IMG/VR virus record: IMGVR_UViG_3300022074_006761
Span: 1 to 40,487 of that record
DNA: 40,487 bases
Reading direction: 5' to 3' (one strand)
Origin: a virus
Under the pieces are notes generated by a model that worked only from the letters and a program-made list of their open reading frames with translations, ran no database searches and had not been told where the DNA came from. A program made the translations under genes and the position numbers. Below, in pieces: positions 1 to 40,487 of the stretch; within the stretch, counting starts at the first letter, position 1; every line of letters starts with the position of its first letter.

Positions 1-459
1 ATTAATATTTTACAAACCCAAGCAGATCATATTGAGAAAAAAGCTTGCGTTTGCCATCTAGATCTAAATGATAAAAATATTATATTCAATTACGAAAAAT
101 TTAAACTTGTTAATTTTAACAATTCTTATAATCTTGACCCTCATTGGGATATGGCTTTTTTATCTATTAATTTAGGTCTTGATAAATTTCTATCAGTAGA
201 AGAGGATTTTGTTAATATATATAATTCTTACTCAAAAAAAAATAAGTTATCTTATAGTAGTTTACAAGATTTTAAAAGTTGTGCATTTAAAATTATTTTA
301 TTAAAAATAATCACATCTTTTATTTATAGATTAGCTGATATTAAATTAGAAGATGACATGATTGATTTAACAAAAAATTATATAAACATCAGACCTTTTA
401 TTCAACATGAAATGAGTGCATATTTAGATGTTCTAGATCAATTTTTTTACCAAACCTAA
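1..459 (+). CDS. Partial APH/choline-kinase-like phosphotransferase, C-terminal part
   Basis: The frame is open from base 1, so the 5' end lies outside the window; 152 residues are visible. A Brenner-type motif HxDxxxxN is seen (His at 55-57, Asp at 61-63, Asn at 76-78), followed about 30 residues on by a hydrophobic strand and a DPHWDMAFLS stretch like the end of the aminoglycoside/choline kinase motif. In that family the strand normally ends in an Asp that binds Mg; here the matching position (112-114) is Asn. The protein may therefore be a degenerate kinase or have altered chemistry. It overlaps the next gene by one base (TAATG), so the two are probably translated together. Family placement is moderate; the substrate is unknown. 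Confidence 0.5.
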   Translation: MNILQTQADHIEKKACVCHLDLNDKNIIFNYEKFKLVNFNNSYNLDPHWDMAFLSINLGLDKFLSVEEDFVNIYNSYSKKNKLSYSSLQDFKSCAFKIILLKIITSFIYRLADIKLEDDMIDLTKNYINIRPFIQHEMSAYLDVLDQFFYQT

Positions 460-1223
460 TGAAGATATATTTTGATCATATTTGTGGCAAACAAGCTGAT
501 ACTGATTTTCTTCACATGCTTGTTAGTGCTACTGTTAGTAGAGGTGAGGAACAGGAAGCGTTAGATAACGGTTGGTGCCCATCAAATATATGGTACAAAC
601 AAGATACAAACTTTGTCAAAAAAAATAAAATTATTTGGTACCAAAGTCGTCAAACCAGATTAAATTTAAGTAAATATAGCGAAACCAAAAATGAAAAAAA
701 GACTTGGAAAAAAATAGCCAAAGCTAATCTTGAAGTAGAAATAACTACCGATCCAAATTTTATAAAATTATATAAAATTTATAAAAATTATGTGCAGTAC
801 AAAAATTTTTCTTCAGTGCTGTCGCAAAAAGAGTTTATAGAAGCATACGAGCGTGGTGATGACATTTTTTTAATTTATGGAGACGTAGCCTTTAGTGTTG
901 TACAAAAGGTTGGCCAAAGCTTAATTTCTCATCAATTTTGTTGGGGGTATGAAGACAAGGTTTTAGGTTTGGGTAGATTTTCCACGTACAAAGAAATATC
1001 TTTAGCTAAAGACTTGGGTTTAAAATACCTATATCTTGGACCAAGTTATGAAAATCATGGTAAATACAAAAGCTCATTTCCAGGATTTGAGTTTTGGACA
1101 GGAAGAAAATGGTGCACGGATGAGTCAAAATATTTTGACCTATTAGAAAAAGACGAAAAAATAACTTCTGTAGAAGATTTAACTGATTCTTATGACTCAT
1201 TCTTTGATTCTTTTTCCGTATAA
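459..1223 (+). CDS. Arginyl/leucyl-tRNA-protein transferase (ATE/Bpt)-like protein
   Basis: The 254-residue protein has the landmarks of the ATE/Bpt family, GNAT-fold enzymes that move an amino acid from tRNA to the N-terminus of a protein and so mark it for degradation. Near residue 38 a segment reads like the family's GFRRSG...Y region. At about 64-90 an SRQTR...K...W segment matches the RSQRR block. Around 165-205 the order GLGRFSTYKEISLAKDLGLKYLYLGP matches the family pattern of a start-of-helix LG.., a REI.LA.. helix and YLYLGY. The N-terminal cysteine cluster of ATE enzymes is largely missing (one Cys near residue 9). It starts on the stop codon of the upstream kinase-like gene. An alternative is a family relative with a different acyl donor or target. 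A phage role could be tuning host or viral protein stability; that is inference. Confidence 0.6.
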   Translation: MKIYFDHICGKQADTDFLHMLVSATVSRGEEQEALDNGWCPSNIWYKQDTNFVKKNKIIWYQSRQTRLNLSKYSETKNEKKTWKKIAKANLEVEITTDPNFIKLYKIYKNYVQYKNFSSVLSQKEFIEAYERGDDIFLIYGDVAFSVVQKVGQSLISHQFCWGYEDKVLGLGRFSTYKEISLAKDLGLKYLYLGPSYENHGKYKSSFPGFEFWTGRKWCTDESKYFDLLEKDEKITSVEDLTDSYDSFFDSFSV

Positions 1224-1846
1224 TCTAAGTCTGTAAATTCCGTCATAAAAGAATTATCTGTGTATTTGACTCTTTTGTTTTCAACACTGTAAAAATTTTG
1301 GTCTATTTCATAGCCTGGATTCTTAGTTAAAGGTTCTTCTACCCAAGCGTCATCATGCCATACGATTCTATTGTTGGGGTATGCGTAAAAGTTTCCATTT
1401 TCCATTTTAAACATATGAGCACATTTGTGTTCTGGGTGTTCAGAAAAATTTGTATCTAAAATTGCTTTGTTTTCCCAACCCCAATCTATTGTAAACATAT
1501 ATTCTCCCCATTCTCTTTTGTTTGAAGGGGTTATAAGGACGCCTCTAAGACCTTTGAGTCTAGATCTTACCCCTACATCAACATAGGGTGAAAAACAGTC
1601 CCAATACATAGCTTCTTCTAACGGCACTGGGTCACATTCTTTCCAACATAAGGCTGTAATTGGTCTTCTTGTCCAATTTACTCCATTATCTAAATAACAC
1701 TCAAATAAAGGAACTCTTTTTTCCATTGACGTGACAGAGTGCACGTCACACATTGTATATTCTTTATGTCCTTTTTTGTGATTATATAAATATTCGTTCC
1801 TAATAAAACATGTAAATGTTGGTAAATTATGAGTTAGATAAGGCAT
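1190..1846 (-). CDS. Conserved phage protein of unknown function
   Basis: The 218-residue protein resembles a hypothetical protein I recall as recurring in marine podo- and myoviruses: an N-terminal YLTHNLPTFTCFIRNEYLYNHKKGH block, a VTSMEKR segment, then a WTRRPITALCW block. No catalytic motif is evident. It is rich in Trp, Tyr and acidic residues, and no signal peptide or membrane segment is visible. It is the only - strand gene in the left block and its 3' end overlaps the ATE-like gene by 34 bases, tail to tail. It diverges from the gene at 1905 across 58 bases. Coding status is strong; function is unknown. Confidence 0.75.
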   Translation of the reverse strand: MPYLTHNLPTFTCFIRNEYLYNHKKGHKEYTMCDVHSVTSMEKRVPLFECYLDNGVNWTRRPITALCWKECDPVPLEEAMYWDCFSPYVDVGVRSRLKGLRGVLITPSNKREWGEYMFTIDWGWENKAILDTNFSEHPEHKCAHMFKMENGNFYAYPNNRIVWHDDAWVEEPLTKNPGYEIDQNFYSVENKRVKYTDNSFMTEFTDLDYTEKESKNES

Positions 1847-1904
1847 ATAAAATATATTAAATTAACTATAGAATTTTACACTTTGTGTGGTATAATAATC
1901 CCAA
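1847..1904. promoter_or_regulatory. Divergent intergenic promoter region
   Basis: Rightward, an extended -10 (TGGTATAAT, 1888-1896) ends 8 bases before the ATG at 1905, so transcription should start within a few bases of the codon. No clear -35 is spaced correctly. No Shine-Dalgarno is present on either side. The leftward gene starts at 1846 after an AT-only leader; a TATAGT on the - strand could be its -10. Confidence 0.5.
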
Positions 1905-2369
1905 ATGCAATATAATTTATACAAACCAAACGCCAAATCAACAGGTTGCGCTTTTTCTTTTAAAATCATCACAAAAGATAAAGAAGGCAATCCATCAAAG
2001 CCAACATTTTTAATTCAAGCGATTAAGCAAGCTAGTTGGAACTCAAATAAGAAAACAGGATCTTTTAGTGCTAATGCTAAAGACCCAGAAAAAAATATTT
2101 ATTGTAAAATCAATGAGAATGAAGTTGGCGCAATTATTGACGCTATTGAAAAATATACAGACTGGTCAGCGTATCATACATACAATGACGACAAAACAAC
2201 AATGTCATTTAAACCATATACAAAACCAAATGGTGTTGAAGCTTGGTCTTTTGGAGTTATCAAAAACTCTGCTTTAAAATTTGGTATAGGTATCGAAAAG
2301 GGTGAAGCTAGAACTTTAAAAACCTTACTGGAGTTATACTTAACTAAATTATTTGATTACGAAGGTTAA
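1905..2369 (+). CDS. Possible PC4/Whirly-like single-strand nucleic-acid-binding protein
   Basis: The protein has 154 residues and no membrane segment. Two halves repeat a pattern of basic-aromatic strands and a short acidic helix: a strand with SFKIITKDKEG, a SWNSNKKTGSFSANAKDPEKN segment, a helix NENEVGAIIDAIE, then FKPYTKPNGVEAWSFGV and a final helix. This resembles small phage proteins with a PC4/Whirly-type fold that bind ssDNA or RNA; I cannot confirm it by eye. A role in replication or repair would fit the annealing-like protein at 5132. It overlaps the glycosyltransferase start by one base (TAATG). Confidence 0.4.
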   Translation: MQYNLYKPNAKSTGCAFSFKIITKDKEGNPSKPTFLIQAIKQASWNSNKKTGSFSANAKDPEKNIYCKINENEVGAIIDAIEKYTDWSAYHTYNDDKTTMSFKPYTKPNGVEAWSFGVIKNSALKFGIGIEKGEARTLKTLLELYLTKLFDYEG

Positions 2370-4057
2370 TGAAAACCGTACTTTATCATTCAAACAATTC
2401 TAAAGCATTTACAGGTTTTGGCAAACACTGTAAAAACATGCTCAGATATTTGCAGAAAACTGGCAAATATAAACTAGTAGAATTTGCTAACGGAATGCCT
2501 TGGGGCGACCCAAATAGGATGAATAAACCTTGGACTTGTCAAGGTTCTTTACCCAATAATCCAAGTGTTATACAACAATTAAATGCAAATCCAGATCGTG
2601 GTAGAGCTGCAGGTTATGGAGCAGAGATGATAGATTTAGCAATTAAAGAATATAAACCAGATGTTTATATAGGAGTAGAAGACATTTGGGGTTTTTCGGG
2701 TTTTTGGGATAAACCTTGGTGGAACAAAATCAACCACATGATTTGGACTACATTAGATAGTCAACCTATTCTACCTCAAGCTATAGAAGCTGCGCCCAAA
2801 ACAAAAAATTTCTTTGCTTGGTCCTCTTTTGCTGAAAAAGACTTAAAAGCTATGGGACACGATCATGTGGGAACACTTCATGGTAGCATAAATACAGAAG
2901 ATTTTTATAAATTATCTGATATAGAAAGACACAATTTAAGACAAAGTTTTAATTTATCTGATGAGTTTATTATTGGTTTTGTTTTTAGAAATCAATTAAG
3001 AAAAAGCGTGCCTAATTTATTAGATGGTTTTAAAGCATTTAAAAAGGATTGCCCTAAAGCCAAATTATTGTTACATACCAATTGGTCAGAAGGATGGGAT
3101 ATACCAAGATTAATTAAAGAAAAAGGGATAAATAATTCAGACATCTTAACTACATATTGTTGTAAAAACTGTGGTTTTTATTCTATTGCTGAATTTCAAG
3201 GTCAAGGTATTGATTGTCCAGTATGTGGGGCGCAAAAATCGTTAAATACAACTAATATTCAGCACGGTGTTAACGAAAAACAACTTAATGAAATTTATAA
3301 CTTAATGGATGTTTATTGTCACCCATTTACAAGCGGAGGCATGGAAATACCCATCTTTGAAGCAAAGTTGACCGAACTAATTACATTAGTTACCAATTAC
3401 TCTTGTGGTGAAGACTCTTGCACACCAGAGAGCGGTGGTCTACCATTAGAGTGGGCTGAATATCGAGAGCCAGGAACTCAGTTCATCAAAGCCTCGACTT
3501 ATGCATCAAGTATTGCTAAACAACTAAAAAAAGTTTGGCAAATGAAACAACATAAGAAATACGAATTAGGTAAAAAAGCCAGACAATTCACAATAGATAA
3601 TTATTCAATAGATGTTATAGGCAAAAAACTAGAAGACATAATCGATAACATGCCAGACGTTGATTATGAGTATGATTGGGACAAAGAAGCCAATGCTCAA
3701 AAAACATTAGATGATCATATAGATACAGAAAAATCTATTGCAGTAGTGATTCCTGGTGGAGAATTAGATATTATTTATGTTAATTCAACCCTAGAAGAGT
3801 TTAAAAAAATATACGAAGACTATTCGATTTATGTATTTACGAATTTAAATTTTGCGGCTTATATAGAAGATAATCCAGCAGTTTATAAAGTTTTACCATA
3901 TTCTCCAGAAATAGATGACCCTCTATTTTTAGAAGGATACTCTACTCACAAAGGTTATTTTGATATGGCTTTTTTCCCACATCACTTGACACAGAGGGTT
4001 CAAAACTATATACATAACGGTAAAGATAAAAACACATATTCACCATGTCAAATATAG
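2369..4057 (+). CDS. GT4-type glycosyltransferase with zinc ribbon and C-terminal GT9-like half domain
   Basis: The 562-residue protein opens with a GT-B N-terminal domain (TGFGKH near residue 15). The C-terminal GT4 nucleotide-sugar site is near residues 318-337 (HPFTSGGMEIPIFEAKLTE, with the E...E spacing of retaining GT4 enzymes). A zinc ribbon sits between them: CxxC at 265-268 and CxxC at 283-286. From about residue 455 a new Rossmann-like domain begins (SIAVVIPGGELDIIYVNSTL) and ends at the stop; it resembles the N-terminal half of a GT9/heptosyltransferase, and the C-terminal half seems to open the next gene. Likely roles are glycosylation of virion proteins, phage DNA or the host surface. 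The acceptor is unknown. Confidence 0.75.
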   Translation: MKTVLYHSNNSKAFTGFGKHCKNMLRYLQKTGKYKLVEFANGMPWGDPNRMNKPWTCQGSLPNNPSVIQQLNANPDRGRAAGYGAEMIDLAIKEYKPDVYIGVEDIWGFSGFWDKPWWNKINHMIWTTLDSQPILPQAIEAAPKTKNFFAWSSFAEKDLKAMGHDHVGTLHGSINTEDFYKLSDIERHNLRQSFNLSDEFIIGFVFRNQLRKSVPNLLDGFKAFKKDCPKAKLLLHTNWSEGWDIPRLIKEKGINNSDILTTYCCKNCGFYSIAEFQGQGIDCPVCGAQKSLNTTNIQHGVNEKQLNEIYNLMDVYCHPFTSGGMEIPIFEAKLTELITLVTNYSCGEDSCTPESGGLPLEWAEYREPGTQFIKASTYASSIAKQLKKVWQMKQHKKYELGKKARQFTIDNYSIDVIGKKLEDIIDNMPDVDYEYDWDKEANAQKTLDDHIDTEKSIAVVIPGGELDIIYVNSTLEEFKKIYEDYSIYVFTNLNFAAYIEDNPAVYKVLPYSPEIDDPLFLEGYSTHKGYFDMAFFPHHLTQRVQNYIHNGKDKNTYSPCQI

Positions 4058-5139
4058 CAGAAGTTTATTCCAGAAATTTGGGGGCTAAAATTAGCAAACC
4101 AAAATTAACCGAACATTTTTTTCCAGTATTATCAAAGGATTATATTGTCCTTTCGTATGATAATATGTCAGAGTCACAACAATACGTTAACTGGCATATG
4201 GTGAATAAACTTTTATTGGATAGGTTGAAAGCACACAATATTGAAGCAATTCAAATATCTTATACAGAAAAAGATGGAATTACAGCAAAGCAAAAAAATT
4301 ATTTAATAAAAAATGCAAAGCTGCTACTAGGTTCGTATTCACATTATACGGAAGTAGCTAATACTTACGACGTTCCATCTGTATGTTTATTAGCTAATGC
4401 CTATAAAAGCACGGTCCCAGATAACAAAAACTGTCATTTAATATGTCCAGATTTTTCCAAAATCAAACCATGTTTTTCACATCAAGATCCACAAAAACTA
4501 ATTAACACAATTAAGCCAGAAGATGTAGTCAACCTTGTCTTTGAAAAATTAAATCTTGATGACAGAGTTTTATTTAAAACTATTTATTGCGGAGATTCAT
4601 TTAATAAAGATCAATTTGAAGTGATACCTAATTTCTTTGGGGTTCCTAACAAACAAATCAACCAACCAATAACGATCAGAGGAGATGTGCACTTTGACGA
4701 AGACTATATGGTTGAATGGTCTAGCCTAGGCCCTTGCGGAATAGTTACTAATCAAGTTTTAGATTTAGATAAGTTTTCGCAATTCAAAAACAATATTAAA
4801 AAACTTGTTTACAGAATAGAATCCTTAGAAAATGATGTGTCTGAATTTTTAAAAAATTTAAAAAATATAAATATCAGTGTTGTTTTAATAACAAAGAACA
4901 AAGATATTATTAGCGATTTAAGATTAAAGTATTTTGATTTTGACGTCTATTTAGAAAACTTACCAGATTTAAAATCATTAGTTACCGATAAGACAAAGTA
5001 CGCATCAAATAAAATTGTTTTTTCAAAAAATAATGTGTATGATACGATTTTTAACGCAAAAATGCTTGACAATTCTAATAATTTTGTATTAAATAAAGAC
5101 TCACAAGAAGAAATACAAAATTTATATTTATATGAGTAG
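4045..5139 (+). CDS. GT9/heptosyltransferase-like C-terminal half plus extra domain
   Basis: The 364-residue frame starts with ATG at 4045 inside the end of the preceding gene, one frame back (-1). Residues 1-130 read like the C-terminal half of a GT9 enzyme: an N-terminal AEVYSRNLGA helix, a strand-loop YIVLSYDN...YVNWHMVNKLL, a strand with EAIQI, then a LLGSYSHYTEVANTYDVPSVCLL segment in the place of the usual site that checks for a sugar-nucleotide. The remaining 230 residues are not recognised. The start may be used by reinitiation, or the two genes may be joined by frameshifting in the window 4030-4057. It overlaps the next gene by 8 bases. Confidence 0.6.
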   Translation: MSNIAEVYSRNLGAKISKPKLTEHFFPVLSKDYIVLSYDNMSESQQYVNWHMVNKLLLDRLKAHNIEAIQISYTEKDGITAKQKNYLIKNAKLLLGSYSHYTEVANTYDVPSVCLLANAYKSTVPDNKNCHLICPDFSKIKPCFSHQDPQKLINTIKPEDVVNLVFEKLNLDDRVLFKTIYCGDSFNKDQFEVIPNFFGVPNKQINQPITIRGDVHFDEDYMVEWSSLGPCGIVTNQVLDLDKFSQFKNNIKKLVYRIESLENDVSEFLKNLKNINISVVLITKNKDIISDLRLKYFDFDVYLENLPDLKSLVTDKTKYASNKIVFSKNNVYDTIFNAKMLDNSNNFVLNKDSQEEIQNLYLYE

Positions 5140-5863
5140 TCCAGAAAAATTTAAAAGAAACGAACATGGTCTTCTAGAGTCAGTTGATTATGTTTTTAAT
5201 GACGATGGTTCTGTAAATTGGAGAGCCATGATTACACCAGAGCATCTTTATCCAAATAGAGATTGGTTTGAGCGTAGAAAAATGCCAGTTCCAAGTTCTA
5301 TAGAAGGTCTTGATGATGGCCAACTTTTAATAAAGTTGAGTGGAATTAAAGAGTTAGCTAAACTTCGTGGATTTCATAACGTAACTTATGACGTTACAGA
5401 ATCTTCGGACAGTAGAGTTGTTGTTCAATGTATGATTAATTGGCTTGAAAATTACGAAAGTAACGGAACACAAACTTTCGCTTCTATTGCCAATGCAACA
5501 ACAAATAATACAAATGGTTTTGCGGCAAAATTTTTAGAATGTATTGCTGAAAATCGTGCGTTTATTCGTTGTGTTCGTAATTTTCTAAATATCCATATTG
5601 TTGGTGCTGATGAAATAGATAGCTCTAAAGATAAAGCTCCAATCGAAACACCTACAGAATCAACCGATATTAGCCCTCAAGGCATCTTAGCTAAGAATCT
5701 TAAGGATAAGTTAGGTGTTAGTAATTTTGACGGCTTTAAAGACTGGTTGCGTGCTTTATACTTAGATAAAAAGTATGAAGGTGATGCAGAGCAGGTTAAG
5801 TCTTGGACAAAGTTCAAAGACATTCCAGCTAAAGAATGTAGAAAACTACTTAAATTAATCTGA
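5132..5863 (+). CDS. Possible Rad52/ERF-type single-strand annealing protein
   Basis: The 243-residue protein has an N-terminal NWRAMITPEHLYPNRDWF segment. Residues 65-160 alternate strands and a helix ending AENRAFIRCVRNFLNIHIVGADEI, which resembles the helix of phage recombinases that reads AxTRAxxRAxRxxLGI. A Ser/Thr/Pro linker near 170-180 separates a C-terminal basic domain (about 180-243). Such proteins anneal complementary ssDNA during recombination-dependent replication. The match is by pattern only; another DNA-metabolism role is possible. Its last 9 bases overlap the end of the long J-like gene on the other strand. Confidence 0.4.
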   Translation: MSSPEKFKRNEHGLLESVDYVFNDDGSVNWRAMITPEHLYPNRDWFERRKMPVPSSIEGLDDGQLLIKLSGIKELAKLRGFHNVTYDVTESSDSRVVVQCMINWLENYESNGTQTFASIANATTNNTNGFAAKFLECIAENRAFIRCVRNFLNIHIVGADEIDSSKDKAPIETPTESTDISPQGILAKNLKDKLGVSNFDGFKDWLRALYLDKKYEGDAEQVKSWTKFKDIPAKECRKLLKLI

Positions 5864-8800
5864 TAACTTACCTTTGTAAGTGGCAGTGTCTCTAAAATCT
5901 TCAGACGTTAGGTGAAAGTGTAATTCAACCTCATCAGAATCTATAAACATATTTTTGGCGCTAAACTTACTATAGGTGTATTTATTTGATTTATAGTTTT
6001 GCTCTATCGCTACAAAATCATTCTCAGATACTCTGATAAATATATCTAGGTAAGATTCACTAGTTTCTAAATCTATTGGAATATCATATTTATTTCTTAT
6101 ATCAAATTCAAATTCTAAAGTTTTATTTGGAGATACGCCACTACCTACACCCATTCCGTTTTTTCTTTCATATGTTTTATCTAAGGAATTAGTTAAGTCT
6201 ATATTTTTAATTATATCTTTTATATAAGTAATGTTAGCAAAAGGTACGTCAACTTTTAATACAACAGATTCTGAAGATTCTGGATTTTTTAATGAATTAA
6301 CTTCTACCTTGTATGTTCCAGCATTTAAATTTTTAATAGAATAAGCAGTTTGGTGACTACTGAAATCAGTCTTTCTAAATTCTTTTTGGTAATATGGCCC
6401 AGAAATCGTTTCGTTAATCGCTGTGACTCTGTATTTTGTTTCGTTACTAGATGGATTACCGAATATTGTACCAGCTAATGTATAAGAACCATTTGATTGT
6501 AAAGTTAAGGTTTCAGTAACTGTATTTGGTGCTAATGGTCTATTTACTTGATGATCCATAATACCAATATTATATTTTGTTTCAGCTGTGTCTAAATCGT
6601 TTGATTCTATTGTATCAAATTTACCAGAATTATACTGTAACGCACTAATTTCATACAAATTGTCTTCTACTGGTGAAATATTTATAATTTTATAAAACTC
6701 ATTTACATTATTTTTTAATTCAACACTAAAGGTTGACCCATGTGGTACTCCAGTGATATCATTATTTAAATCTAAATAAACTCTTAAAAAATGGTCTCTA
6801 GGAAATTCTTTTACACCACTAATCTTAAATTCAGTAACTTGTTTTGTTTCCAAATTTCTCATTTCATCTATAGGAACAACACCATCATATTTGTTTTGTT
6901 CTGAACCAAAACTTTCAAGAAAATTATGATTGTAAACATCGTAAAGATTTTTGATCTCATTTTGCTCTTTGTTATTGTAAGCGTATATATTTCCAATATC
7001 TTCAACTGTTGCTGTAAATAGAGTTTCTCCTTCAGTTGCCCTTTTGTCTGTTTTTATTGATTCAATATTTACCGAATTAGGTATGTCAAAATATGGTGTT
7101 ACAGCTTGTGTGCCATCTCCAGTTTCTATTTCTAGTATGTTTCCGTGATTAATTTCAAAGTTCTTTAAATCGTCATCAATTCTTACGATATCTCCTGGTG
7201 TTAAAAATGTAGATTCAACTCCAGCTTGAAATGTCACCATTTCAGTTTCTAATTTATTACTTAACAATAAATATTTTCCTAAACGTTTGGCTTGAGATTT
7301 TGATGTGCAACCAATACCATTAGATTTATGTATTATAATTCCATGGTTTCTAATCGATTCCTCATCTTCAATGTATTCAATTTTTTGATTGTAATTATCT
7401 TTTGCATCTGCATATGTAACTTCGACACGATTAAATCTCGCGTTAGCTAAAATATCTCCATAATTAAATATCCCATCAAACACGTTACTGTTATTAAAGA
7501 AACCATTTATTTCTTTAGGTTTATCAACAGCAAATGTTAAAGAAGCTCCATCCCAATATGACATGCCTCTAAAAATACTAGCTATGTTAGATAAAACATT
7601 ATATGCATTTTGTGAATTGGTAAGCATTAAGTTAGCCGCAAATCTAGGTTCTAATCCACCTTGAGAATCTGGGACACCGTCAAAAAATCCTTCGTCATCA
7701 ACAGTATCAGCATATCTAGCTGAATCATATAATTTAAATATATTTATATCCTGTCTGTCATCTAATCTATTACCAATTCCATATATCGGATTGACCATTA
7801 AGTCGTAGAGTATCCATGCTGGATTGTCAGTCCAAGCTAATTTAAAATTTCCATCCCACTCACCTATGTATACTTGCTCTCTATTTTTGCCAAAAGCAAA
7901 TGAAGCATCAGTTACTAAATTACTTGAATTTGAAGGGTCTATAGTGGTGCCTTTAAATACTCCATGTGCTCCCGCAAACCTATCTCTAAATACATAGTTG
8001 TTTGTTGTTGATTCAATAACTGTACCATCGTAATGATGTAACAATTGATTATTTTTTTTGATTTTTACGTCGGCAATCATAACACCGTTTTGCACCTTGT
8101 TTGTACCACCCCTTATAGAACCTATTTCAACAAAATTATTAGATGTGTTGTCCATGTTCATAGCTCTTCCAGATCTTGATGCTATTGCTACTTTATTATT
8201 TTCTGCATCTGAATTTTTACTCTCTATAAGTTGACCTGATGAATCATAAACATTTAACTCTCCAATAATATGAGATTGGGTAACCTTCATTTTAATTTCG
8301 TAAACATTACCTAAATCAGTAATTCTGTTAGCTATAGAATCAAAATTTATACTGCCTAATCCATGATATATCAATCTGAATTGTTTCGTAGCTTGAGTGT
8401 ATGATATTTCAATTCTTTTTGTATTTGAAGAGGTCGCACTTAAGTAAACTCTAATTCCATTAGTAGTTAAAACACTATTATTAAATTTAGTTTTTAAAGA
8501 AAATTCACAATTGTCTGTACCAATGATTACTTTGTTAGGTACCTGTATAAATTGCCCACCCTTAAATTTAAATATATTTCTTCTTCCATAAGCGTTAGCA
8601 TTATCAACTATTCTTTTGTCAGACCCATCACCCCTAAGAGGAGAATAATTAGTTGGCACTAAAACCTTTTTCAATCTACATTGGAAACTTCTAGATGGTA
8701 GAGAATTAAATGCCCTTGCATCAAAAATACATTTAGATAAAGCAGACAAAGGATAAGTATAATCATCATTTAATTTCTCCGTTACATAATTTAAATAACA

Positions 8801-11731
8801 AACATCACTTTTTAAGACAGAATCTGTTTCTCTTGTAGTTTTACTTATAGTTACCAATCGTTTTAAATTTTTCCAACTATCTCCAGGAAATAATTTGTCT
8901 CCCTTATTGCCTAAATTAAATTCGGTTATTAAATTATCCTCTAATCCAAGAATGCTATTTGAGTCTAAAGTAAAATTCTTTAATTGTTTATTTTGTGGTA
9001 TAGTAATGTTTATAGTCTTATTGTATGCGGAAGTGGAAATTCCCCTGAAAGAAAAAGTTCTACTTCTACTAAAGTTTTCTAAAATATACTGCTGTAATGT
9101 TATTCCAGCTTCTAAAGCTTCTCTTAAATTTGCATATCTAGTTATAAACCTGCTGACGTCCAAAGATCCTGGATTTATACTAACAATTGGATCGCTAATA
9201 AACCAACCATCTTCAGGTCTTGCATTTACTTCTTTTGTTACGCCAAACAATAATCCATTACTAATACCATGTTCTCCCGCTGCAACCGCCTCTATAAAGT
9301 TGGCGTACCCCCCAGCTAAAATACTTACATTTTGCTGATATATCAAGGTTGTAATACTTTTAGCGGTTCGTGAATCAGAAGGATATTCAATAAGCGTACT
9401 TGTACCATCGCCATTACTCCTATCTTGCTTAGCATAATTTTGAAATATTTTTTTTGTGGTATCAGTTTCTGGTACAACACTATATAAATCTTGTAAATCA
9501 CTCCCTCTCGTGCTCAAAGAGAAAGCCTCAAATTGAAAAATATTTCCATAGGTTACATCTTGCATGCCTCCCAATTTTGTTCCAAAATTAGCTTGCGCTC
9601 TATTATCATATCTCTGTCTAACTCTACCAGCAATAAGGGACTCGTCTTTGGGCCTATACACACCAGCATCAACAGTATCTTGACCAGCTGGACCTTCTCC
9701 GTAATCCCTATATCTCCATTCAACTATTGATAAAAATCTAGCTCCTACATGAGAGTCGGATGCAATACCGAACGGCTTTAAAGAGTTGCCTTTACCAACA
9801 AGATGATATTGTCGAGTACTTACGTCTTGTAAAAAAATAGCTCTTTCACCTACTCCATTATAAGCTATACTCCCTGCTGTACCTTCTGCTAAATCCACTT
9901 GACCTATGGTTATTTTATACATAGGATTATTTTGATCAGACATCCAAGTTATATCCCCTTCAACGGGTTGACTGGTTGTATGGTGATCGGTAATTGGACC
10001 AGATCCATCTGGTGGCCTAAATGCAAAAAAAGAACTAGGCTGGTTTTTAAAGTAACTAACTTGTGTTGGCATTTGTACATCCGTGCCTCTTAAAATATCA
10101 TCAGACTCTTTATGAGTAGGATGTCTAAAACCAGAAATTGTTAAATAATCTGCATGATTTGGATCAGTTTCAGGCGAAACTTGAACTATAAGAGCATCAA
10201 GTATTTCTATAAATGGATATTGTTGTTCCAAAACACTAATCTCTATGCCACCAATATAATTAGTACTAATATTATCTACTAAATTATCTACGGTTTCATA
10301 TTTTGTTTCGATTCGAAATCCAACATCATTTTCAATTCTCCTTCCAGCATCGTCTCCATCAGCCACCGTATCAAATAAACTATTTATTGAAATTGTCACT
10401 GAAACTGATTCAACATTCCAATCATCTACAGCATGAGTTAAACTATAAGTATTGTGATTCCTTGGTTTATTAGCGTTCCAATCAGCAAAATCACCTAACC
10501 CTCTTATGTCTTTGTTTAAATCGGCATTAAAAGAGCCCAATAATCTTCTTGAGTAACTTATATCTCTACTTTGATTTAAGTTTAAAGGGGCCTGTTCTTC
10601 GTAACCATTTCTAAAATCAAAATCTATATTATTATAATTATATGTACCTTCAATGTCATTGTTGAATGCAATTTTAATTGGAGCTTCGTTAATTTTACCT
10701 ATTTCTGGATCTTTTTGATTTTTACTGGCTCTGTGTATAGCTAATCTACCAGCAGTGCCAGATCGAGTAAAAACATCATAACCTCCATCAATACCATTTT
10801 GAATTTTTGTGTTAAAACTAGAGTCGCCAAGTGGTACAAAAAATTTACCAGTGTCAAAAGCGCTCCCGTTTAATCTAGTGTTATTTCCTATATAGAAAAA
10901 CATAACACCACCACCAACAAAGTCACTTATTCTATATTTATTTCCTGCTTGATTACCAGTTAATGAACCAGAATTTGCGATGTTATTATAATTTGTCGCA
11001 GAATTAAATTTTGGCACAACAAAAAATAAACTCTTAGGTACGTTAATTGTATCACCATTTTCTAGTTCTATACTTCTTTCTTCAATACCATTATGAAAAT
11101 ATGTATCAAAAGATATTAAACTTGTGATCGTACTCAATGATCCATTAACTTCTCTTCTAAAAAAGTGTCCATCATTTTCATCAAAAAGATTTTCTGTTGT
11201 AAATTGTATAAAACCAAAATTCTTTGTTTGTGGATTTGAATCTATGTAATTTTCTAATTCTGTTAATACTGTATCAATTTCAGATTGTTTACTTGCATAT
11301 AAAGTATCATTACCAGGATGCCCAACAGTAGAAGTTGTTACTGCATTACCCAAATTAGTTCTTATTTGATTGAGAGCTGTTCTTATATTTGTTGACGTAA
11401 GTTCGTGTATATTTTGTATATTTGAGTGGGGCAAAAATTTTTGATGCACACTAGATATGGTTCCGTCTGTGTTACGCAGATCTCCAGTATTTATTTCTTT
11501 TATAGGTACATCGTCTAAATATATCGCTTCTAAAAATTTATAATCTTTAGCTCTCCTACCATCTAAAGTTACTAATCCGTCAATTGGACCCTCGCTTATT
11601 AGATCGATTACAGAAACAGATTGGGAAGACTGTAAATTTTCAGTTCTTGCTGGCGGTTTCAATCCAACATGACCTAAAATAGGTATTTCTTTGCCCAATT
11701 TGGTTTTATAATATTCCTTACGATCCGCCAT
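5855..11731 (-). CDS. gpJ-like tail tip/host-specificity protein, paralogue 2 (1958 aa)
   Basis: This very long protein begins with a J-type N-terminus (SVSVIDLISEGPIDGL, about residues 38-53). Its core around residues 1285-1560 has the block YIGEWDGNFKLAWTDNPAW, then LYDLMVNPIYGIGNRL, ..YWDG.. and KLETEMV.., which matches lambda J. A C-terminal region near residues 1740-1850 looks like fibronectin-type repeats. Residues about 1050-1284 (nucleotides roughly 7880-8580) hold a laminin-G/concanavalin-like domain that its neighbour lacks. J forms the tip of the tail and contacts the receptor. Lambda J has about 1132 residues, so this one is 70% longer. It shares its architecture with the 1840-residue gene at 12151 and is separated from it by one small gene. 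Confidence 0.85.
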   Translation of the reverse strand: MADRKEYYKTKLGKEIPILGHVGLKPPARTENLQSSQSVSVIDLISEGPIDGLVTLDGRRAKDYKFLEAIYLDDVPIKEINTGDLRNTDGTISSVHQKFLPHSNIQNIHELTSTNIRTALNQIRTNLGNAVTTSTVGHPGNDTLYASKQSEIDTVLTELENYIDSNPQTKNFGFIQFTTENLFDENDGHFFRREVNGSLSTITSLISFDTYFHNGIEERSIELENGDTINVPKSLFFVVPKFNSATNYNNIANSGSLTGNQAGNKYRISDFVGGGVMFFYIGNNTRLNGSAFDTGKFFVPLGDSSFNTKIQNGIDGGYDVFTRSGTAGRLAIHRASKNQKDPEIGKINEAPIKIAFNNDIEGTYNYNNIDFDFRNGYEEQAPLNLNQSRDISYSRRLLGSFNADLNKDIRGLGDFADWNANKPRNHNTYSLTHAVDDWNVESVSVTISINSLFDTVADGDDAGRRIENDVGFRIETKYETVDNLVDNISTNYIGGIEISVLEQQYPFIEILDALIVQVSPETDPNHADYLTISGFRHPTHKESDDILRGTDVQMPTQVSYFKNQPSSFFAFRPPDGSGPITDHHTTSQPVEGDITWMSDQNNPMYKITIGQVDLAEGTAGSIAYNGVGERAIFLQDVSTRQYHLVGKGNSLKPFGIASDSHVGARFLSIVEWRYRDYGEGPAGQDTVDAGVYRPKDESLIAGRVRQRYDNRAQANFGTKLGGMQDVTYGNIFQFEAFSLSTRGSDLQDLYSVVPETDTTKKIFQNYAKQDRSNGDGTSTLIEYPSDSRTAKSITTLIYQQNVSILAGGYANFIEAVAAGEHGISNGLLFGVTKEVNARPEDGWFISDPIVSINPGSLDVSRFITRYANLREALEAGITLQQYILENFSRSRTFSFRGISTSAYNKTINITIPQNKQLKNFTLDSNSILGLEDNLITEFNLGNKGDKLFPGDSWKNLKRLVTISKTTRETDSVLKSDVCYLNYVTEKLNDDYTYPLSALSKCIFDARAFNSLPSRSFQCRLKKVLVPTNYSPLRGDGSDKRIVDNANAYGRRNIFKFKGGQFIQVPNKVIIGTDNCEFSLKTKFNNSVLTTNGIRVYLSATSSNTKRIEISYTQATKQFRLIYHGLGSINFDSIANRITDLGNVYEIKMKVTQSHIIGELNVYDSSGQLIESKNSDAENNKVAIASRSGRAMNMDNTSNNFVEIGSIRGGTNKVQNGVMIADVKIKKNNQLLHHYDGTVIESTTNNYVFRDRFAGAHGVFKGTTIDPSNSSNLVTDASFAFGKNREQVYIGEWDGNFKLAWTDNPAWILYDLMVNPIYGIGNRLDDRQDINIFKLYDSARYADTVDDEGFFDGVPDSQGGLEPRFAANLMLTNSQNAYNVLSNIASIFRGMSYWDGASLTFAVDKPKEINGFFNNSNVFDGIFNYGDILANARFNRVEVTYADAKDNYNQKIEYIEDEESIRNHGIIIHKSNGIGCTSKSQAKRLGKYLLLSNKLETEMVTFQAGVESTFLTPGDIVRIDDDLKNFEINHGNILEIETGDGTQAVTPYFDIPNSVNIESIKTDKRATEGETLFTATVEDIGNIYAYNNKEQNEIKNLYDVYNHNFLESFGSEQNKYDGVVPIDEMRNLETKQVTEFKISGVKEFPRDHFLRVYLDLNNDITGVPHGSTFSVELKNNVNEFYKIINISPVEDNLYEISALQYNSGKFDTIESNDLDTAETKYNIGIMDHQVNRPLAPNTVTETLTLQSNGSYTLAGTIFGNPSSNETKYRVTAINETISGPYYQKEFRKTDFSSHQTAYSIKNLNAGTYKVEVNSLKNPESSESVVLKVDVPFANITYIKDIIKNIDLTNSLDKTYERKNGMGVGSGVSPNKTLEFEFDIRNKYDIPIDLETSESYLDIFIRVSENDFVAIEQNYKSNKYTYSKFSAKNMFIDSDEVELHFHLTSEDFRDTATYKGKLSD

Positions 11732-11735
11732 ATTA

Positions 11736-12158
11736 CTATTTACACATTTTGACTTTTATTTTCATATGATCTTTGATAATACCTCTTATTTTCAAAAAAA
11801 CATGTATTCCAAAATTTTTTATATTTTTTTTAAAAATATTTTGAATTTGTTCCTTTTTTAGGTTCAATTCTAAGGTATTATCATCAAGTATTTCGTGATG
11901 CAACTCCTTAAAGTCAGTATCAAAAAATTGAAAATCTAAACACAAATCTTTATTTTTTTCTTGAAATTTGTCGTAATTTGCGGCTTTATTTACTAAAAAG
12001 TTAAAACTCAAGGTACAATAATCTTGCATCGAAACCTCACATACTCTAAAATTTGAACTTTGTACAATCCAAGCGTCGACAGATATTAAATTTGAAAAAG
12101 ATAATTTTTCCATCAAATTTGGTTTAATAGATATTGTTTTTCTTAACATATTACTCAA
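11736..12158 (-). CDS. Small protein between the two J-like genes
   Basis: The 140-residue protein has no recognisable motif, signal or membrane segment. It is mostly predicted beta strands and one Lys-rich helix. It overlaps the upstream J-like gene by 8 bases and leaves 4 bases to the downstream one, so it is translated within the tail-tip operon. Position suggests a chaperone, a tip subunit or a factor that keeps the two J paralogues apart; none of this is shown by the sequence. Confidence 0.65.
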   Translation of the reverse strand: MSNMLRKTISIKPNLMEKLSFSNLISVDAWIVQSSNFRVCEVSMQDYCTLSFNFLVNKAANYDKFQEKNKDLCLDFQFFDTDFKELHHEILDDNTLELNLKKEQIQNIFKKNIKNFGIHVFLKIRGIIKDHMKIKVKMCK

Positions 12159-15100
12159 TAATTGATTTTACCGTTACTTCATAATCACCATAACTTTCTA
12201 TATTTCTAAAAGTAAATGACGACCTATACTTTGAGTTTGATATGGAACCCTTTAAAACTTTCTTTTCTCTAACACTAATTGGAGATTTAGAAATAAGTTG
12301 TACAATATAATGCGTCTCTGTTCCAGACAAACTACCAACTATATCAACTTCCAAATCTCTAATTCCTGCGCTATTTTGTACAAGATTAGTTGTAAAAGAA
12401 TCTGGTTCGGTTGCTGTCTTCACCACATGCGAAGGCTCTCCTATATTCTTTTTGGTCGTATCTTCAAAACCAAAATTATCACCATCTTGAGTTTCAATGA
12501 GATTATATTTTTCTTGTCTGTATTCTGTTGCCCTTATAGCATACAAGTTTGATTCCTTTGGTTCGATTGACAAAACTCTATACTTTAATGGTTCTGAATC
12601 ATTTAAATTAGTTCCAACATAAGAACCAACATGTAAATCTTTCGCATTAAAAGTAGCAGAGTGAGTAACCAAATAATGATCACCTTGATCAGTTATAATT
12701 AAGACTGGAACTTCATCACCAATATTTACTTTATATTGAGATTCAGCTACCTGGCCAAAATTTGATTCACCAAATTTTATAGATTCCACAGTTTCTTTTA
12801 AACCTTTATCTGTTTGATTTGTGTTGTATACAAACAACGGATTTGAAGTGCTCCATTTTGTTAAATCGAAATCTTTGCTTATTCTGAAGTTTGTGTCGTT
12901 TACGATTTCTATAACTTGAGCAAAAGCTGGTTCAAATTCTTTTATTTCATCATTAATTTGTATCACATCTCCAATTCCCATAGTTAAAGCTTCTGGGCCA
13001 GTTGCAAAGTTAACTATTTCTGTTTCTAACTTATTAGAAAGCATAACATATTTAGCCTTCCTTAACGCTTGACCTCTTGAAGTAGCTCCTGGTGCCGATA
13101 TAGTTGTTGAAATTGGACCATTTAACCTTAAAGCTTCTTCATCGGACACGCTTGCAATTTTATACATGAATTTATCTTTTTTATCTTTATATTCAACTTT
13201 AATTAAATTAAAATGTGAAACATTAGCTGTATCTTCATAATTGAATAATCCATCTTCTACATTTTCATTGTTGAAAAAAGCTGCAACTGGTTCTGGTTTA
13301 TCACAATAAAAATTAACAGCCTCTCCATCCCAGTAACACTTACCATTAAAAACAGATGCTACATCATTGATCATATTGTATGGATTTTGACTTGAATTAA
13401 AAAGAACGTTACAAGAAAATCTTGGTTCAAGACCATTTTCACCATCTGGTACACCAACAAAGTTTCCATTGTTATCGACTGCATCACAATATTTTGCAAT
13501 TTTATATAAATTAAATACATCTATATCTTCGACTGAATCGAGTCTATTACCTATTCCATATACTTTATTTATCAATAAATCATATATTATCCATGCTGGG
13601 TTATCTGTCCACCCTTGTTTAAATGTTCCGTCCCAATCTCCGTTGTAAATATTTTGTAAACCTACTGTTGTTTTTTCAGTGTTAGTTAAAAACCTTTTAT
13701 CTTTTCCGTTATCTAGTAATGGGAAATAGTTTGAAGGCACCAAAACTTTTTTTAGTCTCATAGTGTAAGTTCTTACTGGTATACTTGAATAATTTCTTGA
13801 ATCGAATCTAATTTTTATTATTGATGAATTTGGATATGTGAATTTTTCTTCAACAATTTCATTCATGTGTGACACTCGAATACTTTTTTGTATAAAAGGA
13901 GAATCAGTTTCGTAACTAAGTTTTTTAACCTTTACATAACGCGGGCATTTTTCAATCACTTGTTGTTTTGTTAAATCTGGAAATTGATTTACAATTTCAT
14001 TGTATTTGGGTAAATCATATGGAGCTGTGTCAACACTATAGCCGTCTGTAACTCTACCGACATATGTTTTGTCCTGAATTATGGGTGTGTAATTTACATT
14101 TTCAAAACCAATTTCTATTCTTACAGCTAAGGACTCACTGGTTTCTACAGCTCGAAATTGAAATGGGTTAAGCTCTTCTGCCACATTTCTATTCAAAGCG
14201 TTGATTAAAAAACATACTTGAATCTTAGAAACATATGGATTATGTATAATATGTTTAACTATATTGCCATCAGCACCTGCTCGTTGATTTTCTTGGTTTG
14301 TAAAATCAACTCCATCTATAAAGTGTTTACTTTGGTTTCCTTGATAAGCTCCAACAGAAAGCGTACCAGAAAGTATCCCAGTTTGTTGTAAATCAGTTCT
14401 TATTTGTTCATTAGTTCCAACTGGCCCGAGCAACAGTGTACTTATACTTACTGAATTTAAAACTTCACTTTCTAACGGCAGTTGTGTTTCTGATCCATCT
14501 CTATATTTAATTGATAAATTATCAAAATTATATTTCGCCCTTAAACTTGTTTTTCTTGAAACATTTATATATTTTCCATTCATAACAGCTGGTGTATGAC
14601 TTGCATATGGATTAGCAGCATTACCATATTTGAAACCAAAGCTGTCTGTAACAATCACATCATAATTTCCATTAACACCTTGTAGTATTTTAATATTTTT
14701 GTCTGGATCATTAGCTTGCACTAAAACTTTGTCCATATCCACTTCACCATTAGGTTTTCTAGCTTCTCCATTTGGTCCTAAATAAATAGGATAAGCAAAT
14801 GAACCTACATATCTATTCGAATCCATATCGTAAATTTGCACACCATGCGGCTGCGATGTTTGTGATATATTTCTTAAGTTATAATTATAGTCAACTGAAT
14901 TTGATGTTTCAGTTGAAATATAATAGGGATTTCTAGTGATGGCAGCAAGTGCCAGCTGTACTTCATAAGGTATTGTATCGGTTGGCTCTGTTGCTTGAAA
15001 TGTGTAACTGTTTGCATTACGTGTTTGAGTAAAGGTAAAAAATTCTCCTCTTTTTCTCAAAAAAGATGATCTATAATAATCAGCATCTGTCCTAGCATCA

Positions 15101-17673
15101 CCATTTACTCTTAGTCTGTTTCCATAAAAAGGGTAGTAAGATAAATATTCTCTACTAATCTCTGAGTCGGCATAATCATCAAATTTAATTATTGGTTTTA
15201 ATGAAGGTAAAACAAAATTAAAATTATGACCAGTCATCGGATCAAATGTTATACCTGGATTTGGTGTTCTAAAATTTGGAGAATCTAAATTTAAATAAGC
15301 GGGAGGTATGACAGCTTCATCAGTTAAAGTGAGAAGTGGTTTTGACTTTAAATAAAGTCGACTTCTAGGAGTATTTTTATATTGAAGATCAGGGGGTGTT
15401 GTGTATGCTGTTACATTACCATCACTATCTGTAAGATTGTTATATATAACTGATTGTGGTGTAAATCCTTCACTCGAAGTTACATCAACAGTGCTATCAA
15501 AATTAAATAAATCACCTCTAAATATTAAATAACCCATATCATTTAAAGCTTCATCTTTTATATTTTCTTGATAAGATTTTCCAGTGATAATAGATTTAAG
15601 GTTTTCTAATTTTTTTATGAAAGGCTCTCTTATTCCAGCAGGTACATTACTACCAGCAACAAAGCTATGTACGACCTTTAGTGGGTTTACGTGGCCAGGA
15701 TATTGCTCTGCAAATGTTGTTTCGCTACTAGTAGCTTTTAAGTAAGGTAAACAGTTTTCGTATACATTTATGTATTGATTGTATTCATATTGAGGCGCCA
15801 ATTGTTCTGCTGGTCCAAAAGTTCTAAATAATGTCGATCTTGATGTCCAAACCGATGTCAAAGTTCCAAAACTGTTGCCTATACCTAATCCATGAATAAT
15901 ATTTCCTCTATATTTTCTAGGAGTGTTGCCATCTAATGTATTTTTTGTGTTTGCTTTAAGACCGTTAGCAAATCCTTGCCACGTATTAGATTGATTGTAA
16001 AAACTATCTTGAGAATATATTGATAGCATTAAATAAACAGGACTCTTATACCCAAGGGTTTTAACAGTATCTAAATCTGCAGAATTTGTACCCCTAAAAG
16101 CTGTGGGTATATCTCTTGGAATGTATTGCGTCCTTGCATTGACATAATAATTTACTCCAACCTGATGTGTGTATACATTATAGCCCGCCATTGAGGATAA
16201 AAGAAATTTGATATTATTTTTATCAACTACATTTTTTTTCCAATCTTCGGTTTCTAAAATATATGGGGTATACGTATAACCACCTTCCTTATAATATGCT
16301 GAAGCTGCAGCTACTATATTTAAGTCCTGTCCATACTCAAACCAATGAGCAAGTCTTGGTCCATAACCTTGTGTAGCGGTTGAATTTACTGGAAGGGCGT
16401 CTGCAGTCCCCGCTATTTGTATTTTCGGCCTATAAAACCCAGTAATAATATTTATGGTATCGTTTATACCACTAATCATAAAATCTTTGTATCCAGTACT
16501 TCCCGTAACAAAACTATCACCTTTTAAATCAGCATTTGTTAAAGTAATTGAAGGTTCTATATCAATTATTTGCTCCTCTATCTCAGCATCTGTACCAACA
16601 AAATTTAACATACCTCTTTGAAATGTAGAAGTGTGAGTGGTGTAAGCCCTCGATGTGTTATTCATATAATTTTTGATGTAACTAGCATGTTGCGCATTTA
16701 TTTTCACACTAGACGCATAAGCTCCACCAACATGAAATGGTTTAATAGTATTTGTTCTTCGACAATGAGAGAGCTTACCCATTTTAGTGTTAAATAATTT
16801 TACTAAAGCTCCAGATTGAGGTAAATTATAACTATAAATTACATCTCCAAAACCTTTTTGTCCTTCATCTATTAATCGTTCTCCAGCCTGTTCTGACCTT
16901 CTTATAATTTGTGTATATACAAAATCTGGATTAAAAGCTGTTGGTAAGTAAAAAGCGGTATTTGGAATTTGCCATGGAAACGCTACAGTTGACTTCGTAT
17001 ATTCGTTGCCAACACCAATATCTGTGTCCATAACCCAAACCAATCTCTGTACAGAATTTCCTGCAGCGTCTTCTACAGTCCTTTGAATTCTATAAAATGC
17101 TATTCGATCAGTAAGAGGCAAACCAATCGTAGATTCTAATTGCCAATTGCCTTCATTTGTCAAAACATACTTTCCATTTAAACTACTATAAAGATTGGAA
17201 GTTAAAATAAAACTATCTCCAGCGGTCAAATTTAAATCATCAAAATTTTGATTAACTGGCCTTGTTTCCGAATATGATACAGGTTTGATTGCATCAACTA
17301 GAAAATTTCTTGAATTATTTATTGAAGTAACTTCAAATTGCGGTTCTTCATCAAACGTTTTAACTACAGTATTATCAAAATAAGTAGCTTCCATTGGATC
17401 ATTAGTAGAGAGGCCAAATGTATTTACAAAACCTTCTACTGGCCCTTCTGAAATTAAATCTAAAAGCGTGACTTCAGAGTGTGATTTGTTTCCTATTGTT
17501 GTTTGTGGTGGATTTAATCCTCGATATCTTAACCCCAAACCTTTTTGAACTACAGATAGTCTTACACTTAGTTGGTCAGAAAAAGTATCTGCTTGAGCTT
17601 GCGTTTGAAACGCAAAAATATCTTGACCTAAAATATTACGCTCAAGTGCTTTCTTTCTATAATACTCTTTCAT
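12151..17673 (-). CDS. gpJ-like tail tip/host-specificity protein, paralogue 1 (1840 aa)
   Basis: The protein starts with SEVTLLDLISEGPVEGFVN (near residue 67), the J N-terminal signature. The J core at about 1345-1640 includes YNGDWDGTFKQGWTDNPAW, LLINKVYGIGNRL and KLETEIVNF. It aligns through its core with the 1958-residue paralogue downstream, differing mainly by the lack of the laminin-G-like insertion between the KKVLVP..NY..L segment and the GDWDG segment. A segment near residue 1780 looks like the beta-rich C-terminal repeat of the other copy. It lies right after two gpI-like genes, overlapping the neighbour by one base. Two J genes could form a mixed tip or recognise two receptors. 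Confidence 0.85.
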   Translation of the reverse strand: MKEYYRKKALERNILGQDIFAFQTQAQADTFSDQLSVRLSVVQKGLGLRYRGLNPPQTTIGNKSHSEVTLLDLISEGPVEGFVNTFGLSTNDPMEATYFDNTVVKTFDEEPQFEVTSINNSRNFLVDAIKPVSYSETRPVNQNFDDLNLTAGDSFILTSNLYSSLNGKYVLTNEGNWQLESTIGLPLTDRIAFYRIQRTVEDAAGNSVQRLVWVMDTDIGVGNEYTKSTVAFPWQIPNTAFYLPTAFNPDFVYTQIIRRSEQAGERLIDEGQKGFGDVIYSYNLPQSGALVKLFNTKMGKLSHCRRTNTIKPFHVGGAYASSVKINAQHASYIKNYMNNTSRAYTTHTSTFQRGMLNFVGTDAEIEEQIIDIEPSITLTNADLKGDSFVTGSTGYKDFMISGINDTINIITGFYRPKIQIAGTADALPVNSTATQGYGPRLAHWFEYGQDLNIVAAASAYYKEGGYTYTPYILETEDWKKNVVDKNNIKFLLSSMAGYNVYTHQVGVNYYVNARTQYIPRDIPTAFRGTNSADLDTVKTLGYKSPVYLMLSIYSQDSFYNQSNTWQGFANGLKANTKNTLDGNTPRKYRGNIIHGLGIGNSFGTLTSVWTSRSTLFRTFGPAEQLAPQYEYNQYINVYENCLPYLKATSSETTFAEQYPGHVNPLKVVHSFVAGSNVPAGIREPFIKKLENLKSIITGKSYQENIKDEALNDMGYLIFRGDLFNFDSTVDVTSSEGFTPQSVIYNNLTDSDGNVTAYTTPPDLQYKNTPRSRLYLKSKPLLTLTDEAVIPPAYLNLDSPNFRTPNPGITFDPMTGHNFNFVLPSLKPIIKFDDYADSEISREYLSYYPFYGNRLRVNGDARTDADYYRSSFLRKRGEFFTFTQTRNANSYTFQATEPTDTIPYEVQLALAAITRNPYYISTETSNSVDYNYNLRNISQTSQPHGVQIYDMDSNRYVGSFAYPIYLGPNGEARKPNGEVDMDKVLVQANDPDKNIKILQGVNGNYDVIVTDSFGFKYGNAANPYASHTPAVMNGKYINVSRKTSLRAKYNFDNLSIKYRDGSETQLPLESEVLNSVSISTLLLGPVGTNEQIRTDLQQTGILSGTLSVGAYQGNQSKHFIDGVDFTNQENQRAGADGNIVKHIIHNPYVSKIQVCFLINALNRNVAEELNPFQFRAVETSESLAVRIEIGFENVNYTPIIQDKTYVGRVTDGYSVDTAPYDLPKYNEIVNQFPDLTKQQVIEKCPRYVKVKKLSYETDSPFIQKSIRVSHMNEIVEEKFTYPNSSIIKIRFDSRNYSSIPVRTYTMRLKKVLVPSNYFPLLDNGKDKRFLTNTEKTTVGLQNIYNGDWDGTFKQGWTDNPAWIIYDLLINKVYGIGNRLDSVEDIDVFNLYKIAKYCDAVDNNGNFVGVPDGENGLEPRFSCNVLFNSSQNPYNMINDVASVFNGKCYWDGEAVNFYCDKPEPVAAFFNNENVEDGLFNYEDTANVSHFNLIKVEYKDKKDKFMYKIASVSDEEALRLNGPISTTISAPGATSRGQALRKAKYVMLSNKLETEIVNFATGPEALTMGIGDVIQINDEIKEFEPAFAQVIEIVNDTNFRISKDFDLTKWSTSNPLFVYNTNQTDKGLKETVESIKFGESNFGQVAESQYKVNIGDEVPVLIITDQGDHYLVTHSATFNAKDLHVGSYVGTNLNDSEPLKYRVLSIEPKESNLYAIRATEYRQEKYNLIETQDGDNFGFEDTTKKNIGEPSHVVKTATEPDSFTTNLVQNSAGIRDLEVDIVGSLSGTETHYIVQLISKSPISVREKKVLKGSISNSKYRSSFTFRNIESYGDYEVTVKSIIE

Positions 17674-18401
17674 TAGTAATTAGAAAATAAATTAAATGAA
17701 GAATTTCCAAAAACTTCTTGTATCTTTAATAATGCATTAGATCTTGAAATTTCAGAATTACCTGGCTGTCTATCATTTTCCAAATCAAAAGATGTTAACG
17801 TAGATTGTACAACAGATGAGCCTATTCTCAAAGTTCCATAACCAAGACCGACAGGTTGACCTTGTCTAGTCATATTCACTGGTGAAGAAAAAGCGTAAGA
17901 AAGGTTACTAATACCAACTTCTTGCATCATTTCTTCAACTTTTCCAGCAAAAGGTTCTGTTTCTGGTATCGATGTAGTTAAGTATACAATTCCAGTTATA
18001 ATTAAACCAACACCCAAGGCACCCATTGCTGCAACCGCCCAAACAGGTAAAGCGGGCGCAAAAACAATAGCGGCAACTATCAAAATAACGCCAACAACAA
18101 TTTCCTTAAATTTCTCCCAAACTTTTTTCTGCCCATAAATCGATGGAGCAATGTCTATTGTTTTAATAAATTCTTCTGAATTTTCTTTTAGATTTCCACA
18201 CGAAACTATTTGATCATCATTCGCAATCATTTCATAACACATTCCATTTTTTGTAGCCTGATTTGTTATGTACTTTTTGAAACCTGGAAACAACATTTCT
18301 ATAGCATCTAAAGCATCACTTGGTTTATTTATATTAGCGAATTCAAATTCGCTTCCATAAATTTTAGCTATTTTTCCATGTAATATTATTTTAGTTTTCA
18401 T
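17673..18401 (-). CDS. gpI-like tail assembly protein, copy 2
   Basis: The 242-residue protein begins KIILHGKIAKIYGSEFEF, like the beta-grasp start of lambda gpI, and continues with a PSDALDAIEMLFPGFKKYI block. Hydrophobic residues about 104-145 form two likely membrane-prone helices (VVGVILIVAAIVFAPALPVWAV and a second one after a short gap). Near residues 180-205 a GQPVGLGYGTLRIGSSVV segment matches the end of the other gpI copy. gpI acts in tail-tip assembly before J. It overlaps its neighbours by one base on both sides. The pairing of this copy with one of the J genes is inference. Confidence 0.8.
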   Translation of the reverse strand: MKTKIILHGKIAKIYGSEFEFANINKPSDALDAIEMLFPGFKKYITNQATKNGMCYEMIANDDQIVSCGNLKENSEEFIKTIDIAPSIYGQKKVWEKFKEIVVGVILIVAAIVFAPALPVWAVAAMGALGVGLIITGIVYLTTSIPETEPFAGKVEEMMQEVGISNLSYAFSSPVNMTRQGQPVGLGYGTLRIGSSVVQSTLTSFDLENDRQPGNSEISRSNALLKIQEVFGNSSFNLFSNY

Positions 18402-19054
18402 CAGTAACCTCCTCCTCCACTGTCTTCTTCTCTTGTGTAATCCGTGGCCGCATCATCGTAATTTTGTCCGTAACCGAAATTAACTACATTCTCATCATCA
18501 GATCCATAATTAATATCTGGATCAAATTGAGCGCCAAACGTTGAATCGTAATTTTTTTGACTAACTCCAACAACTTTACTTCCAACTCTCAAATAACCAT
18601 ACCCGATTGGAACCACCTCTCCTTGTTGCGTAGCATTTCCTGGAGACATCATTGAGAATGATTTACCTCCTATATCTAACGTGGCAGTGCCAGCAAATTC
18701 TTCATCTACTGTTGCTAGTTTTGATATGCCGTGTAAAGCTATAGCAGAATTTAATGCCAAACTTGATAAAAATGTACCGCCTGCATAACTTCCTTTTCCT
18801 GCTATCATTGGAGCTATTTCTATTTTATTTATTTTTTTATTTTTAAATACTTCTCCACTTTTTTTCTGTTTTTCTTCATCTACAAAAATTTCATAAAAAA
18901 CTCCATCACTAGCTTGGTTCATTATATGCACTTTAAAACCCTCCTTAATGCAATCTACAGCTTTAACTGCATCAATAGCTTTTTTGATATTTGAAAATTT
19001 ATGTTTTTTACCAAACTTTTTTCCTAAGTCTCCATGTAAAATTATTTCAGTCAT
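18401..19054 (-). CDS. gpI-like tail assembly protein, copy 1
   Basis: The 217-residue protein has the gpI N-terminal fold (IILHGDLGKKFGKKHKF, then AIDAVKAVDCIKEGFKVHIMNQ) and ends in a VVPIGYGYLRVGSKVVG segment that is nearly the same as in the next gene. The middle glycine-rich stretch is only weakly hydrophobic here, unlike the strong double helix of copy 2. The C-terminal 30 residues are acidic with a GGGG tail. It overlaps the JAMM gene by 4 bases and the second copy by one. Together with its twin it shows that the I step of tail assembly is duplicated. Confidence 0.8.
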   Translation of the reverse strand: MTEIILHGDLGKKFGKKHKFSNIKKAIDAVKAVDCIKEGFKVHIMNQASDGVFYEIFVDEEKQKKSGEVFKNKKINKIEIAPMIAGKGSYAGGTFLSSLALNSAIALHGISKLATVDEEFAGTATLDIGGKSFSMMSPGNATQQGEVVPIGYGYLRVGSKVVGVSQKNYDSTFGAQFDPDINYGSDDENVVNFGYGQNYDDAATDYTREEDSGGGGY

Positions 19055-19437
19055 TTTAAAACTTCTTTCAACTCCTCTAAATGTTTTGGATCTGCATCGC
19101 TAACTTCTGGCACGTGCACGTGGAATTTATCTTTTTTTAACGAATAGATAATAAATGGATAACAGATTAAATCTGAAGTTTTTTCATCATATTCTGATGG
19201 TTTTTCAGTTCCTCTTGTATGTGAATGATAAATTCCAACAAGATTGTATTTTTTCTTAAAGAACAGGAAATCTTTTGAAGGTATATAAAATTCTTTATCT
19301 GGATTTAAAGATCTATTTTTAACTGATCTCATTTTTAATTGGTTATCATCCTCAAAAATAAACCCACAAACTTCATTTGTTGTATCTTTTGCGCAGTCAG
19401 CTATTATTTCTTCTTTTAAATTTATTTTAGTATCCAT
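19051..19437 (-). CDS. JAMM metalloprotease, gpK N-terminal-like tail protein
   Basis: From the chosen ATG at 19437 the protein has 128 residues. It has a complete JAMM zinc site: Glu22 in NEVCGF, His71 and His73 in YHSH, Ser81 and Asp84, giving HxHx7SxxD. In lambda gpK this JAB domain is joined to an NlpC/P60 peptidase; here the NlpC domain is absent, so the tail protein is truncated to its protease half. An upstream in-frame start (19485) would add 16 residues, but they lie fully inside the gpL-like gene. The lower start fits better; it overlaps the upstream gene by 11 bases. gpK-like proteins act in tail-tip assembly or infection. Confidence 0.8.
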   Translation of the reverse strand: MDTKINLKEEIIADCAKDTTNEVCGFIFEDDNQLKMRSVKNRSLNPDKEFYIPSKDFLFFKKKYNLVGIYHSHTRGTEKPSEYDEKTSDLICYPFIIYSLKKDKFHVHVPEVSDADPKHLEELKEVLK

Positions 19438-20482
19438 ATTTTTCTGTTCCAGGGAACCCTCCATAAGGTAAAGCTTGTCCCGCATTTAAAGCATCGGTGC
19501 TCCAGTCATCATTGGCAAACCTAAATTTACAAGCGCCCAGTTTTTTAGAACAAACATCTTTCTTCCATTTGGTTGGTGCTTTTTGTGGATGATTGTCGTT
19601 ACTTGCAGTATGATCAGAAATGCACAAATAAAATACTGGATGCTGTTGATAGTAGTTCGCTGTTAAGCCTTGGCCAGCTAAAGCTCTTTCACTGATCGTA
19701 AAAACATAATCGCCTTTATTATAAGTTCCAGCAGTTGATTTCCATAGACCTCTAGAATTAAAACAACTAGATACAGTGCTCTTATCACTTGTGAATTTAA
19801 CTCCTGCTCCTAAAGCTTCCTCATTTAAATTCCATTTAGTTGCAGACCCTGTAACAAATAAATTGTCGTCAATGTTTGCAATAGGTCTATCAGTCGTTGA
19901 TTTATAACCATATCTACATCCATAACCTCTATATATCCATGGGCAATATCTAGCAGCTATTCTTCTACCTGGTATATCTATATTCTCTAGCTCCAAACTT
20001 GTAACTAATTCAAATTCAACCAAAACTTTATTTTCCGTAGTTTTTCTAGAAATAAAATATTTATCATCTGGCATTTTGGCATTTGGGTTAGCAGTACCCC
20101 AGGGATTTTCGTTATTTGGGAAATTTACATCATCTATAAATTTGGCGTATGTTCTTTTTCTGACTAATTTAGCGTTGTTTAAATTATTATATTTTCTCAA
20201 TAATGAGGAAATGTACATACCTGCATTTGAAACTCTTAGTTTAGGCCTAGGTAGTCTTTGGTCGCCAAGTAAATCAAATCCCTCGGTTTCAACTGGTATT
20301 GGCAGGTATTCTTGGCCATCGAATATAATTTTATCATCTACGCCATTCATTCCACCGTGGAAGTTTATTTGCGCTTGAGAATCATTCTGATAATCATAAT
20401 AAAGGGTATATAGCTCCAATAACGCTGTTGGCTCTACATCAAAAATAGCCTGTTTAAATTGTTGATTTATTCCCTTCGCCAT
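19427..20482 (-). CDS. gpL-like minor tail protein with Fe-S cysteines and a CBM-like insertion
   Basis: The 351-residue protein resembles lambda gpL, which holds a [4Fe-4S] cluster. Cys180 and Cys189 (C-x8-C) and Cys311 and Cys318 (C-x6-C) match the spacing of the lambda pairs (as I recall, 173/182 and 205/212). About 121 residues lie between the pairs here, against about 22 in lambda. The insertion (roughly 190-310) has GLWKSTAGTYNKGDYVF, then FYLCISDHTAS and a final TKWKKD, which reads like a CBM5/12-type carbohydrate-binding domain. It begins the leftward tail-tip operon and starts 20 bases from the divergent gene at 20503. Confidence 0.8.
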   Translation of the reverse strand: MAKGINQQFKQAIFDVEPTALLELYTLYYDYQNDSQAQINFHGGMNGVDDKIIFDGQEYLPIPVETEGFDLLGDQRLPRPKLRVSNAGMYISSLLRKYNNLNNAKLVRKRTYAKFIDDVNFPNNENPWGTANPNAKMPDDKYFISRKTTENKVLVEFELVTSLELENIDIPGRRIAARYCPWIYRGYGCRYGYKSTTDRPIANIDDNLFVTGSATKWNLNEEALGAGVKFTSDKSTVSSCFNSRGLWKSTAGTYNKGDYVFTISERALAGQGLTANYYQQHPVFYLCISDHTASNDNHPQKAPTKWKKDVCSKKLGACKFRFANDDWSTDALNAGQALPYGGFPGTEKYGY

Positions 20483-20502
20483 GTAGTATATTACACCGAA
20501 AT
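20483..20502. promoter_or_regulatory. 20-bp bidirectional promoter between tail-tip and fibre operons
   Basis: The spacer contains GTAGTATATTAC (20482-20493 area), which is almost its own reverse complement. Read rightward it offers TAGTAT/TATATT; read leftward TAATAT/TATACT. Both sit 5-12 bases from the start codons, so both transcripts would have almost no leader. A weak -35 (TTGATT, 20462-20467) exists rightward. No Shine-Dalgarno is visible for either gene. Confidence 0.45.
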
Positions 20503-21021
20503 ATGAAAAAATATACTAAAATCAACAAACTCGATTATAGAGAATTTGATTCTTCAGATTTTAATGAAGTATTTAAAATATTTTTAGAATTTCAATTAGT
20601 TAATAAAATGTCGGATTGGGATAATCCAGTTAAAGGCGTTAGTGACATGATGAAACACACTTATTGGATAACAGAATTTATGACATTTACAAAAAGATGT
20701 CGTTATAAGTACGTTGTAATAGATACAGAAACACAAGATATGGTTGGTTTCATATACTTTTCAGAGGGTGTATTTTCTGTTAGAAGTGAAGTTTTAGAAT
20801 TACAGCTAATATGCAAAAAAACAAAATATAGATTTTGCTTAGAAATGAAAAGATGTTTAGAAAGTGTAATAGATATAATAAGGAATGATAGGAAAGTGTA
20901 TGCAGTTTTGGGAGAAAGGGAAAAATTTGATAAATATTTAAAATTTTTAAAAAAAGTTTTTAATGTAAAAGTTTTAGATAAAGATCAATTTGGAAATACC
21001 CTTATTGAATTTGATTATTAA
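20503..21021 (+). CDS. GNAT-like acetyltransferase-related protein
   Basis: The 172-residue protein has the order of a GNAT fold: an N-terminal helix pair, a strand with YKYVVIDTETQDMVGFIYF, a strand with EVLELQLICKKTKYR followed by helix CLEMKRCLESVIDII, and a C-terminal KVYAVLGEREKFDKYLKFLKKVFN strand-helix. The usual Q/RxxGxG/A loop is poor (KKTKYRFCLEM), so catalytic activity is doubtful. It is separated by 2 bases from the candidate receptor-binding gene and may modify or assemble it; that is inference from position. It starts 20 bases from the divergent tail operon and lacks a Shine-Dalgarno. Confidence 0.5.
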   Translation: MKKYTKINKLDYREFDSSDFNEVFKIFLEFQLVNKMSDWDNPVKGVSDMMKHTYWITEFMTFTKRCRYKYVVIDTETQDMVGFIYFSEGVFSVRSEVLELQLICKKTKYRFCLEMKRCLESVIDIIRNDRKVYAVLGEREKFDKYLKFLKKVFNVKVLDKDQFGNTLIEFDY

Positions 21022-21023
21022 GT

Positions 21024-24000
21024 ATGCCAGATTTTAGGATAGAAAAAGGAGGTTTAACTCATTTTGAAATGGGTCATATGTTTGTGTTAAAATCTGGAGA
21101 GGGTAAATATGCAGTTGGAGATCCTCATCCAGGAGATCTTTCTGTTGATAATTATTACACAAAAACGCCTTGGACTCATGAAATTGAAATAGGCGCCAGA
21201 TGTAAAGAAAAAAGATCCTTTTTTGCTCACAGTTGCATGGACCTTCAATTTGTTGTTCCAGGTGGCGTTACCACTGCTGCTGCCGCCCAAAACCCCCATT
21301 CACTTACTAACGCTCAGAAAAAAGCTTATGCTGAAAAACATTTCCCAAGTCATGTATCCGCAGATATAAAATTTGACGGAACAATAAACAACATAACAAA
21401 TATAAATGACGGAAGAGGCACTCATATGAATGAGGGTTATGATTGTAGATTTACTTGCGACACTGGTATGATTCACGCCCAAGAAGTTAAGGGAGCTGTT
21501 CCAGAGCTAAATGCAATGAACAAATACGATATTCCCAATAGTGAGGTTGATCCATTTGGTAATACGACTGTTGCTACTATGTCTGTCCCCAAAACTTATG
21601 GTTATGTTTTTATAGAAAGTATGGATCGACGTTTGTGGGCAGATGGCTCGAGCCCTAGAGTATACGATTATACAGAAAGAAATCTTTATACATCTCAAAA
21701 TTTTAATGATCATCCTACCAATCCAAGCCTAAATGATGCGACTATTAATACACCCGATCCTCAAGGTCAAATTACACTAGCGGGAAGAAACGCGTTTGGT
21801 ATTTTGAGAAAAGCTGGGGATTATGCTAATCTTATAAAACAGTATGGTAATGCTTTTAATGCAGCTACAGTGGGTTACTCATTTAGAAAATTACCCCCAT
21901 TAACAGATGAATGGGTTAGATTAGCTTTCCCATTTCAACCAAGAATATACACAGATGTTGTGGGTATATCTCCATGCTGTAATCAAGTAACATACGAAGA
22001 GGGCTTAGAAAACAATATAAATATAGCAGCTAACAAATTTGTTAGAACTAATAATAATTTTGAATTTTTTCAAGCAGGTATTTCATCATATACGCCAAAC
22101 AATGCAAAACAAGGACCTTTCCCTACAGGAACTGCAAATAATGGTCGTTCTAATGTTGGTTTTTACTACATAGATAGTGCTGGTGGATATGGTGAGCATG
22201 TCATAGGTTTTAGCTCGGGCGTAGGCGCTTCCGATTACACTGCATCTCAAGGTACAACTTTAAGAGTGGAATTTTTCTACGGAGGCCTTGGTGTTTTCAC
22301 TGGTAGTTATCAGGACTCTACACACAGCCCGAATTCAGAAGTGGGTGCTCCAGTACATAATACAACTAACAATAATTCTAGTTTAAGAGTTCCAATGCCC
22401 ACAACAAATAATATATCAAAATTTGAGGTAACTCTTGAACAGGCTGACGCTACTTTTGATTTGGGTTATTCTAACAAAGCTTCATCTACAGTTTTTCGCC
22501 CAAAAGTAACAGCAAATTCCCATACATTTGTCCAAGATTTTCCATTAAATTTAGGAGGCGCTAGGAGTATTAGATTTAAAAGTCTTAACAATAATTCTGA
22601 TGAACTTATTTTTATAACTGGGATTAAGGTTTATGAAGTTGGGGCGCAAGACACAACAGTCACTAAATGGGACTCTTATCATCCCCTTGAAAATCCAAGA
22701 TTTAATATTGGTGCAAGAATGTCTATTATACAGCAATCCATAAGGGAACCCACTTTCCCCTATCCCTATAAGTGTACATTTGAAAGTGGTTTGCCTTATT
22801 ATACCACTGATGGCAATCTTCCAGATCTAAGTAGAGATAGAAGAATAGAACCAGATTTAAGGACAAGCAATAATAATCGAGCAACTCACCCAATTTATTC
22901 AGGTTTTGGGAACCCCTGCGCGTTTCAAGGTGTTGGTAAAGATGGTCATGATCCTCATTATCATAGTGATTTCACAAGGGGTCATAAAATGGTCTACTCT
23001 GGCGAATATGATTCTGGTTGTGCTGGTGCAGTTAATGTTATTATAAATGATGATTTTAACGTAGCGCCAAATGTTTTAAAAGGTGATCATAAGCCACTTT
23101 TTGTTTATTCAGCTTGGTACAAAGAAAAAAATGGGCAAACATTAGTTTGGGGCATGCAAGTAGAAAAACATAATGATTTTAAAGATTTTTTAAGTATGGG
23201 TCCAAATGGAAATGCAGATGATTTTCTTTACTGGAGAGAAGAAAACTTACCTTATTATCATCCCTTTAGCGGAAGCACTATTAAAGACGTAATACCTTAT
23301 GCTCAAAAACAAATATATAAAAACAGTATTTATGCTGGTTGTTTGGTTGGTTATACTGGTTATTTTAACAGTGGAGTTAATCCGAGTGGGGATATATCTG
23401 GTAGCCCACATAATTGGATAGGCGAAAGACCTGGAGATGTAAATAGAAGAATGATATTTCCTGCTGGAAAAAAAATAACCAACACTACTGGATTTCAATT
23501 AGACGGATACTCCTATGAAAGAACTGGTTTACGTGGCTTGTTGGACATTTCAAAAGGTTCAGAAATTTACGCTGTTAATGTCGGTGATTATGCATACGAA
23601 AATCCATACTCAGGTCCACAAAGAGTTCCTTCTGCTTTTCCAGTTGTAGATTTGAAAGCTGTTTATTTAGGTTTAGAAGAAATTATAGGTTGGGAAGACT
23701 ACACTTATGACGATCCAGGTTATGATTTAGGTGGTGGAAACTCAACTTTTATTGAGAAAATAGAATTACAAGGAAATCAATTAAAATACAGTGCACTACC
23801 TACACAGTTAAATATTTTCACTCTTGTTCAAACAGCAACTTTTGATTTACCTTATTTTAAAGATTTATTTGTATGGAGATGTTATGACGCAAATAATATA
23901 GTACCATTCCAACTACAAATGACAGGCGCTTTTCCTGCACTACCAAGCACATTAGAAGTTTTCAATATGGGAGGAAATAAATTAGAGCTCACCGCTACTG

Positions 24001-24653
24001 ATTTTGATAAAATTATTTTTGATGATGCAGGTCAAGTTTCTTTTAAGAACTCCGCCAGAAACAATATGGCTAATTTTAAATTATATGGCCCTAAGAATAA
24101 TTTAGGAACAGTGTTGACCAGTTTCCCATCTGGTTTGGAGGCTTTTGATATGAATCGAAATACATACCTTTCTACAGTTCCATTAGGTTGGGATCCACAA
24201 AGATGTTTTGATTTTAATCTAGCTGGTTGTCCGTTAACCGCTCAAAGCAAAAAGAACATTATAGATGGTTTTTATGCCAGAAGAGTTAGATTAACTACAA
24301 GTTTAGCAAATCCTGGAGGTTGGGTTTCTGAGAGTGACCCCACTGATGCTGTGATACAGGTATTGATAGATGCTCCATTTGGCTCTACTTTATCTCAAAA
24401 TAATCAAACAAACCCTGAGATTAGGAATGGTTATAGATATGTAATGACGCCCAGAAAGAAGGGAAAGAGAACAGTTACAGATGGAGCCAGAATTGGAACA
24501 TATAGGGTTGTGAAACAAATAAACATGGCGGCTAACGGAAACTCAAGTAATGAAACATTAAACCTAGCTGACATATCTCCATTTGATGAGATAAGTTACG
24601 GAACTAAAGTAACCGAATTACAAAGTAAAGGCTTCACAGTAACAGTAAATTAA
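21024..24653 (+). CDS. Candidate tail fibre / receptor-binding protein with leucine-rich repeats
   Basis: The 1209-residue protein has no recognised N-terminal anchor by eye. Its first 900 residues are Gly/Asn/Ser-rich with many aromatic beta-strand-like segments, typical of phage fibres. From about residue 905 to 1080 a leucine-rich-repeat-like series appears: IEKIELQGNQLKYSALPTQL, then LEVFNMGGNKLELTATDF, then GLEAFDMNRNTYLSTVPL and FDFNLAGCPLTAQSKKNI. Such repeats are known in binding proteins. It lies next to the divergent tail-tip operon, and only 2 bases separate it from neighbours on each side. Role as a receptor-binding or virion decoration protein is inference. Confidence 0.6.
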   Translation: MPDFRIEKGGLTHFEMGHMFVLKSGEGKYAVGDPHPGDLSVDNYYTKTPWTHEIEIGARCKEKRSFFAHSCMDLQFVVPGGVTTAAAAQNPHSLTNAQKKAYAEKHFPSHVSADIKFDGTINNITNINDGRGTHMNEGYDCRFTCDTGMIHAQEVKGAVPELNAMNKYDIPNSEVDPFGNTTVATMSVPKTYGYVFIESMDRRLWADGSSPRVYDYTERNLYTSQNFNDHPTNPSLNDATINTPDPQGQITLAGRNAFGILRKAGDYANLIKQYGNAFNAATVGYSFRKLPPLTDEWVRLAFPFQPRIYTDVVGISPCCNQVTYEEGLENNINIAANKFVRTNNNFEFFQAGISSYTPNNAKQGPFPTGTANNGRSNVGFYYIDSAGGYGEHVIGFSSGVGASDYTASQGTTLRVEFFYGGLGVFTGSYQDSTHSPNSEVGAPVHNTTNNNSSLRVPMPTTNNISKFEVTLEQADATFDLGYSNKASSTVFRPKVTANSHTFVQDFPLNLGGARSIRFKSLNNNSDELIFITGIKVYEVGAQDTTVTKWDSYHPLENPRFNIGARMSIIQQSIREPTFPYPYKCTFESGLPYYTTDGNLPDLSRDRRIEPDLRTSNNNRATHPIYSGFGNPCAFQGVGKDGHDPHYHSDFTRGHKMVYSGEYDSGCAGAVNVIINDDFNVAPNVLKGDHKPLFVYSAWYKEKNGQTLVWGMQVEKHNDFKDFLSMGPNGNADDFLYWREENLPYYHPFSGSTIKDVIPYAQKQIYKNSIYAGCLVGYTGYFNSGVNPSGDISGSPHNWIGERPGDVNRRMIFPAGKKITNTTGFQLDGYSYERTGLRGLLDISKGSEIYAVNVGDYAYENPYSGPQRVPSAFPVVDLKAVYLGLEEIIGWEDYTYDDPGYDLGGGNSTFIEKIELQGNQLKYSALPTQLNIFTLVQTATFDLPYFKDLFVWRCYDANNIVPFQLQMTGAFPALPSTLEVFNMGGNKLELTATDFDKIIFDDAGQVSFKNSARNNMANFKLYGPKNNLGTVLTSFPSGLEAFDMNRNTYLSTVPLGWDPQRCFDFNLAGCPLTAQSKKNIIDGFYARRVRLTTSLANPGGWVSESDPTDAVIQVLIDAPFGSTLSQNNQTNPEIRNGYRYVMTPRKKGKRTVTDGARIGTYRVVKQINMAANGNSSNETLNLADISPFDEISYGTKVTELQSKGFTVTVN

Positions 24654-24655
24654 AT

Positions 24656-24901
24656 ATGATAGAATCATTTAACAATATAAGCGAAAAACAAATACCATCA
24701 GGTAAATATTATATCGTGTACTGCGATGATGAAAACAGTGAGGATTTAGGCTTAATAACAGGCCCACATGTAGGACCAGCTTTGTTAAGCACGCCATTTA
24801 AACTATCTATTTCAGATAATAGACCAGAACTTTTTACGCATTTATTAGAAGTTGGTGTAGAATTAGATGAAGAGCAGGGAGAAACTTTAGATTTTAGTTG
24901 A
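24656..24901 (+). CDS. Small acidic protein of unknown function
   Basis: 81 residues, acidic, with no membrane segment or known motif. It follows the fibre-like gene after 2 bases, so it is probably co-translated with it. A TTGACA box begins in its last codons and serves the next gene. A fibre chaperone is one possibility, based on position only. Confidence 0.6.
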   Translation: MIESFNNISEKQIPSGKYYIVYCDDENSEDLGLITGPHVGPALLSTPFKLSISDNRPELFTHLLEVGVELDEEQGETLDFS

Positions 24902-24926
24902 CAAATTAAAAAAATGTGCCATCATT
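24898..24926 (+). promoter_or_regulatory. Promoter with -35 box 36 bases before the ATG
   Basis: TTGACA occupies 24898-24903 and overlaps the end of the previous gene. About 16-17 bases on is a weak -10 (CATCAT/ATCATT). The ATG at 24934 lies 36 bases from the first base of the box, so transcription should start at or next to the start codon. Confidence 0.45.
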
Positions 24927-24933
24927 GGTAAAA

Positions 24934-25116
24934 ATGAGTAAGTGGACACAAAAACAAAAAGGAGCTCTTTGGAAAAAAGATTCCAGTAAAACAAAATATT
25001 TATCTGGTTATGTTGAAATAGATGGCATTCAACATAGAATCGTAATATTCCCAAATAAATATAAAGAAGAGAAAAAACATCCAGAATTTATAATATATCA
25101 ACCATTCGAAAAATAA
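24934..25116 (+). CDS. Small DUF736-like/hypothetical protein
   Basis: From ATG 24934 the product has 60 residues: a W-rich start (SKWTQKQKGALWKK), then KYLSGYVEIDG, HRIVIFPNKYKE and PEFIIYQPF. This three-strand pattern resembles small phage proteins of the DUF736 type, whose role is unknown. An in-frame start 18 bases earlier exists, but the lower one fits the promoter spacing (TTGACA at 24898). It is followed after 1 base by the nuclease gene. Confidence 0.6.
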   Translation: MSKWTQKQKGALWKKDSSKTKYLSGYVEIDGIQHRIVIFPNKYKEEKKHPEFIIYQPFEK

Positions 25117-25117
25117 A

Positions 25118-25606
25118 ATGAGTAATTGGAAGGGTACAAGTAGTTGGAATCGTGGTCAACGAGTAGAAAAAGAATTTATAAAACTTTTAAAACAAAGGGA
25201 TCCGAATTATCGCAAGGCAAATAGAGAAGACCAATTTAGGCATATTGATTATCACACTAATTTTGGGACAATTGATGTAAAAGCTCAAAAAAGAATTAGT
25301 AGGTCTGATTCTAAAGAGCAAGATGAATTAATTTGGGTGGAGTTCTTAAATGTACAAGGTCGTGATGGTTGGCTTAAATCAGCAGTAGATATCATAGCCT
25401 TTGAAAGACTTAATGATTTTCTGCTTGTTAAACGAAATTATTTGTTAGGTTTAGCTAAATCTATCTGCGATTTAAATAAAAGAGTATTTACTAGTAAAGA
25501 TGCTTTATACAAAGGATACCAAAGACAAGGTAGAAAAGATTTAATCTCAATAATTAAAATGAGTGACATAGAAAATTTGCCACATAAAATTTGGAAAAAA
25601 GTGTAA
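25118..25606 (+). CDS. PD-(D/E)XK-type nuclease
   Basis: The 162-residue protein has an N-terminal Glu (RVEKEFIKLL, near residue 17-18) followed by RHIDYHTNFGTIDVKAQKR (about 42-60), which gives the Asp and the (D/E)xK triad (IDVK). A trailing strand has ELIWVEFLNVQGRDGW. This is the usual layout of restriction-like or Holliday-junction-like endonucleases. A basic C-terminus could bind DNA. It starts 1 base after the preceding small gene. A role in DNA processing or resolution is likely; the target is not visible. Confidence 0.6.
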   Translation: MSNWKGTSSWNRGQRVEKEFIKLLKQRDPNYRKANREDQFRHIDYHTNFGTIDVKAQKRISRSDSKEQDELIWVEFLNVQGRDGWLKSAVDIIAFERLNDFLLVKRNYLLGLAKSICDLNKRVFTSKDALYKGYQRQGRKDLISIIKMSDIENLPHKIWKKV

Positions 25607-25614
25607 ATATTTTT

Positions 25615-25860
25615 ATGAAAGGTTATATAAAAATTGTTGGAGTTAATGATGGCTCTACGAGATTGAAAGACGCCTCTGGACAAGGAGAATTAGTTTATCA
25701 ATTTCATAAAAACTACACCCTTAAATTTCAAAACGAAGAGTTTTTTGTTGAATTGTTAGACTTTATTATAGAAGAGAAAGTTATAGAATTTTCTGCTTGG
25801 ATAGGTGATAAAGAGCATCAATATGGCAGAGTGGCTTTTCAGTTTGAACCAAATAATTGA
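25615..25860 (+). CDS. Small hypothetical protein
   Basis: From ATG 25615 the product has 81 residues, with KGYIKIVGVNDG, then a YQFHKNYTLKF strand and a WIGDKEHQYGRVAFQF end. No motif is recognised and no membrane segment is visible. An in-frame start at 25591 would overlap the nuclease by 16 bases; the later start leaves 8 bases and seems more natural. Downstream lies a short promoter-like stretch (TATTATAGTG) before the holin-like gene. Confidence 0.6.
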   Translation: MKGYIKIVGVNDGSTRLKDASGQGELVYQFHKNYTLKFQNEEFFVELLDFIIEEKVIEFSAWIGDKEHQYGRVAFQFEPNN

Positions 25861-25899
25861 AAAATTTCTAAATAATCTTATTATAGTGTAAATGAGATT

Positions 25900-26385
25900 A
25901 TGTTTGGACTTGTCACGATGCTATTATCGACACTGGGGGCGACTGGGATGGGCAGTATGCTTAAAATTCTTGGTGGCTCTTTTCAAGGCATTTCAGAAGC
26001 TAAAGCTCAAAAAGAACGTCGTGAACTTATTAGAGATATGCAAATCAAAGGTATGGACTTGGAGTTTCAAAAACTTCTCGTTGGTGCGACTGATAAAGAT
26101 ACTGGCATGTTTACTAGGGCTACTCGTCGTCTCATTGCTTTTATGGGGATGCTCAACTTTTTCGTCATCTCGGTACTCTGCACCCTCTACCCTGGAGTCA
26201 CTCTCGTCACCTTCACTCCCCCCGAAAATAAAGAAGCCACCAGTATCCTCTGGGGACTCATCACCTTCCCAAGTGGAGCAGATATTACAACGAGTATTAC
26301 AACGGGACACATCTCTTTGGTTGCAGTCACCACTTTGGGAGCAATCATCGGATTCTACTTCACTCCTGGAGGGAAAAGCGGATGA
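25900..26385 (+). CDS. Holin-like membrane protein
   Basis: The 161-residue protein has an N-terminal hydrophobic Gly/Ser segment (LVTMLLSTLGATGMGSMLKILGG), a charged amphipathic helix (about 34-66: AKAQKERRELIRDMQIKGMDLEF), a membrane segment near 79-103 (RLIAFMGMLNFFVISVLCTLYPGV) and a C-terminal one (VAVTTLGAIIGFYF). This matches the shape of 3TM-type holins of marine phages. From about 26140 onward its third codon positions are strongly C-rich, unlike its neighbours, and a second frame is open across the whole gene (see 26084). ATGA joins it to the next small gene. Confidence 0.55.
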   Translation: MFGLVTMLLSTLGATGMGSMLKILGGSFQGISEAKAQKERRELIRDMQIKGMDLEFQKLLVGATDKDTGMFTRATRRLIAFMGMLNFFVISVLCTLYPGVTLVTFTPPENKEATSILWGLITFPSGADITTSITTGHISLVAVTTLGAIIGFYFTPGGKSG

Positions 26386-26392
26386 CAAATAA
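26084..26392 (+). CDS. Overlapping Rz1/o-spanin-like lipoprotein in the +1 frame
   Basis: The frame is open from 25892 to 26392 in the +1 frame of the holin-like gene. From the GTG at 26084 it encodes a 102-residue product that starts M-R-L-I-K, continues with a 15-residue Leu-rich core and ends at a lipobox-like LWGC (Cys at 23), a typical lipoprotein signal. The mature part is Ser/Pro-rich, with Pro clusters (SLPPKIKKPP), like Rz1 outer-membrane spanins. The site has Trp at -2, which is unusual, and no Shine-Dalgarno is placed well. The S/P/T bias could also be a by-product of C-rich third positions in the other frame. A start at ATG 25892 is also possible. Confidence 0.45.
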   Translation: MRLIKILACLLGLLVVSLLLWGCSTFSSSRYSAPSTLESLSSPSLPPKIKKPPVSSGDSSPSQVEQILQRVLQRDTSLWLQSPLWEQSSDSTSLLEGKADDK

Positions 26393-26495
26393 AAGATTTT
26401 TACCAGAAGCTCCAAGACCTTTAACTCAAGAAGAGCTCAAAAGAATTGATTTAAAAATACAAAAATTAATTGCCGAAAGAAAAAAAGCCAAATAA
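26382..26495 (+). CDS. Small basic protein (37 aa)
   Basis: The ATG overlaps the stop of the holin-like gene (ATGA), which supports translational coupling. The product begins TNKRFLPEAPRPLTQEEL and ends in a Lys-rich amphipathic helix. It overlaps the spanin-like frame by 11 bases. No family is recognised. Confidence 0.5.
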   Translation: MTNKRFLPEAPRPLTQEELKRIDLKIQKLIAERKKAK

Positions 26496-26501
26496 AACAT
26501 T

Positions 26502-26786
26502 ATGATAGGAGATATATTAAACTTTGTAGAACAAATAGGAGTACCAATTACAAGTGCGTTGGCAGTTGGTTGGTTTCTGTTTATTATTATTAAATTTCTT
26601 TTAGCCCAAGTAACAGACAAGATTTCAAGTATTTCAAAATCGTTACTATCGCTCGAAAATAAAGTAGATGTAATGAACAACGATATTGTAAAGATTGATG
26701 CACAGTTTTCGTGTGCGTTTGGTTGCGAGCCAAATATAGATAGAATCGCGGCTAGCGAGGGTAAGGAAGATTGCCGAGACGATTAA
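26502..26786 (+). CDS. TM plus coiled-coil protein, possible lysis component, copy 1
   Basis: The 94-residue protein has one membrane segment near residues 15-35 (ITSALAVGWFLFIIIKFLL) followed by a heptad-like helix (about 38-70) and a Cys-containing acidic tail. This shape is shared with inner-membrane spanins and XhlA-like proteins. The next gene has the same shape. Its place after the holin-like and spanin-like frames suggests a lysis role, but it could also be a membrane accessory. Confidence 0.5.
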   Translation: MIGDILNFVEQIGVPITSALAVGWFLFIIIKFLLAQVTDKISSISKSLLSLENKVDVMNNDIVKIDAQFSCAFGCEPNIDRIAASEGKEDCRDD

Positions 26787-26789
26787 AAC

Positions 26790-26818
26790 TTGACAAAACG
26801 ACTTTAATACTTAGTATA
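26790..26818 (+). promoter_or_regulatory. Promoter upstream of second TM/coiled-coil gene
   Basis: TTGACA lies at 26790-26795 and TAGTAT/AGTATA at about 26812-26818, a spacing of 16-17 bases. The ATG at 26835 is 45 bases after the box, so the transcript would have a leader of about 10 bases, longer than at the other promoters in the window. Confidence 0.6.
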
Positions 26819-26834
26819 AGACAAATAAACAATT

Positions 26835-27113
26835 ATGAGTGGATATGAATTTCAACATTGGGCTGACCTAGTCAGCAAGTTTGGATTTTCGCTAATAGCG
26901 TTAATCGGATTAGGATTCTTTGTGTGGCACATTTGGAAATGGGTTACAACTAAAGTAAATCCTGCTCTAAGTGATGTCGGTTCTTCTTTGGGAAAGCTAA
27001 AGAAGCAAATACAATCATTAGATAATGATATGATTAGACTGAATATGAAACTAAAAATTCTTATTCAAGAGCGTCACATTACCGACAAACATAAATCCAA
27101 TGATGAAGATTAA
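26835..27113 (+). CDS. TM plus coiled-coil protein, possible lysis component, copy 2
   Basis: The 92-residue protein resembles its upstream neighbour: a short N-terminus (EFQHWADLVSKFGFS), a membrane segment near 17-35 (LIALIGLGFFVWHIWKWV), then a heptad-like coil (about 50-75: SLGKLKKQIQSLDNDMIRLN). Similarity to the previous gene lies in the order of segments more than in residue identity. It has its own promoter. An i-spanin or a holin-antagonist role is possible. Confidence 0.5.
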   Translation: MSGYEFQHWADLVSKFGFSLIALIGLGFFVWHIWKWVTTKVNPALSDVGSSLGKLKKQIQSLDNDMIRLNMKLKILIQERHITDKHKSNDED

Positions 27114-27155
27114 ATCGCTCGCCAAATAAAAAAAATCGCAAATAAGTATATATAT

Positions 27156-27452
27156 ATGGAATTATTATCAAACCCACTAACCTATATCGTAGGTGTTATC
27201 GTTGTCTTAGCTGTTTTAGAGCTTAAAAAAGGCAAGAAATGCTCACCGAACTCTAAAGAGGCAAATAAGTGTAATGCACAAAAGTCAGCACCGACTTTTA
27301 AAACAAAGCCAACCTACGCAAGTAGCACACCGAAGCAAAAAACTGCTTCTGCAACTAAGAAAACTGCAACTAAGAAAACTGCAACTAAGAAAGTAGCCAA
27401 AAAGAAAGTTGCCAAGAAAACGACTCCCAAAAAGAGTGTTAAGAAAACTTAA
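27156..27452 (+). CDS. Membrane-anchored protein with histone H1-like Lys-rich tail
   Basis: The 98-residue protein has an N-terminal membrane segment (LTYIVGVIVVLAVLEL, about 8-23), then a Cys pair and a very basic C-terminus made of TATKK and VAKK repeats like eukaryotic histone H1 and bacterial HU-tail proteins. The DNA has three 15-base units coding for part of it. Such a tail should bind DNA or polyanions near the membrane. No Shine-Dalgarno is visible; the ATG follows a TATATATAT stretch. A weak TCGCCA lies 37 bases before the ATG. Confidence 0.55.
   Translation: MELLSNPLTYIVGVIVVLAVLELKKGKKCSPNSKEANKCNAQKSAPTFKTKPTYASSTPKQKTASATKKTATKKTATKKVAKKKVAKKTTPKKSVKKT
27349..27393 (+). repeat. 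Three 15-base tandem units in the Lys-rich tail
   Basis: Units 27349-27363, 27364-27378 and 27379-27393 each read ctgcaactaagaaaa (the last ends in g). They encode the ATKKT repeat and are likely to expand or contract by slippage. Confidence 0.85.
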
Positions 27453-27469
27453 AAAAATTTAAAAAAATT

Positions 27470-27583
27470 ATGGACATTATTAGTTTTTTAGTCGTATTTT
27501 TTATTGGATATTTTGTAGGTAAGAAGTGTTGTCTTTTAAGTAAAGGTAAGGCTCTTATTAACAAGATTCTTGGTAAAAAGTAA
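27470..27583 (+). CDS. Tiny single-pass membrane protein (37 aa)
   Basis: A 37-residue frame: an N-terminal membrane segment (DIISFLVVFFIGYFVG), then KKCCLL and a Lys-rich helix. It is preceded by an A-tract element and no Shine-Dalgarno. It sits just before the terminator. Function is unknown. Confidence 0.5.
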   Translation: MDIISFLVVFFIGYFVGKKCCLLSKGKALINKILGKK

Positions 27584-27602
27584 AAAAAATGAAAATTTTT
27601 AA

Positions 27603-27625
27603 TCGTTGAAAACCAACGACTTACG
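27603..27625. repeat. Small palindromic motif of the TCGTTG/CAACGA family
   Basis: TCGTTG, a 5-base loop, CAACGA, then CTTACG. The core is the same as in the GC-cored elements at 38016 and 39072. It lies directly before a terminator hairpin. Confidence 0.6.
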
Positions 27626-27653
27626 AAGCATCACACACTTGTGGTGCTTTTTT
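27626..27653 (+). terminator. Rho-independent terminator
   Basis: A 10-bp stem (27626-27635 with 27640-27649, one G:T pair), a CACT loop and a run of T. It ends the membrane-protein block. Confidence 0.85.
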
Positions 27654-27657
27654 CTGT

Positions 27658-27686
27658 TTGACATACTCATATAAATCTATTTTATG
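27658..27686 (+). promoter_or_regulatory. Leaderless promoter of the rIIA-like gene
   Basis: TTGACA at 27658-27663, 17-base spacer, then TTTATG at 27681-27686. The ATG at 27693 is 35 bases from the start of the box, so the predicted start of transcription coincides with it. Confidence 0.65.
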
Positions 27687-27692
27687 TGAGGA

Positions 27693-29834
27693 ATGATTAT
27701 TAAATCCAAAAACCAAAACATTACCAAATCAGCAGACTTTAAAGAAAAGTCTTGTTCGATTGATGCAGAGGATATGCGATATATCGCTTCTCTTTTACGG
27801 AACAATTATTCTAATCCGTTGTTGGCTACCATTCGTGAGATTATTGCAAATGCACTTGATGTCACTAAAAGCAAAAAGGTAGACATTCAATTACCAACCC
27901 AAATTGAACCAAACTTTATAGTACGAGATTTTGGGTGTGGTTTGAGCGAGGAAGATATGCTTGGTCTTTATACTAAGTATGGCAAGTCAACCAAGCGTGA
28001 CTCTAATGAATCAATCGGTGGTTTCGGCATTGGGCGATTCGCACCTTTATCGTACACAGATTCTTTTATTGTAAGGTCTGTACATAAAGGTCACAAACAT
28101 TCCTATATTATAAGAGTGGACGAACAAGACGATACTATTGTTTCGCAGATTGAAAGTCAGCCAACTAAAGAAGCTGATGGACTCTATGTGCAAGTAGGAA
28201 TCAAAAAAAATGACATTGAAGAATTTTTTAAAATTTTTAAAAAAACTTGGTGGTATCGTAAAGATGATATTAAACTACTCAATGAAGATTGGGGCGATTT
28301 AAGATTAGGCACACCACAAGAATCCAATGATGTATTTGATTTGTATAAAGAGAATAGTTATTGGGAAGATGTCGCTCACTATGGAGGCGAACCTTATGTT
28401 CTTATGGGTGGTATTCCATACAAGGTAAACAAAGATGAAGAATGGTTTATGTTCAAGAATGGTCTTGTTTACAAAGCAGAGATTGGCGAGTTCAAGTTGC
28501 ACCATAGCCGTGAGTCTTTGGAGTACAACCCACAAGTCAAACAAGCTCTCAAGAAAGCATCAGATAAGATATTCGCCAAGCTCAATGAAGAGTTAGCTAG
28601 TCAGATGGACAAGGCTGATACTTTCTATGAAGCTAGTGAGATTATGTATAGAGCTATGGAAACTTACAGACAGAGATTCGGTACAAAGCTCAAAGTCTCT
28701 ACTGACAAGTTCAAAGATGTGAATGGTTGTTTGTTTCCTAAAGAATGGATTGCCAAAGAAACCCACATTACCACTAGAGAAAATGGTAACTTGAGTTTCT
28801 CTCATTCAAGGTATAGTTACAATGATAACGCTCCAAAAGAAGATGTAATTTATATAGTTGATGATTCTCCAAGTCCTCGCTCTCCAAAGTCAAGATGTAT
28901 GTTCTTGCACGATTGGGAGAAAGAGAATAACATAGACAGAGGATACGCTAAGATTGTCCTTATCAATTCAGAGGGTATGAAGCACGACCACATTGATGGC
29001 ACAACCGACACCGATGCCTTGTGTATTCAGCGAGTCAAAGATTGCAACCACCCAAATGTCAAACTGCTATCAGAGTGCGAGCGAATGATTGCTCCACAGA
29101 AAGCTAGGAAGAAAGGTGTTGTGAAATCTCTATCAGCTATGGATATTCTAAAGTTTGACTCTAGTATTAAACACGAGTGGGCAAATCTTGATTCCTTTTG
29201 GGGAATAGACAAAGATGTAGATTTTGATGACGATAGTAAGACATTCTATTATGTTAATTACTATGCGAACAAAATTACTTTCGAGCCTTACAGAAAACAC
29301 CTTGGTGCAAGTGGCGAATGTGAAATTAATCCTTATAATTTCATTAGAAATTATTTATCAAACATTCCTAGTTTCAAAGATAAAATTTGGGGTGTTCGTA
29401 AAAACCTAAAGAGTCGAATTGAGAAAAAGGATAATTGGATTTGTTTAGATGATGTCTATGAAGATTTGGTCAAGCAAGACGAGGGTGTTCAAAACTATGT
29501 TAAATGGCACGAAGAGAAAGAGCTTTTTGATGGCTACGACAAAACCTTGATGGAAGATATTTCTAAGTTCCCAAAAGATAACCTAAATGAAATTTTAAAA
29601 AATTTATTAAAAAATTATGATGGTTGGAGATTGAAACAATCAAAAGTTTACAATCAAGATTACAATCACGACTATGTGATGGAAAGACTCAAGCCACAGA
29701 AGTTAAGTGGCGAATCATTAGCGAGGAAGCGAGCTTTCGACAAAGCGTTTCCTATGGCAAAGTATTGCCTTGAGGGTTACATTAGTGACAAAGCAACAAG
29801 TATTTCAGATGTATTAGCGTATATCGGAGAGTAG
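27693..29834 (+). CDS. rIIA: rIIA-like GHKL ATPase
   Basis: The 713-residue protein has a Bergerat ATP fold: an N box RExxANALD (residues 48-56), a G1 box RDFGCGLS (78-85) and a G2 box GGFGIGRFA (109-117). Its length and the rIIB-like gene downstream match T4 rIIA (about 725 residues), a membrane-associated factor needed for growth on lambda-carrying hosts and thought to guard against host defences. The C-terminal half is not recognised. It has its own promoter and begins without a leader. An internal AT-rich stretch (28207-28250) has an A-tract-like motif. Confidence 0.75.
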   Translation: MIIKSKNQNITKSADFKEKSCSIDAEDMRYIASLLRNNYSNPLLATIREIIANALDVTKSKKVDIQLPTQIEPNFIVRDFGCGLSEEDMLGLYTKYGKSTKRDSNESIGGFGIGRFAPLSYTDSFIVRSVHKGHKHSYIIRVDEQDDTIVSQIESQPTKEADGLYVQVGIKKNDIEEFFKIFKKTWWYRKDDIKLLNEDWGDLRLGTPQESNDVFDLYKENSYWEDVAHYGGEPYVLMGGIPYKVNKDEEWFMFKNGLVYKAEIGEFKLHHSRESLEYNPQVKQALKKASDKIFAKLNEELASQMDKADTFYEASEIMYRAMETYRQRFGTKLKVSTDKFKDVNGCLFPKEWIAKETHITTRENGNLSFSHSRYSYNDNAPKEDVIYIVDDSPSPRSPKSRCMFLHDWEKENNIDRGYAKIVLINSEGMKHDHIDGTTDTDALCIQRVKDCNHPNVKLLSECERMIAPQKARKKGVVKSLSAMDILKFDSSIKHEWANLDSFWGIDKDVDFDDDSKTFYYVNYYANKITFEPYRKHLGASGECEINPYNFIRNYLSNIPSFKDKIWGVRKNLKSRIEKKDNWICLDDVYEDLVKQDEGVQNYVKWHEEKELFDGYDKTLMEDISKFPKDNLNEILKNLLKNYDGWRLKQSKVYNQDYNHDYVMERLKPQKLSGESLARKRAFDKAFPMAKYCLEGYISDKATSISDVLAYIGE

Positions 29835-29841
29835 TAATCAT

Positions 29842-29883
29842 AGTCGGCTAGGGGTGTGGTAGTTCCTAGCCGACTTAACTTTT
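29842..29883 (+). terminator. Rho-independent terminator
   Basis: An 11-bp perfect stem AGTCGGCTAGG / CCTAGCCGACT (29842-29852 and 29865-29875), a 12-base loop, then TAACTTTT. It ends the rIIA-like gene and may allow read-through to the next one. The stem shares AGTCGG with the terminator at 37833. Confidence 0.8.
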
Positions 29884-29897
29884 AAACATTATTTATT

Positions 29898-30659
29898 ATG
29901 CAATTAGATTTTTTATCCTATACGGAAACAAAACCCAACGAACAACTATCATTTTTAGATGAAAAGAATAGAATCCATATTAAGAAACATAACAAGGAAG
30001 ATGTCGAAAAATTCTTCGCTTCAATTACAGAAGATGAGATTATTGACCATAGTGTTGTATGGGAGCGACTCAAACCCACAAATGATGTTGATGTATTTCA
30101 GAGGTGGTTGTTTGCCTTTTGTTCAGTCCATACCTCCTACGAGTCCAATATGCGAGGTTATCTTGCGATTAAGGACTTTACAGAATGGTTCAACAAAGAT
30201 GATGTCCTATTTGACAAACTTAAAGGTAGTGGTGTTGGATTATACAACAACCGAACCAAGTTCATTAGTGAGTTCGCCCAAAAATATTGGCAGAACCCAA
30301 ATTTATTTAAATTTAAAAAAAATCAGAAGTGGGCAGAATTCAGAGATAGTCTTGTCAAAGACATTTTAGGATTAGGTTTGGCAAAAGTATCTTTCGCTTT
30401 AGAGATGATATACACTTTTGATTGTGGAGTATTTTGTTGCGACACACATTTATTCCAAGCGTATGGTTATGACCAACAACTGCACCTTAACAAGTATCGT
30501 GAGTTGGAAAACCATTGGATAGAATTTTCTTCAATGTATAATGTTCCTAGTGCAATCGCTAGAGCAATATATTGGAACAGAAAAAAAGGCGAGAATGATT
30601 GTTCTTATTGGGCTGATGTCCTTGACAATGACAAGAATTCTTTTAGTATAGAAGTATAA
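29898..30659 (+). CDS. HhH-GPD-like DNA glycosylase-related protein
   Basis: The 253-residue protein has a segment around residues 151-185 reading ILGLGLAKVSFALEMI...FCCDTHLFQAYG. This resembles the helix-hairpin-helix (GxGxxK) and the following Asp-bearing DxH motif of HhH-GPD base-excision glycosylases, though the HhH spacing is one residue longer than usual. The first 140 residues are not recognised. Related proteins occur in marine phages without defined function. It lies between rIIA-like and rIIB-like genes. It might remove damaged or modified bases; the catalytic Lys is not certain. Confidence 0.45.
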   Translation: MQLDFLSYTETKPNEQLSFLDEKNRIHIKKHNKEDVEKFFASITEDEIIDHSVVWERLKPTNDVDVFQRWLFAFCSVHTSYESNMRGYLAIKDFTEWFNKDDVLFDKLKGSGVGLYNNRTKFISEFAQKYWQNPNLFKFKKNQKWAEFRDSLVKDILGLGLAKVSFALEMIYTFDCGVFCCDTHLFQAYGYDQQLHLNKYRELENHWIEFSSMYNVPSAIARAIYWNRKKGENDCSYWADVLDNDKNSFSIEV

Positions 30660-30688
30660 ATTATTAACGATTAACATTAGAAAAAAAA

Positions 30689-31549
30689 ATGGCAAATTAT
30701 CCATATATAGTATCGGAGTCAACTGCGACTCTTTTGTATGAGGGAAAACCCTACACACTCGAATCCTCACACCCAAACTTTACACCTTTCAAAAAGGCAT
30801 TAATGAGTGGGGATTTTGAAACTGCGATAGATTATCTAGACATCAAAAAACAAGTCGAAGCATTTGCTGACGGAGATTTGATAGTCGATAAAGGTGCAGT
30901 TTATTATCACGGACAGAGGTTACACGGAAAAGTTATCGACAAGTTATTAGACTTGCTTGGTAGTGGATTAAATGTTGGCTCTGCTTTCGTTAAGTTCGTA
31001 AAGAACCTTTTAGACAACCCAAGTCGCAATTCTGTTGAAGAGTTGTATGACTTTTTATCTTACAAACAATTACCGATTGATGATGACGGATATGTTATCG
31101 GATATAAAGGAGTTTGCTCTGATGGTTGGTCACAAAGTGGCAACACTCAAACTATCGTTTTACAAGGTCAAACGAATGAGCGTGGTCAAATCAAAAATGT
31201 TGTTGGGTCAACTATTGAGGTAGCTAGAAATTGTGTTGATGACAATCGTGAAAATGGTTGCTCTCACGGATTGCACATTGGTTCGTTTGATTATGCAAAC
31301 GATTGGGCAAGCAATGGTAAGTTGTTACTTGTTCGCTTCAACCCAAGAGATGCAGTAAGCGTGCCTAGCGATTGCTCTTGTCAGAAGTTGCGAGTGTGCA
31401 AGTATGAGATTCTTGAGGAAGTCGCAAGAGACGAATCAGAAATTAAAGCACCTTATTATAGTGTTTATACAGATGGCGAGCATCGAGATGATGACGAAAA
31501 CGATTATGACTACCACGATAATGATGAAGAAGATTATGAAGAAGAATAA
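30689..31549 (+). CDS. rIIB: rIIB-like protein
   Basis: The 286-residue protein has the rIIB C-terminal signature: a YDFLSYKQLPIDDDGYVIGYKGV segment (about 115-137), then VARNCVDDNRENGCSHGLHIGSFDYANDW (about 178-206), LLVRFNPRDAVSVPSDC and CKYEILEEV. T4 rIIB has about 312 residues and acts with rIIA. The N-terminus has an extra basic region. The C-terminal 35 residues are very acidic (D/E/Y). An A-rich stretch before the ATG has no Shine-Dalgarno. Confidence 0.75.
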   Translation: MANYPYIVSESTATLLYEGKPYTLESSHPNFTPFKKALMSGDFETAIDYLDIKKQVEAFADGDLIVDKGAVYYHGQRLHGKVIDKLLDLLGSGLNVGSAFVKFVKNLLDNPSRNSVEELYDFLSYKQLPIDDDGYVIGYKGVCSDGWSQSGNTQTIVLQGQTNERGQIKNVVGSTIEVARNCVDDNRENGCSHGLHIGSFDYANDWASNGKLLLVRFNPRDAVSVPSDCSCQKLRVCKYEILEEVARDESEIKAPYYSVYTDGEHRDDDENDYDYHDNDEEDYEEE

Positions 31550-31613
31550 AATTGATATTTTGCTATTTCCTTATGGTCTTTACAATTTATCTTTTTTGGA
31601 AGTGTAGAGAAGT

Positions 31614-31811
31614 ATGATATTTGAGTATAAAGTTAAAGACGAATATGATAAAGACATTTACGAGGGCAAAAAAGCCTTTAGTAAAAGTAGCGAGGTAGAT
31701 GAGCGTAAATGCTTGGATACCTTTGAGGACATTCATTCAGTAGTGTTCGGAACAGATTTTTCGGATAAGAGTATAGAGATTGAAGATGCAATCGAACTTA
31801 CCGAACATTAG
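31614..31811 (+). CDS. Small acidic protein of unknown function
   Basis: 65 residues, rich in Lys, Asp and Glu, with no membrane segment. Its 64-base upstream gap follows the acidic end of the rIIB-like gene. AGAGAAG before the ATG might be a weak Shine-Dalgarno. No family is recognised. Confidence 0.5.
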   Translation: MIFEYKVKDEYDKDIYEGKKAFSKSSEVDERKCLDTFEDIHSVVFGTDFSDKSIEIEDAIELTEH

Positions 31812-31820
31812 TTTTACTTT

Positions 31821-31846
31821 TGGTGGCTTGTCGATTCAAGCCACCA
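31821..31846. other. Perfect 10-bp hairpin without a T-run
   Basis: TGGTGGCTTG (31821-31830) and CAAGCCACCA (31837-31846) pair exactly over a TCGATT loop. No T-run follows on either strand, so a terminator is unlikely; an RNA-processing or stability element is possible. Confidence 0.6.
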
Positions 31847-31887
31847 ATAAAACAACCCAAACTAAAATTTTAAAAAATTTAAAAAAA

Positions 31888-32106
31888 ATGCAAAATGCAA
31901 ATTATATCGTAAGAGATGCAAAAACTCACAAGGTTGCCAACTTTTACTCAACTAAATTATCACGAGCTTCTCACTTTGCTCACGAATGTAAGCGAGAGAT
32001 GAAAGCGTTAAGTGGTAGAGAACACCAAGTGCTTGTCAAAATTGAGGGTCAAGATATTTTATTAACAGAGGAGGAATACAATGGATTGGCTGACACAGAA
32101 AATTAA
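31888..32106 (+). CDS. Small phage protein of unknown function
   Basis: From ATG 31888 the product has 72 residues: YIVRDAKTHKVANFYSTKLSRASHFAHECKREM, then a LVKIEGQDILLTEEEYNGL end. An in-frame start 108 bases up would add 36 residues through an A-tract, so the lower one is preferred. The ATG follows an AT-tract (31865-31887). It overlaps the next start by 26 bases. Confidence 0.55.
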   Translation: MQNANYIVRDAKTHKVANFYSTKLSRASHFAHECKREMKALSGREHQVLVKIEGQDILLTEEEYNGLADTEN

Positions 32107-32296
32107 AGAAACAGAAAAGTGGTTGAGTCAAAACCAACGACAAGCGTCTTTACCTACAATGGAGATTGAAGATGCTTTACATAAACAAGAGGTATCTCAC
32201 AAAAGAGAAATTTTAAGTCTGTTACATCAATTCAGACACCACCCATTATCTACTAACCAAAAACCAAAGGAGAAAATTGAACAAAAACATTTCTAG
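32081..32296 (+). CDS. Small charged helical protein
   Basis: 71 residues with heptad-like charge patterns (WLTQKIKETEKWLSQNQRQ) and no membrane segment. It has the clearest Shine-Dalgarno in the window, AGAGGAGG at 32067-32074, 6 bases before the ATG. It overlaps the upstream gene by 26 bases and the next by 20. Function unknown. Confidence 0.55.
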   Translation: MDWLTQKIKETEKWLSQNQRQASLPTMEIEDALHKQEVSHKREILSLLHQFRHHPLSTNQKPKEKIEQKHF

Positions 32297-32453
32297 TGTT
32301 GACAAGTCTGTCGAAAACGAGTCTTATGGAAAAAACCAAAACGACTTTCTAAATTGGCTTCAAGCAAAACTTGAAGAAGAAACTAAAAAAGAATCATACA
32401 AAAATTACTACAAAGATGAGCGTACAAAATCAAGACGGATACCTCGAAGATGA
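32277..32453 (+). CDS. Small protein from a TTG start (58 aa)
   Basis: TTG at 32277 follows AGGAG at 32268-32272 with 4 bases between. The frame runs 58 codons with a NWLQAKLEEETKKESYKNYY helical region and a basic C-terminus. No ATG is available in frame. It overlaps both neighbours (20 bases before, 38 after). Confidence 0.45.
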   Translation: MNKNISSVDKSVENESYGKNQNDFLNWLQAKLEEETKKESYKNYYKDERTKSRRIPRR

Positions 32454-32709
32454 GGGCGACAATGAAGCACCAATCGAGTTGCTAGAATACCTAGCAGAAG
32501 ATTGTTTAAAATTAGACGGACTCAACGATGCAATCGTTGGAGTAACATCATTAGGTTATCTAGTTTACGACTACGAGAAAATCATAGAAGTATTTATGAA
32601 ACAAGGAATGGAAAATGACGAAGCCATTGAGTTCTTTGATTATAATGTTCTAGGTCTTGAGGGTAATGGTAATTGGGTTATAATGAAAAACAGAGATTAT
32701 TATGTATAA
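32416..32709 (+). CDS. Small acidic phage protein
   Basis: From ATG 32416 the product has 97 residues: NEAPIELLEYLAEDCLKLDGLNDAIVGVTSLGYLVYDYEKIIEVF, then a DEAIEFFDYNVLGLEG segment. The 15 residues from an earlier start at 32371 overlap the upstream gene fully and look unlikely. The whole chain is typical of conserved small proteins in marine myoviruses. Function is unknown. It overlaps the transglycosylase by 8 bases. Confidence 0.6.
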   Translation: MSVQNQDGYLEDEGDNEAPIELLEYLAEDCLKLDGLNDAIVGVTSLGYLVYDYEKIIEVFMKQGMENDEAIEFFDYNVLGLEGNGNWVIMKNRDYYV

Positions 32710-33160
32710 GTTAGAAAAAATCGTACAAATTATTGTCCTTATCGCATTTATTTTAGTGCTTGTTAGGGCTTGCACATCACAATTATTCGGTAGCGTTGAT
32801 GTCATTGATGTTATCGAAGCTATTGAGATTGTCGAATCAAATCAAAATCCTTATGCTATAAACATAGGGGAAAATGCTAAAGGTTCGTTACAGATTCGAC
32901 CAATTATGATTGCTGACTATAACAGAATTACAAATCAAGATTTACCACACGACATTGCATACAATCGTGGTATGGCTTGGATTATAGCATCAGAAATCTT
33001 TTCCTATTATATGCAGTTCATTGATGAGCCAACTGCTGAACATTTGGCTTTCATTTGGAATGGTGGTGGCTCTGCTTGGAAACGAGTGGATAATCCAAAG
33101 AATGATAAAAAGCAAAAAAACCTTGACAGATATTGGGAAAAGGTCAAACTACACCTATGA
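32702..33160 (+). CDS. Membrane-anchored lytic transglycosylase-like protein (possible SAR endolysin)
   Basis: The 152-residue protein has an N-terminal hydrophobic segment (about 7-23: KIVQIIVLIAFILVLVRAC) followed by a lysozyme-like domain: AIEIVESNQNPYAIN (about 41-55; Glu of the E-S pair as catalytic candidate), GSLQIRP (about 61-67) and a C-terminal AFIWNGGGSAWKR. This matches soluble lytic transglycosylases, with a membrane anchor in front. The anchor may be a releasable SAR segment, used by endolysins that reach the periplasm without a holin. It is far from the holin-like gene. Confidence 0.65.
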   Translation: MYKLEKIVQIIVLIAFILVLVRACTSQLFGSVDVIDVIEAIEIVESNQNPYAINIGENAKGSLQIRPIMIADYNRITNQDLPHDIAYNRGMAWIIASEIFSYYMQFIDEPTAEHLAFIWNGGGSAWKRVDNPKNDKKQKNLDRYWEKVKLHL

Positions 33161-33675
33161 ATATATTTTGTATAGACCAAGACCCAATCCAATCAGCTAA
33201 GTGGTTGTGCGACCAACATTGTAACAAGATGGTGCTAGAATCAGCACAGATGGTTGCCAACTGCTTCACATTGGAGACACTTGAGTCAGCACCCAAGACA
33301 CAAAAGGGTACTGCTCGCAAGCATTCCTACTACAAGCACCCTTGCTCTATATGGGCAAGGGAGACCTTTGGGAATATGAGATGGCTTCTCGAACACTCTC
33401 TCGCTATGGAAGTCGAGAGGTTAGACAGAGGATTCAAACCACATTTCTCAGCAGAGTTCTTGCATTGGGCTTTCGACCACCCCTTTCGTGCCGACAACTT
33501 GGCAGACGAGAGTATAGAGCAGACAACCTTTGCAATCGCCATCAGCGACCATATGACTTGCAGACAAGACCCAACATTCGATTCCGTTGACGAAGTTGGC
33601 AAGTATCGCTTGTATTACAAACACGACAAACCATTTGCCACTTGGAAGAAAAACAAACCAAGTTGGATAATTTAA
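33157..33675 (+). CDS. Conserved phage protein (pyrimidine-dimer-glycosylase-like annotation)
   Basis: From ATG 33157 the product has 172 residues: FCIDQDPIQSAKWLCDQHCNKMVLESAQM at the N-terminus, SYYKHPCSIWARETFGNMRWLLEHS, then YRLYYKHDKPFATW near the end. This order matches a protein I recall as common in vibrio- and cyanophages and often named after pyrimidine-dimer DNA glycosylase, although its activity is unproven. A start at 33133 is inside the previous gene. Its sampled base composition (about 45% GC) exceeds the neighbours. A stop codon lies inside an A-tract. Confidence 0.6.
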   Translation: MNIFCIDQDPIQSAKWLCDQHCNKMVLESAQMVANCFTLETLESAPKTQKGTARKHSYYKHPCSIWARETFGNMRWLLEHSLAMEVERLDRGFKPHFSAEFLHWAFDHPFRADNLADESIEQTTFAIAISDHMTCRQDPTFDSVDEVGKYRLYYKHDKPFATWKKNKPSWII

Positions 33676-33693
33676 AAAAATTTAAAAAAATTT
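33670..33693 (+). repeat. Phased A-tract element (one of several)
   Basis: A 10-base unit (ATTTAAAAAA) repeats in line across the junction of two genes, giving the stop codon of the first and the leader of the second. Similar copies lie at 27451-27468, 31865-31887, 34748-34772, 36138-36172, 36517-36552 and 38104-38128. Confidence 0.7.
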
Positions 33694-33975
33694 ATGAGTA
33701 TAGAAATTACAAAATCAGCAGAAGAAACTTACAGACGAGTATTGCACTCGCTAAATGTTAAGTACAAAGGTCAAGAAATTCTCATTGTTATTGATGATGA
33801 TGACAATGGTGGTAGTTTGAGCTTTTATGACACACAACGAAACGAATTATCTGATTCGGCAGTCGTTGATGTTTTGCAAGAGTGTTTCTCAGAGAATCGT
33901 GAACCAAGCGAATTGACTGAGGGTACAAAGTTCGTTTATAACGAAGAAGATGGATATTGGGAGGAAGCAAACTAA
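33694..33975 (+). CDS. Small phage protein, paralogue of 34300
   Basis: 93 residues. The opening EITKSAEETYRR and the ILIVIDDDDNG..LSFYD..RNELS segment align with the gene at 34300, sharing ITxxxxxTYxR, IVIxxDxN, F..YD....NELS and V..L spacing. Function unknown. It follows an A-tract with no Shine-Dalgarno. Confidence 0.55.
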   Translation: MSIEITKSAEETYRRVLHSLNVKYKGQEILIVIDDDDNGGSLSFYDTQRNELSDSAVVDVLQECFSENREPSELTEGTKFVYNEEDGYWEEAN

Positions 33976-34190
33976 TGCCACAAGAGATATTTGGGGTATT
34001 GTTTTTCTTGGGTGGAGTAATTGGATTTGCTTTAGCGTGTTGGGGCTTGTGCTACTATGTGGATAGAGAAAAGAGTTTTGTATCTCGTAAATGCAGAAAA
34101 AAAGAAATCCAATATAGCAGAGAAGAAGAAAAGTATTATCGTGACAGAAAAAACTTAGGTAAAATGGTAAACCATCACAAAGTAAAATGA
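33975..34190 (+). CDS. Small membrane protein (71 aa)
   Basis: From ATG 33975, overlapping the previous stop (TAATG), the product has a membrane segment at about 5-27 (FGVLFFLGGVIGFALACWGLCYYV) and a very basic tail. GGGAGGA about ten bases before the ATG is a plausible Shine-Dalgarno. An earlier start at 33957 is less likely. Function unknown. Confidence 0.55.
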   Translation: MPQEIFGVLFFLGGVIGFALACWGLCYYVDREKSFVSRKCRKKEIQYSREEEKYYRDRKNLGKMVNHHKVK

Positions 34191-34285
34191 TTTGGGGTAT
34201 TATTATTTTTGGGGTTTTGTGGTGTTTAGCTATTCTATTTATTAAATGGATTGATGCTTTGGGAGAGGACTCGCAAGACCACTAA
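34187..34285 (+). CDS. Tiny membrane protein (32 aa)
   Basis: The ATG overlaps the previous stop (ATGA). The product is almost one membrane segment (GIIIFGVLWCLAILFI) with a short acidic end. Coupling and composition support a real gene; function is unknown. Confidence 0.45.
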   Translation: MIWGIIIFGVLWCLAILFIKWIDALGEDSQDH

Positions 34286-34299
34286 GTGTAAAAGTTATT

Positions 34300-34581
34300 A
34301 TGAGATATAGAATTACAGAAACACCTAGAATTACCTATCAACGAATCATTAAAACGATTATGTTGAGAGAGTATACAAACAATGGGAGATATATTAAAAT
34401 TGTCATAGAAAGTGACAACAATTCTATCGAAAGATTCTTTTGGTGGTATGACCCAACGAGTGCTAACGAATTAAGTCCTATTGAAGATTCTGATTTAGTT
34501 GCCGAATTGAATACTTTTTGTGATAACAATGATGTTCTAAGATTAGTTGACCAAGAAATTATTGAGCTAACAGATGAGTGA
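34300..34581 (+). CDS. Small phage protein, paralogue of 33694
   Basis: 93 residues: RITETPRITYQRIIKTI, then IKIVIESDNNSIERFFWWYD and NELSPIEDSDLV. The spacing matches the gene at 33694, two genes upstream, so a local duplication is likely. An internal IVI strand and acidic end suggest a small alpha/beta fold. It overlaps the next gene by 8 bases (ATGAGTGA). Confidence 0.55.
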   Translation: MRYRITETPRITYQRIIKTIMLREYTNNGRYIKIVIESDNNSIERFFWWYDPTSANELSPIEDSDLVAELNTFCDNNDVLRLVDQEIIELTDE

Positions 34582-34774
34582 TTATTTCGGATTGCCTAGT
34601 GTTCAATGTCTCTATTTTAAAGAGGACTCTGTGTTATATCAGATGAAAGGAAGCCAACCGATATTTTCTAACCCAATTCATTTAAAAGATGTTGACAACC
34701 TTTGGATTAAACGATTAAGTAAAGAAGATAAAAAATTACTAATGAAAGATTTAAAAAAATTTAAAAAAATTTGA
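34574..34774 (+). CDS. Small phage protein of unknown function
   Basis: 66 residues. The C-terminus (DLKKFKKI) is encoded by a phased A-tract. It overlaps the previous stop and the following ATG (TGATG). No motif is recognised. Confidence 0.45.
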   Translation: MSDYFGLPSVQCLYFKEDSVLYQMKGSQPIFSNPIHLKDVDNLWIKRLSKEDKKLLMKDLKKFKKI

Positions 34775-34923
34775 TGAAGATTCCAAACTCACTACACAAT
34801 CACTTTGAATCAGTATTCTTAAATGCTAAGATTCCAAACAAAAACTATAAATTAAACTTATATGAAACCACCACCAAAAAAAACAGAATCAGAAATGACA
34901 ATGAAAGAATTGCGAGAGCATAA
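34774..34923 (+). CDS. Possible short protein (49 aa), weak
   Basis: Starts on the preceding stop (TGATG) and runs 49 codons with a K/N-rich end, overlapping the coiled-coil gene by 62 bases. Overlap this long makes a real gene doubtful. Confidence 0.2.
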   Translation: MKIPNSLHNHFESVFLNAKIPNKNYKLNLYETTTKKNRIRNDNERIARA

Positions 34924-35350
34924 AAAAATCCAAGAAGCAGAAGCTGAAGCTAACAGAATAGAACAAGAACAACAAGATAGGGCTATTCTAAGAACGACAA
35001 GCATACAGAATTATTTAGTTGAAACTGCCGAACGAGATATTAGAATCGCTAAGAGTAAGATTGATGATGCGAAAGAAAGATATTACGATTTTGACCATAA
35101 CTATGGTTTTGCAGACAAATTAGAGGAGTTGTATGAAGAGTTGGCAACTGCCGAACATAAATTACAAATGATTAGAGTATATCCGTTTAATGCACCGATA
35201 ACTACCGACACATCAAATCGCAATCATAGTTGGTATAAGAATGGATTTTATACTGAGGCATATCACGAAGCTACAAGTCAGTATGAGGACTTGAGAAAGG
35301 ATATGATAGAGGATAAGACTTATGGTAACAATCAAACAGATGGTTGGTAA
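34862..35350 (+). CDS. Coiled-coil phage protein
   Basis: The 162-residue protein begins with KPPPKKTESEMTMKELREHKKIQEAEAEANRIEQEQQD, a charged helix, then a long helix (about 60-105) with alternating acidic and basic heptads and a variable C-terminus. No membrane segment or catalytic motif. It may be a scaffold or structural factor. It overlaps the next gene by one base (TAATG). Confidence 0.55.
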   Translation: MKPPPKKTESEMTMKELREHKKIQEAEAEANRIEQEQQDRAILRTTSIQNYLVETAERDIRIAKSKIDDAKERYYDFDHNYGFADKLEELYEELATAEHKLQMIRVYPFNAPITTDTSNRNHSWYKNGFYTEAYHEATSQYEDLRKDMIEDKTYGNNQTDGW

Positions 35351-35532
35351 TGAGACAATTTAAACCAAAAGAAGCCTCAGAGCTATCAAAGAGTGGTGGC
35401 AGAAGCAAATTCTCCAAGAGAACCCAAGCAGAAAGGGATAAATTCTATGGAGAGAAACAAAGATTAATCAACGCTAATGAAGAACTAAGGGAAAGACAAA
35501 AGAATATTCCCAAAGGAAAATGGTTTGAGTAG
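35350..35532 (+). CDS. Small basic protein
   Basis: 60 residues: RQFKPKEASELSKSGGRSKFSKRTQAERDKFYGEKQRLINANEEL. The ATG overlaps the upstream stop. A TTG two codons earlier also exists. It is Lys/Arg/Ser-rich and may bind nucleic acid; this is weak. Confidence 0.45.
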   Translation: MRQFKPKEASELSKSGGRSKFSKRTQAERDKFYGEKQRLINANEELRERQKNIPKGKWFE

Positions 35533-35577
35533 CATAATTTACAAACAATATTATAAACAATTACAAACTATAAAAAG

Positions 35578-35796
35578 ATGAATTTAAAATTATTTAAAAA
35601 AATTATAAAAAATTTATTAAAATTTGTGCATATCGCATTAAGTATCGTAATCAACGCTCTACTATGGGTAGAGGACAAACTAATCAACCTACGGATTAAA
35701 TTAGATGCTAAAAAGCCCTCTAAGCCCCTATTTTATCGCAATTCAAGCCACGAGTTCATAAAAGATGTAGGTTACATACATAGAGAGGATATATAG
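35578..35796 (+). CDS. Small protein with basic amphipathic N-terminus
   Basis: 72 residues: KLFKKIIKNLLKFVHIALSIVINALLWVEDKL is amphipathic and hydrophobic, then a basic-acidic tail. The AT-tract phase is encoded at its start. Membrane association or DNA-bound state is unclear. Confidence 0.4.
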   Translation: MNLKLFKKIIKNLLKFVHIALSIVINALLWVEDKLINLRIKLDAKKPSKPLFYRNSSHEFIKDVGYIHREDI

Positions 35797-35893
35797 AGGA
35801 AACAAACAAAAGATATTATATGTGGTATAAAATGGGTGTGTATGGGGAACTGCCCCACTTTGCTATATAAAATATGTTGTTCTATAAGATATT
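35797..35893. other. Short gap with possible 16-codon frame and GC hairpin
   Basis: A TGGGG/CCCCA hairpin (35843-35857, 5-base loop) sits inside a 16-codon ATG frame (35820-35870). AGATATTAT occurs twice. This could be a leader peptide before the gene at 35894; no promoter is clear. It may be chance. Confidence 0.25.
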
Positions 35894-36133
35894 ATGAAAA
35901 AAGATTATTCATTTTACATTGGATACATTACTACTATTGTTCTTGCTATTCTTTTGACACCATTGTATGCAGTTTGCATAACATTGATAAGAAGTTTTGC
36001 AGTATTAATTGATATTATATGGGATTCTTTTACCTTTATGCCTAAGGCTACCTTTGAATATGAGAAGTCTTATGAGAAGAGATATTGGGAAAGAGAACTA
36101 GATAGAATAAACAAAAAATTTAAAGACAATTAG
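35894..36133 (+). CDS. Small membrane protein
   Basis: 79 residues with one or two hydrophobic segments (about 8-40: YIGYITTIVLAILLTPLYAVCITLI, SFAVLIDII) and a charged, Glu/Lys-rich end. No Shine-Dalgarno. Function unknown. Confidence 0.55.
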   Translation: MKKDYSFYIGYITTIVLAILLTPLYAVCITLIRSFAVLIDIIWDSFTFMPKATFEYEKSYEKRYWERELDRINKKFKDN

Positions 36134-36200
36134 CCGAAATTTAAAATAATTTAAATAAATTTAAAAAAATTTGGGGCATATTGGGGGGAATACAAATCGC

Positions 36201-36258
36201 TCGACAAACGAAAAAAACCCCAAATATCGCTTGACAAAACAAAATTTATATATATGAT
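36201..36258 (+). promoter_or_regulatory. Tandem -35 boxes and leaderless promoter for a tiny peptide
   Basis: TCGACA (36201-36206) and TTGACA (36231-36236), each within an ATCGCT/ATCGCTT-like context, lie 30 bases apart. The -10 TATGAT (36253-36258) ends 8 bases before the ATG at 36266. An 8-base inverted repeat (ATTTGGGG 36169-36176, CCCCAAAT 36218-36225) brackets the first box and may be an operator. Confidence 0.55.
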
Positions 36259-36265
36259 AGATGGT

Positions 36266-36337
36266 ATGGAACAATTATTCATTATAGTAATCACTTTTAT
36301 AGCTCTTGTTGTAAATTGTTTTTGGGGTACTAAGTAA
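36266..36337 (+). CDS. 23-residue membrane peptide
   Basis: The product is nearly all hydrophobic (QLFIIVITFIALVVNCFWG) with a Lys end. It has its own strong-looking promoter with transcription predicted at the ATG. Such peptides are known as type I toxin-like, but no antitoxin is seen. Confidence 0.45.
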   Translation: MEQLFIIVITFIALVVNCFWGTK

Positions 36338-36341
36338 TATA

Positions 36342-36509
36342 ATGCTCGCCAAAAAATATAGTCGCCAAATATTGACTTGGACAAATATGGCTATCGGTTG
36401 TCTTGTCGCATCAATAGTCTTGTTTTTTTGTGGTATGGTATCGCACGGAATATTCTTTGCCGTAGTGTCAAACTCTATGATGAACCTAGCCAAACTAAAA
36501 AAAACATAA
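36342..36509 (+). CDS. 55-residue membrane protein
   Basis: Residues about 16-43 form one or two membrane segments (NMAIGCLVASIVLFFCGMVSH, then IFFAVVSNSM) flanked by basic ends. It starts 4 bases after the 23-residue peptide gene, so it is probably part of the same unit. Function unknown. Confidence 0.5.
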   Translation: MLAKKYSRQILTWTNMAIGCLVASIVLFFCGMVSHGIFFAVVSNSMMNLAKLKKT

Positions 36510-36552
36510 GATGCCAAAATTTAAAAAAATTTAAATAAATTTAAAAAAAAAG

Positions 36553-36580
36553 TTGACATACATAAAACTATCTCTATATT
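36553..36580 (+). promoter_or_regulatory. Leaderless promoter
   Basis: TTGACA at 36553-36558 and TATATT at 36575-36580 (16-base spacer) put the start at the ATG 36588, 35 bases from the box. A phased A-tract (36517-36552) lies directly upstream, like an UP element. Confidence 0.65.
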
Positions 36581-36587
36581 GGGTAGT

Positions 36588-36854
36588 ATGAAAACATTGA
36601 ATAAAGATGGCACACCTCGTAAACAAGGTAGTGGCAGAAGAAAAGGGGCAAACTCATTTGCTCATCTAACATTAGCAGACCTAGAACAATTTTGTGGGTC
36701 AGCTACCCTTATCCCTATTAGTCGTGTATGGCTAGAGAAGATGGGAGCATCAATCACAGAGGCTAACCAAACAAAAGTTTCTGTTTCACAAGAGTCAAAA
36801 GAGGTTGAAGAAAAAATCTCATTTAAAGTTCACAATTTTGTTGACAACAATTAA
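36588..36854 (+). CDS. Small conserved phage protein with basic N-terminus
   Basis: 88 residues: TPRKQGSGRRKGANSFAHLTLADLEQFCG, then IPISRVWLEKMG and an acidic end. This order recalls a small protein of marine phages with an AT-hook-like GRRKG and a SRVWL block. It may bind DNA. An earlier TTG start at 36579 falls inside the -10 and is rejected. Its last 14 bases hold the -35 box of the ATPase gene. Confidence 0.6.
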   Translation: MKTLNKDGTPRKQGSGRRKGANSFAHLTLADLEQFCGSATLIPISRVWLEKMGASITEANQTKVSVSQESKEVEEKISFKVHNFVDNN

Positions 36855-36868
36855 TCATCTGTCATTAT
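36841..36868 (+). promoter_or_regulatory. Leaderless promoter of the RuvB-like gene
   Basis: TTGACA at 36841-36846, 16-base spacer, CATTAT at 36863-36868. The ATG at 36876 is 35 bases from the box. Confidence 0.6.
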
Positions 36869-36875
36869 CCGTACT

Positions 36876-37805
36876 ATGAAAACTACCACATATAAAAACC
36901 TCGTAGGTCAGAACGAAGTAAAAAAACAACTGACATTCTATTCAGAAGCACAAAACAAAAGTGGTGTTGCACCATTCTTAATGTTGAGTGGGGCAAAGGG
37001 CTTGGGTAAGACTGAGTTCGCCAAGCGTTATGCTTCTAGTCTCAAGAACCAAGACGGCACTAATCGTGCTTTCCTAGAGATTAACTGCTCTACTATCAAG
37101 AACGCTAATTCATTCTTCGAGCAGATATTTCTACCTATCGTAATGAATAATGAAATTACTATCTTGTTTGATGAAGCTCATATGCTTCCTAAGGACTTGG
37201 TAAATGCTTTCCTTACTATATTCAATACAGAAAAGGGAACATACAAAGAATTTCATCACGCAGAACAAATTTTTCAGTTTGATTTCAAGAAGCAATGTTT
37301 CATCTTTGCTACTACTGAGATGGACAAACTCTTCCCTCCGTTCAAGGACAGATTGACAATCGTGGATTTCCGTCCGTATGCAGTCGAAGAGTTGGGGCAA
37401 ATCATTGGTCTTATCGCATCAGAGATAAAGTTTGGCAAGGGGGTTTTGGACGAAGTCGCAGAGACCACTCGTGGCAATGCTCGTTCAGCAGTAATGAGAA
37501 CCAAAGAGATTATGTTGTATTGTAACAGAGCAAATCAGAATACATATGACTTAAAAGATTGGAAAAAGATGTGTGGTATACTAGACATCAAACCTATGGG
37601 ATTATCCAACCTTGAAGTCGAGCTTCTCAAGATTCTCCAAGAGCGTGGTAATTGTTCGTTACAGATGCTATCAGCAGTAACAGGTATGAGCAGAACTGCA
37701 ATCCAAAAGGAAGCCGAACTTTATCTACTGAAGCGTGGGCTAATGAAGATAAATGGTCAGCGTGAGATAAGTGGTAAAGGTATGAATGTATTAGAAAAGA
37801 TTTAG
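36876..37805 (+). CDS. AAA+ ATPase, RuvB-like
   Basis: The 309-residue protein has Walker A GAKGLGKT (39-46), Walker B ITILFDEAH (94-102), a sensor-1 FATTE (144-148), an R near 159 in DRL as arginine-finger candidate, a sensor-2 RGNARSA (199-205) and a C-terminal winged helix from about 240 (LEVELLKILQE..., then LSAVTGMSRTAIQKE, and KRGLM). This is the layout of RuvB, the motor of Holliday-junction branch migration. RuvA and RuvC are not seen, although the PD-(D/E)XK nuclease at 25118 could resolve junctions. A clamp-loader-like role is the alternative. Confidence 0.75.
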   Translation: MKTTTYKNLVGQNEVKKQLTFYSEAQNKSGVAPFLMLSGAKGLGKTEFAKRYASSLKNQDGTNRAFLEINCSTIKNANSFFEQIFLPIVMNNEITILFDEAHMLPKDLVNAFLTIFNTEKGTYKEFHHAEQIFQFDFKKQCFIFATTEMDKLFPPFKDRLTIVDFRPYAVEELGQIIGLIASEIKFGKGVLDEVAETTRGNARSAVMRTKEIMLYCNRANQNTYDLKDWKKMCGILDIKPMGLSNLEVELLKILQERGNCSLQMLSAVTGMSRTAIQKEAELYLLKRGLMKINGQREISGKGMNVLEKI

Positions 37806-37832
37806 GTTAGTTTTCATAAAACCATTAATTAG

Positions 37833-37888
37833 AGTCGGTAGGGTGCGAGCGAATTCATCTCAAGCAAATCCCTGCCGATTCTTTTTTT
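37833..37888 (+). terminator. Terminator after the ATPase gene
   Basis: AGTCGGTAGGG (37833-37843) pairs with CCCTGCCGATT (37870-37880), two wobble pairs, followed by a run of 7 T. The loop is long (26 bases). Confidence 0.7.
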
Positions 37889-37892
37889 ATGC

Positions 37893-37948
37893 AAATATAC
37901 TCGACAAACCACACCAAACCAAATATACTAGACAATCCTCACCAAACC
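37893..37948. repeat. Two 28-base direct repeats forming tandem promoter-like boxes
   Basis: Units 37893-37920 and 37921-37948 match at 25 of 28 bases. TCGACA (37901-37906) in the first is 17 bases from TATACT (37924-37929) in the second, a good promoter pointing right. No gene follows on that strand until past the palindromic element, so the transcript would be noncoding; the two units could also be iterons. Confidence 0.55.
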
Positions 37949-38015
37949 AAATAAAGAGTTAATAAGACACATAACCACATATAACATATTATTAAGTTCT
38001 GGTAGTGAAAAGTCA

Positions 38016-38092
38016 TAAGTCGTTGAATATCAACAAGTTGCGGCGCGCGCCTACCCCCCGCCCGCAAGTCATTGATTATCAAGCACTTACGG
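38016..38092. repeat. GC-cored palindromic element, copy 1
   Basis: A left arm TAAGTCGTTGAATATCAAC.. (38016-38043) and a right arm that is roughly its inverted copy (38063-38092) enclose a run of nearly pure G and C (38041-38064). The arms are each near-palindromic with a TCRTTG..TATCAA core. The outer DNA is AT-rich. A second copy is at 39072-39150. The remaining part of the 365-base intergenic region (37806-38170) holds a terminator, the 28-base repeats and another terminator. Confidence 0.8.
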
Positions 38093-38118
38093 ATGTCAAG
38101 CACAAATTTAAAAAAATT

Positions 38119-38157
38119 TAAAAAAAAACTCGCCCTCCGTTATTTTGGAGAGCGAGT
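38119..38157 (-). terminator. Terminator of the DUF932 gene
   Basis: Read on the - strand, ACTCGCTCTCC (38157-38147) pairs with GGAGGGCGAGT (38138-38128), one mismatch, over an 8-base loop, followed by at least 8 T. It lies 14 bases after the gene. Confidence 0.75.
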
Positions 38158-38170
38158 CGTAAGTCTTTGA

Positions 38171-38959
38171 CTAGGAAGCGTTTATGACCTCTGCCACCTT
38201 AGGCGTGCGAGAGTTCGCATAGGTGTCAAGCACAGAGTGAAGCGAGCTTGAACGCTTTGCCGTGTTCGTGAGGTTGCCACGATACACATTCGTGAAAGCG
38301 TTTGAAAGCGACCACAAGTCACGACCCTCGAAGTCCTCGTGTTGAGGTGCGTGCCATTGGTTGACAATGTCAGTCACTTGAGTTTTGGAACAAGCCCCAT
38401 TGCGAAAGCCACGCACGATTAAGTCGTGAGCGATTCTGTCGTCAATCTCGGTTGACTTGTAAGAATCAATTCGCTTCTCGGAAGTAATCCAAGAATCGCA
38501 AAGCTGACCGATAGCACGACCAAGCAAAGACGGCAAGTCACGCATGATGTGCGTAGTGTGCTTGCGACCCAAAACAATCTCATTGTTGAAAATCATATTG
38601 GTGCAAACGAAAGGTGCATCGCCTGCACAGACCATCGCACGAGACGATTTATCGTGTGAGTTGCGAAGCCCAAAGATTGTGCCGACCTCGGCATCGTGCT
38701 TGCGAGCGATACCTTTCACTTGGAACAAGCCGAAGTAGCGTTGCCCATAGCGATGCAAGGTGTGATGCTCTTGAACGATGTCAAGATTTGGTGTGTTAGC
38801 GATAGCCGAACGAAAGTCTTTTACAAGACCATCGTGTGAAACAGGTTGCCATTGTTCAGTAGCCTGTGGTGTTGCAACTTTCTCAACATCTGAGAAGTCG
38901 CTTGCCTCGCCTGCACATACACGCAGGTCGAGTAGTTTTGGATTTAGTATGTTAACCAT
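38171..38959 (-). CDS. DUF932 phage/plasmid-like protein
   Basis: From ATG 38959 the product has 262 residues. The core (FGLRNSHDKSSRAMVCAGDAPFVCTNMIF, then RKHTTHI) is the DUF932 signature, found in phages and plasmids; its function is unknown. An earlier ATG at 38971 lies inside the -10 box, so the later one fits. A sampled 60-base stretch (38221-38280) has about 55% GC, against about 30% in the ATPase gene, which suggests transfer from another source. It has its own promoter and terminator and is bracketed by the palindromic elements. Confidence 0.75.
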   Translation of the reverse strand: MVNILNPKLLDLRVCAGEASDFSDVEKVATPQATEQWQPVSHDGLVKDFRSAIANTPNLDIVQEHHTLHRYGQRYFGLFQVKGIARKHDAEVGTIFGLRNSHDKSSRAMVCAGDAPFVCTNMIFNNEIVLGRKHTTHIMRDLPSLLGRAIGQLCDSWITSEKRIDSYKSTEIDDRIAHDLIVRGFRNGACSKTQVTDIVNQWHAPQHEDFEGRDLWSLSNAFTNVYRGNLTNTAKRSSSLHSVLDTYANSRTPKVAEVINAS

Positions 38960-38966
38960 ACATAAG

Positions 38967-38994
38967 AACATAGACTATTTGATGTGGTTGTCAA
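38967..38994 (-). promoter_or_regulatory. Leaderless promoter of the DUF932 gene
   Basis: On the - strand, TTGACA (38994-38989), 16-base spacer, TATGTT (38972-38967). The ATG at 38959 is 35 bases from the box. Confidence 0.6.
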
Positions 38995-39071
38995 CTAATA
39001 AAACAAAAAAAAGTAAAAAAAGTTTGCTGTAAAGTTGGCACGCTTCTTGTCTGTGAGAAGGCTTAGAATTA

Positions 39072-39150
39072 CGTAAGTCGTTGATTATCAACGAGTTGCG
39101 GCGGCCCCACGGCCCGCGCCCGCAAGTCACTGATTATCAGTTACTTACGG
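39072..39150. repeat. GC-cored palindromic element, copy 2
   Basis: Left arm CGTAAGTCGTTGATTATC.. (39072-39101), GC core (39098-39122) and right arm (39121-39150) repeat the layout of copy 1. Left arms agree at 26 of 28 bases and right arms at 26 of 30; cores differ. The 38972-39182 region holds this element and the DUF932 promoter and no visible gene. Confidence 0.8.
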
Positions 39151-39182
39151 AACGCGAAAAAAAGTTTTACTTTTTGCTTGAC

Positions 39183-39359
39183 TTACTCGCCCTCAATGAT
39201 AAGGTGCGGTTTGCTTTTGTACCAACCCCTTAAGATTGCGGAAGTCCAATTTTTTGCGTCACTGTCGACCCACGACCTCGGCTTCTTTTCGTATAAAAGA
39301 ATTTCGTTTGCAACACGCGTTTTCTTTTCTTGTAAGGTTTCCTTTTTAAACTTTTTCAT
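39183..39359 (-). CDS. Small basic protein (58 aa)
   Basis: A 58-codon frame: KKFKKETLQEKKTRVANEILLYEKKPRSWVDSDAKNW, then a WYKSKPHLIIEGE end. No Shine-Dalgarno; its leader on the - strand is a run of CAATAA-type repeats (39367-39395). The gene is Lys- and Trp-rich and may bind nucleic acid. Function unknown. Confidence 0.5.
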   Translation of the reverse strand: MKKFKKETLQEKKTRVANEILLYEKKPRSWVDSDAKNWTSAILRGWYKSKPHLIIEGE

Positions 39360-39395
39360 ATAGAATTATTATTGTTATTGTTATTGTTAGTATTA

Positions 39396-40097
39396 TTAAG
39401 AGCATTCTAAAACAAAACCTGTTTCATCTTTTTTTGCAAGCCCTTTTTCAACCAAGCCAACAATTTTATTTTGTCCGTCCAAGAATCTCAAGTCGGTTTC
39501 GTCTCCGTCAATCACTTCACGACCTTGCCAAGTTTTTGGCAAACCATCACGAAAGACACAAGCAACATTTGCCCCTAATGAAAGCAATTTTTTTGTTTCG
39601 TTGTCGTTGTCCTCGGCTCTAGAGAAAGTTAAATGATAATTGCTAGGAAGTTTTCCGTTTAAGTATTTCTCAACTCGCTTTACTGATTTAGTATAGTCGT
39701 AAAACTGAACATCGGAAAACATTTCTATAAGTTTAACTCCGTTGAATTTTTGAGATTCCCAAGCAATGTCGCTAGTTAAGTTTAGACGAAAGCAAGGCTT
39801 CATATCTTTCTTACTAGCTAACTTTATTGCGTTGCCAATCTCTTTAACAAGTTGACGCATAAAATTTTCTTTGTCGTTAAAGAATCTTTTTGTTTTTGCA
39901 ATGCGTGAATTTTGAACATTTGAGAATTTGCCACGACCTGCCGTATTTAAGCAAGCCTCGGCACAACCTTTAGAAGCCCAAGCACAAGCATTAAAGCCAC
40001 TTAGGTTAAAAGGTGCAAGGTGTAAACCAAAAGTGATAAAGCCAAGCTTTTCCCCTTTGATAGTTTTAGCGTTTCCGTTATTTAGTAGTTTAGTCAT
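39396..40097 (-). CDS. Phage gp88-like protein
   Basis: The 233-residue protein has the gp88-type N-terminal pattern: GFITFGLHLAPFNLSGFNACAWASKGCAEACLNTAGRG (about 20-56), with three Cys in the C-x6-C-x3-C order that may bind a metal or Fe-S, then SRIAKTKRFF. The middle has RLNLTSDIAWE and YDYTKSVKRVE and the end carries FRDGLPKTWQGREVIDGDETDLRFLD. Such proteins occur in plasmids and phages; the role is unknown, possibly radical-SAM-like or DNA-related. It begins without a leader from its own promoter. Confidence 0.65.
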   Translation of the reverse strand: MTKLLNNGNAKTIKGEKLGFITFGLHLAPFNLSGFNACAWASKGCAEACLNTAGRGKFSNVQNSRIAKTKRFFNDKENFMRQLVKEIGNAIKLASKKDMKPCFRLNLTSDIAWESQKFNGVKLIEMFSDVQFYDYTKSVKRVEKYLNGKLPSNYHLTFSRAEDNDNETKKLLSLGANVACVFRDGLPKTWQGREVIDGDETDLRFLDGQNKIVGLVEKGLAKKDETGFVLECS

Positions 40098-40104
40098 AGT
40101 TTAT

Positions 40105-40133
40105 ATAATGGTAGAAAAGTTAAGCCTTGTCAA
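40105..40133 (-). promoter_or_regulatory. Leaderless promoter of the gp88-like gene
   Basis: On the - strand, TTGACA (40133-40128), 17-base spacer, CATTAT (40110-40105). The ATG at 40097 is 36 bases from the box. Confidence 0.6.
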
Positions 40134-40194
40134 ACCAAAAACCCAAAGAAAGAAAAGAATTTTCGATTCGACAAGGCGACTACGATAACAACAA

Positions 40195-40440
40195 TTAAAT
40201 TAATTGAAAGTCTCTAATGCGAGACTTGTAGAAAGAGCGAACACCACCATCTTTAAAGCTAGAAGCAAAAGAGTAAGTATTGAACATATCGCCAAAGTCC
40301 TCAATGAAATTCATATCTATATAGTAAGTACCTAACTCACCTTGAGAAGTTTTCTTTGAATAGACAATTTTTGCCATATTTTTACGCTCGAAAGCCCTAC
40401 GAAATGCAAGGCGAATTTTTTGTATTAAGTTTAGTTTCAT
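40195..40440 (-). CDS. Small hypothetical protein
   Basis: 81 residues: a basic N-terminal helix (NLIQKIRLAFRRAFERKN), then YSKKTSQGELGTYYIDMNFIEDFGDMFN and a basic end. An in-frame ATG at 40377 would give a 60-residue product. GGAG (40454-40451) about ten bases before the first ATG is a possible Shine-Dalgarno, so the longer form is kept. Function unknown. Confidence 0.5.
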   Translation of the reverse strand: MKLNLIQKIRLAFRRAFERKNMAKIVYSKKTSQGELGTYYIDMNFIEDFGDMFNTYSFASSFKDGGVRSFYKSRIRDFQLI

Positions 40441-40487
40441 ATATTATTTTCTCCGTTTTGGATTTTTTAATTTAAGTTTATAAGATA

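Follow-up and report, generated by a model that had tools for sequence, protein, structure and literature searches.

Two-armed repeats with a GC-rich core as candidate unit boundaries within an accessory-gene island of large uncultured tailed phages

In most accounts, phages rearrange their accessory genes by random recombination, with selection acting as the filter. Several kinds of repeated intergenic sequences invite comparison with the locus described here. In T4-type phages the PeSL (promoter early stem-loop) sequences, each containing an early promoter and a stem-loop, are said to have been described by Arbiol et al. in 2010 as "mobile regulatory cassettes" (reference given in PMC4177764). 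Mycobacteriophages carry many short, phage-specific intergenic sites, the stoperators and the extended start-associated sequences (ESAS), which relate to transcription or to start codons and one kind of which consists of inverted repeats separated by a spacer. REPINs, which are extragenic and occur in many copies, end in two conserved palindromes set at a fixed distance, with a less conserved spacer between (PMC3116915), and the integron-type cassette arrays termed CALINs occur in virulent phages (PMC9892861). Within the open-licence literature we found no published description of the elements reported below.

The stretch of DNA analysed (hereafter the window), a linear virus record of 40,487 bases, belongs to a tailed phage, an assignment that rests on its tail proteins, rIIA and a clamp-loader-like gene. 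It carries two elements, each composed of two 27-bp near-palindromes, 49 bp apart from start to start, that flank a 22-nt G/C-rich core. The relevant features are:

27598-27624, no strand: single arm upstream of rIIA, not part of the island, with a terminator hairpin after it
36876-37805, plus strand: clamp-loader-like AAA protein with a RuvB-type C-terminal winged helix; convergent gene bordering the island
38015-38041, no strand: left arm of element 1, a 27-bp near-palindrome
38042-38063, no strand: core of element 1, 22 nt, 91% GC, GGCGCGCGCCTACCCCCCGCCC
38064-38090, no strand: right arm of element 1
38127-38158, minus strand: DUF932 unit terminator with a stem of 12 pairs and a T run
38171-38971, minus strand: DUF932 gene, 266 aa (Pfam PF06067; 35-sequence alignment; model pLDDT 82)
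38967-38994, minus strand: promoter-like site of the DUF932 unit, TTGACA-16-TATGTT
39073-39099, no strand: left arm of element 2
39100-39121, no strand: core of element 2, 22 nt, 95% GC, GGCGGCCCCACGGCCCGCGCCC
39122-39148, no strand: right arm of element 2
39396-40097, minus strand: gp88-like gene of the next unit (phrog_1617, PF17338)

Both elements lie where the initial annotation had placed them, although the cores, which it took to be G/C-only, are nearly but not entirely so. Apart from these two cores, no 22-nt stretch of the window reaches 20 G/C, and 100 mononucleotide shuffles of the window produced none. The smaller copy of the core claimed at 27603 is actually a single arm, then a terminator hairpin, and a lone arm with a terminator-like hairpin also occurs in the closest relative (G001:49705). 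That relative, at 98% protein identity, has both window elements and two more, and 205 of its bases are absent from the window about 35 bases past element 2. The window pair forms the edge of an array of up to about 15 elements. Elsewhere in the window, a AATTTAAA motif with 10-base spacing is repeated in intergenic regions (36122-36169, 36502-36549 and 38099-38126), with many copies also in a relative (L014/L009). A small conserved protein of 84-91 aa, for which no family match was obtained, is encoded at 36579-36854 beside the clamp-loader-like gene and was present in 9 of 11 records compared, and a gene at 459-1223 codes for an arginyl-tRNA-protein transferase C-terminal domain (ATE_C), unusual in a phage.

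The gene bracketed by the two elements narrowly qualifies for the Pfam DUF932 family (24.4 bits against the curated cut-off of 23), and the DUF932 model matches further viral DUF932 proteins. Its start codon is uncertain, an internal ATG at 38959 being better suited to the promoter. The initial annotation rightly gave this gene its own promoter (the promoter-like site at 38994-38967) and terminator (the 12-pair stem at 38158-38127) as well as a higher GC content, which is 49% against 34% for the window. Its further view of the region as a small mobile or recombining cassette can be kept only in part: the elements do appear to delimit recombining units, as detailed below, but the DUF932 gene has not recently moved. 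A search of relatives for the presence or absence of the cassette found DUF932 with elements on both sides at the equivalent locus of G001, of G007 and also of G010, a divergent relative, and, since DUF932 is GC-richer than its neighbors in 36 of 36 phages, high GC is a property of the gene itself; on this synteny and composition we reject a recent insertion.

DUF932 is the commonest gene family of the arrays (36 loci) and was detected in 19 of the 27 long records tested; among the eight that lack it, the array sits at a contig end in six, and another carries no element. Relatives with 31-50% identity are present in five other contigs devoid of elements, so DUF932 is not sufficient, and we consider it a candidate partner of the elements by co-occurrence only. 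Its predicted structure returned zero matches below E 0.1 against the PDB, RecT, Rad52 and RecA-like proteins being absent among the structure matches listed; the C-terminal domain of TnsE, the best entry of a second look (Z 7.2), was rejected as the fold, as it falls inside the chance range. The nearest isolates by DUF932 are Salinibacter phages, at 26.5% identity. In one of them, M8CRM-1, the DUF932 relative lies directly 5' of a gene for a predicted phage-type endonuclease/recombinase, with an SSB and an ERF annealase nearby, which hints at a recombination context.

We then assembled the wider element family. Loci were found with a pattern that required one copy per locus to show the arm consensus and five G/C at the start of the core; a looser scan of the fetched loci, retaining elements with a core of at least 55% GC, recovered 464 elements from 117 loci, mainly in uncultured phage contigs. 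In viral contigs the pattern matched more than 119 stretches, whereas bacterial and archaeal genomes totalling 257 Gb yielded five. Because in each of two metagenome-assembled genomes (MAGs) the arm matches are confined to one small contig, the sites look phage-specific and the two contigs look like stray phage sequence. The spacing between arms is constant within each genome and, in the histogram taken before the GC filter, peaks at 50 (count 261), 42 (80), 41 (39), 48 (32) and 49 (28).

Many genes are common to the eight largest carrier records, among them those for the terminase, capsid-region proteins, a helicase, a primase, PhoH and a sigma-70-region-2-like protein; these records hence constitute a related group. 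Comparison of DUF932, the clamp loader and the terminase revealed no close isolate, the latter two being at most about 26% identical to those of any phage in the collection. The sigma-70 region 2-like protein (G007:76278-76949, with orthologues in all eight large records) adjoins a zinc-ribbon protein and PhoH and is a possible phage sigma factor, its score lying below the Pfam cut-off. In the whole records examined, from genomes of 100-200 kb, the elements occupy a single island of about 5-15 kb with a GC content above that of the remaining genome; examples are ten elements in 8.5 kb in G007 and nine in 10.3 kb in G010. The exception is G017, with elements near both ends of its 147,748-base record; it also has two DUF932 copies (17643-18407 and 141972-142736), which could reflect terminal redundancy or duplication. 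Among the island cargo at several loci (families F17, F29 and F5) are a phage lysozyme, a cell wall hydrolase and a protein resembling gp82 of mycobacteriophage L5.

The gene blocks that the elements set apart comprise from one to about six genes. With gene calls made as simple ORFs on records that are fragments, terminators were predicted in 67 of 255 gaps between a gene end and an element, as opposed to 7 on the opposite strand and 0 after shuffling, and promoters in 62 of 299 gaps between an element and a gene start, as opposed to 22 and 5, respectively. Terminators before the elements and promoters after them place the elements outside transcripts. The 384 elements for which both neighbors were called comprise 239 in tandem, 85 in convergent and 60 in divergent settings, and element direction as read from the core has no tie to gene strand. 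This range of strand settings, together with the position outside transcripts, counts against a terminator or messenger role. About half of the strand switches carry an element, counts that are blurred by spurious ORFs. We likewise rejected an intrinsic terminator, as A-rich or mixed sequence follows the element ends and separate terminators precede the elements, and an RNA element, since Rfam matches were sub-threshold and at chance level and the elements lie outside transcripts.

Comparison between genomes indicates that these blocks behave as units. For conserved gene pairs, the fraction of comparisons that keep adjacency is 0.785 within units against 0.473 across elements, and where one-sided homology extends all the way to an element and ends there, the partner has an element at that point in 145 of 160 cases. 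Between L090 and L124 one unit is absent from the former while the flanks are 98-99% identical, and the element at the joint (L090.2) is chimeric: its left flank, left arm and the left part of its core derive from L124.2, and the right part of its core and its right flank from L124.1. L113.4 is likewise chimeric with respect to G007.3 and G007.4, at a different unit. Across 54 junction cases, a noisy set in which some partners hold repeated units, the left arm is nearer to the left parent by 35:16 and the right arm nearer to the right parent by 28:18. Clean chimeric elements are few, about four, and the identity profile across one-sided elements declines gradually, with no sharp crossover point on average. 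An apparent insertion in L065.3/L085 proved on inspection to be a plain one-to-one match, and the enrichment of breakpoints at element edges, being partly an alignment bias, was not used as main evidence. These sequence comparisons show the boundaries, the autonomy of many units, their shuffling and a few chimeric junctions. Counting against a special role of the elements, phage operon borders are exchanged also where no special elements exist, and the elements could mark borders for a different reason, with recombination as a by-product.

The two parts of the element evolve differently. Identity between orthologous elements is 93% for the arms, 87% for the core and 90% for the flanks, and C-G changes make up 65% of core substitutions against 22% in the arms and 11% in the flanks, pointing to a core whose G/C composition is kept while its sequence drifts; we infer that it is probably maintained for composition, not for sequence. 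Some orthologous cores match better when reversed with the arms in place, most clearly L065.2/L132.1; two cases pass a strict filter, and core inversion may be taken as a lead. Within the arms no positive covariation was detected, and the arm symmetry therefore resembles a dimer-binding site more than a selected hairpin.

The inner half-sites are identical in just 1 of 319 elements, whereas the genome pool predicts 29. A first test of arm 1-arm 2 pairing mixed element directions in its shuffles, which inflated the expectation; in direction-free tests the half-sites within an element still differ more than draws from the pool. Selection against hairpins between the arms was nevertheless set aside, as descent can account for the difference through an arm polarity that is constant per genome, a caution that applies equally to the core counterpart of this test. 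Both arms of an element share their polarity, and in many genomes it is constant along the array irrespective of gene strand (12/13 in L163, 10/10 in both G007 and L097), with a positive z in 37 of 41 genomes and a maximum of 5.9.

Based on these observations we propose, with a probability of roughly 55%, that the elements are recombination-prone sites at the unit boundaries of an accessory-gene island carried by a clade of large, uncultured tailed phages. Each unit would be an autonomous block of a promoter, one to about six genes and a terminator, with an element outside the transcript on either side; because every boundary has the same element of about 70-80 bp, units could be deleted, gained or exchanged between elements. 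Palindromic arms, the genome-constant spacing and the phage-specific sites suggest that a phage-encoded protein may bind each arm as a dimer. The recombination itself would be general rather than site-specific, and probably of the UvsX type: searches of 32 records turned up neither a recombinase of the tyrosine, serine or Y1 type nor an ERF annealase, whereas 11 of them have a RecA/UvsX-like match, that of G007 being typed as UvsX-like by PHROG, and this distribution favours a general process using machinery that many carriers encode.

Two other readings each strike us as rather unlikely. First, a phage-encoded repressor, activator or silencer might bind both arms at their fixed distance and control the adjacent promoters; units would then carry the site out of need for that control, with shuffling as a secondary outcome. 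The palindromic arms, their constant spacing, the phage-specific sites and the position ahead of promoters where junctions are tandem or divergent would all suit such a regulator, but the 85 elements between convergent genes have no promoter to control, and arm polarity tracks genome direction instead of gene strand. Second, and with similarly tentative standing, a phage protein, possibly DUF932 itself, could bind the paired arms as a complex with fixed geometry and so perform a dedicated cassette exchange, the core serving as an exchange zone whose composition is kept and whose sequence and direction are free; were this true, it would amount to an integron-like building of accessory arrays without an integrase.

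We regard as improbable that the elements are sites for replication, packaging, partition or DNA topology (origin-like, centromere-like or supercoil barriers) gathered in one region. Their clustering in one island and their constant polarity along the genome whatever the gene strand would be in keeping with this, as would a GC-rich core presumably resistant to unwinding. However, copies are confined to unit borders, in a number that depends on how many units there are, and direct repeats preserved through recombination should show a constant polarity just as well. Either a replication or a regulatory role could also coexist with shuffling.

Still less probable are selfish dispersed repeats, REPIN- or MITE-like, inserted between genes: paired palindromic ends around a variable spacer of constant length do recall REPINs (PMC3116915), but the Y1 transposase (RAYT, PF01797) had no match in the 32 incomplete records, the arms lack hairpin covariation, and the elements are island-restricted and keep their position beside DUF932 in divergent phages. 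Finally, we consider it very improbable that the units form a CALIN with the elements as attC sites, as the one element per border of a gene-unit array might suggest, given that the R-box pair RYYYAAC...GTTRRRY is found at element ends in 0 of 489 elements, that no tyrosine recombinase was found in 32 fragmentary records (CALINs lack the integron integrase by definition), that the arms are without the covariation expected of a folded attC, that units are multi-gene and on either strand, and that four scanned record stretches from three CALIN-bearing phages contain no such elements.

Hundreds of elements mark the joints in many uncultured phages, making module borders readable from sequence, allowing the gain and loss of units to be dated and permitting a cassette-by-cassette catalogue of the accessory repertoire. 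A core with changing sequence but constant G/C composition is, moreover, an unusual constraint that calls for an explanation.

Among described systems, attC/CALIN arrays (PMC9892861) share with these islands gene units separated by related sites with inverted repeats and a variable centre, but here core length is constant per genome and gene strand is independent of element direction; the missing R boxes and absent hairpin pairing refute membership. REPINs likewise have paired palindromic ends at a fixed distance and extragenic, multicopy placement, whereas the present elements lack compensatory hairpin changes, which excludes them from that class, and are limited to one island and tied to unit borders.

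Unlike the stoperators and ESAS, to which we claim no sequence relation, they also lie between convergent genes. The nearest known kind in role appears to be the PeSL. PeSL sequences have an early promoter and a stem-loop inside, while our elements have promoters and terminators beside them rather than within, and consist of a GC-rich core set between two palindromic arms of fixed spacing. Both, however, are repeated intergenic sequences at unit borders in a plastic region of large phages, to which shuffling by homologous recombination is credited.
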